This document shows positions 1 through 64,000 of a stretch of DNA of 64,000 nucleotides, piece by piece. Source of the DNA: Methanosarcina horonobensis HB-1 = JCM 15518 (GTDB lineage: Archaea; Halobacteriota; Methanosarcinia; Methanosarcinales; Methanosarcinaceae); assembly GCF_000970285.1 (NCBI RefSeq), contig NZ_CP009516.1, positions 124,001 through 188,000 of the forward strand, written 5' to 3'. Each line of letters opens with the position of its first letter. Position 1 is the first letter of the stretch. The notes under the pieces are model-generated. The model ran no database searches, had not been told where the DNA came from, and saw nothing but the letters and a program-made list of their open reading frames with translations. Both the position numbers and the translations under genes were made by a program.

Positions 1-732
1 GAAGAAGCGGTTTCAAAAGAAGCCGAGCTGCTTGTCTTTCCGGAGGTTTTCTCAACCGGCTTTTGTTATGACCTCATTGAAGAAGTTGCTGAAACTGCCT
101 CTGGTCCCACACTCGAAGCTCTCGGCGACTTTTCCAGAGAACATGGCTGCATTCTTGCAGGCTCAATGATAGAAAGAAGAGAAATAAAAGATAGGGACAC
201 AGCTAATTTAGAAAAGAATGCTCCTTCCCAGTACAACCTCGGCTTCTGCATCGATTCCGGAAAGCTGGCCGGTATCCGCCGAAAAGTACAGCTTTACGGT
301 CCCGAAAAAAAATATTTCGCATCCGGAAACAGCATAGCTCCTATCAGGCTGGAAAAACATGGGCTCTCCCTGGGACTTATAGTGTGCAATGAACTCAGGT
401 ATCCGGAAGTTGCCCGAAAACTGGCCCTTGAAGGAGCAGACTTTCTGGTCTCAGCTGCCGATATCCCGGATTTTTATATGTATCCCTGGCGTATTATGTC
501 CATTTCCCGGGCGATTGAAAATCAGCTGCCGCATATAGCCTGCAATAGAGTAGGGAGAGACAGGTATTCGACTTATCCGGGCGGCTCTTTTATCGCTGAC
601 GGATGGGGCCGGGTTCTCGCAGAAGCCGGAAAAGAGGAATGTGTCCTCATCGGGGAAATTGATATTGAAGAGGCAAAGGAAATCAGGCAAACCGGCTCTA
701 TTCTCGAAGATCGCAGACCTGATCTGTATTAA
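1..732 (+). CDS. Carbon-nitrogen hydrolase (nitrilase family), 5' truncated
   Basis: The reading frame is open from the first base, so the N-terminus lies outside the window. The nitrilase-fold catalytic triad is visible: Glu in LLVFPEVFSTGF, Lys in RRKVQLYGPEKKYF and Cys in LIVCNELRYPE. This family hydrolyses non-peptide C-N bonds (amides, nitriles, carbamoyl groups) in the cytosol. The substrate cannot be read from the fragment. About 243 residues are present out of a usual 260-280, so only some 20-40 residues are missing. It converges with gatB across a 314-base spacer. The family call is firm; the specific reaction is unknown. Confidence 0.85.
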   Translation, partial: EEAVSKEAELLVFPEVFSTGFCYDLIEEVAETASGPTLEALGDFSREHGCILAGSMIERREIKDRDTANLEKNAPSQYNLGFCIDSGKLAGIRRKVQLYGPEKKYFASGNSIAPIRLEKHGLSLGLIVCNELRYPEVARKLALEGADFLVSAADIPDFYMYPWRIMSISRAIENQLPHIACNRVGRDRYSTYPGGSFIADGWGRVLAEAGKEECVLIGEIDIEEAKEIRQTGSILEDRRPDLY

Positions 733-1046
733 GTGAAGATTGGAGCTGAGTGAAATCTAGATGTAAACTACTTCATGTCTGAAGGTTCAACAATTCACAC
801 AGGGATGTGTTTTCTGTTCTCTAATCATAGCTTCTTTATATGGCGGCAGTCAAGATCGCGCTGAGGTGCTGGATAGAAAAACTACAATTCTCTGTTCCGC
901 AATTCCTGTAAGACTCTACCTGAATAAAGCTCTGGCTCCTGTAAAGGTCAAAAAAGACTTCTCTACCTTCCAAATAAAAAAGAAAAAATCCAAAAATTCA
1001 GAAATTCGAAAAACAAAAGATAATTAAAAAAGGTAGCCCTGCCGGG
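733..1046. other. Intergenic spacer, nitrilase to gatB
   Basis: The spacer lies between converging genes. I see no gene in it. Its right edge contains the gatB terminator hairpin. Confidence 0.5.
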
Positions 1047-1051
1047 TTACC
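1025..1051 (-). terminator. Hairpin plus U-tract after gatB
   Basis: Read on the minus strand, an 8-bp stem (GGTAACCC with GGGCTACC, one G-U pair) and a short loop are followed by six T residues. The hairpin overlaps the last codons of gatB and has the form of an intrinsic terminator. Confidence 0.6.
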
Positions 1052-2534
1052 CTTTAAGTTCCTTTACAATCAGTTCACGTGCTGTTTTTGCATCTGCCGT
1101 GCCTTTTGTCTTTTTCATGACCTGTCCTACAAGGAAGTTCAGGGATTTTTCCGTTCCTCCGAGATAGTCCTGTACTGCGGCTTCGTTTTCGGCAATTGTT
1201 TCGGTAACAGCCCTGGTGACAAGGTCATCTTCGGCTTTAAAGAGGCCCTTTTCTTCTATGATCTGAGAAGGAGTCTTTTCCTCAGTTCCGTCCAGAATTG
1301 TACGGATAACTTCAACTGCAGCCCTGTCACTGATTTTACCTTCAGCAAAAAGGTTGACCAGCTCTACCATATCCGAGACCTTGAAAGAGTTCTCCACCTC
1401 AGGGTCTTTTGCATGGATGAAGCCGATTGTCCTGCCGTCATAAGAAGAAATTGCAAGGTCCCTATAGTTCAGCTCCCCGAGGAAGACATCAGCCGTCCAT
1501 GTGGCTGCGATCTTCGGATCAACTCCTTTTGCACAGACTCCTTCGTAGAAGTCAGCGAGCATGATCTTTGAGGTAAGAGCTCTTGCATGCATATCTGTGA
1601 TGCCGTACTGCTCCATAAAGCGCGCACGTTTGGCATCAGGAAGTTCGGGCAGGGTTTCTTTAATTGCAGGAATCCAGCCAGTAACGCGCATTGGCATAAG
1701 GTCAGGCTCACGGAAGTAGCGATAGTCTTCTGCCTCCTCTTTTGTCCTCATGGAAATAGTTACACCCCGTCCTTCATCGAAGTGGCGAGTTTCCTGCGTA
1801 ATTTTTCCTCCGCGGCGGATCACATTCTTCTGGCGCATTATCTCGTAGAGGAGAGCCCTTTCCACTCCTTTGTGGGAGGAGATGTTTTTGACCTCAACAC
1901 GCGTTCCCCAGTGGACCGAGACATTTGCATCGACACGCATGGCTCCTTCAAGGTTTCCGTCAAAGACATCCAGATATTCGAGGATATTCCTGAACTTGTC
2001 AAGGAACCTCCTGGCTTCCTTGGGGCTCCTCATGTCCGGCTCGGTAACGGTTTCAATCAGAGGCATGCCTGACCTGTTGTAGTCGATAAGGACACCTTTG
2101 GACTTCTCAATGCTACCTATATGCACAAGTTTTCCAGGGTCTTCTTCCATGTGAGCCCTTGTAATTCCAACCACATGTTCCCCATCTTCTCCTTCGATCA
2201 CTACCTTTCCTTTACTAACAATCGGATAGTCATACTGGGTGACCTGAAAACCTTTGGGGAGGTCAGGGTAGAAGTAGTTCTTTCTGTGGAACTGTGTCTC
2301 TTCTGCAATCTCCCCTTCCAGAGCAAGTCCCACCTTAATTGCTGCTTCCACGGCTTTTTTGTTCAGGACCGGAAGTGCTCCCGGAAGGCCAAGACAGACC
2401 GGACAGGTATGGGTATTGGGGGGTGCATTGTGGTAATCGGTAGAGCAGCCGCAGAACATCTTTGTCTTGAGTTTGTTAAGCTGGACGTGGATTTCAAGCC
2501 CAATCCTTATACCGTCAGGGTTTTCGTAGACCAT
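1047..2534 (-). CDS. gatB: Asp/Glu-tRNA amidotransferase subunit B (GatB)
   Basis: This 495-residue protein is the tRNA-binding and kinase subunit of the GatCAB amidotransferase. The complex converts misacylated Asp-tRNA(Asn), and possibly Glu-tRNA(Gln), to the amidated form in organisms lacking the direct synthetase. The N-terminus shows the family opening GLEIHVQLNKLKTKMFCGC, and a Cys cluster (FCGC...CPVC) fits the GatB zinc site. The HRKNYFYPDLPKG segment and the C-terminal YqeY-like domain (FLVGQVMKKTKG) are also typical, and the length is usual. The ATG directly follows the gatA stop codon with no gap, so translation is probably coupled. Confidence 0.97.
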   Translation of the reverse strand: MVYENPDGIRIGLEIHVQLNKLKTKMFCGCSTDYHNAPPNTHTCPVCLGLPGALPVLNKKAVEAAIKVGLALEGEIAEETQFHRKNYFYPDLPKGFQVTQYDYPIVSKGKVVIEGEDGEHVVGITRAHMEEDPGKLVHIGSIEKSKGVLIDYNRSGMPLIETVTEPDMRSPKEARRFLDKFRNILEYLDVFDGNLEGAMRVDANVSVHWGTRVEVKNISSHKGVERALLYEIMRQKNVIRRGGKITQETRHFDEGRGVTISMRTKEEAEDYRYFREPDLMPMRVTGWIPAIKETLPELPDAKRARFMEQYGITDMHARALTSKIMLADFYEGVCAKGVDPKIAATWTADVFLGELNYRDLAISSYDGRTIGFIHAKDPEVENSFKVSDMVELVNLFAEGKISDRAAVEVIRTILDGTEEKTPSQIIEEKGLFKAEDDLVTRAVTETIAENEAAVQDYLGGTEKSLNFLVGQVMKKTKGTADAKTARELIVKELKG

Positions 2535-3962
2535 TTATTCCACCTCCGGAGGTCTCTTTGTGTGATGATCGGTATTTTGCTCAAAAGTATAAGCTGCACG
2601 CAGGACAGTAGATTCGTCAAAGGGCTTGCCCATTATCTGAAGTCCTATGGGCAGTCCGTCAGTAAAGCCGCAGGGTACGGAAATTGAAGGTACGCCTGCG
2701 AGGTTAATCGGGCAGGTGTTTACGTCCGAAAGGTAAAGGGTGAGAGGATCTTCAATCTTTTCCCCTATCTTGAAAGCAGGGTTCGGCATGGTCGGAGCCA
2801 TGAGAAGATCTACTTTTGAGAGAGCCTTGTCAAAGTCCTGCTTCACAAGAGTCCTGACCTTCAGGGCTTTAAGATAGTATTTGTCGTGATAACCTGCAGA
2901 AAGGGCATAGGTTCCGAGGAGAATTCTTCTCTTGACTTCTGTACCGAAACCCTCGGCTCTGGTCTTTGAAACCATGGCATGCCAGTTCTCGGCATTTGCT
3001 CTGAATCCGTAACGTGTTCCATCGAAGCGGGCAAGGTTTGAGGACGCTTCACTCATTGCAATGATATAGTATGAAGCAAGGGCGTACTTTATGTTGGGCA
3101 TTGAGACTTCTTCCCAGGTCGCTCCGAGGCTTTCATATTTGTGTATTGCACCCCGTACTGCCTTTTCTACGTCAGGATGAATACCTTCTCCGAAAAACTC
3201 CTTCGGGACCCCTATTTTCAGGCCTTGCACATCATTAACAAGAGCTTTCTGGTACTCGGTTTTGCTGTCAATTGAAGTGGAATCTCTCCGATCATAGCCG
3301 GCTATAACATCCATCAGGACTGCGATATCTTCCACGTTGTTTGCGAGAGGTCCGACCTGCTCAAGGGAATTTGCATAAGCCACGACCCCGTACCTTGAGA
3401 CTGCCCCGTAAGTTGGCTTAAGCCCCACAACACCACAGAAAGCTGCAGGACAGCGCACAGACCCGCCCGTATCGGATCCAAGGGCAAAAGGAGCTTCTCC
3501 GGCTGCAACAACTGCTGCACTTCCTCCGGATGATCCTCCAGGTACTCTTTCGAGGTCCCAGGGGTTTGCAGTCGGCCCGAAATAACTTGTTTCCGTAGAA
3601 GATCCCATGGCAAATTCGTCCATATTGGTTTTTCCAAGGATCACGGCTCCGGCAGCAAGAAGTTTTTCAATTACATGGGCATTGAAAGGAGGAACATAGC
3701 CTTCAAGAATTTTCGAGCCGCAGCTGTTTGGCAGCCCGACGACGGAGATGTTGTCCTTTATCGCGATAGGTACGCCTGCAAGGGGTCCCTCGTGCCCTTC
3801 GGCATCGATTTTTTTTGCCTGCTCAAGGGCTTTATCGGAAACCGTTACATAACCGTTGGTTTTGCTCTTTCCGATAACTTCAAGGTATCTGGCTGTTACT
3901 TCTTCGGCTGAGCTTTCTTTGATTTTCTCTTTAACCTGTGCAACACTCATCCATTTTGCCAT
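2535..3962 (-). CDS. gatA: Asp/Glu-tRNA amidotransferase subunit A (GatA)
   Basis: This is the amidase subunit, which frees ammonia from glutamine or asparagine and channels it to GatB. Amidase-signature residues are all present: Lys in PIAIKDNI, the glycine/serine loop [11 protein letters not shown] and the nucleophile region [12 protein letters not shown] chose the ATG at 3962 rather than the TTG one codon upstream, because a GAGGAG motif lies about eight bases before it. The product is about 475 residues, normal for GatA. It is the middle gene of the gatC-gatA-gatB operon, 12 bases after gatC. Confidence 0.97.
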
Positions 3963-3974
3963 CAAAACATCTCC

Positions 3975-4256
3975 TCAGCCGATTTTCGGGACCCTGAAAG
4001 CCCCGTCCTGCTTGTGCTCGGTGTTTGCAAGAACAACTTCCTGCGGGAGGCATTCTTCCGCCACATCTTCCCTGAATACATTATAGACCTCAGCAACGTG
4101 GTATGTAGGAGCAACATCTTCAGTAGGCAGTTCATCAAGCTGCCCGAAGTACTCCAGAACTGAGTTAAGTTTTTCCATATACTCGACTGTTTCCTGCTCA
4201 TTTATCTCAATACGGGCAAGCCAGCCGATGTGTTCTACATCTTCTTTTGTGATCAT
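3975..4256 (-). CDS. gatC: Asp/Glu-tRNA amidotransferase subunit C (GatC)
   Basis: This 93-residue protein is the small GatC subunit that wraps GatA and GatB and stabilises the complex. It has the family pattern: helical N-terminus with ARIEINEQE, then YMEKLNSVLEYFGQLDELPTEDV, and a C-terminal segment with AFRVPKIG. It is the first gene of the operon. An AT-rich TATA-like stretch near 4344-4352 could supply the promoter. Confidence 0.95.
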   Translation of the reverse strand: MITKEDVEHIGWLARIEINEQETVEYMEKLNSVLEYFGQLDELPTEDVAPTYHVAEVYNVFREDVAEECLPQEVVLANTEHKQDGAFRVPKIG

Positions 4257-4681
4257 GAAAATTCCTCAAAAACAGAATGATTCTGAATAGAATGCCGTTG
4301 GTAATGCATGTTGGTAATGCATAATAGAAACAGTTTATGAAATAAATATATATTCTTCCTATTCTCAAAGATCAGGATAAGCCGAAAGAGTTTTCAACAC
4401 TATTTAACGCAATATTTTCTTGAATATGAATGCATTATTGAAGTTTTTTAACAAATGCGAGGAGAATATATCTTTTCAATAACTTCCAAGCCCTGATATC
4501 CTTCTGGCAGAATTTTATTTTACGTTTTTCCCTGTCCGTTTTTATAACTGTATCCTGGTCACGGATAATCGGTATTTTTTAGGAACGAGATGTATAAATA
4601 ATCATTAATTTATATTCTAATTGTTTTATATTAATTTATTAATGAAACGGGGAAGGGTCAGATCAGAAGCGGGGTGGTAAA
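4257..4681. other. Divergent spacer, gatC / OsmC-like gene
   Basis: This AT-rich spacer separates two divergent genes. Likely promoter elements are a TATA-like run at 4344-4352 (minus strand) and AT-rich runs near 4600-4640 (plus strand). I see no gene in it. Confidence 0.4.
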
Positions 4682-5230
4682 TTGATAGTAAATAGAGTAG
4701 AGGTAGATCAATTCAATGAAACTCTTCAAAAAGCAAGAGATGATTCTTCAAAAACTAAAAAGGTAATTGAGTTTGAAGGAAATTGGGAAATTGGCAAGAT
4801 GGGACCTCAATTTTCAGCAAATATAAATATCGAAAGCGGTGGAGAGTTCTTGATTCAATCTGATGAGCCCATGTCTTTAGGAGGTGGAGGAACTGCTCCC
4901 AATCCCGTGCAATATGCCCTTTATGGAATAGCAGCCTGTTTTGCAGCTACTTTCGCCAAATGGACTGCAATGGAGGGTATAGTGCTCAACCAGTTTAAGA
5001 TAAAGGTCAGGGCTGACATGAATTTAGGCGTAAGTTTTGGAATTTATCAGGAACCTGCAGCCCCTATTTATGAACGTATTAAGTTCGATATTATAGTCGA
5101 TTCGGAAATGAGCCCGGAAGAAATCGAAAAGTTTAAAGAGATCACGAAACAGCGTTGCCCATGCTATTATTGTTTGACAACGTCAATCATTCCAGAAATC
5201 ATATTTACAAGGGTTGATCGGGAACTTTAA
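4682..5230 (+). CDS. OsmC/Ohr-family protein
   Basis: This 182-residue protein resembles the OsmC/Ohr peroxidase superfamily. The central helix has the hallmark PNPVQYALYGIAACFAATF with a Cys at the position of the peroxidatic residue. A second Cys group, QRCPCYYCLTTS, lies where the resolving Cys (H/R-CPV) is found. Family members use this Cys pair to reduce organic hydroperoxides, but many OsmC-like proteins have other or unknown roles. The start is TTG, preceded by a GGGGTGGT sequence. It is monocistronic. The fold call is good; peroxidase activity is inferred. Confidence 0.8.
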   Translation: MIVNRVEVDQFNETLQKARDDSSKTKKVIEFEGNWEIGKMGPQFSANINIESGGEFLIQSDEPMSLGGGGTAPNPVQYALYGIAACFAATFAKWTAMEGIVLNQFKIKVRADMNLGVSFGIYQEPAAPIYERIKFDIIVDSEMSPEEIEKFKEITKQRCPCYYCLTTSIIPEIIFTRVDREL

Positions 5231-5572
5231 TCCAGGGGGTTATTATATTTTTCTTGTAGTTGCGATGTAATCGCAACAGCCCGCTGTCCTTTTCATCCAC
5301 TTCGCTCGTTAAAGAGGACTATTTTATGGGTACAAACTTCCATCTTCTGCCTAAAAAAAATCAGAAAGATGAGCAAGCCAAAGATATAAAGCTGCTTGCT
5401 CAGTGAATGACTTTTGAATTTTTATGCTTTCTGTCTCATGTGCAGTGCGTACATCTGTACCACCCGAATTGCGCCTCGGAAGTACGCAGTCCTTTTCGCT
5501 TCGCTCAAGAGGACTAATTTAAGTTATAGAATGAATCTGAGCTCAAGAGGAATATTCTTACATTTTTGAATT
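5231..5572. repeat. Spacer with a duplicated gene end and repeated hairpins
   Basis: A ~50-base segment at 5412-5461 nearly repeats 5563-5612, which is the 3' end of the next gene (only a few mismatches over GTCTCATGTGCAGTGCGTAC). A second motif, TCCTTTTC...CTTCGCTC...GAGGACTA, occurs near 5287-5324 and again near 5490-5518. It can fold through TCCT/AGGA arms. The spacer looks like decayed partial tandem duplication, not a gene. Confidence 0.55.
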
Positions 5573-6736
5573 TTATGCTTTTTGTCTCATGTGCAGTGCG
5601 TACATCTGTACCTTTTTCATCTTGGCCAGGTTGAGGACTCTTTCCAGTTCGTCGTCCGTAAGTTGTCGGGCTTCGATGTAACCGTTGTCTACAGCTTCGT
5701 TGAAGATTTCATAGCCTATGGCTGAACGGGCAAGAACTGTGGTGTAGCCTTTGGGGCTGCCAACTCCTCCAAAGGAGATGTCTGAGTTTTCGGCGGTCAG
5801 GTCTGTGCAGAAACGGCAGGAGGAGCTTCTATATTCGTCAAAGTCACTGAGTTCGAAGACGTGTTCTTTTCCGTCTTTCAGGGTAACTTCGAATTTTCCT
5901 TTTCGGATTTTCATGGCATCTACATTATCTAATGTGATACCGTAGCTTTCCAGCACTGCTTTGATTCCTTCATAGGAAAAAGTGTCCATACAGAAGAGCC
6001 CCAGTTTGAGAACTTTTGCTCTCATGAAGAGGTGCAGAAAACCGTAAGAACTTCTTTGCATTTTTGTTACGGCATCGATATTGCAACTTGTCCCTACAAA
6101 TGCAACGCTGTTCATTCCCTGTTTGACTGCACTCATAAGGGCTTCGAGTGTCATTGAGTGAGAGTAAATACTGCCGCTACTCTTCAGGATTTCCTCCCTG
6201 GTTCTTGCAACTATGGGTATTGGTTTCCAGGGTTCTTCTTCTGAACGGATTGTAACCACAGCGCAGTCAATAAGTCCCTCATCCAGAGCATAGAGAAGAA
6301 GAGAAGTCACAACTCCTCCGTCCTGGCCCTGTATTTCCGGTATGGCAGATTTTGCAGCATAGGCATATCTGAAGCTACCTATCAGTCCTTCTTCTGTGGT
6401 GATGGTTCTTGGGCACTGGTAGTAACAGACTCCGCAGGCTTTACAGGGGCCTACCAATTCAGGTTTTCCATCTTTGATGGTTATGTATTCGCAACTTGCT
6501 GCACAGGCTCCGCAAAGAGTGCAGATGCCCGGCTTTATGATATCACGCTTTAGTTTTCCAAAAGAAATCTTCTCTTTTTCGCTCAGGCTGCGCTTGAGCC
6601 GAATAACGCTTTTTTCAAGTGTATCGAACTTGTGCTTGCATTCAGTACTGCAGAAATAGTAATGTTTTCCCCCGTAATCCGAAAAGTATTCAGTATTGTC
6701 AGATATAATTTTCTTGCAAATAGGATCTAGTGGCAT
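5573..6736 (-). CDS. YHS / 2[4Fe-4S] / FrhB-like F420 oxidoreductase subunit
   Basis: Three modules are visible. An N-terminal YHS-type metal-binding segment has DPICKK and HYYFCSTECKHKF. A two-cluster ferredoxin segment follows, with CTLCGACAASC and CKACGVCYYQCP. The rest matches the FrhB/FdhB family: QDGGVVTSLLLYAL, FVGTSCNIDAV, LGLFCMDTFSYEG, SCRFCTDLTAENSDISFGG. FrhB-type subunits bind FAD and exchange electrons with coenzyme F420, so this is probably a cytosolic F420-linked iron-sulfur flavoprotein. The partner is unknown. I place the start at ATG 6736, with CGGAGGAC about six bases upstream, rather than at the ATG 24 bases further out. It stands alone. Confidence 0.82.
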   Translation of the reverse strand: MPLDPICKKIISDNTEYFSDYGGKHYYFCSTECKHKFDTLEKSVIRLKRSLSEKEKISFGKLKRDIIKPGICTLCGACAASCEYITIKDGKPELVGPCKACGVCYYQCPRTITTEEGLIGSFRYAYAAKSAIPEIQGQDGGVVTSLLLYALDEGLIDCAVVTIRSEEEPWKPIPIVARTREEILKSSGSIYSHSMTLEALMSAVKQGMNSVAFVGTSCNIDAVTKMQRSSYGFLHLFMRAKVLKLGLFCMDTFSYEGIKAVLESYGITLDNVDAMKIRKGKFEVTLKDGKEHVFELSDFDEYRSSSCRFCTDLTAENSDISFGGVGSPKGYTTVLARSAIGYEIFNEAVDNGYIEARQLTDDELERVLNLAKMKKVQMYALHMRQKA

Positions 6737-7510
6737 TAAAGTCCTCCGATGATCATTCATCCCAAATTTCAGGACATTTCATATGCGCAATTCCTGAGAA
6801 AAATCTATATTGGTTCATCAACCTATAATTATTATATTTTATAAGTATATATTAATCATCGCATATTATTATAATTATGCTCTTTATAATTTATGTTCTT
6901 TATAATTACGTACTATAATTTATTCTTATGGGGCGAATAATTTCAGGTTTGATCGAAAATATGAATCGGAGTAGAAATATCTGTTACAAAAATTATGCTG
7001 AAGGATGAACGGAGAAAATGAGTTAAAGATGGCTATCGCAATAACAGTGAGTAATATAATTGTGGGTTACGATAAGTAAACATAGAATAGTTTTTAGATG
7101 GTAAAAACAGATGTGAACACAATAATCAGGATAGATAGACACAGTACGTAAAGATTTATGACCACTGGTAAGCCGTGAATAAATCAACTATAACAATTAG
7201 TGAAAATGAACTGACAATTTGATGCATTTTAGCAAAGGTTATTATAGGCTTTGATTAATACCTTCTTCAAACTTCAGATAAATTGTGTTCTTGTCACGTA
7301 TGTTTATTGAGTCCTGGAGATAGATCTTCCAAATAGTCCGATATTCAAAATCCGGTTTTTAATTGTTATCATCTCTAAAATGAACTTCATACTTATATTC
7401 TATAACATAAACTCAATTAATTCTGTGTCTGCAGATTCAATCGTATAAGATATTAATTCGATCTAATCTATGTATGTAATCTATGTATAGATCCTCAGGA
7501 AGGGACAAAA
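6737..7510. other. Long AT-rich divergent spacer
   Basis: This 770-base region lies between divergent genes. It has repeated TTATAATT-type motifs around 6825-6935 and a duplicated ATCTATGTAT near 7466-7490. Several TATA-like sites are present. The SD for the downstream gene is AGGAAGGGA just before 7511. I found no convincing ORF. Confidence 0.4.
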
Positions 7511-8944
7511 ATGGCTCTGAAACCCAGAATTGCAGAATCTCCTCAGGTTCGTTTGATTGACCTCAAGTCAAAACCGTTCTTTATTGTAGCTTCAGTAGAA
7601 GTAGGTAATACCACAACCAAAAGTATCCTTACAGCCACAAATATGGATACTGGCAGGACGCACATCATAAACAAGGTTGTGCGCATGACAAGGGACGTCC
7701 GTCCTCCAAAACCCGGAGAAGTCGTGTTCGGAAAGACACTTACGGGTGTGGAACTGACACGCGAGTCCGTTGCAGAACTGGTTAAAAGCACACTTACCGA
7801 ATCCATGGAGAAAGCCAGCCTGGATATCAAAACCGACCTGAATTTCGTGGTACGTTCCACAGGTGTAGTTGCAGGCTTTGATTCCCCTGAAGAAGTCGGC
7901 GAATTTATCAAAGCCTTGGCAGACGGATGTCTGATGGCAGGAGTCCCTCCTAAAAATATGACCCCTCCAATGTCTATCTCCAACATTTCTAAAAAACTCC
8001 AGAAATACAGCAAACTGGAAAAGGTGATTTTTGATGGGGCTGTAGCTGGCGTTGTGCCTCCGATCGGCTCTACAGGTGTTGAAATTGTTGCAAACGAAAT
8101 GGAGGGAGAGCTTGCAACAGCAGGAATAAAGGAAGCGGCTAAACTGACGGATGTTGATTTCAGGAATCCCTGCATTTCAATTGATTTCGGGACTACCCTT
8201 GACGGCAGGATCACAAGCCCAGACCAACCATATGCAAAAACAATTGGAAACTTCTGCGGATACGCAGGTGCAATTCCTGACGCTATTATTAGGGGCTCGA
8301 AGATTGTTGATTCGAAAGTAGGAACTGCTCTGGAAGTTTTTGAAAAACAGAAACCGCCTTCTTTCATCACTCTGAAGATGAAAGCTAAAGCCATAGAAGA
8401 TTATTCAAGGCGCATTCATGAGCTCATTATCATTGAAAAAGTCCCTGGAGACCGAAAGAGATACGGGAGCGTTCCTGTCAGGCCGGATGCGGCTGAAGAG
8501 ATAGGTGTAACACTTATAGGCTGCGATGTGGGAGAGAACGGCTCAAATATGGGAAAACTGAGTGCAATAGGCATGGAGATTTGCAAAAGCCATGGATTAC
8601 CTATTGTTTATGCTGTGATTGATGAGGTAATGGCAGGAGTGGTTTGCAGGCTTATAGAGGTTGCAAAGAAAGAAGGTCTCATTTTTGAAGACAGCACTTT
8701 CGGAATCACAGGCAGAGCAGGAATTACCGGGAACAAACCTAAGCTGATTTTGAGCTGCCTGGAGAAAATGAATCTTGCCCCTAAAATCGATGAGAGAGTG
8801 GTCTTTGTAGACGATGGGCTTGCCAGAGGTGCAGCTGTTATGGCCCGTTGTATGAACTCTTTGGGTTCACCGCAAAATCCGCTTGGCGGCAGGCACGGTG
8901 GAAAATGTATTCTTGCACAGCGGATGAAAATGCAGGAAAAATGA
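7511..8944 (+). CDS. Methanogenesis marker protein 14
   Basis: This 477-residue protein matches methanogenesis marker 14, a family found nearly universally in methanogens. It looks like an ASKHA-type ATPase domain: VASVEVGNTTTKSILTAT resembles a phosphate-1 motif, CISIDFGTTLDGRI a second acidic/glycine strand, and FVDDGLARGAAVMA a C-terminal adenosine-type motif. These resemble reactivase-like proteins such as RamA or the BcrAD activator. A role in maintaining a corrinoid or coenzyme-M system is plausible but not shown. It has a good SD (AGGAAGGGA) and is monocistronic with its own terminator. Confidence 0.88.
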   Translation: MALKPRIAESPQVRLIDLKSKPFFIVASVEVGNTTTKSILTATNMDTGRTHIINKVVRMTRDVRPPKPGEVVFGKTLTGVELTRESVAELVKSTLTESMEKASLDIKTDLNFVVRSTGVVAGFDSPEEVGEFIKALADGCLMAGVPPKNMTPPMSISNISKKLQKYSKLEKVIFDGAVAGVVPPIGSTGVEIVANEMEGELATAGIKEAAKLTDVDFRNPCISIDFGTTLDGRITSPDQPYAKTIGNFCGYAGAIPDAIIRGSKIVDSKVGTALEVFEKQKPPSFITLKMKAKAIEDYSRRIHELIIIEKVPGDRKRYGSVPVRPDAAEEIGVTLIGCDVGENGSNMGKLSAIGMEICKSHGLPIVYAVIDEVMAGVVCRLIEVAKKEGLIFEDSTFGITGRAGITGNKPKLILSCLEKMNLAPKIDERVVFVDDGLARGAAVMARCMNSLGSPQNPLGGRHGGKCILAQRMKMQEK

Positions 8945-8956
8945 AGGTAGAAATGG

Positions 8957-8986
8957 ATGGTAGTCTGTAATAAACTACCATTTTTC
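8957..8986 (+). terminator. Terminator of the marker 14 gene
   Basis: An 8-bp perfect stem, ATGGTAGT with ACTACCAT, encloses a 9-base loop and runs straight into TTTTTC. It lies 12 bases after the stop codon. Confidence 0.7.
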
Positions 8987-9007
8987 TATAATAAAGAAAG
9001 AGTGTTA

Positions 9008-9049
9008 AAATAAAGGTATTGAAATAAAGGTATTGAAATAAAGGTATTG
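9008..9049. repeat. Three perfect 14-bp tandem repeats
   Basis: The unit AAATAAAGGTATTG occurs three times without mismatch at 9008-9021, 9022-9035 and 9036-9049, in the spacer between two converging genes. Confidence 0.9.
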
Positions 9050-9091
9050 GAAACTTGAGAAAAAAGTTGTGTAAAGTAAAGGCAGGATAAA

Positions 9092-9418
9092 TTAGCCTCC
9101 TGCCCCTCCTCCTCCGGCTTTTCCAAGGTCGAAAGCCTGCATTGTTTCTCTTTCTTTCCTGAACCTTTCTTCCAGTTCTTCGGCAGTAAATTCTCTTTCT
9201 TCTTTCTTTTCCGTGGGTTTGAGATCTGTATATTCCAGAGTTTCTTCTTTATACCAGAGATCTGTACTCTCGAGCAGGGCCCAGACTTTTCCCTGTTCAT
9301 CCTTTTTGATCTCGGTCACACGACTTACAGTATCGCTATTTACGTATTTGACAGCATCTCCCACTTTGATAGTCTTCTTGTTCCGCCCTATCGCTGTGAT
9401 TTCCTCAGCATCAGCCAT
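9092..9418 (-). CDS. DUF2098-like small archaeal protein
   Basis: This protein of about 108 residues has a small beta-rich core (KTIKVGDAVKYVNSDTVSRV, WALLESTDLWYKEETLEY) typical of the uncharacterised archaeal DUF2098 family, an SH3-like fold. A charged helix and a Gly-rich end (GKAGGGGAGG) follow. I choose the start MADAEE at 9418 because GAGGTGA sits four bases upstream; the open frame extends 18 codons further without such a signal. The function is unknown. It converges with the marker 14 gene. Confidence 0.72.
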   Translation of the reverse strand: MADAEEITAIGRNKKTIKVGDAVKYVNSDTVSRVTEIKKDEQGKVWALLESTDLWYKEETLEYTDLKPTEKKEEREFTAEELEERFRKERETMQAFDLGKAGGGGAGG

Positions 9419-9694
9419 GCTTTCACCTCGAGGGCTTCCAGGACGCTGGCATTTTAGGCCCTGCAAGTCCACTCCTTCTTTAATAACTGCTTATAGGTTA
9501 TTCAGGCCCTTTAATAAAGTTTGTGTGGTTTTACCTTTAAAGTCTCTAAAAAGTCCTGATAGACTTAATATGGATTTTAGACTCAATAGAGACTTCACTG
9601 TTTAAGAAATAGAAAGAAAGTTTAAAGTTTATTATTTTCTCAGTAACTGACTGCTTTTTTGTCATCAGTCACTTCTTTTTTTTTAACTACATTT

Positions 9695-10651
9695 TTACTG
9701 ACTAATTTCTTTCCTGAGATCTCCCATGAGGGCTACCCTTTCGGCAAATGCATTGTGTCTGTGTATGCTTTCCTCATTGATTTGCTTGATAGTAATTACA
9801 GCATTATCGGGAAGGTTCGGGAATTCTTTTACTACATTATCTGCCATTGCTCTTACACAGTCTTCCACAAACTTCGGGTTCTTGTGTGCAGTTTCGACAA
9901 CAACCTTCTCGTCTGAGCGTTTCAGGACTTCATACACGCTTGAACTCATGGAACGCTCAATAATCTTGATTATGCTTTCCAGGGAAACATCAAAATCGTG
10001 AGCTACTTTGATTGAGATAATGCCTCTTCCGCGCTGGTTATGGGTAGCCATCGGGACTCTTTCCAGGAATTTTATTATTGTATCTCTGTCAACCCCAAGG
10101 TCGGCAAGTTCATTTGCGGCTTTATCTCTCATAATTTCCTGAGCGCAGGGGCAGGCAGTCATTCCCACAACTTCAGCTCCTATCAGCTTTTTCACATCAA
10201 AGTAATCTCTATCGCCATTGCCCCTTACAGCTGAAGCTTCGGCAAAGATATTAACTACTTCCTGACACTTGATCCCTGTGGAAGGAGAGGCTCGCCTTAT
10301 CATATATTCGCTTTTCATCCTGACTTCAGCCTGATTTGCATATTCATGGCGGCCGAGAAGGTTATGTGCAATATCGCTGCATAATTGTTCTATTTCATAC
10401 ACCGGTGTGCTGAGGACCTTTTCCAGAACTTCGTCTACGGCTTCAAAGTTCCTCGAAAGGTTTGCTCCCTTACGGTCTGAAGGCAGGTCAACAAAGACAT
10501 CAAAAGTTGAAATCAATACTATTGGACGCTTGTCTTTACGTTTGATTTCAACCAGCTTTTTCATATTTGTTACCCCAACGCGGGTGAGGTTAATAGCTAT
10601 GCTTGGTTTGCTGGCCTGGACATCCGGGAGATTGAAAGTGCAGTGTTCCAT
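9695..10651 (-). CDS. mptA: GTP cyclohydrolase MptA (FolE2 type)
   Basis: This 318-residue protein matches the archaeal Fe(II)-dependent GTP cyclohydrolase. It opens the GTP ring to 7,8-dihydroneopterin 2',3'-cyclic phosphate, the first step toward tetrahydromethanopterin/tetrahydrosarcinapterin. Signature segments are [12 protein letters not shown] (residues 163-174, conserved metal-site Cys), [12 protein letters not shown] (199-210, conserved His) and [16 protein letters not shown]. The length is usual for MptA/FolE2. It is monocistronic. Confidence 0.95.
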
Positions 10652-11059
10652 ATTTAACCAGATCCGTGAAAAGATGAGTGTGTGCTTGATTTGTTGAGTA
10701 AATACTTAGCAAATACATAGTTCTATTATATGCATTTGGAAAAATATAGTGACCATAAGAAGTTATAGCATGTAAAGTTTGTGCTTTCCGGCTCTTTTCC
10801 AAAAGTACAATAGAATATATTTTAAAAGAGTATCTAAAAACCCTTTCCTGAATACTATTTTGAGTTACATTTTCAACAAGAAATAAATATTTAAATATTT
10901 CCCATTTTGATGACAATTTTGAAAAATTTAGTTTATATACCTGTGCAAATTAAAGGCAATTTTCGATAAACCAATAACTATAGGCAACATCCGAAGAAAG
11001 ATTTTATATACTTTAAAAATTAATCAGTGTCTAGCAATACAATTTGCGAGGTGACCTTT
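10652..11059. other. Divergent spacer, mptA / MC1
   Basis: This AT-rich region lies between the divergent mptA and MC1 genes. It contains the MC1 TATA box and an AT-rich segment near 10860-10900. I see no credible gene in it. Confidence 0.5.
11003..11010 (+). promoter_or_regulatory. TATA box of the MC1 gene
   Basis: TTTATATA lies about 53 bases before the MC1 start codon. The usual archaeal spacing puts transcription start near 11032, leaving a leader of under 30 bases that contains GAGGTGA. Confidence 0.6.
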
Positions 11060-11344
11060 ATGTCCAACACAAGAAATTTTGTTTTACGAGACGAAGAAGG
11101 CAATGAACACGGAGTTTTCACTGGAAAACAGCCTCGGCAGGCTGCCCTGAAAGCTGCAAACCGGGGCGCCGGGACCAAATCCAAACCTGATATCATCCGC
11201 CTCAGGGAACGCGGGACAAAGAAGGTGCACGTTTTCAAGGCATGGAAAGAACTTGTCGCAGCCCCAAAAAACAGGCCTGACTGGATGCCTGAGAAAATCA
11301 GCAAGCCCTTTGTTAAGAAAGAAAAGATCGAAAAACTCGAGTAA
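11060..11344 (+). CDS. Chromosomal protein MC1
   Basis: This is the small basic non-histone DNA-bending protein MC1, the main nucleoid protein of Methanosarcina. It has 94 residues including Met. The sequence NTRNFVLRDEEGNEHGVF, the Lys/Arg-rich core (KQPRQAALKAANRGAGTKSK) and FKAWKELVAAPKNRPDW are characteristic. The ATG at 11060 is favoured because GAGGTGA lies five bases upstream; an in-frame GTG 33 bases earlier is not supported. A TATA box and short leader fit strong expression. Confidence 0.97.
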   Translation: MSNTRNFVLRDEEGNEHGVFTGKQPRQAALKAANRGAGTKSKPDIIRLRERGTKKVHVFKAWKELVAAPKNRPDWMPEKISKPFVKKEKIEKLE

Positions 11345-11395
11345 GCCTTTATTTTCATATACCCTGGAAAACGGGGTTCTTTCTTTTTATTTTCG
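11345..11395 (+). terminator. Possible weak terminator after MC1
   Basis: A short ACCC...GGGT stem around 11361-11378 is followed by a pyrimidine run rich in T (TTCTTTCTTTTTATTTT). The stem is short, so the call is tentative. Confidence 0.35.
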
Positions 11396-11540
11396 AGATC
11401 CAGATACGAATTAGCCTGGACGGGTCTTTATTTAATACTATCCGGGCTGGCTTATTTCTACATTGATACTTTATGTGAGCTTTCTATATCGGCCCTTTTG
11501 GAGAACCTTTCTTATTTAACTTTTGATATTCAACGATAAG

Positions 11541-11548
11541 TTTAAAAA
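11541..11548 (+). promoter_or_regulatory. TATA-like box of argB, probable leaderless mRNA
   Basis: TTTAAAAA is centred about 26 bases before the argB ATG, which is the archaeal TATA-to-start distance. There is no SD in front of the ATG, so the transcript may begin at or near the start codon. Confidence 0.5.
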
Positions 11549-11570
11549 GAGATTTTCTGATTCCTAAATC

Positions 11571-12470
11571 ATGGAACTCAAAAGAGAGAATGTGCTTATT
11601 GAAGCCCTGCCTTACATGCAGGAGTTCTATGATTCAATCATGGTTATCAAAGTGGGTGGAAACGCAATGGTCAGCGCCCAGATCATGGAGGATATCATAA
11701 AAGATATTGTCCTTCTGCGTTATGTGGGAATCAAACCCGTTATTGTACATGGGGGCGGGCCTGAAATCACTGAAAAAATGGAACGCATGGGCAAAAAAGC
11801 TGAGTTCTTCCAGGGGCTTCGCATTACGGATGACGAAACCATGGAAATTGCCAGGATGGTTCTGGTAGGAAACATAAACACAAAGATTGTTTCTCTTATT
11901 GGAGTATTCGGCGGCAAAGGTGTCGGATTTACAGGTTATGACGGAAGGATGATACTCGGTCATAAACAGGCTGCAAAACGCGTGCTTGTCGATGGCGTGG
12001 AGACTGAAGTGGACATAGGCTGGGTTGGGGAAAGTGAGGTCATAAATCCAGAAATTCTCCATATTATGCTTGAAAAGGGCTATATTCCCGTTATTTCTCC
12101 GGTTGCTGTGGATGCAAAAGGCAATGCCCTGAATATTAATGCTGATACGGTTGCAGGAGACATCGCAGCGGCTTTGAAGGCTAAAAAACTTATCCTCATG
12201 ACCGACGTTTCCGGCCTCCTGAGGGATATGAAAGACCCGAACAGCCGCATTTCCCGTGTAAATCTGGATGAGATTGACCCCCTTATCGAGGAAGGAGTTA
12301 TCAGGGGCGGCATGATTCCTAAACTCAAAGGTGCCGCTGTTGCTGTTAAAAGCGGGGTAGAAAGAGCACATATTATAAATGGTAGTGTTTCCCATTCCAT
12401 GCTCCTTGAACTCTTTACTGACGGCGGAGTCGGAACAATGATCTACGGGCCAGATCATCCGCTTGAGTAA
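11571..12470 (+). CDS. argB: Acetylglutamate kinase
   Basis: This 299-residue protein is N-acetylglutamate kinase, the second step of arginine biosynthesis (N-acetylglutamate to its 5-phosphate, using ATP). Amino-acid-kinase motifs are clear: MVIKVGGNAM near residue 25 (ATP phosphate), VHGGGPEITEKMERMG near 60 (substrate), a central LNINADTVAGDIAAAL, and ILMTDVSGLLRD. The C-terminus RGGMIPKLKGAAVAVKSGV is also typical. No other arginine genes are adjacent. Confidence 0.96.
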   Translation: MELKRENVLIEALPYMQEFYDSIMVIKVGGNAMVSAQIMEDIIKDIVLLRYVGIKPVIVHGGGPEITEKMERMGKKAEFFQGLRITDDETMEIARMVLVGNINTKIVSLIGVFGGKGVGFTGYDGRMILGHKQAAKRVLVDGVETEVDIGWVGESEVINPEILHIMLEKGYIPVISPVAVDAKGNALNINADTVAGDIAAALKAKKLILMTDVSGLLRDMKDPNSRISRVNLDEIDPLIEEGVIRGGMIPKLKGAAVAVKSGVERAHIINGSVSHSMLLELFTDGGVGTMIYGPDHPLE

Positions 12471-12490
12471 TTGGCAGCACTATAGATCCA

Positions 12491-12509
12491 GACTTTTGAA
12501 AGAAAAGTC
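12491..12509 (+). terminator. Short hairpin after argB
   Basis: A 7-bp stem, GACTTTT with AAAAGTC, and a 5-base loop lie 21 bases after the argB stop. There is no strong T-run after it. Confidence 0.35.
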
Positions 12510-12533
12510 CATAATTCCGGAGTGAAGGAAGCC

Positions 12534-13034
12534 GTGAATTTACTTATCAGACCTGTTAGATTAAACGATTCCGAGGCCATTAATGAGATGAGAAGGCAAG
12601 AAGATGTCAGGGCGAATATGCTTGCACTGCCAACTGAAACTATTGCCTTTACCGAAGCTTTTCTCAAAAACATGGGTACTGATGACCTATAATGGTAGCT
12701 GAACTTGAAGGGAAAGTAGTGGGGATGGTAGGAATCCATCTCCTCAAAAGTGCGAGGCAGAGGCATACTGCCTGCCTTGGCATGATGGTAAGGACCGAAT
12801 ATCAGGGACAGGGAATTGGAAAGAAGCTGCTGGAAAACATCCTTGACCTTGCAGACAACTGGCTCATGCTTGTAAGGATCGAACTGGATGTAACTTCGGA
12901 CAATGAAAGGGCTATCCACCTGTATAGCTCATTTGGGTTCGAGATTGAAGGGAAAAAGAAGTATTATAAAGAGAGGGAAGTATTCTGACCTCACTATGAT
13001 GGCCAGATACAATATTCCCGCTCAGTTTAAATAA
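12534..13034 (+). pseudogene. GNAT acetyltransferase broken by two compensating frameshifts
   Basis: Three frames together encode a full-length GNAT N-acetyltransferase. From the GTG at 12534 (SD-like GGAGTGAAGG) the frame reads NLLIRPVRLNDSEAINEM to a stop near 12689. The next frame continues from 12692 with MVAELEGKVVGMVGIHL and the acetyl-CoA motif EYQGQGIGKKLLE. A second shift near 12972-12978 restores the first frame, giving GKYSDLTMMARYNI to 13034, the usual GNAT tail. The total of 501 bases is divisible by three, so a one-base loss is balanced by a one-base gain. It is a pseudogene, or two sequence errors. The substrate is unknown. Confidence 0.75.
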
Positions 13035-13071
13035 AAAACGGATTTTTCTCAAGAGAAATTCTTCCGCGGTT

Positions 13072-14112
13072 TCAGTCTAAAATGGGCGTTCCGTAGGTGA
13101 AGTCTTCAATCTCCAGGACTTTTTTCCAGAGCTCTTTACAGCCGCAGTCTGTTGTGCTGAGATCTGCGGGATTCTGGGTGAGTGAGAAAGTCCTGAGGGA
13201 ATCGGCAACTTCCGAGCTGCACTCTTTACAGTTATGGGGGCCGCGTTTCGAGCCTGCACCGACCGGATCGGACATCAGGGGAAGATCGGGGTGAGCAGCT
13301 TTTGCTCTCTGGAGAATCTCGATTATGCTCCACAGCCACGGTGGGCGGTACTGACCTTTTTCCCATAAAGTTTCTACAAGGGTGCCTTTCTGGACATTGC
13401 AGAGGTTGATGGATATGGTGTCTGCATATGGGGCTGCATCGTCTATGGAACGAGTGATGTCTTCCATTGCCTGTTTTTCTGAGAGGAAGAGAGGTTTGAG
13501 CATAAGGTAGGCCTTTACTGTTATGCCATACTTTTTTGCAGTTTCTGCTGCGCGGACGAAGTCCTGGAATGTGAAGCCCTTATTGATGGAGTCTTTTCGG
13601 ATTTTGTCCGAACTCGTCTCGAGCCCGAATGCGAGTTCGAATGGCTTGTTTTTCAGGATGTTCAGGCAGGCCTTCACGTTTTCTTCGGTTACATAATTGG
13701 GCCGTGTCTCGACGAGCACCTTGATGACCCTTGGATCTTCTGCAAGGGTCTTAAGAATAGCATCTCTGGCTTCAGGCGGGACTTCTTGTTCGTCAAGGAA
13801 ACTGCCTGAGGTAAAGATCTTAACCATGAATTCGGAAAACTTTTCAGCTTTCCTCATTGCTTTTGCAAGCTGGGATTCATAGTCTTCAAGGGTGGGTGGC
13901 TCACTTGCACAGTCATAGACATAACCGCACATTGTACAGCCTCCGGCTTTTCCCCAGCGGCAACCTGCGCTCCTGAAGATTACGGTGAGGGTTTTTGTTT
14001 GAACCCTGTCTACAAGGTCTGTTCCGGTCCAGCTTGCCGCAGGCTCGTCCGTAGGTGAAGGCTTTACTTTGATCCGCTGCCGGATATCCAGTACTGCTTT
14101 ATTAAGGGACAT
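13072..14112 (-). CDS. Radical SAM enzyme, archaeosine synthase subunit RaSEA type
   Basis: This 346-residue radical SAM protein has the spaced cluster motif CRWGKAGGCTMCGY (Cys-x7-Cys-x2-Cys). Other family features are FMVKIFTSGSFLD, a glycine strand FELAFGLETSSDKIR and a C-terminal Cys group HNCKECSSE. It matches the TIGR01210-type family identified as RaSEA. With ArcS, RaSEA turns lysine-modified preQ0 into archaeosine at position 15 of tRNA. No arcS gene is in the window. The family match is good; the function rests on recollection of published work on the family. Confidence 0.82.
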   Translation of the reverse strand: MSLNKAVLDIRQRIKVKPSPTDEPAASWTGTDLVDRVQTKTLTVIFRSAGCRWGKAGGCTMCGYVYDCASEPPTLEDYESQLAKAMRKAEKFSEFMVKIFTSGSFLDEQEVPPEARDAILKTLAEDPRVIKVLVETRPNYVTEENVKACLNILKNKPFELAFGLETSSDKIRKDSINKGFTFQDFVRAAETAKKYGITVKAYLMLKPLFLSEKQAMEDITRSIDDAAPYADTISINLCNVQKGTLVETLWEKGQYRPPWLWSIIEILQRAKAAHPDLPLMSDPVGAGSKRGPHNCKECSSEVADSLRTFSLTQNPADLSTTDCGCKELWKKVLEIEDFTYGTPILD

Positions 14113-14296
14113 GGGCTTAAAACTCGCTTTGTGAATTAATGTTTGTGAGTGAACTAATATTTGTGAATTAATATTTCACTTTATGATTTATATTCAATTT
14201 GTAAAAAAAGCTGATTGAAGCCTTTTAAAGATAAGGGTTCATTTATCTTGTGTTTTCCTTTGCCTTATCTTTTCGGTTATCCTGCACTTTTCTGTT

Positions 14297-15214
14297 TTAT
14301 TCGAACTCGATTGTTGCAGGCGGCTTGGGAGTAATATCATATACTACTCTGGCTACCTTCGGGATCTCGGAAGTGATTCTCGATTCAAGCTGCTTGAGCA
14401 CATCCCAGGGGAGTTCGAGGGCTTCTGCAGTCATTCCGTCTCTTGACCCTACAGCCCTTACAGCCACAATCCAGCCGTAAGCCCTTATGTCTCCTTTTAC
14501 TCCTGTGCCTTTGCCGAGCACGGCAGCAAAAGTCTGCCAGGGGCAGAATCTCTCGAGAAGTTCCTCTTCGACTATGAAGTTTGCTTCCCGTGCTACCTCA
14601 AGCTTTTCTTCCGTAACCTCTCCGAGAACCCTTACAGCAAGCCCCGGACCAGGGAAAGGCATCCTTTCGCAGATCTCGTCAGGCAGCTGAAGAGCCCAGG
14701 CAACTTCCCTTACTTCATCTTTGTAAAGGTCCTCGATAGGCTCAACGATTTTCTTGAAGTCCATTACGCTTGGAAGCCCTCCTACATTGTGATGTGACTT
14801 GATGCCGCCTTCGGACTCGATCCTGTCAGGGTAAATCGTGCCCTGGATAAGGTAATCGGCTGCCAGTTTCTTTGCCTCTTCCTCAAACACCCGGATGAAA
14901 GTCTCACCAATAGCTTTTCTCTTCTCTTCAGGATCCGTAATTCCTGCAAGGGCTGCAAGGAATTTGTCCTTTGCATAAACAACATCCAGGTTCATGTGGG
15001 AGAAAATATACCTTATTCTTTCGGTCTCTCCTTTTCTCATAAGCCCTGTGTCTATATAAATCGGCTGCAGCCTATCCCCAATTGCCCTGTAAGCCAGTTC
15101 AGCACAAACAGAACTGTCCACACCACCGGAAAGTGCAATAATTGCCTTCCCATCCTTTATCTCCTGGCTGATTTTCTCAACTGCTTTCGGAATGAATTTT
15201 TCGGGTTTTACCAT
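14297..15214 (-). CDS. guaAB: GMP synthase subunit B (ATP pyrophosphatase)
   Basis: This 305-residue protein is the separate ATP-PPase and dimerisation subunit of archaeal GMP synthase. It adenylates XMP and aminates it with ammonia from the glutaminase subunit. The P-loop [16 protein letters not shown] is near residue 25-40. [28 protein letters not shown] and [15 protein letters not shown] follow, and the C-terminus [10 protein letters not shown] is typical. The glutaminase gene is not nearby, as in many archaea. Confidence 0.95.
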
Positions 15215-15613
15215 TGAAGTGCTCCTTTGAGTGAATCTTTCCTTTGAAAAAAATGATAGTGATTGGTAACTGTGTGAGAATTATAATGATCTGATTATAT
15301 TTTGTTGTGATATATGAGTCTGTGCATGGGGGTTTTGATATTTAAAGGTATAGTAGAGAACGTTTATTGAGCTCTTTACTCTTTAATTCAAGAAATTTCC
15401 AAAGTAGTCCTGTTTTTTCGAAGATCAGATATTTGTCTTTCTTACTGCTTTTCATAACTTTATTTTACTGTCCAGTAATTTACTGGCTGGTAAGCTCTTT
15501 TAGGACGGCGTAAATTTCTGTTTTTCAACAGGCATAAAGAGGATACTATAATTAAAGGATATTAATTGCAATTGGAAATACGGACCCGAGAGCAAAATCG
15601 AGCAAAAAGGTAA
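15215..15613. other. Divergent spacer
   Basis: This AT-rich region holds a small inverted repeat, CCAGTA-ATT-TACTGG, near 15474-15488. I see no gene in it. Confidence 0.4.
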
Positions 15614-15892
15614 GTGAAAGAAATTATATGTCAATTTTTAAACCGTGAAATTGCTCCACCTTCTCCAGAAAACCAAAAATTAGAATTATATATTAAGCTT
15701 TTCCAAAATATTGCTATTAAAAAGACCGAACAGGAGTTAGTGATAGGAATGGGCAATGAGGATTATGAGATAGTTGATAAACTTGAGAGTATTGCAAAGT
15801 CTCTGGAGAGCATGGCAGAGTCTCAGAAGAGAATGGTTGAGGTTATAGAAATGCTCGTACAGGAAAAAGGGGTTATGGATCTAAAGAAATGA
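15614..15892 (+). CDS. Small hypothetical protein, coiled-coil C-terminus
   Basis: This 92-residue ORF starts at GTG. I do not recognise the first half. The second half (IVDKLESIAKSLESMAESQK and on) is an amphipathic heptad-like helix and probably a short coiled coil. A shorter start at the ATG at 15749 is possible and would leave only the helix. A hairpin follows about 70 bases later. It is monocistronic, of unknown function, and moderately likely to be real. Confidence 0.5.
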   Translation: MKEIICQFLNREIAPPSPENQKLELYIKLFQNIAIKKTEQELVIGMGNEDYEIVDKLESIAKSLESMAESQKRMVEVIEMLVQEKGVMDLKK

Positions 15893-16377
15893 AGGCTATT
15901 GGAAGTATAGGATTAAGTGAAAAATATCAAGGCCATAAATATCGATTTTATCTGACTTAAAGGCTTCTGCTTTCGACAGTTAGAAGCTTTTTCGGGGGGA
16001 TATACTGTTAAGCGTCAGGTTTGTTTTAGGGCTGAACAGATAAGAAAACTTAATAAAGGAAGAGTAAACTTCTAGGAAAAATAAACTCCTTACTTATTTT
16101 TTCTAGAATGTATGTTTGATATCCAAAACTTTTTCTGGACATCTTTTTTGGACTCTACCTGACTGTTTTGTTAAACAGATTCTCATTACGGAATTAAAAG
16201 AGGCTTAAGCAAATCCAATAATTTGATCTAAAAGCTGAAATAATACCTAATATGGCATTATAATATAAAGATGGGACTATAATAATCCAACTCATATGAA
16301 ATATCTATGTTTCTGAATATTTATTCTTACATTTATAAATCAGTACAGTTCAAATTAAGAACAGGGGACTTGGAACT
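15893..16377. other. Spacer upstream of the possible small membrane peptide
   Basis: Apart from the hairpin at 15960, I see only AT-rich sequence and TATA-like stretches, including TTTATAAAT near 16331-16340, which could drive the small ORF at 16378. Confidence 0.35.
15960..15992 (+). terminator. Stem-loop with T-run
   Basis: A 9-bp stem with one wobble (AAGGCTTCT with AGAAGCTTT) has a 13-base loop and ends in TTTTTC. It is a probable terminator for the small gene before it. Confidence 0.45.
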
Positions 16378-16473
16378 TTGGATACGGAAAAAGCGCTAAA
16401 GTTATGGATGGTTCTGATGTTTTTGCTGATGCTTGGAGTGCTATTTATTCTACTTATGATCGTTGCCGGTTAA
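16378..16473 (+). CDS. Possible 31-residue single-pass membrane peptide
   Basis: A TTG-initiated frame encodes a short charged N-terminus (DTEKALK) followed by an uninterrupted hydrophobic helix of about 22 residues (WMVLMFLLMLGVLFILLM is its core) and a stop. AGGGGAC lies about nine bases before the TTG and a TATA-like TTTATAAAT about 45 bases before. The pattern fits a small membrane protein, but the ORF is too short for statistics. It is unrecognised. Confidence 0.4.
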   Translation: MDTEKALKLWMVLMFLLMLGVLFILLMIVAG

Positions 16474-17548
16474 TTATGAATAGTTCTGAAAACAATTCTG
16501 GCTGAAAAATGTTTTCTTATATTAAGGATAAGACAGCGAGTGATATCCTCTTCAAGACGTAATTTCATACCAGTTTCTTTGAATGTTTCTTTAAAATTTA
16601 TTCCTGAATAATCATATATAGAGGGGCAGTGAATACATAGTTAGCTGATAATTGGCTTGGCTGGATACGATTGACATTCTACATTAAAAACAACCAGCTA
16701 AGTAAGGTATTTTGCAAATGATGGAAGTAAAGATTAATACGTGCGGCTATATTTCTTCCCCCTCCTTCTCTTACCTCTAACCAGGTGCTTATTCCCAGGC
16801 GCTGAGGATGCCTGATCTTAGAGGCTATAAAACCGCTTCATTCCCCCTTCTTTACCTCCATATTTGCTTTCCCGCCTTGGCGGCCTCACCTTTTCTTCCT
16901 AAGTCCTATCAGCTCATGAAGAAAGGTACCATCATCGTTACTTGGGAGTTTTTCCATATTTTAGGGTTTTAAGCGTCAAATTAGCTGGAACAGGAGCTCT
17001 TTGTGTTCAGGACTTTTTTGCATAAATATCTGGATCGATAAATCGCCTGATCTGTGGCTGTTTACCGCTTGATCTATGGTTGTTTACGGTTGTTTACTAT
17101 AGTTATCTTCTCTAATTGCAGCTGTGAAATTAACTGGTTTTAAATTTGGGGTGTTATCCACATAATTTATTTATTAGTAAAGTTAAACATCTTCATTGCA
17201 TAAATTTCTTTCTAGAGTAAGTATCTCAATCACCGCGGTCAAGCAGGTGGTTTTCATTTAACCATATTTTTTAAAAAGAAGCTTCTATATAATTCAGAAA
17301 ATTCTTTATAATTTTTTGTTTGGCTGAATATTTTTCTGGATATCTGATTCACAATACTTTCATCCTGCATACCCGCAACTTAAATAAGATGAATCTGAAA
17401 CATCACAGCATTATGGGTACACAAATAATTCTAGCTATTGTGCAAGTGTTATAATCGACTTTATCGGAATCTTTCATACACACAGCTTCCAGGGAATTCC
17501 TCGGAGATTTATTTTATACTGGCGTGTACGAATTCCACAAATTCAGAG
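16474..17548. other. One-kilobase region without a clear gene
   Basis: I see no convincing ORF on either strand. A compositionally distinct C+T-rich block, about 16750-16930, includes the small inverted repeat CCGCCTTGGCGG. A local repeat of TGGCTGTTTAC / TGGTTGTTTAC lies at 17055-17095. A TATA-like TTTATTTTATACT near 17510 could be the recQ promoter. The block could be a decayed gene or a non-coding RNA. Confidence 0.3.
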
Positions 17549-20257
17549 ATGAGAAAAATGGGTACTGGTTACGGAGCATTGAAGGATAGCAAAAGTGAGC
17601 TTGAGTCCAGGGTACTTGTGTCTGCCAGAATGCACTCGGTACTCCACCAGTACTTCGGATATACTGCTTTCCGGCCTCTACAGGAAGAAATCATCAGAGA
17701 CGTTCTGGACCGAAAAGATGTATTTGTGCTCATGCCTACAGGAGGGGGTAAGTCTATTTGTTATCAGCTGCCCTCTCTACTTCTGGATGGAGTTACTGTT
17801 GTAGTTTCTCCTCTGATTTCCCTGATGAAAGATCAGGTGGACGGGCTTGAAGCAAACGGAATTGCCGCAGCCTGTATGAACAGTACCCAGAGTGCCAGAG
17901 AAATCCGGGATATTAAAACAGCTTTTCTGGAAAACAGATTGAAAGTACTATATATTGCTCCTGAAAGGCTTATGATGCCCGGAACATTTGCTTTCCTGAA
18001 GAAAGGTAAGGTCAGCCTCTTTGCAATTGACGAAGCGCACTGTATTTCGGAATGGGGGCATGACTTCCGGCCTGAGTACCGGAAACTGAAACTCCTGAGG
18101 GACTCAAAGACCGGTTTTCCTGATGTACCTGTTATTGCACTCACGGCTACGGCAACAAACAGAGTCAGAAAAGATATAATAACCCAGCTCGGACTTGATA
18201 TCGACCCTGAGAAAGGACCTTACGTTGCCAGTTTTAACCGGAGCAATCTTTACTATGAGGTAAGGCCAAAGAAAGATACTTTTTCAGAGATAACTGACTA
18301 CCTGCTCAGGCACAGGGGTGAAGCCGGGATCATTTACTGCCAGAGCCGGAACAATGTGGAAACCCTTACAAGAAAACTGAACCTTGCCGGGTTCAGAGCT
18401 CTCCCCTATCATGCAGGGCTTTCAGATTCCGAACGTTCCCGAAACCAGGAGATGTTCATAAAAGACGACGTGGATATAATAGTGGCTACAATTGCCTTCG
18501 GGATGGGCATCAACAAATCCAATGTCCGGTTTGTAATTCACTACGATCTTCCCCGGAATCTTGAAAGTTATTACCAGGAAACAGGACGTGGGGGTAGAGA
18601 CGGCAGTCCATGTGAATGTATCCTTTTCTTCAGCAGGGGAGACCGCTTTAAAATTGAGTATTTCATAGCGCAGAAAACAAACGAGAAAGAAAAGGATATC
18701 TCCCTTGTGCAGTTAAGGCAGATGGTAGCTTATTGTGAGGGAAATAAGTGCAGACGTCAGACTCTCATGGAATATTTCGGTGAAGAACTTTCAACTCAAT
18801 GTGGAAACTGCGATACCTGCCTCAGACCTAAAAATACTTTTGACGGGACTGAAGCTGCCAGAAAACTAATTTCCTGTATCCAGGAACTGAACCAGCGTTT
18901 TGGTACTAACTACATTATTGATGTGCTCACAGGCTCAAAGAATAAAAAGATTAAGCAAAACCGCCACGAGAAACTGAAAGCCCACGGCAGCGGCAAAGAA
19001 TTTTCAAAGGAACAGTGGAGGTCGCTTGCCTCTGAGATGTTGAACACCGGATTTCTTGAAGTCAGTGGAGCACAGTACCCTGTCCTGAAACTGAATGCTA
19101 TGAGCAGGAAAATTTTAAACGGCTCGGAAAGAATTGAACTTGTCTGTCCTGAGGGTTTCATACCCGGAGCTGAAGAGAGTTTCACGCTGCCAGCACCTGC
19201 AGGAAAATCTCCAGGAAAAGCAGAAAATGATGTGCAGACTCCTGCCTGTGAACATTCGACTGTTACTGATATTCTTAAAAAAGAAAAATCCGGAGGACTT
19301 CCAAAATCGGGAACAGAGCATGATCCTATCCTCTTTGAGCGGTTAAAAGCCCTGAGAAAACAGATTGCTTTAAACAAGAATCTTCCTCCATACATTATTT
19401 TCTCCGATACAAGCCTTAAAGAAATGGCTGCAAAACTTCCACGTACTCCTGAGGAGTTCCATTCGATTACAGGGGTAGGAGATCATAAACTCCGGAAATA
19501 TGGAGATGATTTCCTCAAAGAGATCAGAGACTACTGTAAGGACTATGACCTGATGCCTGTGGCGGAAGTTGAAGTTGGGATTGAATCCACTTCTCAAGAA
19601 GCCGATAAAAAGAAACCATTAGCAGCCTCGTCTTCCGTCACATTTCCAGAAAAACTTTCAGGTGCACACAGCCTGCCAGCAAAGAAAATAAGGTATCTGG
19701 ATATGAGTATCCAGGACTGGTCGGAAGCAGACTCATCTGACAGTTTTAATAGTACAGGACTTGAAAGAAATTCTCCCGAATTAACTGTTGGGGTGTCCGA
19801 AATAGACCTTCCTGAAGACGATTCTCAAAGCTGTTCTCTTGAGGCAGATTTCTTTGAAACAGGTTCTTTTAAAACAGATTCCTTTAAAAAAGATCCAGAA
19901 GAAATCGAATTTTCCGAAGTCAGTTCTCTTAATTCGGATATCTTTGAAGAGTTTTCCCTTGAAAAGACTTATTCACTCTATGTACAGGGGCTGAATATTG
20001 GTGAGATTGCAGAAATCGAAGGACTGCCTGTAAAAGATGTTTACAGGCAGTTTGAGAAATTAATACTTGACAGGAAGGTCAGTAAAATTGAAGGGCTCGT
20101 ACCTCCGGAAAGGTATAAGCAAATCTCTGCAGCTATGGAAGTACTGGAAACTGAAATTGACTACCTGCTCAGAGCGAAGCTGGGAGAGGGATGTCAGGAA
20201 GATGAACTTAAACTTGTAAAAGCTCTCCTCCTGTCAAAATTGCTTTTTTCAGCCTGA
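17549..20257 (+). CDS. recQ: RecQ-type ATP-dependent DNA helicase with extra C-terminal domains
   Basis: This is a superfamily 2 3'-5' helicase. RecQ motif 0 (FRPLQEEII), Walker A (MPTGGGKSICYQ), DEAH box (IDEAHCISEWGHDFRP), motif III (LTATAT) and motif VI (QETGRGGRDG) are all present. An RQC zinc site (CEGNKCRRQ...CGNCDTC) and an HRDC domain (residues ~610-690, LRKQIALNKNLPPYIIF) follow. Beyond these lie an acidic low-complexity linker and a final helix-turn-helix region (GLNIGEIAEIEGLPVKDVY). The frame is open back to a TTG at 17438; I prefer the ATG at 17549 (ATG 17630 is also possible) because a TATA-like box lies between. Its last nine bases overlap the converging pilin-like gene. Confidence 0.93.
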   Translation: MRKMGTGYGALKDSKSELESRVLVSARMHSVLHQYFGYTAFRPLQEEIIRDVLDRKDVFVLMPTGGGKSICYQLPSLLLDGVTVVVSPLISLMKDQVDGLEANGIAAACMNSTQSAREIRDIKTAFLENRLKVLYIAPERLMMPGTFAFLKKGKVSLFAIDEAHCISEWGHDFRPEYRKLKLLRDSKTGFPDVPVIALTATATNRVRKDIITQLGLDIDPEKGPYVASFNRSNLYYEVRPKKDTFSEITDYLLRHRGEAGIIYCQSRNNVETLTRKLNLAGFRALPYHAGLSDSERSRNQEMFIKDDVDIIVATIAFGMGINKSNVRFVIHYDLPRNLESYYQETGRGGRDGSPCECILFFSRGDRFKIEYFIAQKTNEKEKDISLVQLRQMVAYCEGNKCRRQTLMEYFGEELSTQCGNCDTCLRPKNTFDGTEAARKLISCIQELNQRFGTNYIIDVLTGSKNKKIKQNRHEKLKAHGSGKEFSKEQWRSLASEMLNTGFLEVSGAQYPVLKLNAMSRKILNGSERIELVCPEGFIPGAEESFTLPAPAGKSPGKAENDVQTPACEHSTVTDILKKEKSGGLPKSGTEHDPILFERLKALRKQIALNKNLPPYIIFSDTSLKEMAAKLPRTPEEFHSITGVGDHKLRKYGDDFLKEIRDYCKDYDLMPVAEVEVGIESTSQEADKKKPLAASSSVTFPEKLSGAHSLPAKKIRYLDMSIQDWSEADSSDSFNSTGLERNSPELTVGVSEIDLPEDDSQSCSLEADFFETGSFKTDSFKKDPEEIEFSEVSSLNSDIFEEFSLEKTYSLYVQGLNIGEIAEIEGLPVKDVYRQFEKLILDRKVSKIEGLVPPERYKQISAAMEVLETEIDYLLRAKLGEGCQEDELKLVKALLLSKLLFSA

Positions 20258-20773
20258 AGCAGGCGAAAGCAGCTCTTTTCTATAAATTATTTTGTTTTTC
20301 CTCTCGTTTTTTATGAGGATAACTGCCGAATTTCCCTCTTTCAGTTCAATTTCTTCAGGCAGGGACAGTTTCATGTTATTTGCCACTTCCAGAACAACAG
20401 GAGGATCAGGGCTAATTTCATACTCAATCCCATTATACTCGAGATAGATGATCGCGCTTTCCCCAAGTTTAATCGGGTCTCCTCCCTGATGTTCTATTTT
20501 CAGGTTCTTTGAATCGAGTATCTGAACATCGAGCTGTGTAAAAGTTCCTGACTTCAGGGCTCTTTCCGTACTTCCCCCAAGGAGAACTGCTCCTCCCATA
20601 AGAGCAAGAAGTCCCATGCACATCATCGCGAGGGCGACGACCACAATGCGATTTACGGCTTTCTCATCACACTTGAGTTTATTCACGAATCCGTTAAAGG
20701 ATTTAATTAAGGACCCATTTGTGAATTCGCCTGAGAATACTGAACCCAAAATAGCTCCCCCGTCTAGAAACAA
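20249..20773 (-). CDS. Type IV pilin-like membrane protein
   Basis: This 174-residue protein has a charged N-terminal ~40 residues ending in KCDEKAVNR, a single hydrophobic segment (IVVVALAMMCMGLLALMGGA), and a beta-rich outer domain (FTQLDVQILDSKNLKIEH). A charged stretch next to one hydrophobic helix resembles archaeal type IV pilins, though the leader is longer than usual. The next upstream gene is a prepilin peptidase on the same strand, which supports the idea. It ends nine bases inside recQ, tail to tail. Function is inferred. Confidence 0.55.
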   Translation of the reverse strand: MFLDGGAILGSVFSGEFTNGSLIKSFNGFVNKLKCDEKAVNRIVVVALAMMCMGLLALMGGAVLLGGSTERALKSGTFTQLDVQILDSKNLKIEHQGGDPIKLGESAIIYLEYNGIEYEISPDPPVVLEVANNMKLSLPEEIELKEGNSAVILIKNERKNKIIYRKELLSPASG

Positions 20774-20879
20774 TTTTTAATAATTCTTCACGTTAATTTA
20801 TTAACATTGTTATGTGTTTTTATATATAAAAAAGTTTCATAACTGTCCCAACCTTTAAGCCGTATACAAATATAGTTTC

Positions 20880-21677
20880 TTATAACAGTTCTATAAGAGA
20901 GTAAAACTGAGTAAGGACCTTTGTCACGAGATAATAAATAAGGTCTCCCAATACCACTGCCAGAACAAAACTCGCTGTCATGGGGATCATAAACGGAAGT
21001 CCCGGAGTTACCCAGACAATACTGTCAAGCAACCCCTGCTCTTCGTGTGCTTCAAGCCTGGAGAGAATATTATAGTTTACAATAATTCCTCTGCCTGCAA
21101 AAGAAGGGTTTAACTTCCCATTATTCAGCTCAAAACGTTCGGCTAACCGGATATGTTTGCCATTTTCCAGAAGTTTTCTCAGATCCTTAATCTCTATCCT
21201 GTATGCGAATAACATATAAAATGGCTTTTTGAGCATCTCAGGAGTAAAATGCAGAAGGTTGTAACAGAAAATTCCTAAAGGAACAGCAGCGGTAAGAAGA
21301 AAAGCATTTTCAAGGACGGTAAATGAAAAGAGCCCTGCAGGCGGTACTCCCAGTAAAGGAAAATAGTAATCGTAAATCTTCAGGATAGGGTAAACAGGGA
21401 AAAGAGTCCCTATCACTATCAGGGCTTTTGCGTCCGCACCCCCAAAAATTCTGATCCTGAAAAGTAAATAAGCTAGAAAAAAACTGGAGAAAAAGGAAAA
21501 AACTAATTGAAAAAGAAAAAAAGTTTCTTTATTCACAATCTCATAAAGCAGGAAACCTGAAAGGGAAAGAAGCATAAGCTTCCATAAATGGTTTGGAACC
21601 CTGCGAGTTTTCAGGTCCAGGTAAGAAGAGTAGATAAGAAAAGGCAGGCAAGCTGCCAATTTCAAAACTTCTATCAT
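20880..21677 (-). CDS. A24-family prepilin peptidase
   Basis: This 265-residue multi-spanning protein has the two catalytic aspartates of the A24 (FlaK/TadV-like) aspartic proteases. The first is YLDLKTRRVPNHLW after helix 1, and the second is in the GxxD motif FGGADAKALIVI. These enzymes cut class III signal peptides of archaellins and pilins at the membrane and can methylate the new N-terminus. A soluble insert around residues 170-220 lies between the transmembrane blocks. It precedes the pilin-like gene with a gap of about 100 bases. Confidence 0.85.
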   Translation of the reverse strand: MIEVLKLAACLPFLIYSSYLDLKTRRVPNHLWKLMLLSLSGFLLYEIVNKETFFLFQLVFSFFSSFFLAYLLFRIRIFGGADAKALIVIGTLFPVYPILKIYDYYFPLLGVPPAGLFSFTVLENAFLLTAAVPLGIFCYNLLHFTPEMLKKPFYMLFAYRIEIKDLRKLLENGKHIRLAERFELNNGKLNPSFAGRGIIVNYNILSRLEAHEEQGLLDSIVWVTPGLPFMIPMTASFVLAVVLGDLIYYLVTKVLTQFYSLIELL

Positions 21678-21880
21678 GTGTAGTGTTCTGCTCTCTTGTT
21701 TTCTATACTTCTCCGTTTATAACCTTTTTTTCCTGCTAGTTTTTATTATTTTCTGTAACTTTTTTATTTCAATTTTATTCCTGGGTTTGATCCCGGTTTT
21801 TATCTTTGCTTTCATCTTCTGTTTCTGTTTTTATTCTGCTTACTTCTGATTTTCAGAAGTTATCCCGAAAATTTCTTTTT

Positions 21881-23161
21881 TCAATGTTTTTCCCACTTTT
21901 TAAGCTCAAGGATCTCTGAAAGAGTTCCGCCTCTCCGGATCTCATCGAAGAGTCTTTTTTCTGTCTTATTAACTTCCTTTGCCCTTCTTGCGAGTTCATA
22001 GCCGCGTTCCTTCGGGACAACTACAACCCCGCTTTCATCTCCTATTATATAATCCCCGGGTTTTACAGCCTGGCCTCCACATGTGATTTCAGCGTTGATT
22101 TCTCCAAAGCCTTTTGGATCTCCGGCATTTGGCACTGTATTGCTGGTATAGATCGGAAGCCCGAGATTTTCCACTTCGTCAATATCTCTTACAGCACCTT
22201 CTATTACTACACCTGCAACTCCTTTGTTCAGGCTGCTCAGGGTTGCAAGCCCTCCCCAGCAGGCAATATCCTTGCTTTCGTTATAGATTACTATTACATC
22301 TCCCGGTTTTGCAATATCAATGGCTTCTACTGTCTTTGCCCAGTCCCCGGCAAAAGCCTGTACTGTAACCGCAGTTCCTACCATTTTTCCTCTTACCAGC
22401 GGATGGATGCCTTTCATTGCCCCTTTTCTGTGCATTGCATCCGAGATATTTGAGGTGGAGACTTCCCTAAATATCACCCTTATTTCCTGGTCCACAGTCC
22501 CTCGGTCTCGAACATCTACAGACTCCGGAGAGTCTACACTCTGCCTTACTTTTCTTGCAGCTTCGGTTACATTGTCAGAGCGGGTTATGTTTCCTCCCAC
22601 TATCACAATCCTGGCACCTGCCCTGACTGCCTGAGCTGCACTTTCTGCATCAAGCCCTCCGGCTACTGCAAGCTGTACACTCACTTTTTCTGATATTTCC
22701 ATTAAAATGGATATAGGGTCTTTTCCCATCATTTGCTGGTCTATGCCTACATGAACATTTACATAGTCCACACCCAGGGCTTCGAGGTCCACTGCCCTTT
22801 TTACAGGGTCCGGAGCAGAAATCAGGTCCGCCATCAGCCTGACTCCGTATTTGTGGGCTGAGCGGAGTGCATCAAGAACTGTAGAATCATCTGCACTGCC
22901 AAGAACAATAACCACATCTGCACCGGCTTTTGATGCCATTTCTACTTCCATGGCTCCGGTATCTACGGTTTTCATGTCGGCAAGAATTGTTCTGTCAGGA
23001 AAAGCTTTCCTCATGGTACGGATTGCGTCCATACCTTCACTTTTGATCAGGGGAGTGCCTATTTCTATCCAGTCCGCACCTCCTGCGACTGCTTCCTTTG
23101 CAATCTCCACTGAGCGGTCAAGTTCCAGAAGATCTAGTGCAACCTGAATTATGGGAACGAT
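21881..23161 (-). CDS. Fused hexulose-6-phosphate synthase / RraA-like protein
   Basis: The N-terminal half (to about residue 215) is a hexulose-6-phosphate synthase TIM barrel: [49 protein letters not shown]. In archaea it runs mostly in reverse, making ribulose 5-phosphate from hexulose 6-phosphate and releasing formaldehyde. The C-terminal half is RraA/aldolase-like ([23 protein letters not shown]). The first standard start is GTG at 23110, but conserved barrel sequence ([17 protein letters not shown]) continues upstream to an ATC at 23159-23161, four bases after GAGGTGA. I give the longer form. The start codon is non-standard or mutated. Confidence 0.85.
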
Positions 23162-23506
23162 AGTATCACCTCTATCGGGAAACTGAAAAGTGTAAAAAAC
23201 TGATTTTTTATCGGTTTCCCTTCTGTTTTTGTTTTTTAAATTTAATTAATGCTCAAATCTGCTGTACTCTTAAATTTTACTGGATATTTATTATCCTTTT
23301 TAGCTCATTTATTAATCCTATTCATTTGCTGCTATCCATTTTTTGGTATGTGAGTTCTTCATTATCTATATTACTTTTTATTCCGATTTTTTTCTTTTGA
23401 AAGTCTTTGCCTTCGATTCCATCTCAATCGCCGAAAATCCGGGATTAAACAGCTGCCGCAAAAAACTTTTGATCAGGAAGAACAATTTAGTTTTCGGGGA
23501 TAGATT

Positions 23507-23986
23507 ATGGAAAATAGCTATAAAATAAACGAGAGCGAAGACTTTTCCCAAAAGTATATCACAGAAGCGGAGCGCAAACAGCTGTTATCTGCTTTACACT
23601 GCCGCCTCTTCTGGGTAGGGCAGCATATTCCGGATTACGTGGAGTTTGAGGGAGAGAAATATCCACTTCATGACTATGTGTGGGAATTGGTTCAGAAAGA
23701 TACCCTTACTCCAGGAGAAAAGTCCCGAATAGATAAATGCATCGATATTATTTCGGCAAAAGAAAAGGAGGACGAAAAAGATCTTGAAGAGAAGCCTCTT
23801 ACAGAGGAAGAGGCAAAATCTCTATACCATGAGACTGCAGGTCTTCTGCGTGCAATAATGGATCTTAAAGAAATTGAAAGCGGAGCTCTTAAAGAGAGCA
23901 CAAAACGCTTTCAGGAGCAGTTTGTAAACCAGAGGGTCAGGGATGCCAAGCTCTGGCTTGAATTCATCAAGAACGTATCAAAGTAA
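23507..23986 (+). CDS. DUF5788-like protein, copy 1
   Basis: This 159-residue soluble, charged and mostly helical protein has the core ERKQLLSALHCRLFWVGQHI, then VEFEGEKYPLHDYVWELVQK and LTPGEKSRIDKCIDII. It resembles the uncharacterised archaeal DUF5788 family; I recall a haloarchaeal counterpart with the same order. A clear paralog lies at 25731-26204 on the other side of pyrBI. There are no catalytic motifs. The function is unknown. Confidence 0.72.
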   Translation: MENSYKINESEDFSQKYITEAERKQLLSALHCRLFWVGQHIPDYVEFEGEKYPLHDYVWELVQKDTLTPGEKSRIDKCIDIISAKEKEDEKDLEEKPLTEEEAKSLYHETAGLLRAIMDLKEIESGALKESTKRFQEQFVNQRVRDAKLWLEFIKNVSK

Positions 23987-24088
23987 AACCATACAGCTCA
24001 GATGTAACTCAGAGTTACTGCTGCAGTACTGATGCCGAAAATTTCCGGAGCAAAGGTTATATCTCTGGGCATCGTTTATGAAAAACGG

Positions 24089-25015
24089 ATGTTATTCAAG
24101 AACCGGCACGTCATCTCAATGAAAGATTTTTCGCGGGAAGAGATTGATTATGTCCTGGATACCGCAGAAAAACTTGAACCTGTAGCCAGGGGCGAAGAAA
24201 GGTCCAGGCTGCTGGATGGAAAAATTATTTCTCTTCTTTTTTTTGAACCGAGTACAAGGACAAGGCTGTCTTTTGAGGTTGCTACAAGGAGGCTTGGGGG
24301 CCAGGTTCTGAACCTTGGCTCAGTTGAGGCAAGCTCTGTTATGAAAGGGGAAAACCTTGCCGATACTATCCGTGTAATCAGCAAATATGCTGACCTTATC
24401 GTGCTGCGTCATCCTCTTGACGGATCGGCACGGATGGCTGCGGAATTTGCAAGTGTTCCTGTAATCAATGGCGGAGACGGGTCTGTCCATCACCCTACCC
24501 AGACTTTTCTTGACCTCTATACAATCCGCAGGGAAAGTCATCTTGAAGGCTTGAAAATTGCCATGGCAGGAGATCTGAAGTACGGAAGAACCGTTCACTC
24601 CCTTTGCCATGCCCTATCTCTTTATGGAGCAGAAATGACCTTTGTTTCGCCTCCAGAGCTCAGGATGCCTCCGGAAATCGTTCGGGATTTGCAGAAGAAA
24701 AAAATTCGGGTAAAGGAAACGGATTCTCTTGAGGAAATAATAGGGGATGTTGAGATTCTCTACATGACAAGAGTTCAGAGAGAGCGTTTTCCTGACCCTG
24801 AAGAGTATGAAAAGGTTAAAAACAGACTGAGGGTTACAGGCGAGCTTTTAAAAGCCGCAGATCCCGGACTTAAAATTCTTCATCCTCTCCCCAGGGTAAA
24901 TGAGATTTCTCCTGAAGTGGATTCAACTCCTCATGCACGCTATTTCGAGCAGGCTTTCTACGGAGTCCCGATCAGGATGGCTCTGCTTGCTCTGGCAATG
25001 GGGGTGATTGAGTGA
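24089..25015 (+). CDS. pyrB: Aspartate carbamoyltransferase catalytic subunit
   Basis: This is the catalytic chain of aspartate transcarbamoylase, which joins carbamoyl phosphate and aspartate in pyrimidine synthesis. The carbamoyl-phosphate motif FFEPSTRTRLSFE, the HPTQTFLDLYTI motif and the aspartate loop HPLPRVNEI are intact. The start at ATG 24089 (MLFKNRHVISMKDF) matches the family N-terminus. The frame is open 19 codons further to an ATG at 24032, but those residues are not family-like. It ends in a GTGA overlap with pyrI. Confidence 0.96.
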   Translation: MLFKNRHVISMKDFSREEIDYVLDTAEKLEPVARGEERSRLLDGKIISLLFFEPSTRTRLSFEVATRRLGGQVLNLGSVEASSVMKGENLADTIRVISKYADLIVLRHPLDGSARMAAEFASVPVINGGDGSVHHPTQTFLDLYTIRRESHLEGLKIAMAGDLKYGRTVHSLCHALSLYGAEMTFVSPPELRMPPEIVRDLQKKKIRVKETDSLEEIIGDVEILYMTRVQRERFPDPEEYEKVKNRLRVTGELLKAADPGLKILHPLPRVNEISPEVDSTPHARYFEQAFYGVPIRMALLALAMGVIE

Positions 25016-25482
25016 AAGAAAAAAGGGACCTGAAGATCCAGGCAATTGAGAACGGGACCGTAATTGACCACATAAAAGCCGGAGAGGCTTTAAATGTCCT
25101 GCGCATTCTGGGAATTTCCAGTGCTTTTCGAGCAACCGTCAGTTTTGTGATGAACGCTTCCGGAGCTCGAGGTAAAAAAGACGTTGTTAAGATTGAAGGC
25201 AAGGAACTCAGTGTTAAGGAACTTAATAGAATAGCTCTTATCTCTCCTAAAGCTACAATCAATATCATAAGGGATTTTGAAGTAGTTCAGAAAAATAATG
25301 TCGTGCTCCCGTCTTATGTGGAAGGCGTTGTCCGCTGTACGAATTCAAACTGCATCTCAAACAGCAGCGAGCCTATAAAGTCCAAATTTTCAGTGCTGCA
25401 GTCCGAAGAAGAAGGAGTTTCCCTTCACTGCCTGTACTGTGAACATGTAATTTCCGAAGAGATTGCGGAAAATCTGCTGTGA
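25012..25482 (+). CDS. pyrI: Aspartate carbamoyltransferase regulatory subunit
   Basis: This 156-residue regulatory chain binds nucleotide effectors and holds the catalytic trimers together. The allosteric domain shows VIDHIKAGEALNVLRIL. The zinc domain has four Cys in the usual order (CTNSNC ... CLYC). It starts at GTG, overlapping the pyrB stop by four bases, so translation is coupled. Confidence 0.96.
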   Translation: MKEKRDLKIQAIENGTVIDHIKAGEALNVLRILGISSAFRATVSFVMNASGARGKKDVVKIEGKELSVKELNRIALISPKATINIIRDFEVVQKNNVVLPSYVEGVVRCTNSNCISNSSEPIKSKFSVLQSEEEGVSLHCLYCEHVISEEIAENLL

Positions 25483-25730
25483 TTCTTGCAAACTGAGAAA
25501 AGGAAAAGTGCTGAGTATCAAGAGCCAGATATTTTCAGCACTTTTCAGCAAAAGGAATTTTTCAGCAGTGCAGTTGTTCTGCCGAGAAACATGAATCTCT
25601 TTTTATTGTCAGTTTTTGGTTTCTTTGAATTTCTCTGGTTTTTATCGAGATTATCCTGGACCGGAATAGAAAAGAATATGAGATCGGGCGGATAAATCAT
25701 AAAAGTACATCTGGATTTGAGGAGAAGTTT

Positions 25731-26204
25731 ATGCTTAAAGATGAGAAAAAAACAAACAAAACCGAAACAGAATATCTTGGTTACCGGGAGCGCAACAAAC
25801 TCCTCTGGAGCCTCAGGAGCGACTTTGCCTGGGCAGGAAAGAAAATTCCCGAAAGTGTGGAGATAGATGGCGAGGAATACAGGCTGCGCGAAATGGTCCG
25901 GGAACTTGGAGAAAAAGAACACCTCAGTCCGGATAAAACTGCTGAAATCAGAGCTCTTATCCCTGAATTGAAGGAAAAAGCAAAAGATAATGAAGAGCTG
26001 CTCGAAACCGAAGAACTTACAGTGGCAGAAGCAGAAACCCTCTATGAAGAAGCAACCGGGCTTTTACGGGCGGCAATGGAGCTGAAGGATAAGCTTGAGG
26101 GAAAAGGCGGGGAAAAAGGTGCAGATGAATTTAAGAGAATGCTCAATGTCCAGAAGATAATGGATGAAAAACGCTGGCAGGAACTTATTAAAAGTCTGAA
26201 ATAA
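25731..26204 (+). CDS. DUF5788-like protein, copy 2
   Basis: This 157-residue paralog of the 23507-23986 gene has the same order of segments: ERNKLLWSLRSDFAWAGKKI, VEIDGEEYRLREMVREL, LSPDKTAEIRALI, then a charged helix and TGLLRAAMELKD near the end. GGAG lies just before the ATG. The two copies bracket pyrBI. The function is unknown. Confidence 0.72.
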   Translation: MLKDEKKTNKTETEYLGYRERNKLLWSLRSDFAWAGKKIPESVEIDGEEYRLREMVRELGEKEHLSPDKTAEIRALIPELKEKAKDNEELLETEELTVAEAETLYEEATGLLRAAMELKDKLEGKGGEKGADEFKRMLNVQKIMDEKRWQELIKSLK

Positions 26205-26296
26205 TGAGTATGTTTATGTTTTCTCCAGATATTTTTAGTCTCCTGAGAATTATAATTTTAGAATAATTCTTCTATTTCTTCTTTATTTTCAATTTT

Positions 26297-27037
26297 CTAC
26301 TTATTCTTGTTTTTGAAGGTCGCCATAATTTCTTCCGGTTCGTCAGTGTAGAATTCCAGATTCACGTTTGAGCGTGTAGTAATTTTAAGGACCTGTTGAT
26401 AAGGCACAGTGAGCTCGAAGATATAAAAATAAATAACAAGGACATATGCAACTATCCAGAAATCTACCATAACCGAGCTGAGTATTACGAAAGTCGGAGC
26501 TGCTTCCATCTGCAAATCTCTGGCTATACTTTCTACGATACGAGGTAATTGAATTGCAAGGGTCACAAGAACCAGCAAACGTAGCGGCCAGCGCAAAGAA
26601 TTGCCTTTGTTCTTCGATACTGAGGTCTGCACGATATCCTCTTTCCTTAACACAAGGGACCTGAACAGATGCCTGCGAATAATTACCTTTTCAGGAGTTA
26701 ACATCACAGTAGTACGATTATAAAGAATTAAAGCTAAAAGGGTCAGATAAGGAATTAAGGAAGGAAAGAGATGAAAAAAAGAACCTGCAGGACTGCATAA
26801 TCCCAAAATTAAACTGATTACCAGCGCTGTAATGATTATTTTTACGATTCCGTAGCCTTTATTCAGAAACTTTCCTTTCAGAACTTTACCTTCCTGCAAA
26901 CCTGCGGAATAGGGTGTTAACTGACTTTCGTTTTCCATTTTGGAACTGGAAAAGCAGTTTTCTTGCTTTTCATTTCTGAGAGAATTTTTCATCGGGCACC
27001 AGCCCACCAATTTTCGGAGAGATTCGATAAAAGCCAT
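26297..27037 (-). CDS. Array member 13: WCP-block membrane protein with PH-like domain
   Basis: This is the last gene of the thirteen-gene array. The N-terminus is MAFIESLRKLVGWCPMKNSL, followed by a polar linker, two hydrophobic hairpins, and a PH-like domain between them (VMLTPEKVIIRRHLFRSLVL). A cytosolic tail has VPYQQVLKITTRSNVNLEFY. I use the start at 27037, which fits the other members, rather than the in-frame ATG at 27064. A GTGAGG motif precedes it. It is about 98 bases downstream of member 12, and members 11-13 form a closely related subgroup. The function is unknown. Confidence 0.75.
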   Translation of the reverse strand: MAFIESLRKLVGWCPMKNSLRNEKQENCFSSSKMENESQLTPYSAGLQEGKVLKGKFLNKGYGIVKIIITALVISLILGLCSPAGSFFHLFPSLIPYLTLLALILYNRTTVMLTPEKVIIRRHLFRSLVLRKEDIVQTSVSKNKGNSLRWPLRLLVLVTLAIQLPRIVESIARDLQMEAAPTFVILSSVMVDFWIVAYVLVIYFYIFELTVPYQQVLKITTRSNVNLEFYTDEPEEIMATFKNKNK

Positions 27038-27135
27038 TTCATAAACCCTCACAATGTCTTTCATTAGACGATTTCAGCTCCACAGCCGAGGCTTCTTACG
27101 TGATTACTTTTTGGTTTTGATGTACAGTTTCGTAT

Positions 27136-27882
27136 TCAGATTCTAAAATTGAGAAGCTTTGTAAGCTCTTCCGGTTCTTTAGTGTATATCCAAAGTTTCA
27201 CGTTTGAGTATGTGGTCACTTTAAGAATCTGTTGATAAGGCGCTCGGAGTTCGAAGTTGTAAAAAAACACAAGGAGAAATGCAGCTACCAAGAACTGCGA
27301 AAGAAATAAGCTGAGTTTTGCGGAAGCTGGGGCTGCTTCTTCCAGCTGCAGATCCCTGATAATCCTTTCTATAGTACGAAGCAATATAATAGGAAGAGTA
27401 GCTAGGAAAACTAAGCGCATCGGCCAGCGCAGGGAACGGTTTTCGTTCTTCTCTATCGAGATTTGCCTGATATTTTCTTTTTCGATCACAACAGGCTTAC
27501 GCAAAGGTCTTTTGATTATGATTTTTTCAGGCATTACCGTAACAGTACTGGGATGATGGGAAAGTAATAGCAGTATGAGGGGTAAATACAGAATAAGCTC
27601 TGAAAGGATAATTAAAAAAGAGCTTTCAGGACTATATGTCCATAAAACTAAGGAGGTTATTAATGTGAAGACTAAGATTATTACAGCCCACCGTTCTGGA
27701 AATAAGTTTATCTGCACCTTGAAAATTCTACTTTCCTGAATGCCTGCGGGAGAGGAACCCGACTCAAGAATCCCATTTTCCAATTTAAACTCAGAGAAGC
27801 AGTCTATCTTCGTTCTTTTCCCCAGAGAATTCTTCATCGGACACCAGTCCATCTTTTTTAGGATAGATTCGATAAAAGTCAT
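27136..27882 (-). CDS. Array member 12: WCP-block membrane protein with PH-like domain
   Basis: This 248-residue protein opens with MTFIESILKKMDWCPMKNSL; the usual Gly before Trp is Asp here. A polar linker, paired hydrophobic segments (VIILVFTLITSLVLW, LILYLPLILLLLS), a PH-like strand region (VTVMPEKIIIKRPLRKPVVI) and a second hydrophobic hairpin follow. The tail is APYQQILKVTTYSNVKLWIY. It is clearly paralogous to its two neighbours. SD GTGAAGG precedes the ATG. The function is unknown. Confidence 0.75.
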   Translation of the reverse strand: MTFIESILKKMDWCPMKNSLGKRTKIDCFSEFKLENGILESGSSPAGIQESRIFKVQINLFPERWAVIILVFTLITSLVLWTYSPESSFLIILSELILYLPLILLLLSHHPSTVTVMPEKIIIKRPLRKPVVIEKENIRQISIEKNENRSLRWPMRLVFLATLPIILLRTIERIIRDLQLEEAAPASAKLSLFLSQFLVAAFLLVFFYNFELRAPYQQILKVTTYSNVKLWIYTKEPEELTKLLNFRI

Positions 27883-27983
27883 TTAGATGCCTTCACATTG
27901 CTTTTCAATAAACGATTTAACCTCTTCAACCTAGGCTTAATTTGTGGCTATGAAATAGTAAAAGTCTATTCATGCCGTTTTTA

Positions 27984-28729
27984 TTACTTCTCGTTTTTGA
28001 GAAATCCTGTGAGTTCTTCCGGTTCTTCAGTATACAACCAAAGTTTCAGGCTTGAACGTGTGGTTACTTTAAGGGCCTGCTGATAAGGCGCTATGAATTC
28101 GCTGTTATAAAACATTATAAGGAACATTGTTAGTATTGCAAGCTGTCTCAGAAATTGACTGAGTTCAACGTAGTCTGGGAATGATATTTTCAGGTCGCAT
28201 AAAGTTGTCATTACCTCTTTTATAAAGTAAAGCGGTATCCAAACGATGTAAATTAAGCGCATCAGCCAGCGAAGGAAATGATTTCCTGTCCTTGTTACCG
28301 AAATCTGTATGATATCCTCTTTTTCGATCACAACTGGCTTACGCATAGATCTCTTGATTATGATTTTTTCGGGTGTTACTGCAGCAGCACTTGGACTGTT
28401 AAGAAGTAACATGAGAGGCATAAGGAACATTACAAGGCCTGAAAATACGACTAAGTAAGAGCCTTCAGGACTACATACCCAGAAAAACAAGGAGACTATT
28501 ACTATGAAAAAAGTAATTATTAATGCCCATAGTACCCACTCTCCATCAAAGATGCTAACCCGTACCTTAAGAATTCTACTTCTGTGAGGATCCGTGGGAG
28601 AGGACAATAGTTGAATGTTCCTATTTTCTAATTTAAATTCAGAGAAGTAGTCTTCCTGCCACCCTTTCTCGAGTGAATTTTTCATCGGACACCATCCATT
28701 AGTTTTCGGAGAGCTTCGATAACAGTCAT
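27984..28729 (-). pseudogene. Array member 11: WCP-block/PH-like protein with a frameshift in the signature
   Basis: An ATG at 28729, one base after the previous stop, begins MTVIEALRKLM like its neighbours. One base is then missing from the run that should encode GWCP, near 28692-28696, and the frame ends at MDGVR. The main frame resumes from ATG 28685 (MKNSLEKGWQ) to 27984, with the PH-like and membrane domains intact. That ATG overlaps the early stop as ATGA, so re-initiation could still make a 233-residue protein without the WCP block. It is a frameshift mutation, a coupled restart or an error. Confidence 0.7.
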
Positions 28730-28730
28730 T

Positions 28731-29450
28731 TCATAAACCCTCGCAGTGCCTTTCAATAGATGATTTAATCTCTGCAGCCGAGGCTTCATCCGTGACTAAG
28801 GAATAGTACGGGGTCCATTCATACCATTTTTTGTGTCTGGTCTTGATATACAGCTGCGTATTCAGATCCCAGAACCGGGTTTTTTGTTTCCTTTCTAAAA
28901 ACAGTAGAAGAGGAAACAAGGAGACCAATAGCAGAAGTGGTTTCCATTCTCCTTCTGTGACAGCTATGTAAACAAAGAATCCACAAAGGGCAATGCCTCC
29001 AATAATCAGGAACAGGGACATTTTCTTTGAGCGCTTTTCAAGCCTGTATGAAGCCACACTTTCAATCTCTTCATAAGGAATTTCAAAATTCTTCAGTCTG
29101 AAGGCCTTCAAGTGTACTCCTGATTTGTCTACAAGAACTGCTGCCTTGAGAGTTTTGAGATATAGAAAGTAGTAACAGGTGTTAAGCAGGAAGAGACCTG
29201 TCAGGAAGAGTGTAATGTCTTCCGGATATCTCAGAAGCAGGCTGATACTTATATAAACAGGTACAAAAACCAGAGTTGTATTTGCAGGAAAAATCACATT
29301 TGAAGTTTGGAACTCCGGGCGATTCTCTGCCTTTCCGGAAACAGGAACTGGGTTTGAATATTTACAGGGCTGTTTTGTTTGTAATGCCATTTTCCTGCAA
29401 GCTGGGCACCAGCCCATTAGCTTTTTGACATACTTCAGATTCAGAGCCAT
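28731..29450 (-). CDS. Array member 10: WCP-block membrane protein with PH-like domain
   Basis: This 239-residue protein begins MALNLKYVKKLMGWCPACRK, then a linker. A transmembrane hairpin (VFVPVYISISLLL, ITLFLTGLFLLNTCYYF) is followed by a PH-like segment (AVLVDKSGVHLKAFRLKNFE, IPYEEIESVASYRLEK) and a second hairpin (MSLFLIIGGIALCGFFVY). A charged tail contains TRHKKWYEWTPYYSL. The PH-like region differs from that of members 11-13, so it may have been recruited separately. It lies 12 bases after member 9. The function is unknown. Confidence 0.75.
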   Translation of the reverse strand: MALNLKYVKKLMGWCPACRKMALQTKQPCKYSNPVPVSGKAENRPEFQTSNVIFPANTTLVFVPVYISISLLLRYPEDITLFLTGLFLLNTCYYFLYLKTLKAAVLVDKSGVHLKAFRLKNFEIPYEEIESVASYRLEKRSKKMSLFLIIGGIALCGFFVYIAVTEGEWKPLLLLVSLFPLLLFLERKQKTRFWDLNTQLYIKTRHKKWYEWTPYYSLVTDEASAAEIKSSIERHCEGL

Positions 29451-29462
29451 TATTTTTTTCCT

Positions 29463-29963
29463 TCAGTTGTTTGCATTGTAAATTTCTTTCCGATGGAACA
29501 GGTAGATTGCCATGGTGATAACCCCGCCTACGGCCGTCACCGCTCCCCATGATATCGGCCGCCAGGTAACGATATCTCCCAGAAAAGTCTCTTTCTCGAA
29601 GCTGCTCCCGGCACGAATATTCTGTGCATCACAATACATGGCAGCGGCGCTCAGGATAATGAAGATCGGAAGTAACTCTCGTTGATACGCTATTGGGAGC
29701 AGCCAGACCAGGGCAAGGAGAATCAAGAGTATATTCTCCCTGTAACCGGGATGATCTCTTCCTGCAGTACCGTCAGGATTCGGAGAAGGTTCAGGTCCGG
29801 GAGCACGGGCCACCTTCCGTGCATTCTCATACTCTGCTTTCGTACTCATGCACCGGGGTGCCTTTGCATAAGGGCACCAGCCCATCAGTTTTTTGACATG
29901 TTCAAAAACAATAAGTTTGGAAGTTATTATCTCCCCTCCCTGATGATATACGAGTTTTTCCAC
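29463..29963 (-). CDS. Array member 9: short WCP-block membrane protein, uncertain start
   Basis: The conserved part is LIVFEHVKKLMGWCPYAKAP, followed by a Pro/Arg-rich linker and two hydrophobic segments (NILLILLALVWLLP and LLPIFIILSAAAMY). A further helix is SWGAVTAVGGVITMAIYLF. The only standard in-frame start is GTG at 29963, 37 bases inside member 8, with a weak SD. A much better SD (GGGAGGGGAG) sits later, just before ATA/ATT codons where the family Met should be. A non-standard start is therefore possible. The function is unknown. Confidence 0.65.
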   Translation of the reverse strand: MEKLVYHQGGEIITSKLIVFEHVKKLMGWCPYAKAPRCMSTKAEYENARKVARAPGPEPSPNPDGTAGRDHPGYRENILLILLALVWLLPIAYQRELLPIFIILSAAAMYCDAQNIRAGSSFEKETFLGDIVTWRPISWGAVTAVGGVITMAIYLFHRKEIYNANN

Positions 29964-30544
29964 TTCCCATACCTTTTATCTAAATAGATTGTTTTATGGT
30001 TCTTTTTCTCCCAGTATATTAGCTGGAAATAGCTAAGCCACATCCCAACCATGAGACCTCCCACAAATGAAAACATTGCCTGCAGTGCAGGTTCGTGTTC
30101 TTTAATGTAAAGAATATATATCAAAATCAAAAATGCGTACCCAAATGTGTAGTATAGTTTTTTCTTATCCGAATAGTCAATTACCGGATGTTTAACCATA
30201 GCATCATATCTTTGCATTTGTTTTTTCCAGTCAAATATAACTATAAACAGGACAATGAAAAGTCCGACAAGTAAATGAATGAGGTTTACACCCAGAATTA
30301 AATTTATACCTAGTTGATTAATTACCAGAAAATAAGCAAATGTAAGGGATGTGTTAATTAAAAGGGTTTGGATACTTGTTTTCCGGAGCCATCCCGGATT
30401 TTCCAGACCTCCGTTTTCTCCCCCTGCTCTTTCAGGAATATCAGAATTAAAATTCTCTAAGTTAACACTTCGTCTGGCTTCAGCTGCTCGGGCGTCAGGA
30501 CACCAGCCCATAAGTTTTTTAATGTATTCAGTATTCAGGTTCAC
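29927..30544 (-). CDS. Array member 8: DUF1673-like WCP-block membrane protein
   Basis: This 205-residue protein has the N-terminus MNLNTEYIKKLMGWCPDARA, a polar linker (ERAGGENGG), a hydrophobic hairpin, a cytosolic loop DWKKQMQRYDAMVKHPVI, a second hairpin, and the tail WLSYFQLIYWEKKNHKTIYL. This layout matches the Methanosarcina DUF1673 family as I recall it. It starts at GTG, overlapping the previous stop by four bases, with SD GGAGAGGGA. The function is unknown. Confidence 0.78.
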   Translation of the reverse strand: MNLNTEYIKKLMGWCPDARAAEARRSVNLENFNSDIPERAGGENGGLENPGWLRKTSIQTLLINTSLTFAYFLVINQLGINLILGVNLIHLLVGLFIVLFIVIFDWKKQMQRYDAMVKHPVIDYSDKKKLYYTFGYAFLILIYILYIKEHEPALQAMFSFVGGLMVGMWLSYFQLIYWEKKNHKTIYLDKRYGKWKNSYIIREGR

Positions 30545-31173
30545 AGTTCCCTCTCCTTTTCTCCAAGCGCATACATCTTCTGGAACCCCTTTTCACTTTT
30601 TATGTAAATTTTCATTTGTTTTTTCCGTTCCCAGCAAATGAGCTGAAGATAGCTTCCCCACATCAGGATCAAAGCCCCTGCAATGAAAGAATACATTGAC
30701 TGAGCGTTAAGAAAATGGAGCATATGAGATAGATGAGACAGTAAAACCATAAACAAAATCAAGCCCAAAATTATGACTGAGAGAACCCAGATGAATGTTT
30801 TTTTAAAGGAAGAAGCAACAGCAGGTTTTTTTGCCAGAGCATCGTACTTATTCATCTGCTTTTTCCAGCCGAGCAAATAGGTAAGTAAAGAAAGTGAAAG
30901 GCCTAGAAGGAAAGCCTCTGAGTTTATACCTTTTTGGGATAGCAAATTTATGAGATAAAAAGTAAAGAATACTGTTGGTAGAAGAATTCTAACGTCAAAC
31001 CTGGAAAAGAGCCTGGAGAATCGGCTCAGAGCCTCAGGCCCACTGGCTTTTTCTCCTCCGGATTGAGTATATGCTTCAAAATTAGCGGGGCTAATTCGGG
31101 GTCCGGTTTCGAACGTTTTTGCATTCGGGCACCATCCCATCAGCTTTTTGATGAATTCTCCTGTCCCATTCAT
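30541..31173 (-). CDS. Array member 7: DUF1673-like WCP-block membrane protein
   Basis: This 210-residue protein starts MNGTGEFIKKLMGWCPNAKT. The linker has ISPANFEAYTQSGGEKAS, the family spacer. The loop GWKKQMNKYDALAKKPAV sits between the two membrane hairpins, and the C-terminal segment is GSYLQLICWERKKQMKIYI followed by KMYALGEKEREL. The start overlaps the upstream stop as ATGA. It is closest to members 5, 6 and 4 of the array. Confidence 0.78.
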   Translation of the reverse strand: MNGTGEFIKKLMGWCPNAKTFETGPRISPANFEAYTQSGGEKASGPEALSRFSRLFSRFDVRILLPTVFFTFYLINLLSQKGINSEAFLLGLSLSLLTYLLGWKKQMNKYDALAKKPAVASSFKKTFIWVLSVIILGLILFMVLLSHLSHMLHFLNAQSMYSFIAGALILMWGSYLQLICWERKKQMKIYIKSEKGFQKMYALGEKEREL

Positions 31174-31811
31174 TCCAGTCCCCTCTTTCCCTCAGGGCAT
31201 ATTTCCCTGGAATATGTTTTCCTGAACTCGCCTTCGCTTTTCGTACAAATTCTCATATTGTTTTTCCGCTCCCAGTAAATAATTTGCAGGTAACTGGTCC
31301 ACATGAAGAATATTGCGCCTGCACCGAATGAATAGAGAGTTTGCATGTTATGGAAAATAGTTCGAACAACATAAGGCAAAAAGACCAGAACTGAAACCAT
31401 AAGCAGAATTATTGCAAAAAATATTCTGAGGAGCTTATTCTTGCCGAAACTGCTGACCACAGGTTTTTTTGCCAGGGTGTCGTAATAATGCATTTGCTTT
31501 TTCCAGAAAAGGGCTGTGAATAGCAGCGAAAGGCCAAGCCCTTCAAGAAAAGCTTCCTGGTTTATTCCCCATCGGGAAAGCAGGGCAAGATAAAGGAGTG
31601 TGAGATAAATGCTTACCGTAAGGACCCGGTTTCTCAGCCTGGTAAATTGCCTGATAAATTGAGAAATGGTCCCCTTACTTCCGGTTTTTCCTCCCCCTGA
31701 TTGGGTAGGCGCTTCAAAATTATCAAGGCTAATTCGGGATCCTGCTCCCGCAGTTTTTGCATTCGGGCACCATCCCATAAACTTTTTTATGTTTTCAACT
31801 TTAAGGCTCAC
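31170..31811 (-). CDS. Array member 6: DUF1673-like WCP-block membrane protein
   Basis: This 213-residue protein opens MSLKVENIKKFMGWCPNAKT. It has the linker ISLDNFEAPTQSGGGKTG, the loop FWKKQMHYYDTLAKKPVV and the C-terminal TSYLQIIYWERKNNMRIC. Four predicted membrane segments have the same spacing as members 4, 5 and 7. It overlaps both neighbours by four bases (ATGA). Confidence 0.78.
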   Translation of the reverse strand: MSLKVENIKKFMGWCPNAKTAGAGSRISLDNFEAPTQSGGGKTGSKGTISQFIRQFTRLRNRVLTVSIYLTLLYLALLSRWGINQEAFLEGLGLSLLFTALFWKKQMHYYDTLAKKPVVSSFGKNKLLRIFFAIILLMVSVLVFLPYVVRTIFHNMQTLYSFGAGAIFFMWTSYLQIIYWERKNNMRICTKSEGEFRKTYSREICPEGKRGLE

Positions 31812-32374
31812 ATTTCTCCCTCTTTTTCCCCAATAGTATACGTCTTTTGAAATCCGTTTTCATATGCTGTACAAATTTTCATATGATTTTTCTTCTCCCA
31901 ATAAATTAGCTGAAGACTTGTTCCCCACATAGTAAGAATCCAGATTCCTGCAATAAAAGAATACATTGACTGAGAGTTAATAGAGGGGGGCATATGATAA
32001 GACCGGAAAACCATAAACGGGAGAAACGAAAACCAGATTAGAGATAAGAAAACATAGAAAAGTACTATTTTTGAGACATAACGAACATCAGGTTTTTTTA
32101 CAAGGGCATTGCACTCCTGTATCAGTTTTTTCCAGCAAAGTGAATTTAGCAGTAAAGAAAACAAAATACCCGAAAAGAAGAACTCTGAATCTACACCCTT
32201 TCTGGAAAAAAACCTGGAAAATTGGCTCGGAACTTTCGGACTCCCGGCTTCTTCTCCTCCTGATCGAACATATTCTTCAAAATTAGCAGAGCTTATTCGG
32301 GGTTCGACTCCGGTGGTTTTTGCATAGGGACACCAGCCCACCAATTTTTTTATGTATCTGGCTTCCCGGATCAT
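31808..32374 (-). CDS. Array member 5: DUF1673-like WCP-block membrane protein
   Basis: I start this gene at ATG 32374 (MIREARYIKKLVGWCPYAKT), which gives 188 residues and the family N-terminus. The frame is open 39 codons further, but that extension is a shadow of the tail of member 4. It has the linker ISSANFEEYVRSGGEEAG, a loop with CNALVKKPDV and the C-terminal TSLQLIYWEKKNHMKICT. It overlaps the upstream stop as ATGA. Confidence 0.77.
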   Translation of the reverse strand: MIREARYIKKLVGWCPYAKTTGVEPRISSANFEEYVRSGGEEAGSPKVPSQFSRFFSRKGVDSEFFFSGILFSLLLNSLCWKKLIQECNALVKKPDVRYVSKIVLFYVFLSLIWFSFLPFMVFRSYHMPPSINSQSMYSFIAGIWILTMWGTSLQLIYWEKKNHMKICTAYENGFQKTYTIGEKEGEM

Positions 32375-32991
32375 AGTTCTCCCCTCTTTTCTCCAAGGAC
32401 ATACAGTTTTTGCTGTCCCTTTTCTCTTCTTACATACATTTTCATATGGTTCTTCTTTTCCCAGTAAATTAGCTGAAAATAGAAACCCCACATTAGAATC
32501 AGAGTTCCTGAAACAAAAGAGTCCAGTGTCTGATGTTTAAGAAGATAAGCTACATGAGACGAGATATAAGGCAAGAAAGCCAGAAGCAAAGTAAAACCCA
32601 AAAATAGGAATAAGACCACACAGGCTAATGTCTTTCTAAAGGAAGGAGAAATAACAGTTTTCTCTTTCGCGGCATTGTATTGATGTATCTGCTTTTTCCA
32701 GCCAAATAAATAGATCGGTAAAGAAAGTGAAAGGCCAAGAAGGAAAGCTTCTGTATTTATGCCTTTTTGAAACAGGTTTATATAAATAGGAGTAAAGAAA
32801 AGTGGTAGCAGGAGAAGTTGGGTATCAAGCTTGGAATGCTGACATGGAATATTCGGAATTCTTGATTTTTCTTTTCCCGATAGATCATATGCTTCAATAT
32901 TAACAGAGCTAATTCGGGGTCCAGCTTCAAGTTTTTTTGCATTCGGGCACCAACCCATTAGTTTTTTTATAGATTCCAGAGTCATGGCCAT
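32371..32991 (-). CDS. Array member 4: DUF1673-like WCP-block membrane protein
   Basis: This 206-residue protein begins MAMTLESIKKLMGWCPNAKK; an ATG two codons later (MTLES) is equally plausible. It has the linker ISSVNIEAYDLSGKEKS, the loop GWKKQIHQYNAAKEKTVI and the C-terminal FYFQLIYWEKKNHMKMYV. The start overlaps the upstream stop by one base (TAATG). Confidence 0.77.
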   Translation of the reverse strand: MAMTLESIKKLMGWCPNAKKLEAGPRISSVNIEAYDLSGKEKSRIPNIPCQHSKLDTQLLLLPLFFTPIYINLFQKGINTEAFLLGLSLSLPIYLFGWKKQIHQYNAAKEKTVISPSFRKTLACVVLFLFLGFTLLLAFLPYISSHVAYLLKHQTLDSFVSGTLILMWGFYFQLIYWEKKNHMKMYVRREKGQQKLYVLGEKRGEL

Positions 32992-33596
32992 TACTCCGCT
33001 CCTGCATTTATAACGTAGATCTCTGGTGTGTAATACCCTTCCAGAATAACGATTTTTTCATTTTTCTTTTCCCAGTATACATCCATAAGATAATACAGAA
33101 AAGCTGTCAAACAAAAGCCGGAGGCACAAGTCAAACTGAACGTTAAAACGAATTCCCATCCAAGTGATGAGGATTTTATAAGTAGTAATGTCAGGCCCAG
33201 TATTCCAGCCATAGTTATCGATTTATTTTTCGTCTGAACCTTTTTGTTGGAATTCTTTAATTTATTCAGGAAATGCCAGTTCCAGATGCAAAGAAGCGGG
33301 TTAAAAATAATTCCGATAATTAACCCCGGTATAAAAGCTTCATTTCTGAAAGATTCTACCTGGAATCCAATCCAATATATGGAAAAGATAGTAAGCATGG
33401 AGGACATTATTAATAGCCTATTATGACGTTTGTTCCACCAGTCGGGAGATGAAATCGGAGAATTTCCTGCATCTTTTCCCCTGGATTGGTTCTCAGCTTC
33501 CAAATATTCAGGGCAGATGGAATGCCTGGTTTTAAGTGTTTTTGCATTCGGACACCATCCCATCAGCCTTTTAATGTATTTAGTGTTCAGGTCCAC
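32991..33596 (-). CDS. Array member 3: WCP-block membrane protein
   Basis: This 201-residue protein starts at GTG with MDLNTKYIKRLMGWCPNAKT. Its linker RHSICPEYLEAENQSRGKD is nearly the same as that of member 2, so these two are recent duplicates that then diverged in the membrane part. The C-terminal block is FLYYLMDVYWEKKNEKIVIL. It overlaps member 2 by ten bases. The function is unknown. Confidence 0.77.
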   Translation of the reverse strand: MDLNTKYIKRLMGWCPNAKTLKTRHSICPEYLEAENQSRGKDAGNSPISSPDWWNKRHNRLLIMSSMLTIFSIYWIGFQVESFRNEAFIPGLIIGIIFNPLLCIWNWHFLNKLKNSNKKVQTKNKSITMAGILGLTLLLIKSSSLGWEFVLTFSLTCASGFCLTAFLYYLMDVYWEKKNEKIVILEGYYTPEIYVINAGAE

Positions 33597-34312
33597 AATT
33601 TCCCCTCCTTTTCCCCAATAGCATATATCTTTTCGAGGCTATTTTCAAATTTTATATAAATCTTCATATGATTTTTCTTCTCCCAGTATACATCCGTAAG
33701 GTAATACAGAAAAGCTGTCAAACAAGTGCCAAACATAAATCCCATAACTGCCATGATTCGTGAACCGAAGTAAAGAAGCAACACTAGGGGAGATAAATCA
33801 AGCTTAAAGTAGTACAGCAAAGCTATCAAACAAAAAGCAGAGATTAAAAACAAGACGAATCCCCAGTTAAATTGTGAAAATAAGAGATACAGTAATGCCA
33901 GGAATATTATTAGATTTATAACTCTCAATTTCGACGGTACGGTTATAATTTTTATTTTTCTGCTTGAGTTCTTTATGTCGTCCAGATATGACCAGTTCCA
34001 GATACAAAAGAGCAGGTTAAAAAAAATTCCGAAAATTAACCCCGGCATAAAAGCTTCATTTTGAAGAGATTCTCTCTGGAATGCAACCCAATATACGGAA
34101 AAGATAGTAAGCACAGAGGACTCTATTAATGATCTATTACGGCGTCTGTTCCACCAACCAGAAGGTAAAAGAGGGGTGTTTCCGCCATCTCTTCCCCGGG
34201 ATTGGTTCTCAGCTTCCAGATATTCAGGGTAGGTGGAATGTCGGGTTTCAAGTGTTTTTGCATAGGGGCACCAACCCATCAGTTTTCTTACGCTTTTAAC
34301 TAATACATTCAT
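33587..34312 (-). CDS. Array member 2: WCP-block membrane protein, enlarged
   Basis: This 241-residue protein is the longest of the DUF1673-like members. It opens MNVLVKSVRKLMGWCPYAKT, with the linker RHSTYPEYLEAENQSRGRD shared with member 3. It carries an additional hydrophobic stretch (LSPLVLLLYFGSRIMAVMGF) before the common end FLYYLTDVYWEKKNHMKIYI. The extra segment may be an inserted helix pair. The function is unknown. Confidence 0.76.
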   Translation of the reverse strand: MNVLVKSVRKLMGWCPYAKTLETRHSTYPEYLEAENQSRGRDGGNTPLLPSGWWNRRRNRSLIESSVLTIFSVYWVAFQRESLQNEAFMPGLIFGIFFNLLFCIWNWSYLDDIKNSSRKIKIITVPSKLRVINLIIFLALLYLLFSQFNWGFVLFLISAFCLIALLYYFKLDLSPLVLLLYFGSRIMAVMGFMFGTCLTAFLYYLTDVYWEKKNHMKIYIKFENSLEKIYAIGEKEGKLWT

Positions 34313-34421
34313 CGCTTTTCCCCCATTCGCTGCTTATCTCTCTGCTGGGATTGCGAACAAACACTTTTTAGCTCATCACAAAACCTGTGCCTCATAGCTA
34401 TTGCTCACTCATAGTTGTTGC

Positions 34422-34766
34422 TTAAGACCTGATGTAGAGGGTGATACCAATTAAAAATAAGAGAGCCCCTATTCCTATCATGAGTCGTGATATCAGGATT
34501 TCATTACTGGTTGAGACTACTTGTATTTCCAGGACGAGTGTCAATGCCGAAATAAAAGCACCTATACTTGTAAGTAACAATCCTATTCTTTTCATATGGC
34601 TAAGAGTGTTTCCGGTTTTTTCTCCTCTGGATCGATCGGCTTTTTCCCCCTCGGATCGATCATATGCTTCAAAATTTGCAGAGCTAACCTGAGATCCGGC
34701 TTTAATAATTTTTGCATTCGGACACCATCCCATCAGTTTCCTTATACTCTTTACGAATACGTCCAT
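34422..34766 (-). CDS. Array member 1: short WCP-block membrane protein
   Basis: This 114-residue protein begins MDVFVKSIRKLMGWCPNAKI. Its linker carries an internal partial repeat (DRSEGEKADRSRGEKTG), followed by only two hydrophobic segments (GLLLTSIGAFISALTLVL and LMIGIGALLFLIGITLYI). It lacks the C-terminal YWEKKN block. It is 34 bases downstream of the regulator gene and first of the membrane genes. It may be a natural short form or a truncated copy. Confidence 0.72.
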   Translation of the reverse strand: MDVFVKSIRKLMGWCPNAKIIKAGSQVSSANFEAYDRSEGEKADRSRGEKTGNTLSHMKRIGLLLTSIGAFISALTLVLEIQVVSTSNEILISRLMIGIGALLFLIGITLYIRS

Positions 34767-34800
34767 CTTTTACCCTTCCTTCAATTTCATCTGCCTTAAG

Positions 34801-35256
34801 TCAGGCCTGTTCCACCAATTCTTTCAATTTTCCAAACAATTCGTCCGCAATCTTTGTAGGGTCTTCCGTACTCTTGAGTTTGAGCTGCATTTCCTCTGCA
34901 AAGTCCCAGAGGAGTTCGATACATTCCCTGTACCGGTCGCAGGACCCACATTCTCCTTCATGTTCGTACCAGACCTGCATCCCGTGTTTTGCCGAAACGA
35001 AGATTATTGCGTTAGCTTTGAAAGGGATTGATTTTCCGAAGAGAATTCCTTTCTTTGAGTCCAGCTTTTCTACTTCTATCCGGTTTGCCCTGGCCATCCC
35101 AAGCAGGATCTCTTCGATGCGCTTATCCATACTTAGTAGGGCTCTTGAGACTGCCTGCCTGGAGACTCCGAAATGCTTTGCGATATTGATATTCGGGAGC
35201 CCGTTTCGACGCAGAACCCAGAATTCAAACTGTTTTTCACCTTCCGGAAGGAACAT
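34801..35256 (-). CDS. Helix-turn-helix regulator with Cys cluster, head of the array
   Basis: This 151-residue protein has an N-terminal helix-turn-helix (residues ~14-45, GLPNINIAKHFGVSRQAVSR), a middle region of charged helix and strands, and a Cys cluster CGSCDRYREC (Cys103, 106, 112), which could bind metal or sense redox state. It sits at the 5' end of the array with the same orientation and only 34 bases to member 1, so it is probably its regulator and the first gene of the operon. It has a TATA box at leaderless distance. I do not know an exact family. Confidence 0.78.
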   Translation of the reverse strand: MFLPEGEKQFEFWVLRRNGLPNINIAKHFGVSRQAVSRALLSMDKRIEEILLGMARANRIEVEKLDSKKGILFGKSIPFKANAIIFVSAKHGMQVWYEHEGECGSCDRYRECIELLWDFAEEMQLKLKSTEDPTKIADELFGKLKELVEQA

Positions 35257-35277
35257 AAGTAAACATTTCTATGTTGA

Positions 35278-35287
35278 CTATATATAG
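35278..35287 (-). promoter_or_regulatory. TATA box of the array operon, probable leaderless start
   Basis: The palindromic CTATATATAG has its centre 26-27 bases from the ATG of the regulator. No SD is present before that ATG. It is the only strong TATA box I see at the head of the 9-kb array. Confidence 0.6.
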
Positions 35288-35496
35288 CTTTCTACGGTCT
35301 GAACTTTTTAAGTTCTTTTTCCTGGCAATCTTTGTTTCTCTGGTGGAATTTTTGAGATTCTGCAAGCTTGTTCGATGATCTGGCCATAAAAGATATATTG
35401 AAAAACGTTAGACTTAGTTTCCAGGTAAGAATATCTAATGAAAAATATATAAATAAATAATATGCATAGATAAAAATTTCTTAAAATTGGAGACAA

Positions 35497-35949
35497 ATGA
35501 GGCCCGATATGCAGAAAGAAGACAATGAAAAAAAGGATTTAGAGGTACTATTTCTTTCAGAAAATTCCAGAAAATTAGTGCAGGCTCTCTCCAATGTAAA
35601 TTCAATAAAAATTCTGCAGCTTCTGGGGAAAAAAGACATGTCAGCAGGCGAACTTGCAGAAGAGCTTGGTTTAGGCCTGAATACACTCAAATATAATCTT
35701 GATTCCCTTATAGAGATAGATATGATCCGGGTCTCAGAGGTAAAATGGAGCCAGAAAGGCAGAAAAATAAAGGTTTACAGGCCAGTTGAAAAAATTATAG
35801 TTCTTATGCCGGGTTGCAGGAATAGCTGTAAGGAAGAAATCCTTGGCACGTTCCTGAAAAATACGCAAGGAACTTTTGCGTCGACGGAGACTATTGACAG
35901 TAAATTAAATAAAATTGACATGGATATAAAGAGGTTGAGTTTTGACTAA
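35497..35949 (+). CDS. Winged-helix (ArsR-like) transcription regulator
   Basis: This 150-residue protein has a winged helix (residues ~30-95): VNSIKILQLLGKKDMSAGEL, AEELGLGLNTLKYNLDSLIE, DMIRVSEVKWSQKGRKIKVY. A short tail of unknown use follows. Either ATG 35497 or ATG 35509 could be the start; each has a GGAG/GAGG motif. A TATA-like AAATATATAAATA lies at 35444-35456. It overlaps the next gene, a membrane protein, by eight bases. A degraded relative lies at 40266-40525. Confidence 0.82.
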   Translation: MRPDMQKEDNEKKDLEVLFLSENSRKLVQALSNVNSIKILQLLGKKDMSAGELAEELGLGLNTLKYNLDSLIEIDMIRVSEVKWSQKGRKIKVYRPVEKIIVLMPGCRNSCKEEILGTFLKNTQGTFASTETIDSKLNKIDMDIKRLSFD

Positions 35950-36460
35950 AGGATCAAATTCTCTTGTTAAATTGATAATTTTAGTATTTATTGTGATCTC
36001 CCTATTTTTTTATTTATATTTCATGGGCCAGCTCCTCTTGGGTATTATAGCTGCGGGAATAATTATTCTGATTGCAGGTATGCTACTTCTTTTGCCGAGT
36101 ATTACAGATCCTTTGAGCTCATCCTATTACAGAGGAGATGAAAAATCCGAATCCTTTGGTGTTGAATCCACATGTCTGGGTGATTCCAGAGTTTATGAAA
36201 GGCCATCTTTCTTCATCGGTGTGCCTTTCATAATCACGTTTGGAGGTGTGTTTTCTAAGTACGAGAGCATATTTTCCATAGCATACGAGAGTGGAACAAC
36301 ACTAGTTCTTTATCATGGACTCTGTTTTGTTTCAAAAGACGATAAACTTAGCATTAGCGGTAAATGGTATCGGGGGAAAAAACTCGGAATACAGGGAGAT
36401 ATTATTGTTGCAGACAGAGTTGAAAACCTGAGTTCCGGAATTATGTTTGAAAATGTGTGA
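35942..36460 (+). CDS. Membrane protein of unknown function
   Basis: This 172-residue protein starts at TTG inside the end of the regulator gene. Two closely spaced N-terminal hydrophobic segments (LIILVFIVISLFFYLYF, LLLGIIAAGIIILIAGMLL) are followed by a soluble beta-rich domain (SISGKWYRGKKLGIQGDIIV). I recognise no family. The tight overlap suggests co-expression with the upstream regulator, which may control it or sense through it. Confidence 0.6.
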   Translation: MTKGSNSLVKLIILVFIVISLFFYLYFMGQLLLGIIAAGIIILIAGMLLLLPSITDPLSSSYYRGDEKSESFGVESTCLGDSRVYERPSFFIGVPFIITFGGVFSKYESIFSIAYESGTTLVLYHGLCFVSKDDKLSISGKWYRGKKLGIQGDIIVADRVENLSSGIMFENV

Positions 36461-36526
36461 TATTTTGAGTTTCAGGTCATTTTCAAGGTCAAGGTGAACT
36501 ACCCGCTAAATCTAAGATTTAACGGG

Positions 36527-36718
36527 CTTCCTGAGTCATCCTCCCAACCAAAGCTGTCAGTAAGGGTGACACTGTAGAGCTGGAATGATTCGAAAAACAA
36601 TTCAGTACTCGACAAAAAGTACGAGCTTTCAGAAGGAAAGGAAATCTACTATGCCAAACCTTTCAGATTCCATATTCCAGGGTTTGAAATTGGGGCAATT
36701 CATATTGTTATAAGTTAA
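36527..36718 (+). pseudogene. Possible decayed coding remnant
   Basis: One frame reads PESSSQPKLSVRVTL, an in-frame TAG, then SWNDSKNNSVLDKKY and a beta-rich end PGFEIGAIHIVIS before a stop. Apart from the TAG the composition looks coding and surface-protein-like. No start or family is recognisable. It may be the tail of a lost gene. Confidence 0.3.
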
Positions 36719-37011
36719 TTCCTGAAAAACACACTTTTAGCAGTTTACGGATTAATTAACAAATCTCCAATAATTGTGAGTTCCCCTTTGCATATTCTAA
36801 AAACACACACAAGCGAGTGTTTCCAAATGAAATTGGAAAAATATTTCCAACAAGTAAAGGTCTTTTTTTTGGAATTTTTGTCAAAAATCTATATCATCAA
36901 TGCCATCCAAGAGGAAATTGCCCAATAGGCGGGCTACTTCAGTCTCCCTCTGGCTTGAAGTCTGCAGACAGATGTGAATGAGTGTGAGAAACTGCTTGGA
37001 GATGAACTTTC

Positions 37012-38718
37012 ATGAAAAGGACTTTAGAATACACACAAGATGAATGGAAGGACCTCCGTACTATTGTCTGTAGCATACCGACCCTCTTCATGCTGGTCTT
37101 CTGGTTTTTGAAAGCCAGACCCCGTACTCTTGCATGTTGCATTCTGGCTCTCTGCTTCCTGCTGCCTGTATCCGCAGGATCTGCCTTTGCAAAAACGGTT
37201 ACTGTGGATGCGCAGGGTTGGGCCGATTCCCGCAGTATCCAGGCTGCAGTGGACCTGGCAGAAGAGGGAGACACAATTTTCGTATATGCAGGGGAATACA
37301 ATGAAAATGTGGCTGTGGACAAACGTCTGATGCTGATTGCAGAAGACAGGGCTGTTCCCTCCGAATTCCCGGAGGCTGGGGATTTTGATATTTCAGAGGC
37401 CAGCAAAGTGGTGGCAGAGGCCGATAAAATCAAGGAAGAATTTGGCTTTGACCCCGAGTATGAAACCTTAATGTACATTTCCCCCTCAATTAAAGAAGCA
37501 AGTTCTGCTCCCCTGCTGCTTATTCTTGACGCTTCCGGGCAGATAGACCTGCTCGGGGAGATCGAAAACGGCCCCTTTTCGGAATCAGAAAAGCTCGTAC
37601 TCGAAGAATCGGTTCGGGAAATCAGGAGAAAATGCCCCATCGGTTTTGTTAGAAGAGACAGGGTTGTTTACTCTTATCTTATTTCCTCCGACAGAGAGTC
37701 TGAAAACAGGACCTATCTCCCTTCAACTGTCAAATTGTACCTGACAGAAGATGAAAACAGCACTTTGAACAGGATTCAGGGAGTAAGTACGGCGTACCGG
37801 GATTTTTTTCAGAGGATCAGAGAGGTAGATTTAAAGGGTACAAATTTCGGGCAAGAGGAAGTTGACGATAGGGCTGCCGAATATGAAAACCCTGTACCGG
37901 GTGGTAATTCCGGGGAATTTGTAATTTTCCAAACCATGGTGTTTGATAATGTAATCCTTATTCCTGCCGAACCGGATGTCCCTGCTCTTGAAATAAGTGC
38001 TGACAATGTAATGGTCCGGGGTTTTGTGGTAAAACCCGATTGGGGAGAGAGGCCTGAGGCAGGTCTTCTCCTGCGGGAAACCCGAAACTGCACACTTTCA
38101 AAAAACAGGGTCTCGGGTATGGAATGCGGGATTTTTCTACGGAACTGCACGGACTGCGTTTTGGAAAGTAATCTCCTTGACTCAAACACCGATGCTTTCG
38201 TAATCGAAAACTCAAAAAGAAACCATCTCAGGGCCAATAGCATGGAAGGAGGAAATAACGGAATTTATCTTAAAGGTTCGGACGAGAACCGGCTCTTTGA
38301 AAACCGGGCCGAGGACTTTTCCTCAGGATTCAGGATAGAGGAAAGCAGGGGAAATACAATAGAATCCAATACCGCTGCCTTCAGCATCCAGGCAGGCTTT
38401 TACCTGCTAAAAGCGGAGGAAAATCAGCTTGATAATAACAGTGTCAATAATAATTTCCAGTACGGGATAAGCCTGGAAAACTCTGTCGGGAATACCATTG
38501 TCCGGAACGATGTATGGGCAGATATGCATGGAATTTCCCTCGAAGACGCCAGCAGCAAAAATACCGTACATGACAACCGGCTCTTTGAATGTGAAAAAGG
38601 GCTTCTTGTGAGCAAAGATTCTACCGAAAATCGCATCTATAACAATACAATCCGCCTCCGGAAAATACGGGATAAATCCTGGATTGAGGAGATCCTGGAC
38701 CATATCTTTATTCAGTAA
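37012..38718 (+). CDS. Exported parallel beta-helix protein (NosD-like repeats)
   Basis: This 568-residue protein has an N-terminal charged stretch, two hydrophobic segments (IPTLFMLVFWFL and LACCILALCFLLPVSAGSAF) and a likely signal cleavage after SAFA. The mature part opens with RSIQAAVDLAEEGDTIFVYA, the typical entry to a NosD/pectate-lyase right-handed beta-helix. It continues with about ten repeats of the N-x-ixxN type (NTIESNTAAF, NRIYNNTIRL). An insert of ~150 residues breaks the first coils. It is probably a cell-surface protein with carbohydrate or protein ligands. An ATG at 37090 is an alternative start. Confidence 0.8.
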   Translation: MKRTLEYTQDEWKDLRTIVCSIPTLFMLVFWFLKARPRTLACCILALCFLLPVSAGSAFAKTVTVDAQGWADSRSIQAAVDLAEEGDTIFVYAGEYNENVAVDKRLMLIAEDRAVPSEFPEAGDFDISEASKVVAEADKIKEEFGFDPEYETLMYISPSIKEASSAPLLLILDASGQIDLLGEIENGPFSESEKLVLEESVREIRRKCPIGFVRRDRVVYSYLISSDRESENRTYLPSTVKLYLTEDENSTLNRIQGVSTAYRDFFQRIREVDLKGTNFGQEEVDDRAAEYENPVPGGNSGEFVIFQTMVFDNVILIPAEPDVPALEISADNVMVRGFVVKPDWGERPEAGLLLRETRNCTLSKNRVSGMECGIFLRNCTDCVLESNLLDSNTDAFVIENSKRNHLRANSMEGGNNGIYLKGSDENRLFENRAEDFSSGFRIEESRGNTIESNTAAFSIQAGFYLLKAEENQLDNNSVNNNFQYGISLENSVGNTIVRNDVWADMHGISLEDASSKNTVHDNRLFECEKGLLVSKDSTENRIYNNTIRLRKIRDKSWIEEILDHIFIQ

Positions 38719-38735
38719 ACAGGGATAGTGAAAAT

Positions 38736-40235
38736 ATGGACAATGATTCCGAAGAACAGTTATTGAAAATCCTTTCAAATCCCATCAGGGCCACAATCAT
38801 AAAAAAGCTCTATGATGACAGCCTCACATTCACGCACCTTATGCAGCTTACAGGCTGTAAAACCGGGCAGCTCAGCTTCCATCTTAAGAAACTCGATTAC
38901 CTTGTGGAACAGGACGAGCTGAAACGTTACAGGCTCTCCGAAAAAGGAAAGGAGGACGTAGAAATGATTCTTCCCATGCTTGGAAACGGCGAGAAGGAAA
39001 AAAGCAGTTCCTGGGACAATTTCTCCGGAGAGGAAGATGGAGTTCAACTGGGATGCGCCTTTAAACAGTTCTGGGACTCACTTGGTTTACTTATTTTCAG
39101 TTCCCTGGTTGCTGTAAAAAGGGGCATCCTGTATGCCCTGGACGGCCTGAAAACAGGGACCCTGATGCTCGCTGAAAAAAAGAACAAGTTTTTCAGTTTT
39201 GCAAAAACAAGCCTTACGGGAGAAAGCTCCGGAATCCGTGCTGTAGAGAGGAACGGAAAGGCTGGACTCCGCAGTGTAAAATGGAAAATAGGCAGCTTGT
39301 TTTCAATTATTCGAGCTCGCGGGACCTCGGTCCTGAAAGCCGGTCGGAAGTCCTTAAACCCGATTTTTTGCTACTCCTTCCTGATACTGGGGTTTCTTCT
39401 CTTTATTCCGGCTGTATTCACCCTTATGCATCCCGCATTTGACTCTACCCTTGATTCTGCGGCCAGGATAAGCCTTAATGAGCTGACTCCTGAAGAGATC
39501 AGCCTTGCAAATGAGCTCTATGAAAAGGAAATGCTTCCCAATCAGCGAAATTTCCAGGGAAATTATGATTCGTTAATGTTTGATGCAATATACTATGAGG
39601 ACACAGTGGGTTTCCCTCTTTCGGCCCAGAAAATCAAATCCTGGAAAGAGGCCAAGGCGTTTGCAAGAGTTCAGTTTGTAAGGGATTCCGTGCTTTCAAG
39701 CCTCAGTCTTTCCCTGGTTCTGCTGCTGCTCGGGGGAATCCTTGCCTACGGGCGAAACTCTATGCTCAGGAGAGTTCTTAATTCCGCAATCAACGCCTCA
39801 ATACTCCTGATCTTGATTGCAGTATTCGTACTCCTGAATATAAATGCGGTTTTTGCATCGGAATACAGCTATCCAGACTCTGTATTTAATAGCGTTCCTC
39901 TTATGCTGAAACACCTGATTGGTCTGCTCCTGTTGCTCCTATTCTCATCAGCAGCCGGATTCCTGTTCCTGGTAAAAAAGGAACGTGCTGGCCGCACGGA
40001 GGGTTCACCCTCCGGAAGTAATAAGTCCTTTCCCTCAGGTTCCGAAGAAACCCCTATAGTAGAGGCTTTCGATAAGGACGGGAGGCCCAATGGAAAAAGT
40101 CAGGCTGATCTGGCAGAGATAAATCCCGAAGTGAGATGGGCTACCTGTCCTGAAGAGGCTCTTGCTGCAAGTGAACTGGAAGATGAAGGTGATTTGTATC
40201 GCTGTCACGAAAGAGAAGGGGCTGTAAATAGCTGA
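38736..40235 (+). CDS. Winged-helix regulator fused to a membrane domain
   Basis: This 499-residue protein has a winged-helix N-terminal domain (residues ~1-75: LLKILSNPIRATIIKKLYDD, GCKTGQLSFHLKKLDYLVEQ). A long linker and about four hydrophobic segments follow (SFLILGFLLFIPAVFTLM, LSLSLVLLLLGGILAYG, ILLILIAVFVLLNINAVF, LIGLLLLLLFSSAAGFLF), then a soluble tail. The layout is of a membrane-attached one-component regulator; the region between the first two helices may face outside. It lies 17 bases after the beta-helix gene and is probably co-transcribed with it. Confidence 0.75.
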   Translation: MDNDSEEQLLKILSNPIRATIIKKLYDDSLTFTHLMQLTGCKTGQLSFHLKKLDYLVEQDELKRYRLSEKGKEDVEMILPMLGNGEKEKSSSWDNFSGEEDGVQLGCAFKQFWDSLGLLIFSSLVAVKRGILYALDGLKTGTLMLAEKKNKFFSFAKTSLTGESSGIRAVERNGKAGLRSVKWKIGSLFSIIRARGTSVLKAGRKSLNPIFCYSFLILGFLLFIPAVFTLMHPAFDSTLDSAARISLNELTPEEISLANELYEKEMLPNQRNFQGNYDSLMFDAIYYEDTVGFPLSAQKIKSWKEAKAFARVQFVRDSVLSSLSLSLVLLLLGGILAYGRNSMLRRVLNSAINASILLILIAVFVLLNINAVFASEYSYPDSVFNSVPLMLKHLIGLLLLLLFSSAAGFLFLVKKERAGRTEGSPSGSNKSFPSGSEETPIVEAFDKDGRPNGKSQADLAEINPEVRWATCPEEALAASELEDEGDLYRCHEREGAVNS

Positions 40236-40265
40236 TGAAAAATGTGCATGTAGACAGGTAAGAAG

Positions 40266-40525
40266 GTGCTTGTCCTTCCTTTTTCCGGTGAGTCCAAAAA
40301 GCTTACCCGACTCCTTTTCAGTGAGACCTCGATAAGGGTACTTGAAGCCCTTGAGGAAAACTACCTCTCTGCAAGCGAACTCTCTGTAAGGCTTGGCCTG
40401 AGGCTAAATACTCTCCAGTACCACCTTGATTCTTTGCTCGAAGCCGACTTTATAAGGGTCTCGAGGGTAAAATGGAGACGAACGCGTTTTATATCTATTC
40501 CGCAGACATAATCCTTCAGCCTTAA
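40266..40525 (+). pseudogene. Frameshifted winged-helix regulator fragment
   Basis: From GTG 40266 the frame reads LLFSETSIRVLEALEENYLS, VRLGLRLNTLQYHLDSLLEA and DFIRVSRVKW, closely parallel to the regulator at 35497. After VKW the frame runs into unrelated residues and stops at 40511. An alternate frame just there gives FYIYSADIILQP to 40525, matching the paralog's KVYRPVEKIIVL. It is a small-indel pseudogene. Confidence 0.6.
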
Positions 40526-41124
40526 GATCCGGTTTCAAATAAATACCTGAAACTAAAATTAGATTTAACAGATTTAAGAAACTTATAATACAGGTGTCAG
40601 CCCTAAAATACTGTTGAATAGAACTTTATGATGATTATGCAGAAGGCCAGCCTCTTCTCAGTGAAGAAGTAACTGTCTAAGATCCATTTAGGTTTGTTTT
40701 CAGCAAAAAATAAATTTTTTCGGGTTTTGCAGGACTCCTTCTGGTTCACATGAGTTTATTTTTACTTTCTGTTTTTAGGGTCCTGCATCCCCTGGATGGT
40801 GGTCTTATATGGGAACTGCTTGCAGGTAACCGTGTCTGTGTTGTGGGATGATATGGTGTTTCAGACTTCAGGGGCCGGATACATGCAAGCAAGCACCATC
40901 CTATTTCCTACTTAATATAATTTATAATTTTCGCTAAAGTTGTTGTAAGTAGTCTCTCAAAAAGACACACTAAGTTCTGATAATCCGAAATTTGCCGAAG
41001 AATAGAGGAATAAAGGTACAAAAAATAATGTAAAAAACAGCACAAAATATAATAGATTGAGAGTAAAGGCTGATTGAATAGTTTCAAAGGCCAACCTTTA
41101 CAAATAATTATTTCAAATCATGCC
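40526..41124. other. Spacer before dapB
   Basis: This is AT-rich sequence between converging units. I see no convincing gene, repeat or structured element in it. Confidence 0.4.
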
Positions 41125-41916
41125 TTACAAGCCGAGCACATCATCCATAGCATAGATCCCAGGGTTCTGCCCGCAGACCCATTCGGCTGCACGGACTGCA
41201 CCTTTGGCAAAGATCTGGCGGGAATGAGCCATGTGCCGAACTTCGACTCTTTCGGAATTTCCTACAAAGAGTACGGTGTGGTCTCCGGTTATGTCTCCTC
41301 CGCGCACTGCATGAATGCCGATTTCTTTTCCGCGGGGAGCAATCCCTTCTCTTCCGTATACGTACTCTTTGCCGCCCAGAGCTTCACTGATTACATCAGC
41401 TGCACGAAGAGCAGTCCCGCTTGGGGCATCTTTTTTCTGGTTGTGGTGAGCTTCTATAATTTCAACATCGTAATCTGCAAGATACTTTGCAGCTTCCCTC
41501 ACTATCTTGAAAAAGACGTTAACGCCTACGGAGTAGTTAGGTGATATGACTGCACGTACCTCGTTTTCTCGGATAGCTCCATCAATTACTGCCCGCTGTT
41601 CTGGAGTAAGGCCTGTAGTACCTATTATAAGGTTTACTCCGCATCTTGCTGCAATAGGCGCGTTTATAACGGTTGCACCGGCTGCAGTAAAATCAATAAG
41701 GACATCAGCCTGAGTCTTTTTCAGGACTGTTTCCAGATCTTTGACATCTGAAATCTGGATTCCCAGGTTGCCCACATGGGCAAATTCCCCTGCATCCTTT
41801 CCGACATTGCCTATATCAAAAGCGGCAACAAGCTGCATATTTGCGGAACAGGTGATGTTTTCTATGATTAAGGACCCCATCCTGCCACAGGCTCCGAGTA
41901 CTGCTGCGTTGATCAT
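41125..41916 (-). CDS. dapB: 4-hydroxy-tetrahydrodipicolinate reductase
   Basis: This 263-residue protein catalyses the second committed step of lysine biosynthesis, reducing the dapA product with NAD(P)H. It has the nucleotide motif VLGACGRMGSLI at the N-terminus, and the catalytic/substrate segment IEAHHNQKKDAPSGTA holds the conserved His and Lys. The length is normal. The ATG overlaps the dapA stop as ATGA. Confidence 0.96.
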   Translation of the reverse strand: MINAAVLGACGRMGSLIIENITCSANMQLVAAFDIGNVGKDAGEFAHVGNLGIQISDVKDLETVLKKTQADVLIDFTAAGATVINAPIAARCGVNLIIGTTGLTPEQRAVIDGAIRENEVRAVISPNYSVGVNVFFKIVREAAKYLADYDVEIIEAHHNQKKDAPSGTALRAADVISEALGGKEYVYGREGIAPRGKEIGIHAVRGGDITGDHTVLFVGNSERVEVRHMAHSRQIFAKGAVRAAEWVCGQNPGIYAMDDVLGL

Positions 41917-42788
41917 TCAATTACCCCCAGTTTCCTGAGCTCAGCTACAAGCTTTGTCTGATTGGCATCACTAATAGGAGCGAGTGGAAGCCTCAGGTGT
42001 CCGCTTGCAAGCCCGGCAAGCTCTGCAGCTTTCTTAACAGGAATCGGGTTTGTCTCAAGGAAAAGGGCGCGGATCAGCGGAGCTATCTCGAAATGGATCT
42101 TTCTTGCAGTCTCGTAGTCTCCTTTAAGGGCTGCATTAACCATTCCCGACATTTTGTCAGGTACAATATTTGCAGCAACTGAAATGACTCCCCTGCCTCC
42201 CATGGAGATAATCGGAAGAGTCAGTCCGTCCTCGCCTGAGAGAACTACAAAGTCATCATCTATAGTATTCTCAAGGATCTGAGAAACTTTAGCAGCGTTC
42301 CCGCTGGCTTCCTTGATTCCCACGATGTTTTCTACCTTTGCAAGTTTGGTAATCACATCTACAGGCATATCCTGCCCTGTCCGGGATGGGACATTGTAGA
42401 GGATCATAGGGATATCTACTGCTTCTGCAATTTTCTTGAAATGGGCAAGAAGCCCTGCAGGATTGGGCTTATTGTAATAGGGAGAGATAAGAAGTACGCC
42501 GTCAACACCCGCATCTGCGGCGTGTTTTGTGAACTGGAGGGCTTCTCCTGTGTTGTTTGAACCTGTTCCTGCAATCACAGGAACTTTTGCGCATTCCACT
42601 GAAATGTCAATTACTTCTTCATGTTCCACTGCGGAAAGGGTCGCCGATTCTCCGGTTGTGCCGCAGGGCACAATTCCTGAGACCCCTCCCTCTTCAACAA
42701 ACGCTATGTTTCTCTGTAGACCTTCCCCATCAATCCTGTCATCTTTTGTAAAAGGAGTGATCAGGGCAGGCATTGCTCCTTCAAACAT
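41913..42788 (-). CDS. dapA: 4-hydroxy-tetrahydrodipicolinate synthase
   Basis: This 291-residue TIM-barrel aldolase condenses pyruvate with aspartate semialdehyde. The Schiff-base lysine is K159 in NIVGIKEASGN, the catalytic Tyr is Y131 in MILYNVPSRTG, and the pyruvate-binding GTTGES lies at residues 43-48. It is downstream of rps17e and coupled to dapB. Confidence 0.97.
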   Translation of the reverse strand: MFEGAMPALITPFTKDDRIDGEGLQRNIAFVEEGGVSGIVPCGTTGESATLSAVEHEEVIDISVECAKVPVIAGTGSNNTGEALQFTKHAADAGVDGVLLISPYYNKPNPAGLLAHFKKIAEAVDIPMILYNVPSRTGQDMPVDVITKLAKVENIVGIKEASGNAAKVSQILENTIDDDFVVLSGEDGLTLPIISMGGRGVISVAANIVPDKMSGMVNAALKGDYETARKIHFEIAPLIRALFLETNPIPVKKAAELAGLASGHLRLPLAPISDANQTKLVAELRKLGVIE

Positions 42789-42844
42789 ATAGATATCCCT
42801 GCCTGTTTCCCGGAAATAAGTTCTTTATCTATTCAGCAAATTTA

Positions 42845-43370
<526 letters not shown>

Positions 43371-43718
43371 TTATCCTTTATTTCTGCTGGGTTCTGCTTT
43401 TTTGCTGTTTTTTCTCGACCTGCTGTTTTTTACATAGTCAGTTTTTCCCAGAAAGCGGTCAAGTGTTCCCGCACTCGTGAAAACAGGCTCTCTTGCCCCT
43501 TTACGGTTGACAGTAAGTCCGAGTAAAACAATGAGCAGACCAATTTCCGGTTTTGCCTCAACACTAATTGCTCCTAACAGGATCAGGGAAGAAGCTGCAA
43601 GCCCCTTGAGGGCGCCCTTCCTGTAGGAAAAATAGCCTGTCCTTTTAAAAATCCGGATATCCCGAATTGTCAGGAAAAGAACTACGAAATAGGCAAGCAT
43701 TGCAATTTCCAGATACAT
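43371..43718 (-). CDS. Small membrane protein, unknown
   Basis: This protein of about 115 residues has two hydrophobic blocks (IAMLAYFVVLFLTI and SLILLGAISVEAKPEIGLLIVLLGL) and a basic C-terminal tail rich in Lys/Arg/Ser. I use the start at 43718 because GGAG lies six bases upstream; an ATG four codons earlier also exists. I recognise no family. Confidence 0.6.
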   Translation of the reverse strand: MYLEIAMLAYFVVLFLTIRDIRIFKRTGYFSYRKGALKGLAASSLILLGAISVEAKPEIGLLIVLLGLTVNRKGAREPVFTSAGTLDRFLGKTDYVKNSRSRKNSKKAEPSRNKG

Positions 43719-44011
43719 TCTTTTCTCCATTCTTTTTTGGTCTCTGCACTTTCTGCTCCTATACAGGTTTATTCCAGGAATTTTTCCCCATAATCGGATA
43801 GTATAATCGGATTAATAAAATTGACGAATTTTCAGGAGCAAAAGCAAAATAGCCTCACAATAAGATTTTTCAATATTGCGATATGGGTAATAATATTATC
43901 TGTGAGTAATATTATTATCGGTATGTAGGATTACGGATGGATATTGTTAGTAACCATAATACATGCAAACATCATGTACTCTAAATAGTATATAAAATTA
44001 GGTGACTGCTC

Positions 44012-44029
44012 CCCTCATTTTAATGAGGG
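44012..44029. repeat. IS-end-type hairpin, 8-bp stem
   Basis: CCCTCATT and AATGAGGG form a perfect 8-bp stem with a 2-base loop directly at the 3' end of the TnpB remnant. Such hairpins mark the right ends of IS200/IS605-group elements. Confidence 0.6.
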
Positions 44030-44520
44030 ATATCTATCGGTTTTACGAACAGACTGCAATCCCAGTCTGAGAATATTAATAGAAGCATTAAGATCACGGT
44101 CAATAGACAAGCCGCAGAAAGGGCAATTATGAATTCTTTCTGACAGATCTTTTTCTACCAGCATTCCACAATCTTCAAAACAGATTATATCGTAATTATC
44201 TACAAGATTTTTACTGAGTTTTTGAACAAAATCTTCTCTTTTGTTAGAAATCTTTTCATAGACTCTACGTAAAGTTTTAAGGCATTTCTTTCTTTCAGGA
44301 GTTCCTTTTTCCGCTTTTGATAATCTCTTATTAGCTCTCGCCAGTTCTTTTTCTTCTTGAACGTAGAATCTAGGTGTTAGGAACGCAAGTTCCGTTTGAT
44401 AATGTAGCAAAGGAGAGAATACCAACATCAATGCCTACTGACTTATTAGAATGTTCAAGCGGTTTTCTCGCGAATCTTAGTAAGTTTGCTCGAAGATATT
44501 TATTTTTGTTCTGGAAAGTT
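44015..44520 (-). pseudogene. Decayed TnpB (IS200/IS605-group) gene
   Basis: Pieces of TnpB, the RNA-guided nuclease of IS200/IS605-group elements, appear in order on the minus strand. A RuvC-I start (KSVGIDVGILSFATLSNGT) is followed by a frameshift near 44375-44385. Then come FYVQEEKELARANKRLSK, a helical part, RuvC-II-like DNYDIICFED, and a zinc-ribbon/RuvC-III tail (CPFCGLSIDRDLNASINIL). Some 60 residues between ICFED and the zinc ribbon, including one Cys pair, are missing, and the N-terminal third is absent. The remnant starts exactly at the end of the next gene. Confidence 0.75.
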
Positions 44521-45285
44521 TCACAGCATATCCGGACTAAGGAGCCCGCTCAGAAGCAAAAGTCCGAGGAAAAGAGGCTGATGGATGAAATATATGGACA
44601 GGGAGTGTTTTCCTATCCAGGAAAAGGGTTTCTGAAGCAAGAATTTGTCGGCCTCAGGGGCCTTATACTGTCGGTTTCCGCCTTTATACATGGAGTTCCC
44701 CAGGAAAATTCCTGTAAGCAGTACTCCAAACCAGGGAAATATAGGAAAATAGTCAAGGGTTACAAAGCCTTCAGGCCTTAAGCCGAGCCAGAGAAGAGCA
44801 GAAAACCCGAAGGTCCTGTCTTTGAGGTATAGTCCAACAAGCACGAAAAACAGGCCAAAGAACAGGTTTTCTTTTCCATATTTCAGGAACGGATAGGCAA
44901 GCACTGCCGATACTCCGAAAAAATGGAGGATACCAAAGAGAATATATTGCCCGGGAAAGAAAATTCGGGTTATCACTGTAATTATAAGTCCCATCGAAAA
45001 AAGTCTCAGCCCTCTTTTAAGGTACTTCGAAAAATTTTCCGTATTTTTTCCTGAAGGTTTGCTCTCAAGAGCTCTTGAACGGCTGATAGAAAGGGCAGTT
45101 CCGGATATCAGGATAAAAAGGAAAGCTGCACCTCTGCCCATATAGTAAAAAGTGCCGGACCTTAACTCAACGTCGGCAAGCCCGAAAAAATCGAGGTCAT
45201 AGAGAAAGTGATATGCAAGCATTAAAATTACGGCTAAACCCCGCAGACAATCAATTTCCCAGAAGCGGCTTGAGCGCTTTTCCAT
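44521..45285 (-). CDS. DUF1624-type membrane acyltransferase-like protein
   Basis: This 254-residue integral membrane protein resembles DUF1624 (heparan-alpha-glucosaminide N-acetyltransferase catalytic-domain family). It has REWEID-like RFWEIDCLRGLAVILML with YHFLYDL, GRGAAFLFILISGTALSIS, GILHFFGVSAVLAYPF and HSLSIYFIHQPLFLG. Members probably pass acyl groups across the membrane to surface sugars. The TnpB remnant abuts its stop codon, so the original last residues may have been changed by the insertion. Confidence 0.8.
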   Translation of the reverse strand: MEKRSSRFWEIDCLRGLAVILMLAYHFLYDLDFFGLADVELRSGTFYYMGRGAAFLFILISGTALSISRSRALESKPSGKNTENFSKYLKRGLRLFSMGLIITVITRIFFPGQYILFGILHFFGVSAVLAYPFLKYGKENLFFGLFFVLVGLYLKDRTFGFSALLWLGLRPEGFVTLDYFPIFPWFGVLLTGIFLGNSMYKGGNRQYKAPEADKFLLQKPFSWIGKHSLSIYFIHQPLFLGLLLLSGLLSPDML

Positions 45286-45395
45286 AGATTTTTCTCCAAA
45301 CTGCTGAATCCCGTTAATAAAAAACTTCGACTTCCTTTAAAGAAAGCCACATTTTATATAATCTACGGGATACAGGGTCAAAGAAGGTACCGTTT

Positions 45396-46358
45396 TTACT
45401 TTTTCCTTCTGATAGCCAGTAAACATCCAAATCCTGCTAAGATTCCTGCAAGCAAATAGAAAAAATCAATGACTTGCCTCTCATGTTTCTGATTTTTCTG
45501 CTCTTTTACTACTCCTTTTGAAGGGACTTCTCCAACAGTCGAAGCTATAGTATTATTTTTATCCCATGAACTTTCGTTCAGGTAAATGCTGCGTTTTTTC
45601 TCATTTTCTCTGTCCATTGGTTCCGGATCCTTATCTATGGACTCCATATCTGTAAATGTTATCAGTTCTGAAGTCTTCCTATCCTCAGATTCTCCGGATA
45701 TCTGGGAAGAAGCTGAAGGAATCGACAGAACAGGGGCATTTCCTTTTGAATCAAATATAATTTCCCTTTCCGAATTATCCAGTCTGATTTCAAGTTTTCC
45801 TGAAGGAACTGACTCTGTTTTGAATATATAATTAAACTTCCCGTCTTTTCCAGCTTTCAGTTTTTGAACTGCTGTAACCTTCAGGTTAACACTTGAAGCT
45901 CCATCTTCTGCCATGCCTTCTACCCTTACTTTATACTCTCCCGGAGAAACCCCGGAATAGGACACGGTAGCAATTCCGTTATCTGCCCATGTGCTCTCTG
46001 TCTTTGGGAAAACCATTTTCATTTTTACTTTAAGGCCTTCTACTCCTTCTGCTCTTACAGTAAAAAGATTATTAAAATTAAGAAACTCGATATTTTCAAA
46101 CTCGTAAGCGTATTCTCTCAGGTAAACAGGTACTGTCTTTTCAAAAGAAACCGAGACTTCCACTTCTTCTTCAGGTGAAGCAACCCCACTGATTAGGAGT
46201 GTGTCCCCGCTCTTCGGGTTTTCAGGGACTACTTCCCAGCCTGTTACCTTAGCATTTGCAGAAGAGACTGCAGTCCCGAAAAGCAGGAGAAATATGACGA
46301 GAAAACAGAATAGAAGATTTAATCCACTCCTGTTCAGTTTAAGCACGAAAGATTTCAT
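45396..46358 (-). CDS. Surface protein with signal peptide, Ig-like repeats and C-terminal anchor
   Basis: This 320-residue protein has a signal peptide (residues ~12-36, LLFCFLVIFLLLFGTAVSSA), two beta-sandwich-like modules (GDTLLISGVASPEEEVEVSV; SVNLKVTAVQKLKAGKDGKF), a polar linker, a C-terminal transmembrane helix (FFYLLAGILAGFGCLLAI) and a basic tail. It is paralogous to the gene at 52009-52911. It is followed on the same strand by a CPBP protease gene. It is probably anchored in the cell membrane, facing outside. Function unknown. Confidence 0.78.
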   Translation of the reverse strand: MKSFVLKLNRSGLNLLFCFLVIFLLLFGTAVSSANAKVTGWEVVPENPKSGDTLLISGVASPEEEVEVSVSFEKTVPVYLREYAYEFENIEFLNFNNLFTVRAEGVEGLKVKMKMVFPKTESTWADNGIATVSYSGVSPGEYKVRVEGMAEDGASSVNLKVTAVQKLKAGKDGKFNYIFKTESVPSGKLEIRLDNSEREIIFDSKGNAPVLSIPSASSQISGESEDRKTSELITFTDMESIDKDPEPMDRENEKKRSIYLNESSWDKNNTIASTVGEVPSKGVVKEQKNQKHERQVIDFFYLLAGILAGFGCLLAIRRKK

Positions 46359-46461
46359 AGGTTTTCTTCCGGATTTTAAATTTAATTAACTTGCTTAAGT
46401 TATATATTCCGTCCTATATAATTTCTCTTTCAATTTTTGAACAGTCTCTTAAAACAGTCTC

Positions 46462-47334
46462 TTATATCAGTCCCAGTCCCGGGCCCAGGTGTGGAATTAT
46501 TCCGAACAAAAATATATTTATAAATCCGTGAATCATCACTATGAGAGGAAGACTTTTTGTTTTATAAAAGAAATAGCCGAGTACACCTCCTGCAAAAAAA
46601 GTATATACTATCTCGTAAGGAGTGCCATAACTTGAGTGCATTACCCCAAATAAGAAGCTTGCAAGTAAGATTGCCCATGCAGGACCCAGGAACTCTTCAA
46701 GTCTTGTCTGGATAATTCCTCTGAAGATAAATTCTTCTATCAGGCTAACTACAAAAATCATTATAATTGTGAGTTCCAGAAGGTTAACAGGCGAAAGATC
46801 AGGAATAAGCGGTCTTGTCTGGATAATTAAATACTCTAACTCTGCGAAGATCAGACCTGCAACGAGAGAGAAGGGCAGATAAATTCTCATTTTCTTGAGC
46901 AAATCTGCTTTTCTCTGTCCTGGGATTTCCTGATGAATGGATATAATGATTGCCGGAATTGCCATAGGTACATATATAAATATGAAAGAGTAGAGGTCGG
47001 TTTCAAAGAAGACAGGCATTGAAAGGTTTATCAACCGAAGAATTGGAAGTAGTATAAACGCCTGGTGAAGTTTACGTATTTCCATTTTTTTTGAGACTAT
47101 TATTGAAACTGAAAGGATAATAAGAAGCAGCGTATAGGCTACTGCTGCCTCTGTCACCCTTCCGGTAAAAATTAACAGTTCGGCAAAAGTAATTGCAACA
47201 ACAGGAGCTCCTGCAGAAAACATTTTCTTTAAGAACCCCATTTTTTCATCAGTCTGCGTTTTAAACGTTTTCCCAATCCCCTGCAAAGAAATCTGTCCTG
47301 CTTCCGTTTCAGATGATGGATAGTCTGTGGACAC
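46462..47334 (-). CDS. CPBP-family intramembrane metalloprotease
   Basis: This 290-residue protein with about eight hydrophobic segments has the CPBP/Rce1 catalytic motifs. They are E200-E201 with F204-R205 (VSLIEEFIFRGI), H233 in FGVMHSSYG and a further His at H269 in VMIHGFINI. These glutamate-dependent proteases cut peptides within the membrane, and some protect bacteria from bacteriocins. It lies six bases after the DUF1616 gene and is close to the surface-protein gene. A second copy lies at 55945. Confidence 0.85.
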   Translation of the reverse strand: MSTDYPSSETEAGQISLQGIGKTFKTQTDEKMGFLKKMFSAGAPVVAITFAELLIFTGRVTEAAVAYTLLLIILSVSIIVSKKMEIRKLHQAFILLPILRLINLSMPVFFETDLYSFIFIYVPMAIPAIIISIHQEIPGQRKADLLKKMRIYLPFSLVAGLIFAELEYLIIQTRPLIPDLSPVNLLELTIIMIFVVSLIEEFIFRGIIQTRLEEFLGPAWAILLASFLFGVMHSSYGTPYEIVYTFFAGGVLGYFFYKTKSLPLIVMIHGFINIFLFGIIPHLGPGLGLI

Positions 47335-47339
47335 TATCT

Positions 47340-48269
47340 TCAGGTCTCCTTTGTGACGTTTATCCAGAGATGTGTGCTCCTGTAAGGAACATTTTTTTCA
47401 GTTTCGTTAAAAAGTAGAAACTCCAGTTTCATGTTATTTCCCTCAACAGGCGGAGTAAAAGTGACTGGCTGTTCCCAGGATTCGTTATGGTCAAGTCTGA
47501 TATATTTCTGATTTTCCGGAAGAGGTAGGGAACGGTTTTCAAGTCTTATTTCCATTGTATAATCCATAGCCCTTTGTTCATGGTTCTTAATCCCTACAAT
47601 AACTGTCCCGCTGTCACTGGGCGCATATTCTGTTGGGTAGTTCTCAGCCACTCTGTCAGGACCCAGGATGTAAAACTCAGTGAATGACTCTCCTTCTCTG
47701 GGATTTCCTATGACATAAGCAAGGCTGCCAAGAGAAACCAGCATAGAAATTATGACTAATGATGCAAGGATTTTGTCGGCTTTGGAATCAGTTTCTTCCA
47801 TAAATTCTGTTTTCAGAGTGGAGATAGAGGTTCTGACTGTGACTTCAAACGCTTCAGCTTCAGGTAAGTGCAGTCTTCTGTAATACGCAACCCCACACAT
47901 AAGAAGCGTAAAAGCTGAAAGGCCTGTGAGTACAGGAACTTCCCTGATTCCCCAGTCAGTATAGTTCATTCCCAGTCCCATGAGTGGGACTACGGCAATG
48001 CTTAACCCTAAGGAAAGCAGAGCTCTTTCAATTCCTTCCAGGTCTTTTTTTGCAGGAAGAAGAGCTCCTGTCAGTGCATATCCTGGCAGGAGTAGAACCA
48101 TAAGAAGTCCAAGAACTGTGCGCAGAAAGCTTACGCTGAGTGCGGGCACAAGTACGAAAATATCAGTAAGAATCACAAGACCCGCTACAAGCAGCAAATC
48201 TAGAGGAAGTAGTCTATTTCCAGCCATTTTTATCACTGCGAAAATATTTAGTAAATTCTCTTTCTGCAA
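47340..48269 (-). CDS. DUF1616 membrane protein, copy 1
   Basis: This 309-residue protein has about four N-terminal transmembrane segments (LLLVAGLVILTDIFVLVPAL, VLGLLMVLLLPGYALTGALL, VVPLMGLGMNYTDWGIREVP) and a C-terminal beta-rich outer domain (PTEYAPSDSGTVIVGIKNHE). The PGYA and GL-I-VPL-GLG-NY signature is that of DUF1616, often found near surface glycan genes. It lies six bases before the CPBP gene. A paralog lies at 57741. Confidence 0.83.
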   Translation of the reverse strand: MQKENLLNIFAVIKMAGNRLLPLDLLLVAGLVILTDIFVLVPALSVSFLRTVLGLLMVLLLPGYALTGALLPAKKDLEGIERALLSLGLSIAVVPLMGLGMNYTDWGIREVPVLTGLSAFTLLMCGVAYYRRLHLPEAEAFEVTVRTSISTLKTEFMEETDSKADKILASLVIISMLVSLGSLAYVIGNPREGESFTEFYILGPDRVAENYPTEYAPSDSGTVIVGIKNHEQRAMDYTMEIRLENRSLPLPENQKYIRLDHNESWEQPVTFTPPVEGNNMKLEFLLFNETEKNVPYRSTHLWINVTKET

Positions 48270-48833
48270 TTTATATTTATGTTAGCTTTCCGCCAATTTT
48301 CTCGAATCATTCTCTTTATATCTATTTTATATACTATTCTTCTTATTTTTCTCTTTATATTTATTCATACACTATATTTTACTTATTTATATCTTTTCTG
48401 CGTTTTCTCCCATTTCTTCAGCAGTATTCCACTTCCAGATGCTGGTTTAGTAAATTGTGAAGAACTTAAAAGGAAAAAAAATTTGAATGAGTATCTAACT
48501 AAGTAAGTGGTCTTAATAAGCTTAACTAAAAAAGCCACTGCTTTGAGATCGATGTTTAGAGAAATCTCAGTCCCCTCAAGCTATGTGGCAAACCCCCAGT
48601 AATAAGCTCCTGTGATTTACTAATCTATTTCTATTTTACTGTGAACCCTGGTCCCTAATTTTATTGATTCCCCTGTATCCATAAGGCTTCTTTCTATGAA
48701 AAATTTTTCCCTTCTGGTGACCTTCCTCTTGATTGTAACCGGTTTTTTATCTTCCTTTACTATTTCTCCTGTACCGAAGAGTTTTCATGCTTGCATGGAA
48801 AATTTTATTTTGTACCTTCCCCTTTTTCGGAAT
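48270..48833. other. Spacer with pyrimidine-rich stretch
   Basis: This spacer lies between divergent genes. A T-rich, pyrimidine-rich block spans ~48300-48430. The frame of the epimerase stays open back to 48696, but I take it as untranslated. No other gene is seen. Confidence 0.4.
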
Positions 48834-49730
48834 ATGAAAGTGCTGATCACAGGAGGAGCAGGTTTCATAGGCTCCCATATAGCTGAGTATTTTGCAGAAG
48901 CAGGACATGGTGTAAGGATCCTTGACAATCTAACTACCGGTTTTTCTCGAAACATCCCTCAGCACAGAAATATAGAATTCACTCAGGGGGATGTATGTGA
49001 TCCCTCTTCAGTTGAAAAAGCTGTCTCGGGTATGGACTGCGTTTTCCATGAAGCTGCTCTTGTATCAGTGCCGCTTAGTTGTGAAAAACCTGTTGAGGCT
49101 TTCCGGATAAACACTCTTGGAACACTTAATATTTTACAGGCGTGTGTTAGGGCCGAAGTTAAAAAATTTGTAACAGCATCTTCAGCTGCAGTTTATGGTA
49201 ATAATCCTGTACTTCCCAAAAGTGAGGGCATGTATCCTGAACCTGCGTCGCCTTATGCAATCTCCAAACTTGATGGAGAATACCTGGCAAGAATGTTTTA
49301 TGAAGAGCACGGACTTCGGACTACTTGCCTGCGTTACTTTAACGTTTATGGTCCACGTCAGGATCCAAAATCTCCATATGCAGCCGTGATTCCCATTTTT
49401 CTGGAAAGGGCAAAGGCAGGAAAAGACCTTGTTATATACGGCGATGGACTTCAAAGCAGGGACTTTGTGCACGTTAAAGATGTTGTCAGGGCAAATGCGA
49501 CAGCTCTTGAGCATGGGGATGGTCAGGTCTTCAATGTGGCTATGGGGAAAAGTGTAACAGTTTTGGAGCTTGCTAAAAATATTATCAAACTGACCGGCTC
49601 ATCAAGCAAGATCGTACATGTCGGATCGAGGGCAGGAGATATTCGGGACTCAAGGGCAGATGTCTCAAAAATTTCTGGCTGGTGGAAAGGCAAGATAGAT
49701 CTGGAAGAAGGACTAAAGAGCCTAATTTAA
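48834..49730 (+). CDS. NAD-dependent nucleotide-sugar epimerase/dehydratase
   Basis: This 298-residue short-chain dehydrogenase-type enzyme has the Rossmann motif ITGGAGFIGSHIAEYFA at the N-terminus, SSAAVYG with a catalytic Tyr-x3-Lys in SPYAISKLDGEY, and LRYFNVYGPRQDP. It is most like UDP-glucose 4-epimerases of archaea. The exact sugar is not readable. I choose ATG 48834, where the family begins, over the upstream ATG 48696, which would add a non-homologous hydrophobic leader. Confidence 0.87.
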   Translation: MKVLITGGAGFIGSHIAEYFAEAGHGVRILDNLTTGFSRNIPQHRNIEFTQGDVCDPSSVEKAVSGMDCVFHEAALVSVPLSCEKPVEAFRINTLGTLNILQACVRAEVKKFVTASSAAVYGNNPVLPKSEGMYPEPASPYAISKLDGEYLARMFYEEHGLRTTCLRYFNVYGPRQDPKSPYAAVIPIFLERAKAGKDLVIYGDGLQSRDFVHVKDVVRANATALEHGDGQVFNVAMGKSVTVLELAKNIIKLTGSSSKIVHVGSRAGDIRDSRADVSKISGWWKGKIDLEEGLKSLI

Positions 49731-49826
49731 GCACTAAAGGTTAATTTTTATAATTTGTTCTCAAACAGGATTATAAAATCAAGCAGTAATTTCAGAATTA
49801 GATTTTTTAAATCAAAAATTTTTAAT

Positions 49827-49880
49827 TTTTTAAAATAAGCTTTTTAAAATAAGTTTTTTAAAATAAGTTTTTTAAAATAT
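49827..49880. repeat. 14-bp tandem repeats
   Basis: TTTTTAAAATAAG(C/T) is repeated three times and partly a fourth (49827-49840, 49841-49854, 49855-49868, then TTTTTAAAATAT). A TATCGAATTCCTTAA pair follows at 49918-49932 and 49933-49947. Confidence 0.85.
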
Positions 49881-49972
49881 ATTTCTTAAATCCAACTTTT
49901 TAAAAAGAGTTTCTTATTATCGAATTCCTTAATATCGAATTCCTTAAACGGAATTATTATAAAATAGAATTT

Positions 49973-49999
49973 AAACAGGAGAACATTGTTCTCCTGTTT
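49973..49999. terminator. Strong palindromic hairpin between converging genes
   Basis: A 12-bp perfect stem (AAACAGGAGAAC with GTTCTCCTGTTT) has a 3-base loop and is five bases outside the stop of the minus-strand surface gene. It should act as a terminator or mRNA 3'-end structure. Confidence 0.7.
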
Positions 50000-50003
50000 G
50001 ACC

Positions 50004-51935
50004 TTATTCCTCAGAATTTTCAGAATTTACATCCTTATTATTCTGATCTATTTTTTTCAGTATTGCTATCCCGATTAACATTATCACAAAGAAGCCTGTG
50101 TAGAAGCTGATAACTCTTGACCACACGCTTCTATTTTCTTTAGAAGACATATCAGATCCCATAACTAATTCTGAATTGTCCTGTTGTTTTCCACCTGAAA
50201 TGGACTGCCTTACGTCTCCCCCTGTTTTTTCTCCAATCTCAAGGATGTTCTTGCTGGCTGTAATTGCAAACGGGGAAAAACCCGGAGTTTCGGCTTCGAA
50301 GTAGATATATTCATCATCTTCATTTACTTTTTCCGTTTTGAGGGACTCCCATTGAGATCCATCGAAATGTTGAAGGGTTATTGTATCCATGTTGATATAA
50401 TTTTCAGTTATCCATTCCTTGCTTACTTTGAAACCTACAACAGCATTTTCGATATTCTCTGAGTTTGCAAAGCCGCCGTTCCCTACCCAGATGTTCAGGT
50501 ATTGGTAGACCGCTCCTTTGGGACCTATAGGAGTAAGTGAAGATTTTCCTTTCAGTTCCTCGACAATAGTTGTTATCTTACCTGCAGTTTTTTTGGCATC
50601 AAAAACTATGTAGCCGATAGAGGTTGCTTCCTTTGTGAATTCGAACTTTATCCTGTTGCCGTTTGAGATAAACTGCTGGCAGAGTTCTTTTGTTTTAACA
50701 TTTTTCGCAGGTTCGGGGGAACCGCCTGCTCCTCCGCTGCCTCCTCCTGAGTTGCTACCACCGTTTGAACTTCCACCACCGTTTGAGTTTCCTTTTGATT
50801 TAATCTCCACCTCTTTCTGAGAAAGCCCTACAAGTCCCTTTTCAGAGCTGTATGCGCCCACAAGGAGGTAATAGTTACCTACAGGCAGGTCGAATGCGGT
50901 AAGTGACAGCTCTTTCTGGCCAGTTTCCCCTACTGCTATTGCTCCGTTTCCTTCTCCTATAAGGGTCTGGATTTCTGTCTGCAGTTCGTTTTTGGTCAAT
51001 TTTGACCTGTAGTTTGAGGAGTTAATGTCAAATTCATCAATAATATCCAGATCATTTATTATAACGGAAGTTCCGGCTTTTGTGCCATCGGAGTTGATTT
51101 CTATATTTGCTTTGTATGCCTGTTCTTTTATGAGTATAGCCCCGTAGATGCAGTCGTTTGCATCGGAATTGGAAGCTTTCTCCAGTTTCATGCTTATATC
51201 CAGGTCATTTCCTTTTACTATACTTGAGGGGGATGAAACGCACAGTTCATACTCCGTAACCACAAAGGCTGTTGAAGAAAGGACTGTCAGACTTTCATCC
51301 TGATTCTGCCGAACCATAACTATGCAGTACTGGCCCGCATCAAGGCGTCCAAGGTCATAGTCTGATATATCTCCGCAGCTATCGAGGCTGGTGTGATACT
51401 TTTTGTATTCTTCGCCCACACTGTCTTTGAAGAGGGTGTTTAAGCTCCCAATATCTCCTGCCAGGAAGGCATCAAGAAGCTCATGTGCACAATTTGATGT
51501 CAACTTGAAGAGGTAGATCTCCGCTTCTTGTTTCTTTAGAGAAGATTCTCCATGGAAAGACATAGTTACATTCTCAGTAGGGAGATATACCGGGTGTGTA
51601 ATGTAAGAGGCAGTTGAAGGATATTTTATTGTATAACTTTCATCTTCCTCTTTGTTTAAGGTCCCGGATGCTCCTCCGAATTCCTTATGTTTCGGGCCGT
51701 TATATGTGATTTTTATCGGCTCAGGAAGTTGAATCCTTGTGCCTTCGTTAGGGCATCCCATGGTGATCCAGTTTCCTTCTGCCGGGTCGCTGGTATGATC
51801 CACAAAGTAAACTGCTTTATCAGTAAAGTTTAAATTCCCAATTGACTCTGCATTTTTTTTCTCACCTCCTGCCATTGCTGGTGCAGAGGTTAAGACTAAT
51901 ATTGCCAATACTAATATCAATAAACTTTTTCTCAA
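50004..51935 (-). CDS. PGF-pre-PGF-type surface protein
   Basis: This 643-residue exported protein has a signal peptide (LLILVLAILVLTSAPAMAGG), an N-terminal methanogen extracellular domain (FTDKAVYFVDHTSDPAEGNW ...) and a Gly/Ser-rich linker. The linker, SNGGGSSNGGSNSGGGSGGA, lies at about residue 395-415. The PGF-pre-PGF domain follows (EFTKEATSIGYIVFDA ... FEAETPGFSPFAITASK), then a C-terminal helix (FYTGFFVIMLIGIAIL) and an acidic tail. The PGF-pre-PGF domain usually precedes a sorting signal. Here the tail is a plain anchor, not PGF-CTERM. It is monocistronic. Confidence 0.83.
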   Translation of the reverse strand: MRKSLLILVLAILVLTSAPAMAGGEKKNAESIGNLNFTDKAVYFVDHTSDPAEGNWITMGCPNEGTRIQLPEPIKITYNGPKHKEFGGASGTLNKEEDESYTIKYPSTASYITHPVYLPTENVTMSFHGESSLKKQEAEIYLFKLTSNCAHELLDAFLAGDIGSLNTLFKDSVGEEYKKYHTSLDSCGDISDYDLGRLDAGQYCIVMVRQNQDESLTVLSSTAFVVTEYELCVSSPSSIVKGNDLDISMKLEKASNSDANDCIYGAILIKEQAYKANIEINSDGTKAGTSVIINDLDIIDEFDINSSNYRSKLTKNELQTEIQTLIGEGNGAIAVGETGQKELSLTAFDLPVGNYYLLVGAYSSEKGLVGLSQKEVEIKSKGNSNGGGSSNGGSNSGGGSGGAGGSPEPAKNVKTKELCQQFISNGNRIKFEFTKEATSIGYIVFDAKKTAGKITTIVEELKGKSSLTPIGPKGAVYQYLNIWVGNGGFANSENIENAVVGFKVSKEWITENYINMDTITLQHFDGSQWESLKTEKVNEDDEYIYFEAETPGFSPFAITASKNILEIGEKTGGDVRQSISGGKQQDNSELVMGSDMSSKENRSVWSRVISFYTGFFVIMLIGIAILKKIDQNNKDVNSENSEE

Positions 51936-52008
51936 TTACATGCCTCCATTTCCCCAATTTTTTATTCATTAGTTTCAGAATAGTAAATTTTCATTTAAGT
52001 TGAAATTT

Positions 52009-52911
52009 TTATTTTTGTGTTGTTTTTCTCTTTGAATAAATAACAAGAGTTAAAACTGCTGTTCCCATTCCTCCCAGCATGTAAACCGTATCTACGGGCA
52101 ATCCTGCTTTCTTAGCAGGTTGAGGCTCCTGAACTTCTACTTCTTTATTTTCTCCTTGTTCAGTGCTTTGATTCAGATTTAACTCGGTATCTTCTGTTTC
52201 TTCCTGAGTTTCTGAGGGCGTTTGTTCCATGTCGGATTCTGTTTCCTGTAGTGAATCCGATATAACAGCTGGAGTTTTTCCTTGCAGGGTTACTTTTTTT
52301 GTGATGCCTCCTACTCTTATTTCAAAGTCTCCTGGAGGAACCGCTTTTGTATTATAGGAGTAACTGAAGTCCCCGTCTGAGTCTGCTTTTATTTGTTGAA
52401 CAGCTGTAATTTTCAGGTTCACAGTTGAAGTTTCCCCTTTAGCATCTCCATCCATCTTTATCTGATATGTTCCCGGAGGGACACTTGACTGTGTTACAGT
52501 TGCAGTATTCCCGGAAGCTTCTGAGCTTTTAGTTATCCATATCAGCATTTTTACCCTAACATTGAGGTTTCTGGCTTCACTGGCCTGGACCGTAAAGCGG
52601 TTCTTGAACCCTTCAGGGATTTCCACGTCTTCTAATATGTACTCGTACTCTCCCCCCGACGCCTGAACAGCCTTTTCAAAAGTTACCTGTACTTCAACTT
52701 CCTCTTCTGGAGATGCACTTCCTTTTATACTAAGGGTATCTCCAAGAACAGGTTTTTCAGGAGATATTTCCCAGCTGCTAACTGCTGCAGATGCAGGTGA
52801 AACTATTAGTATAGCCAGAATCAGAATCGACAGAGAGGTAATTATAACGTTATGTTCTTTTCTCTTTTTATGGAGATGAGCGAGTTTTCTCACGGGAACT
52901 ACTCCTTTCAA
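52009..52911 (-). CDS. Surface protein with signal peptide, Ig-like repeats and C-terminal anchor, copy 2
   Basis: This 300-residue paralog of the 45396-46358 gene has an N-terminal basic stretch and a signal (HNVIITSLSILILAILIVSP). A sandwich domain (LSIKGSASPEEEVEVQVTFE), a second one (STVNLKITAVQQIKADSDGD), an acidic Thr/Gln/Glu linker and a membrane anchor (VYMLGGMGTAVLTLVIYSKR) follow. Its signal and anchor resemble the ends of the chimera at 55945-57204. Confidence 0.78.
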   Translation of the reverse strand: MKGVVPVRKLAHLHKKRKEHNVIITSLSILILAILIVSPASAAVSSWEISPEKPVLGDTLSIKGSASPEEEVEVQVTFEKAVQASGGEYEYILEDVEIPEGFKNRFTVQASEARNLNVRVKMLIWITKSSEASGNTATVTQSSVPPGTYQIKMDGDAKGETSTVNLKITAVQQIKADSDGDFSYSYNTKAVPPGDFEIRVGGITKKVTLQGKTPAVISDSLQETESDMEQTPSETQEETEDTELNLNQSTEQGENKEVEVQEPQPAKKAGLPVDTVYMLGGMGTAVLTLVIYSKRKTTQK

Positions 52912-53504
52912 ACTTGGGATATGCTCATTATTTTTAATATGTACGTATTTAAATTTTTTGAGATCTTTAACAATATTTAATATTTATAATTACATTGCAG
53001 ATAGATATTCTTTAAATATTTTTCCTTAATGTTGCATTAACTTTTATTGATAGTAATTTAGATTCTCTGTAAATTAAATATAAATCTTATGTTTTATTTT
53101 TGTTTTTAATGGCAAATCCTAAGTCCTACTAATTTTTAAATTTTTATAAACTGTACAACTAAATATTTTATTCTTTCACTTCCTATTCTTTTTTTAGTAA
53201 ATGCAGTAGTAATGTTATTTAATGTTTATATTCTTTTCTCGTATTTTTCCTGCATGATTATAAAAACATTTTTAGCTCATATCAGTGTATAAAATCTCAA
53301 ACCTTTATCTAGATATTGATTATTTCTTGTATTGCGCTGTATTCAGGCAATTTGTTTATTATTTTTGTTATATTAATAAACTAATTATTGTCTATCAATA
53401 GTCTATTATCTGAGGAAACTTTTTTATATCATGCAACCCTCCTATTTGTATAATTTCACAAAATCTTGAGTGAAACTAATTAATTATTTATGGGAGGTAT
53501 CTTT
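52912..53504. other. AT-rich spacer before the first 82-residue gene
   Basis: No coding signal is seen. The GGGAGGT SD for the next gene ends six bases before its GTG. Confidence 0.4.
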
Positions 53505-53753
53505 GTGTTATTAAGTATAATTTCATCTAGTGCCATTTCTTCAAGTGCAATCTCTATGGTTACAAGTCCTGGGCTTCCTCAATACGGTGCCGCGGTAGTT
53601 GTCGGGTTGATCGCTCTTCTTTCTTTAAAAGAGATCCTATCAGCATCCGAGCACTGGGACAGGTCCCTTGACAGTTCCTTTAATCTGACAATCCTGCCTT
53701 TGCTCTTCAGTTTTGGTGCAATTGTCGTTTTCAAGGTTGCAGAAGTCATTTAA
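53505..53753 (+). CDS. 82-residue membrane protein, copy A
   Basis: The protein opens MLLSIISSSAISSSAIS (Ser/Ile-rich), then SPGLPQYGAAVVVGLIALL, a KEILSASEHWDRSLDSS loop, and a hydrophobic end (LPLLFSFGAIVVFKVAEVI). Two transmembrane segments are likely. GTG at 53505 has a perfect SD GGGAGGT and matches the two paralogs in length. Copy B differs by seven bases in 249, of which six are silent. This supports a real, selected gene. Confidence 0.8.
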   Translation: MLLSIISSSAISSSAISMVTSPGLPQYGAAVVVGLIALLSLKEILSASEHWDRSLDSSFNLTILPLLFSFGAIVVFKVAEVI

Positions 53754-54161
53754 ATTCCAGGTTTCTGGAATTATCCTTTTTTTGCCACCAATCAAATTTC
53801 GTGCATTTCTGCACTATTCTTTTTAGTGAGTCTTCTCTGTGTTTTGACTGACGATTTTTTGTTTTTCTTTTTCAGTTTGCTAAGGCTATCTTCAGATACT
53901 TGTTCTACCTCTCAGTCAGAAAAACGGAGAAAATAAACAGTATTGAGAACATTTCATAAGAAAGTAAATAGAAAAGTAAGCAGAAAAAAGATGAATTACT
54001 CAAGGAAGATAATAAGATCAATGACTCAAGAAAGATAAAGTGGATGAAGGAAGAATAAGGTGTAAGGATAAAGGGTCAGAGATAAGATAATGTGAGTTGT
54101 TCAGATGATTAAATGTATTAGTTTCTTTTTATTACTGGGGAGCGTGGAGAGTCACGAATAC

Positions 54162-54179
54162 CCCAATTTTCAAGTTGGG
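54162..54179. repeat. IS-end-type hairpin, 8-bp stem
   Basis: CCCAATTT and AAGTTGGG pair with one T-G wobble and a 2-base loop. The size and loop match the hairpin beside the TnpB remnant at 44012-44029. Confidence 0.45.
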
Positions 54180-54289
54180 ATGAAGTGAACCCTCGCTGGC
54201 TTTTCTATGTGCTCTGGACAAAGCTTGAACAATCTGTAAGAACTGCCTCCTTTTAGGTGCTGAATTACCTCGGATAATGAGGTGCTTGG

Positions 54290-54454
54290 ATGAAATTCCA
54301 GAAACAAGTGCATATGATCCTCTACCACTCCATGGCATATGTGACTGCAGACTCAATCAAGCAGTATATTGACGATTTCCAGGGAAAAACAAAGAAAAAG
54401 TTTCGATCGAGTAGATTAAAGAAATCTGGACAACTAAGTCTAGAAGATTTCTAA
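54290..54454 (+). pseudogene. Possible IS200/IS605-group transposase remnant
   Basis: A 54-residue frame contains QVHMILYHSMAYVTADSIKQ followed by YIDDFQGKTKKKFRSSRLKK. The SIKQYIDD end resembles tails of Y1-type transposases (helix with Gln in RxYIxxQ). It is too short to be functional. The IS-type hairpin about 110 bases upstream supports a decayed mobile element. Confidence 0.35.
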
Positions 54455-54728
54455 CTATCCGAGAAATCGGCGGACGACCCGAAGCAATTTGATTTTATAT
54501 GGATAACTAATTAAAAATCTCAATTTCCTATCTGCTTAGTAAGAGTGTAAAATTGATATCATTTTTTGTATTAAATTAATTATATTTTCTTATATTTTTT
54601 CACCTACTAGTATAATATTTTCAATCTTAATATTTTTAGGAAAAGCTTCTTATATTATGTAATCTTTTATATGAATAAGTCCCAGAATAAATTGGGTCAG
54701 TTTAATTCATATTTACGGGGGTATCTTT

Positions 54729-54977
54729 GTGCTATTAAGTATAATTTCATCTAGTGCCATTTCTTCAAGTGCAATCTCTATGGTTACAAGTCCTGGGCTT
54801 CCTCAATACGGTGCCGCGGTAGTTGTCGGGTTGATCGCTCTTCTTTCTTTAAAAGAGATCCTATCAGCATCCGAGCACTGGGACAGATCCCTTGACAGTT
54901 CCTTCAATCTGACAATCCTGCCTTTGCTCTTCAGTTTTGGTGCAATTGTCGTTTTTAAAATTGCAGAGGTCATTTAA
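54729..54977 (+). CDS. 82-residue membrane protein, copy B
   Basis: The protein is identical to copy A except for one Val-to-Ile change near the C-terminus. Start GTG; the SD is weaker (ACGGGGGT). Both copies have a short downstream similarity (TTCCAGGTTTCTGGA). Confidence 0.8.
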   Translation: MLLSIISSSAISSSAISMVTSPGLPQYGAAVVVGLIALLSLKEILSASEHWDRSLDSSFNLTILPLLFSFGAIVVFKIAEVI

Positions 54978-55427
54978 GTTCCAGGTTTCTGGACCTTCAT
55001 TTATTCTTCTATTCTATTTTTTGGTATCTGTATGCAGAAATCTCAATCAGACTTTTTGTGAAGTTTTATCGGCTTTTTTTTATATCAATTCTTAAATTAA
55101 TCTAACTTGTTAAAAACAGGTTTTCTAATATTTCTGCTTCTTATTTTTGGTACTTTCTCTTTCTTGATGTTTATTTGTCTTATAACTAAACATTCTATAA
55201 CTCAGTTTATACCTTTACGTATCCTTAATTTTGAAACCTTGTATTATTGCCTTAATAGCTAATATGTGAGTTTACCTACTCTTAAAATTTAGAGATTAGT
55301 GAAAAGTATTTTATAGTATGTTGTTTTATTATGTCAGTAACCTAACATTATTTCAATGATTTATTATTATACCAGTGATATTCCATGCTCACGGTATATC
55401 TTTTAATATTTGCAGGGGTGTCCGCAT
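54978..55427. other. Spacer between copies B and C
   Basis: This is very AT-rich; no gene is seen in it. Confidence 0.4.
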
Positions 55428-55676
55428 ATGCTGTTAAGTGTAATTTCATCCAGTGCTATCTCTTCAAGTGTAATTTCCATGATTACAACCCCAGGACTTC
55501 CTCAGTATGGGTCCGCTGTAATTGTCGGGCTTATTTCTCTACTTTCTTTAAAGGAAGTCCTCTCTGCGTCCAAACATTGGAACGGTCGTCTTAGCAATTC
55601 TTTTAATCTGCCAATTGTTCCTTTACTGTTGAGCTTTGTAGCTATTGTTGTTTTTAAGGTCGGCACGATTATTTGA
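55428..55676 (+). CDS. 82-residue membrane protein, copy C (diverged)
   Basis: This has the same length and layout as copies A and B: MLLSVISSSAISSSVIS, TTPGLPQYGSAVIVGLISLL, SLKEVLSASKHWNGRLSNS and a hydrophobic end. The nucleotide sequence has diverged well beyond the A/B pair. The start at ATG 55428 follows GGGGTG; an in-frame TTG at 55410 is less likely. Confidence 0.78.
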   Translation: MLLSVISSSAISSSVISMITTPGLPQYGSAVIVGLISLLSLKEVLSASKHWNGRLSNSFNLPIVPLLLSFVAIVVFKVGTII

Positions 55677-55944
55677 GATTATTATTCTGATTTTAAAAAT
55701 TTCCTTCCTATATTCTTTTCATTAATTTTTTATCGCTCAAATAGTTTTATTTTTCTTTAAGTATTATCTCCTCAGGTCTACTTAAAGTCATATTTTTTTC
55801 TGTTTCCCTTCATCTTCTTTAATGTTTTTTTAGAAAGAAAATGAAAAAAGGAAAAAAAGGTTCGGTAAAAAAGAAAAAAGGCTGAAATCTTATATTCTCG
55901 GGAAATTCCTCAAATTAAAGCTTACATGGTTTTTTATTAAGAAT

Positions 55945-57204
55945 TCAAAAACCAGGCAATAGGTTTAGCTGGTGAGGCAAGATCCCGAAAAGGAAAACGT
56001 TGACGAATCCGTGGAGGACAGCAACAAAGGGTAAACTTTTTGTTTTGTAGAAAGCAAGGCCCATGATAAGTCCTACAATGCCTGTATAGAAAATTTCATA
56101 AATAGTGCCATATCCTGAGTGCATTAGCCCGAACATAAAACTTGTAATTAACAGGGCCTCCCACACGCTGAGAGCTTGCTCGAGCCTGCTCTGCAGGATT
56201 GATCTGAAGATAAGTTCCTCAACAAGCCCTACGAAAAAGACCATAGTAATGGTGAGCTTAAGCAGATTTACGAAAGTCAGGTCCGGAATCAGGTAGCTTG
56301 CTCGTATTGTAAGGTATTCTCCAAGTCCCATCAGGAAGCCAAGAGGAACTGAAAGAAGCATGTAAGGTACGAAATGTTTCAGGGTTATCCCAATTTGCTC
56401 AAGGGAGTCCCGCTGATGCAGTACAATTACCACTACAGGAATTGCCAGGGGCCCGTAGATAAAGACGAAGGTGTAAAGAGTAGTCTCAAAAAAGATTGGC
56501 ATTGAAAGGTTAATCAGTCTGAGCACCGGGAGAAGCATAAAGGCCTGGTAAATTCTGTGTATCTTCGGATCCTTTAAGAATATCTCGGAAAGAGAGAGAG
56601 CAATAACAATTCCTATATGTACCCAGACAGCAGCTCCCATTCTGCCTGAAAACATAAGAAGCTCTGCCAGGGTTATGCCCAGGATGGGAAATGCGGTAAG
56701 GAGCCTGAGTCTTGTGGTTTCGAATTCTTCCTCATTAATTTCTTCAATTTCTTCGGGCTCAGTTGTTTTGAAAATTTTAGATAAATGGAAATTTTCCATC
56801 ATCTTTTTTTGTAAATTCGGGGTTTCTCTAAGAATGCGTAAATATCCAAATAAAATCAGAACTGCTGCCCCGATTCCCACGATTGTATAGGCAATATCTA
56901 TCTTCTGTTCAAGCTTTAGAAATGGCTCTGAATCTTCATAAGGATCTGTAGCTCCGAGCTCTACTGTTTCTCCCGAAGTTTCGGCATGTATCTTTTCTGA
57001 AACAGAATCCATGTCTGGATAAGGAGACAAACTCAGGTTGCTATTCGATGCGGCAGCTGGAGAAATTACTATTGATGCCAGAATCAGAATTGAAACGATG
57101 ATTAGAAAGTTCAGTTCTTTTTGCCTTTTGTGAGAACTAATTAGTTTTTGCACGGAAATTGCTCCTCTTCCAGATCCAGACGAGTTCAGATCTATTTTGC
57201 GCAT
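55945..57204 (-). CDS. Chimeric protein: surface-protein shell fused to a CPBP protease
   Basis: In this 419-residue protein residues 14-52 (ISVQKLISSHKRQKELNFLI then a signal-like helix) resemble the start of the 52009-52911 surface protein. Residues ~103-125 (IAYTIVGIGAAVLILFGYL) resemble its anchor, but the Ig-like repeats are absent. From ~165 on it is a CPBP protease with E329-E330 (GLVEELIFRS), H362 (GLMHSGYG) and a later His (VLHGFVN). It is closely paralogous to the 46462 gene. The topology puts extra helices before the protease. Confidence 0.85.
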   Translation of the reverse strand: MRKIDLNSSGSGRGAISVQKLISSHKRQKELNFLIIVSILILASIVISPAAASNSNLSLSPYPDMDSVSEKIHAETSGETVELGATDPYEDSEPFLKLEQKIDIAYTIVGIGAAVLILFGYLRILRETPNLQKKMMENFHLSKIFKTTEPEEIEEINEEEFETTRLRLLTAFPILGITLAELLMFSGRMGAAVWVHIGIVIALSLSEIFLKDPKIHRIYQAFMLLPVLRLINLSMPIFFETTLYTFVFIYGPLAIPVVVIVLHQRDSLEQIGITLKHFVPYMLLSVPLGFLMGLGEYLTIRASYLIPDLTFVNLLKLTITMVFFVGLVEELIFRSILQSRLEQALSVWEALLITSFMFGLMHSGYGTIYEIFYTGIVGLIMGLAFYKTKSLPFVAVLHGFVNVFLFGILPHQLNLLPGF

Positions 57205-57740
57205 ATCTTATTAAAAGTTTTTCGTGGGTTTTTATTATTCGAGTATCAGGAAGGTCATAAGGGCCGGTATTATACAAGCTTTTCTTGTAAATATTATATA
57301 AAGTTTTGTAGATAGTCAGCTTTTTAAAATGTCGAATTTTGATCTGTCTGATTTCCCTTAAGACTGGAATGGGTGGATGTTTAGTTTTTCCCTTCGCTAC
57401 ACCTGAGCCAGTTGCTTAAAGCTTAAGTAAAAAGAACCCGAATTCACAGGATCAATGTTGAATTACTCCCCAAGATGACTTACTTCTTTTCATTACGAGC
57501 TTTTCGTTCTACTGTTAAAGGTATCGTTATTAGAGAACTTTTATACGGCACGGCAGTAAATTTATTGAGGAGATTTTGCCAAATGGTCAAAATCTAGCCG
57601 AAAATCTCTGGATGCTGGCAAATGCAGGTCAAAAACTGCCGTCTGAATTTTGCATTTACTGGAGTAATATTTAAGACTGAGCCTGATTGCTCAAAGGTCT
57701 TTGCTCTAGCTGCACCTTTTTGCCTCCAGAAGTTTATGCC
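57205..57740. other. Spacer between the chimera and DUF1616 copy 2
   Basis: There is no convincing gene. A 40-codon frame near 57474-57596 is open but shows no recognisable features. In the first cluster the same two genes are only six bases apart, so sequence was gained or lost here. Confidence 0.35.
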
Positions 57741-58637
57741 TCAGTTTTCTGTTGAACTCACGTTTATCCAGAGATGTAGATCCCTGTAGGGTGTGTTCTT
57801 GTCTGTCTCGTTGAAGAGCAGGAACTCAAGTTTCATATCCTTTCCCTCTACCGAAGGAGTGAGTGTTAGTGGCTCTTCCCAGGTCTCGTTATGGGCGAGT
57901 GAAACCTGTTGCATGTTTCCGGGTAGGGGAAGGGACTCATTTTCAAGCCTCACGTCCAGTGTGTAATTTACAGGGCTGTATTCATGATTTACGACTCCGA
58001 CAATTACTCTCCCGCTTTCCCCAAGTGTATAGTTTGTTGGGTAATTGTCAGCCATCCCTTCAGGCCCCAGGATATAGAACTCTGTGAAATGTTCTCCTTC
58101 TTTTGGGGTGATTACCACATAGAAAAGAGTTGTAACTGACAGAAGGATAGAGAGAATCAGAATTATTGTCAGAGCCCTGTCGAGTCCTGGTTCCGGCTTT
58201 TCCAGGATTTCAGCTTTAAGTTCATTTGCTATTCTCCTGAAGGGCACTTCAAAGGCATCAGCTTCGGGAAGTTTTTCCCGTCTCAAGTATGCAAGCCAGC
58301 ACATTAAAAGTGTAAACAATGAAAGGCTTGTCAGGATTGGCAGAAGCCTTATTCCCCAGGGCGTGTAGTTGAGCCCAAGACCAATGAGGGGCACGACTGC
58401 AATGCTTAACCCGAAGGAAAGAGCTGTCCTTTCGATCCCGTCAAGGTCGGATTTTGCAGGAAAGAGTGCAGCAATAAGGGCATACCCTGGGAGGAACAGT
58501 ACAAGAGGCAGGCCGACGATATTACGGATTACAGTTTCACTTAATCCGGGCACGAGTACGAAGAGATCGGTAAGGATCACAAGCCCGATAACGGCCAAAA
58601 GGTCTGAAGGAACTTTTTTTCCGGTCATTGAGGTCAT
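57741..58637 (-). CDS. DUF1616 membrane protein, copy 2
   Basis: This 298-residue paralog of the 47340-48269 gene has the same transmembrane pattern (LLAVIGLVILTDLFVLVPGL, LPLVLFLPGYALIAALFP, VVPLIGLGLNYTPWGIRLLP) and outer domain (PTNYTLGESGRVIVGVVNHE). It is followed, after a 536-base gap, by the chimeric protease. It is probably part of surface glycan or S-layer assembly. Confidence 0.83.
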   Translation of the reverse strand: MTSMTGKKVPSDLLAVIGLVILTDLFVLVPGLSETVIRNIVGLPLVLFLPGYALIAALFPAKSDLDGIERTALSFGLSIAVVPLIGLGLNYTPWGIRLLPILTSLSLFTLLMCWLAYLRREKLPEADAFEVPFRRIANELKAEILEKPEPGLDRALTIILILSILLSVTTLFYVVITPKEGEHFTEFYILGPEGMADNYPTNYTLGESGRVIVGVVNHEYSPVNYTLDVRLENESLPLPGNMQQVSLAHNETWEEPLTLTPSVEGKDMKLEFLLFNETDKNTPYRDLHLWINVSSTEN

Positions 58638-59472
58638 CCGGCATATAATTTAAAGACTTATTATATCTCTCTGGTTTTTTTCAGAAGAATAAGAAGAGTA
58701 ACTATTTTTTCCTAATACATTTTATTCTTTCGCTTCTTTTTCAATTCGTGTATTATCAGCTAGAATTTTTTTCTGTTCTTCTGTATTTCTTATGTCTTGC
58801 TGCGCGATTTTTCGACTTTTCTACATCATCTTCACTTTTTTCTAAGTGACTTTTTTCGTAGACCGATAGCTTTATTATTTTTCTTCATATGTATATTTTT
58901 TGATTAAGTCTATTTTAGATTTAACTCCCCTTGGGAAACCCAACCAAAGAATTCGGAAAGATCTTTCTAAAGTTCTTTTCTTTTTTGCTTCTCTCTTTAT
59001 CCGGATATGCGGCAAGTTGTAAATATAGCTATGTAAAATTTTATGACTTCAAACCTCTGGTAAGGATGTCTAAAAATTCTGGAAAATTTACGGTACCAGT
59101 GTACTGAAATCCAGAGTGCTTACAATGCTGTTTTCTCTAAATTATTTTTTTATTTTTTGATATTTATTTTTTCCCTGTCGCAATTTTATAACTATTTTTT
59201 TAAAGTCTATAGTTCAATAGTATATCATTATATTTGTCCAACTAAGGCTTGCTTGCTATTATTATTTCTGACGTATTATTATTATATTGTTTATTCATCA
59301 ATAAATATATATAGTCATGACATATATGTCATTCTAAAAAATTAAAGTGCATTTCGTACTCAAACAGTTATTCAATAAACTCTATTCATTGCGAAATTAC
59401 GATAGTAAGTAACTTTTAGGCGTTTATAACTGTCTCTACTTTATAATATTAGTTAAAAAGGGGGTCATACAA
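58638..59472. other. Long AT-rich divergent spacer before the glycan operon
   Basis: This 835-base spacer contains very AT-rich tracts near 59140-59340 and a TATA-like TTTATAA at 59423, suitable for the glycan operon, with AAGGGGGTC just before the start codon. I see no supported gene in it. Confidence 0.4.
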
Positions 59473-60444
59473 ATGAGTAATGAACTGCTTATGGACAACA
59501 ATACTCAGTACTCAGCCCATATAGAAAACCAGCGCTTCAGGGAGTTCTCCTCTCAAAATATAACTGCTATCCTTCCAGTCTGCAATGAAGAAGTTTCAAT
59601 AGGGAGTATAGTTCTTCTCACCAGACTTTATGCAGACAATGTAGTAGTGATTGATGACGGCAGCACTGACCGCACTACTGAAGTCGCTAAGAAAGCTGGA
59701 GCTCAGGTGATTGTACACAAATTCAATCAGGGAAAAGCTGAAGCTCTCAAAACCGGATTTAAAATTGCAGTCGATCTGGGCGCAGATATTATAGTTACTA
59801 TGGATTTGAACAGCCAGCACAACCCTGCTGATATCCCAAAGCTCGTTGCTCCTATCATCAAAGGTGATGCTGAGATAGTAAATGGCAGTCGCTATCTGAA
59901 TCATCCGGGTAAAAATGACTCTATCTACCGTCGCATAGGTCACACCATGCAGGATACAACTGCAAAAATGAACTTAAACCTTGGAATTACTGACACGCAG
60001 AGCGGTTTCCGCGCCTACGCAGCCTCCACAAAAGACATTTTCCGCTTCAGCGGCAAAAAAATAGCCATAGAAAATGAAATGCTTGCTGACGCAGGGAGGT
60101 CAGGCATCCGTATTACCGAAGTAGAGATCGGAGCCTACAATAACTCCGAAACTTCAATCAGAAATCCGGCAAAGTACATGCTCGGCACCCTGAAGACTGT
60201 GGTTGAAGACATAGAAAACAACAGGCCTTTGTACCTCTACTCCGTGCCAGGTTTTGCCCTTGCAACATGTGGCTTTTATATGGGGTTCAAATTCATGGAA
60301 GCCTTTTTCCTGGGCAGTGCAAACCTTAATTTCGGGCATACCTTCCTGATGGTTTTCCTGGCCCTTATAGGAGTATATATGACTTTAAAAGGAATAGTAG
60401 CCCATTCGATGGAAGGAGCTTTCAGACAAGTAGATCTTGTTTGA
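59473..60444 (+). CDS. GT2-like protein with altered DXD motif
   Basis: This 323-residue protein has the GT-A fold of dolichol-phosphate-sugar synthases: ILPVCNEEVSIGSIVLLT, VVVIDDGSTDRTTEVA, NGSRYLN, TDTQSGFRAYAAS and two C-terminal transmembrane segments. The metal-binding DXD, DSD in the paralog, is D111-L-N113 here (TMDLNSQHNPADI), and the later RYDV motif is AYNN. The protein may be inactive, altered in specificity, or a partner of the next enzyme. It is first in the operon. Confidence 0.85.
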   Translation: MSNELLMDNNTQYSAHIENQRFREFSSQNITAILPVCNEEVSIGSIVLLTRLYADNVVVIDDGSTDRTTEVAKKAGAQVIVHKFNQGKAEALKTGFKIAVDLGADIIVTMDLNSQHNPADIPKLVAPIIKGDAEIVNGSRYLNHPGKNDSIYRRIGHTMQDTTAKMNLNLGITDTQSGFRAYAASTKDIFRFSGKKIAIENEMLADAGRSGIRITEVEIGAYNNSETSIRNPAKYMLGTLKTVVEDIENNRPLYLYSVPGFALATCGFYMGFKFMEAFFLGSANLNFGHTFLMVFLALIGVYMTLKGIVAHSMEGAFRQVDLV

Positions 60445-60676
60445 TATTTACTCTAATACTTTGAATCTTATTTAGCTAACTTAACTAATTAAGATCAAAC
60501 AATTATTCAGATGCGAGGATTAGATCATTAAACTAACTAAATTTGCTTTTTGTTCCCCATATGCCTGAATAATTTCAGCCAATTAATACATTCACCTGGT
60601 TGATACGTCCAATAATTACTTGATATGTCATTAACGGTCTTACTTACAGTAAATCTATTATCAGAGGGTTATTCAA

Positions 60677-61648
60677 ATGAATCAAGAACGGCTTAAGGGT
60701 ACAAGCATCCAATTACTATTAAAAAAAGAGGGGAGTCATGATGTAAAAGGTACATCCCCTCAAAATGTTACCGTAGTTCTTCCTGCCTTCAACGAGGAAG
60801 TTTCCATTGGTAGCATAGTCCTTCTCACTAAACACTACTGCGACAGTGTAATCGTGGTTGATGACGGCAGTTCTGACCGCACAGCTGCAATCGCCAGGAA
60901 CGCAGGCGCCCATGTGGTTGTTCACGAGGCTAACAAAGGCAAAGGAGCAGCCCTCAAGACCGGCTTTAAAGCCGCTGCCGACCTCGGTGCGGATATTATA
61001 GTTACTATGGACTCTGACGGTCAGCACAATCCTGCAGACATTCCCAGACTTATAGCCCCTATTATTGACGGCTATGCTGAAATGGTCAACGGCAGCCGCT
61101 ATTTAAGCCATAATGATAAAAACACTCCAGTTTATCGTCGTGTCGGGCAGACAATCCTCGATACGGCCACAAATATGAATTCAGGTCTCAAGATTACAGA
61201 TTCGCAGAGTGGTTTTCGTGCCTTTGCAGCCTCAACAAAAGATATCTTCCGCTTCAATGCGCAGGGTATGGCAATAGAAAGTGAAATGCTTGCCGATGCA
61301 GGTAGATTCGGATTAAAGATCAAGGAAGTGGAGATCGGGGTAAGGTATGATGTTGACTGTTCAACAATAAGCCCGGTAAAACATGGTTTAGGCGTCCTTG
61401 TTATGGTTTTAAAAGATGTCGAGTTTAAAAGGCCTCTTTATTTCTTCACAGCCCCAGGAATTGTTCTGGATGCAGGCGGTCTGATTATGGGTGTGATGTT
61501 TCTACATAATTTTACGCTTGGCACAGGTCTGTATTTTGGGCCTACGGTACTGATGGTCCTGCTTATTATTGTAGGGACTTTCATGACTTTGACAGGAATA
61601 TTACTGCATTCTGTGTCTGCAGTTGCGAGGAAAACAGATGTGGTTTAA
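60677..61648 (+). CDS. GT2 glycosyltransferase, dolichol-phosphate-sugar synthase type
   Basis: This 323-residue protein is paralogous and collinear with the previous gene. It has VVLPAFNEEVSIGSIVLLT, IVVDDGSSDRTAAIA, the intact DXD D112-S-D114 (TMDSDGQHNPADI), NGSRYLS, TDSQSGFRAF, RYDVDCSTISP and two C-terminal hydrophobic segments. It probably moves a sugar from a nucleotide donor to a polyprenyl (dolichyl) phosphate on the inner face of the membrane. Confidence 0.88.
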   Translation: MNQERLKGTSIQLLLKKEGSHDVKGTSPQNVTVVLPAFNEEVSIGSIVLLTKHYCDSVIVVDDGSSDRTAAIARNAGAHVVVHEANKGKGAALKTGFKAAADLGADIIVTMDSDGQHNPADIPRLIAPIIDGYAEMVNGSRYLSHNDKNTPVYRRVGQTILDTATNMNSGLKITDSQSGFRAFAASTKDIFRFNAQGMAIESEMLADAGRFGLKIKEVEIGVRYDVDCSTISPVKHGLGVLVMVLKDVEFKRPLYFFTAPGIVLDAGGLIMGVMFLHNFTLGTGLYFGPTVLMVLLIIVGTFMTLTGILLHSVSAVARKTDVV

Positions 61649-61678
61649 ACTAAATAATTAAAAGGGGGGTCTTTTTTC

Positions 61679-62782
61679 TTGAAAATACTGCGAGTTGCAC
61701 CTGATATATATCCTCACACGGTCGGTGGATTTGGTATACATATTCATGAAATGTCTAAAGAACAGGTCAGATTAGGGCATAATGTGACTGTATATACAGC
61801 TTCTGAAGGTGTCGAACCTGAGTACAAAGCGGATGATGGTTATTATGTCCGTAATTTCAAGCCACTTATAAAAGTACTTGGCAATTCCATTATGCCTTCC
61901 ATGCTTTTTAACCTCCTCGAAGAGCAATCCAATTACGATATTGTCCATGCTCATTCACATCTTTTTTTCTCAACTAACCTGAGTGCAGTGGCCAGACAGA
62001 TCGGCTCAACCCCTCTTGTTATAACTAATCATGGCCTGAATTCTCAGACTGCTCCGAAATGGTTTCAGGACTTTTACACTGCAACAGGTGCACGTCTAAC
62101 CTTTGCAGCTGCCGATAAAATTCTCTGCTATACTGAGACCGAAAAACAGGAACTTGTTGATCTGGGGATAAAATCCGATAAAATTGGGGTAATCCACAAT
62201 GGAATTGATACCGATCTATTTATCCCTGCCAGAGATCCCTGTTTTGATAAAAAGGACCTGCTCTGGGTCGGCAGATATGCAAAAGGAAAAGGCCTCGATT
62301 ACCTTATAGATGCTTTCAGTATTTTGAAAACAAGACATCCTGATGTTACTCTTACTCTGGTTGGTAAAGGCCCGGAAAAAGACCACATTACCCAAAAAGT
62401 ACGCGATCTGGACCTGGAAAGCAGTATTATCATGAAAGACTTTGTTCCGAATTCCGAGATCGTAAGCATGTACCAGAATTCAAGCGTTTTTGTACTTCCA
62501 AGCCTTGAGGAAGGAGTTCCAAGGACGATTCTTGAAGCAATGTCCTGCGGGACCCCTGTTGTTTGTTCCAGATTACCCCAGCTTGTTGATATTGTTGAGG
62601 GCTGCGGGTTGCTAGTGCCTGTAAAAGACTCTCAAGCCCTTGCAGACAGCATTTCGAAAGTGCTTTCGGACTCCTCTCTCGCAGAAGAATTCCGGGAAAA
62701 CGGGAGAAGAAAGGTAGTTGAAAATCATTCGTGGAAAGACACAGTGAAGAAAACGGTCCAGCTTTACAAAGAGTTGATCTAA
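61679..62782 (+). CDS. GT4 (GT-B) glycosyltransferase
   Basis: This 367-residue protein has PDIYPHTVGGFGIHIHEMSK at the N-terminus (acceptor side) and a C-terminal GT4 donor site: KKDLLWVGRYAKGKGLDYLI, VTLTLVGKGPEKD, and PSLEEGVPRTILEAMSCGTP with the E-x7-E pattern. It starts at TTG with a strong SD (AAGGGGGGT). It probably builds a surface glycan. The next gene begins directly after the stop. Confidence 0.9.
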   Translation: MKILRVAPDIYPHTVGGFGIHIHEMSKEQVRLGHNVTVYTASEGVEPEYKADDGYYVRNFKPLIKVLGNSIMPSMLFNLLEEQSNYDIVHAHSHLFFSTNLSAVARQIGSTPLVITNHGLNSQTAPKWFQDFYTATGARLTFAAADKILCYTETEKQELVDLGIKSDKIGVIHNGIDTDLFIPARDPCFDKKDLLWVGRYAKGKGLDYLIDAFSILKTRHPDVTLTLVGKGPEKDHITQKVRDLDLESSIIMKDFVPNSEIVSMYQNSSVFVLPSLEEGVPRTILEAMSCGTPVVCSRLPQLVDIVEGCGLLVPVKDSQALADSISKVLSDSSLAEEFRENGRRKVVENHSWKDTVKKTVQLYKELI

Positions 62783-63847
62783 ATGTCCAAAATAGTTATC
62801 ACAGGCGGTGCAGGTTTTATAGGCTCACATATTGCAGAAAACTTGGCAAAAAACGGACATGAGATTGTCATTGTAGATAACCTTGATCCTTATTATTCTG
62901 TTGATTTGAAAATGAAAAACGTAAAGACTGTTCTTAACAGTGGGGATGTCACTTTTGTTAATGCAGATATTACTGACCTTTCCAGGATGGGGCAGATTAT
63001 TGATAGTACAGTGGACTATGTTTATCACGAAGCTGCCCAGGCAGGGGTAAGAATTTCAGTTGAAGACCCATTTAAGCCGAATGACGTGAATGTGCTGGGC
63101 ACTTTGAATGTACTTAAGGCTTCTCTGGATGCGGGTGTAAAAAAGGTCATTAATGCTTCTTCTTCTTCTGTTTATGGAAAAGTAAAATATTTGCCTTTTG
63201 ACGAGCAGCACCCAACAGAACCGGTATCTCCATACGGTGTTAGCAAATTAGCTGCAGAACACTACTGTAGAGTATTTTACGAAGTGTATGGGCTTCCAAC
63301 TACTTCGTTACGTTATTTCACAGTATATGGACCAAGGATGAGACCTGATCTTGCAATATCAATATTCACTCGAAAAATGCTTGCGAATGAGCCTATTACT
63401 GTTTTTGGAGATGGAGAGCAAACCAGGGATTTTACATTTATTGAGGATGTCGTAGAAGCTAACAAGAGACTTCTTGACAATAAGATAACCGATGGAAAGG
63501 TTTTGAATATCGGTGGTGGAAACCGAATCAGTGTAAATTGTTTGATTGAAAACCTGAGATCGATTACCGGTTCAAAATCTGAAGTTATTTACGCAGGTAA
63601 ACAAAAAGGAGATACAGAGGATACTCTTGCAGGTGTTGATCTGGGAAACGAAATGATTGGGTACAGACCGCTATTCAACATTAATAAAGGCTTGAATAAT
63701 TTTGTAGACTGGTTTAAAACTGAGGGAGATACTCATGGGTTCGATAAACAAGTTAATGTTGCTTCACCAGGTTCGCAAAAGTCAGTGACTTCAGTTGTTC
63801 ATTTAATTGAATCTTATAAAAAACATGTTTTGTATAATTCAAACTAA
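62783..63847 (+). CDS. NAD-dependent nucleotide-sugar epimerase
   Basis: This 354-residue short-chain dehydrogenase-type enzyme has ITGGAGFIGSHIAENLA, SSSSVYGK, the catalytic pattern SPYGVSKLAAEHYC, and LRYFTVYGPRMRPDLAI. This LRYFTVYGP form is common in UDP-glucuronate/UDP-N-acetylhexosamine epimerases. It has an extra C-terminal tail of ~40 residues. The ATG follows the GT4 stop without a gap. It supplies an activated sugar for the operon; the exact sugar is unknown. Confidence 0.88.
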   Translation: MSKIVITGGAGFIGSHIAENLAKNGHEIVIVDNLDPYYSVDLKMKNVKTVLNSGDVTFVNADITDLSRMGQIIDSTVDYVYHEAAQAGVRISVEDPFKPNDVNVLGTLNVLKASLDAGVKKVINASSSSVYGKVKYLPFDEQHPTEPVSPYGVSKLAAEHYCRVFYEVYGLPTTSLRYFTVYGPRMRPDLAISIFTRKMLANEPITVFGDGEQTRDFTFIEDVVEANKRLLDNKITDGKVLNIGGGNRISVNCLIENLRSITGSKSEVIYAGKQKGDTEDTLAGVDLGNEMIGYRPLFNINKGLNNFVDWFKTEGDTHGFDKQVNVASPGSQKSVTSVVHLIESYKKHVLYNSN

Positions 63848-63895
63848 TTTTATTGAAAAAGAGGCTTAGAAGATTAATACTGTGAATGATTTTTT

Positions 63896-64000
63896 ATGAA
63901 AGTCTTAATTTGCGCTTCAGAGTATTATCCTTATGGATCTGGGATAGCCAACGTTGCATATAATGTAGTGGAACAATTGAAAAAAATGGGTATCGAATGC
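63896..64000 (+). CDS. Start of a GT4-like glycosyltransferase, cut by the window end
   Basis: The first 35 residues (MKVLICASEYYPYGSGIANV, then AYNVVEQLKKMG) look like the N-terminus of a GT-B type enzyme, with a first strand and Gly-rich loop. The rest is outside the window. It lies 48 bases after the epimerase. Confidence 0.6.
   Translation, partial: MKVLICASEYYPYGSGIANVAYNVVEQLKKMGIEC

Follow-up and report, generated by a model that had tools for sequence, protein, structure and literature searches.

Why do thirteen consecutive genes of Methanosarcina horonobensis carry the same short N-terminal block in front of different membrane domains, and what has the regulator gene at their head to do with it? 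In the window (the whole stretch of DNA that was analysed, 64,000 nucleotides), 13 block-bearing minus-strand genes were found at 26297-34766, one of them frameshifted, downstream of the regulator gene at 34801-35256. The 13-gene array of WCP-block proteins headed by a Cys-containing regulator, as claimed in the original prediction, is thus real. The best explanation is that the window contains one copy of a two-part regulatory system that is conserved in methanogenic and methane-oxidising archaea, a view whose chances for and against are about level. The features of the locus are listed below.

35279-35286, minus strand: TATA box TATATATA of the regulator/array promoter, assigned from sequence and conserved in Methanosarcina loci
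35259-35278, minus strand: putative operator, 20-bp inverted repeat GTCAACAT-AGAA-ATGTTTAC, ending 2 nt before the regulator start
34801-35256, minus strand: regulator, 151 aa, helix-turn-helix plus H99-x3-C103-x2-C106-x5-C112; homologs 56-84% identical
34921-34962, minus strand: codons of the regulator's invariant His-Cys3 site, 98-100% invariant in 114 regulators
34422-34766, minus strand: tagged gene 1, short two-helix tail, 114 aa
33587-34312, minus strand: tagged gene 2, DUF1673 core tail
32991-33596, minus strand: tagged gene 3, DUF1673 core tail
32371-32991, minus strand: tagged gene 4, DUF1673 core tail
31808-32374, minus strand: tagged gene 5, DUF1673 core tail, start at 32374
31170-31811, minus strand: tagged gene 6, DUF1673 core tail
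30541-31173, minus strand: tagged gene 7, DUF1673 core tail
29927-30544, minus strand: tagged gene 8, DUF1673 core tail (structure model)
29463-29963, minus strand: tagged gene 9, unrelated tail D (YDAQ.IRAG...WGA), nominal start; DUF1673 match via the block only
28731-29450, minus strand: tagged gene 10, tail C, PH-like, WCPAC block
27984-28729, minus strand: tagged gene 11, split-PH tail B, frameshift in the block
27136-27882, minus strand: tagged gene 12, split-PH tail B, block KKMDWCP (structure model)
26297-27037, minus strand: tagged gene 13, split-PH tail B

The genome is a single contig of 5.02 Mb. A DUF5788 gene and pyrBI border the array on one side; on the other come a few variable genes and then dapB. 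This chromosomal place is common to 23-24 Methanosarcina loci with 1 to ~14 tagged genes each. A block profile of the first 24 residues detected the 13 array genes with E values of 7.5e-14 to 2.3e-4 and no further gene in the 5.02 Mb at E<1. The gaps at the head of the unit are 34 bp (regulator to gene 1) and 109 bp (gene 1 to gene 2), followed from gene 2 to gene 13 by -10, -1, -4, -4, -4, -4, -37 (nominal start), 12, 1, 101, and 98 bp. The starts of the fifth and the last gene were corrected to 32374 and 27037, respectively. The frameshift of gene 11 falls within the block itself.

Sequence comparison shows the 16-residue block to be a genuine, modular N-terminal tag. It was found in 340 distinct proteins ahead of at least 10 unrelated membrane domains, with tails of the DUF1673 core, membrane-helix-split PH, Yip1, SdpI/DUF1648, polysaccharide flippase, DUF6159, AglB-like, and other types. 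WCP was present in 331/340 of these proteins, and the distance from start to Trp was 11-16 residues in 336/340, a value that is given partly by construction because start sites were picked near the block; in the unfiltered set, an in-frame start codon lay within range in 337 of 366 proteins. A membrane helix was predicted in 344 of 348 tagged proteins, the other four being truncated, N-masked, or frameshifted, and simple hydropathy placed the first helix ~42 residues after the Trp. The Gly of the block is not invariant, as one array block reads KKMDWCP (G to D). Synonymous codons at the block Gly, Cys, and Pro vary, which indicates that selection acts on the peptide. A DNA-level constraint or a recombination site behind the conservation of the block was ruled out by the same free variation. 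The independent movement of the tag, which the original prediction had named as its own test, is borne out by the unrelated membrane domains behind the block, at unlinked loci too.

The regulator had been placed in the same unit, and a homolog indeed heads nearly every tagged locus. Among 116 distinct full-length regulators, 107 lie directly 5' of a tagged gene, most with an overlap of 4 bp. In the remaining nine, the tag is mostly slightly altered or located farther downstream; two loci (L229 and L244) are without a recognised tag. Regulator homologs of 56-84% identity head tagged loci across orders, and the unlinked flippase (L173) and SdpI (L200) loci also have one at the head. In a sample of 393 genomes of the phylum, the tag occurred in 50 genomes and the regulator in 49 of these 50. 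Another 22 genomes contained the regulator and no tag match at the threshold, and a diverged tag was seen in most of their loci inspected. A second collection, of named genomes, shares some members with the first; in it, the tag lay within 700 nt of 74 of the 77 testable regulators and the operator was present at 77/77. The hosts in this collection were Methanosarcina, Methanoperedens, ANME-2, ANME-3, Methanolobus, and Methanococcoides, together with Methanoculleus, Methanoregula, Methanolinea, and Methanospirillum; the single matches in MAGs with the labels Archaeoglobales and Caldiserica could reflect misassignment. No flanking family compared across clades travels with the tagged loci except generic ABC ATPases. 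Such an ATPase is encoded next to 16 of about 100 loci.

H99, C103, C106, and C112 are among the regulator residues that are 98-100% invariant in 114 sequences. Their H-x3-C-x2-C-x5-C spacing is that of the His-Cys3 [4Fe-4S] site of NuoG. Six of 22 regulators matched PF10588 (best E 5.7e-4, below the 27-bit cut-off); the window regulator scored 13.1 bits. The His-Cys3 site is possibly an Fe-S site, and the regulator might sense a metal or an Fe-S cluster through it. The helix-turn-helix is similar to that of Tfx (TIGR00721), which was matched by 21 of 22 members with a best E of 2.6e-5. The window regulator scored 15.8 bits, far under the cut-off of 60.25 bits; judged by this cut-off it stands outside the Tfx family, with a distantly Tfx-like N-terminal helix-turn-helix and, unlike Tfx, a C-terminal His-Cys3 domain. 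No Pfam family spanning the regulator and no solved relative was found. A viral origin was discarded, as the viral contigs contained no relative of the regulator. A natural fusion of regulator and tag was sought among the loci and none was found; the longer regulator frame of L173 (213 aa) is a stop-to-stop frame that stops ahead of the tagged gene.

A 20-bp palindrome, GTCAACAT-N4-ATGTTGAC, follows the TATA box of the regulator gene and stops 2 nt short of the ATG. An inverted repeat of 7/8 or better was detected at 76 of 116 regulators compared with 10 of 2320 random windows. The palindrome is most likely the operator bound by the regulator. As the site overlaps the transcription or translation start, repression is suggested, although the regulator could alternatively be an activator or be cofactor-dependent. 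The original prediction had caught the regulator; the operator and the His-Cys3 site were missing from it. The exact operator occurs at two sites in the window genome, at the array and upstream of a gene for a LolA/RseB-like lipoprotein, which matches LolA_like, MucB_RseB, and DUF4367. A lipoprotein with the same three domains is encoded close to an array of ANME-2d; members of its blastp family flank 7 such loci. Elsewhere the operator precedes AglB-like tagged genes that lack a regulator (L142, L145, and L146), the second tagged gene of L182 and L233, and an untagged Yip1-like gene in L129.

Regulator, operator, and tag vary together. In one regulator clade (support 100/99), 11 of 12 members are accompanied by a GLC tag. 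The operator of this clade is GTAAAT..ATTTAC, the tag reads GLC[RP]K, and the regulator carries the recognition-helix changes S32T, A35G, and R38Q together with R108E near the Cys site. The compared sequences thus place the operator changes alongside those of the recognition helix. A basic residue at tag position C+2 was observed in 14/14 pairs with R108E and in 1/90 with R108. This covariation hints at a contact between regulator and tag; it need not mean contact, because it comprises one or two lineages in which operator, regulator, and tag are inherited jointly. When regulator columns were scanned against tag columns for mutual information, no clean signal emerged apart from clade effects, at a weighted effective number of ~26. 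The two regulator types coexist in some genomes (e.g. G344, G429, and G487), where each is paired with its own type of tag.

Comparison establishes the tag and its modularity, the linked regulator, the unit, and the operator, and these suggest the following mechanism by analogy. The array would be an envelope-response operon under autorepression, with the tag docking the repressor at the membrane in the manner of SdpR-SdpI; we give this an even chance. The small helix-turn-helix regulator with its His-Cys3 site presumably binds the palindrome at its own promoter and represses its own operon. The tag, predicted to be part of a flexible cytoplasmic leader and to form an amphipathic helix with KLMGWCP at its end, may contact the regulator as a docking peptide. 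Membrane proteins might then, on sensing an envelope change or on accumulating, retain the regulator at the membrane through the tag. With the regulator held there, the operator would be free and more envelope-protecting membrane proteins would be made. New or exchanged membrane domains behind the constant tag would provide new sensors or effectors on the same switch. The shared tag and the one adjoining regulator with its own site make the tag a probable handle of membrane sensors on that switch. Docking is the most economical reading, since an apparent autorepressor precedes membrane proteins whose sole constant part is the tag; it had been proposed earlier next to modification or assembly through the Cys, and is the most likely of these roles, the other two being without support here. 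Arrays of up to ~14 tagged genes are more than a simple repressor trap requires, which counts against docking.

SdpI of Bacillus subtilis is a membrane protein that sequesters the autorepressor SdpR (PMC1626106). The loci described here resemble that pair in that an autorepressor-type gene, to judge by the operator at its promoter, lies directly upstream of a polytopic membrane protein gene, in a putative shared operon, in 107 of 116 cases, and SdpI-family proteins occur among the tagged tails, at L200 and L217 rather than in the window. They differ in the Tfx-like helix-turn-helix and the His-Cys3 site of the regulator. SdpR belongs to the ArsR family. Also unlike SdpR-SdpI, the tag forms an N-terminal module of its own that is shared by many unrelated membrane families. 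No toxin gene was seen, and sequestration, which follows a toxin signal in the Sdp system, is a proposal by analogy. In membrane-bound anti-sigma factors, a constant cytoplasmic docking domain binds the transcription factor and variable membrane or outer parts sense. The tagged proteins would share this layout of a constant cytoplasmic part (the proposed tag) and variable membrane parts, but in their case a short peptide takes the place of the docking domain, and the regulator, of the helix-turn-helix type, has a palindromic operator.

The original prediction knew of no such system. The block itself had been recorded: arCOG06827 is listed as 'Membrane protein expansion in Methanosarcina, MGWCP motif, DUF1673' (PMC4158269, Table 2), and it is named among the largest superclusters as SC.00027 (PMC4390880). 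The window genes are DUF1673/arCOG06827 members, and the Pfam model merges the tag with one tail. The family and its MGWCP motif were therefore known; the modularity, the regulator, the operator, and the spread beyond Methanosarcina are absent from the DUF1673 passages of these two papers and are new relative to them.

A broader form of the docking proposal has, in our estimate, slightly less than an even chance. It is a general plug-in route from membrane to gene in archaea, in which the tag would make any membrane protein an input to, or a trap for, one His-Cys3 and possibly Fe-S autorepressor; lineages would expand and shuffle the tagged proteins, and the regulon would, by way of the same operator, include envelope lipoproteins and untagged membrane genes. 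Archaeal signal transfer across the membrane outside two-component systems is poorly known. If the proposal is true, a short peptide shows, in methanogens and anaerobic methane oxidisers, which of many uncharacterised membrane proteins act on a single gene switch. It would also give function leads for families listed as unknown, such as DUF1673 and the split-PH proteins, and a portable tag for membrane-controlled gene expression.

The tag may instead be an assembly or membrane-placement motif that gathers membrane proteins in a complex or patch, the regulator controlling expression only and having no contact with the tag. We consider this rather unlikely. It agrees with the finding that every tagged protein is a membrane protein and many loci encode several, in arrays of 2-14 co-oriented genes, and with an amphipathic basic helix that brings Trp-Cys-Pro close to the first membrane helix. 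Many loci, however, have a single tagged gene (e.g. L214, L215, and L217) and hence no partner in the operon, the tag is almost never found in a genome without the regulator (49/50), and tag and regulator variants co-segregate; docking of the regulator is preferred on these grounds.

It is improbable that the tag serves as a modification signal whose invariant Cys is covalently modified or takes part in redox chemistry (lipid, disulfide, heme, or metal). In favour of this reading, the Cys is retained where the Trp and Pro change, as in the GLCR variant, and the regulator has its invariant His-Cys3 site. Against it, no modifying enzyme is found among the families flanking the loci, which leaves the modification part of the earlier suggestion unsupported; the sequence around the Cys is not a lipobox, and a contact residue is an equally good reading of this Cys.

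It is very improbable that the block is the conserved start of one much-diverged family, spread by tandem-array recombination and without a role of its own: arrays do recombine, the same leader standing ahead of tails A, B, and C, and the PH strands of tails B and C show a distant resemblance, but established tail families (Yip1, SdpI, DUF6159, and Polysacc_synt_3) occur behind it, also in genomes with a single tagged gene, the block is strongly conserved as protein despite varied codons, and the Pfam matches of the tails already largely refute the idea. Treating the block as part of one domain family was likewise ruled out by the Pfam-distinct tails.

The post-WCP parts of 160 tagged proteins from Methanosarcina loci formed three classes (121, 20, and 16 members) and a singleton in the window, with no blastp similarity between classes at 1e-5. 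Leader types are exchanged between these classes within arrays; MPAKxFxFDQIKK stands ahead of tails A, B, C, and D, and xESRYIKK ahead of tails A, B, and C. More tail types were found in other Methanosarcinales, ANME-2, and Methanomicrobia. The curated Pfam matches outside the window included Yip1 (1.4e-19), Polysacc_synt_3 (1.5e-20, unlinked Methanosarcina locus), SdpI with DUF1648 (3e-17 and 1.5e-17, L200 and L217), and DUF6159. Weaker matches were obtained to the AglB/STT3 core with a WWDYE/WWDYG motif, and GPDPase_memb exceeded its cut-off in one GLC-type tagged protein.

In the window, 12 of 13 array genes scored above the 30.4-bit cut-off of DUF1673 (PF07895), and gene 9 stayed below it (24.4 bits) with the block alone aligned. 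The whole profile, tag and four-helix tail, aligned in genes 2-8, and part of it in genes 10 and 1. The tails thus comprise seven full DUF1673 cores, the short two-helix version of gene 1, four PH-like tails (genes 10-13), and the different tail of gene 9; this agrees with the split described earlier and adds gene 9 as a fourth class. The window genes scanned gave no match to the SdpI family (PF13630). With hhalign, the alignment of tails A and B was restricted to the block, and profile comparison of tails B and C aligned the block and the PH strands, a distant likeness. No credible match was returned by a fold search with the model of the DUF1673 core (tail A). The model of tail B (pLDDT 80) is a PH-like sandwich with a C-terminal helix, broken up by two membrane hairpins. 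It matched PH/PTB/FERM chains with Z of about 10-11 over 82-99 residues, and the best Foldseek E was about 0.1; the model thus assigns tail B to the PH domain fold. In the models of tails A and B, the block forms a short helix, followed by a low-confidence stretch and then the membrane helices.

An exact second copy of the operator, the 20-bp palindrome that is the putative site of the regulator, was observed in the window's own genome at G000:C1:462691-462710 (L255:1501-1520). The next gene downstream of this copy, some 170 nt away (L255:218-1333, minus strand), encodes a LolA/RseB-like lipoprotein, which suggests a regulon of envelope genes. At two compared loci lacking the regulator, the operator stands directly before a tagged gene:

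L145:4314-5579, tagged AglB-like gene, first residues VFLPL, 2 nt after the operator
L146:4892-6157, tagged AglB-like gene, first residues VFLPL, 2 nt after the operator

As the regulator's own N-terminus also starts with these residues, and the AglB-like gene opens with them just past the operator, the regulator was apparently lost by deletion, leaving the operator and the tag gene.

Inside the array, tail D (the membrane domain encoded at window 29463-29963) has homologs of 55-65% identity in Methanomicrobia and in a single genome of the Methanosarcinaceae; among 28 Methanosarcina loci it occurred once. This gene, which lacks the usual ATG, looks like a horizontal gain. In the tagged gene at window 27984-28729, the frameshift falls within the GWCP codons and may reflect either decay or a sequencing error. 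Upstream, the array is neighboured by a pair whose presence varies at the same place in other Methanosarcina:

window 35497-36460, plus strand, HTH_20 regulator and small membrane protein

Tagged genes were not found, at the thresholds used, in Methanosarcina genomes G029, G011, and G017 (each >90% complete), and the regulator was likewise absent from the single-contig G029. These genomes are natural knock-outs usable for comparison.

At L244:867-1839, the most distant regulator found (E 1.8e-36) precedes a PH-like membrane protein whose first residues, MIEMFCRIPP, may represent the tag in a reduced or early form. In one protein, L127:4896-5918, the complete tag occurs twice, as MMGWCPDES and as TMGWCPNAS, and each copy is followed by a separate group of membrane helices.
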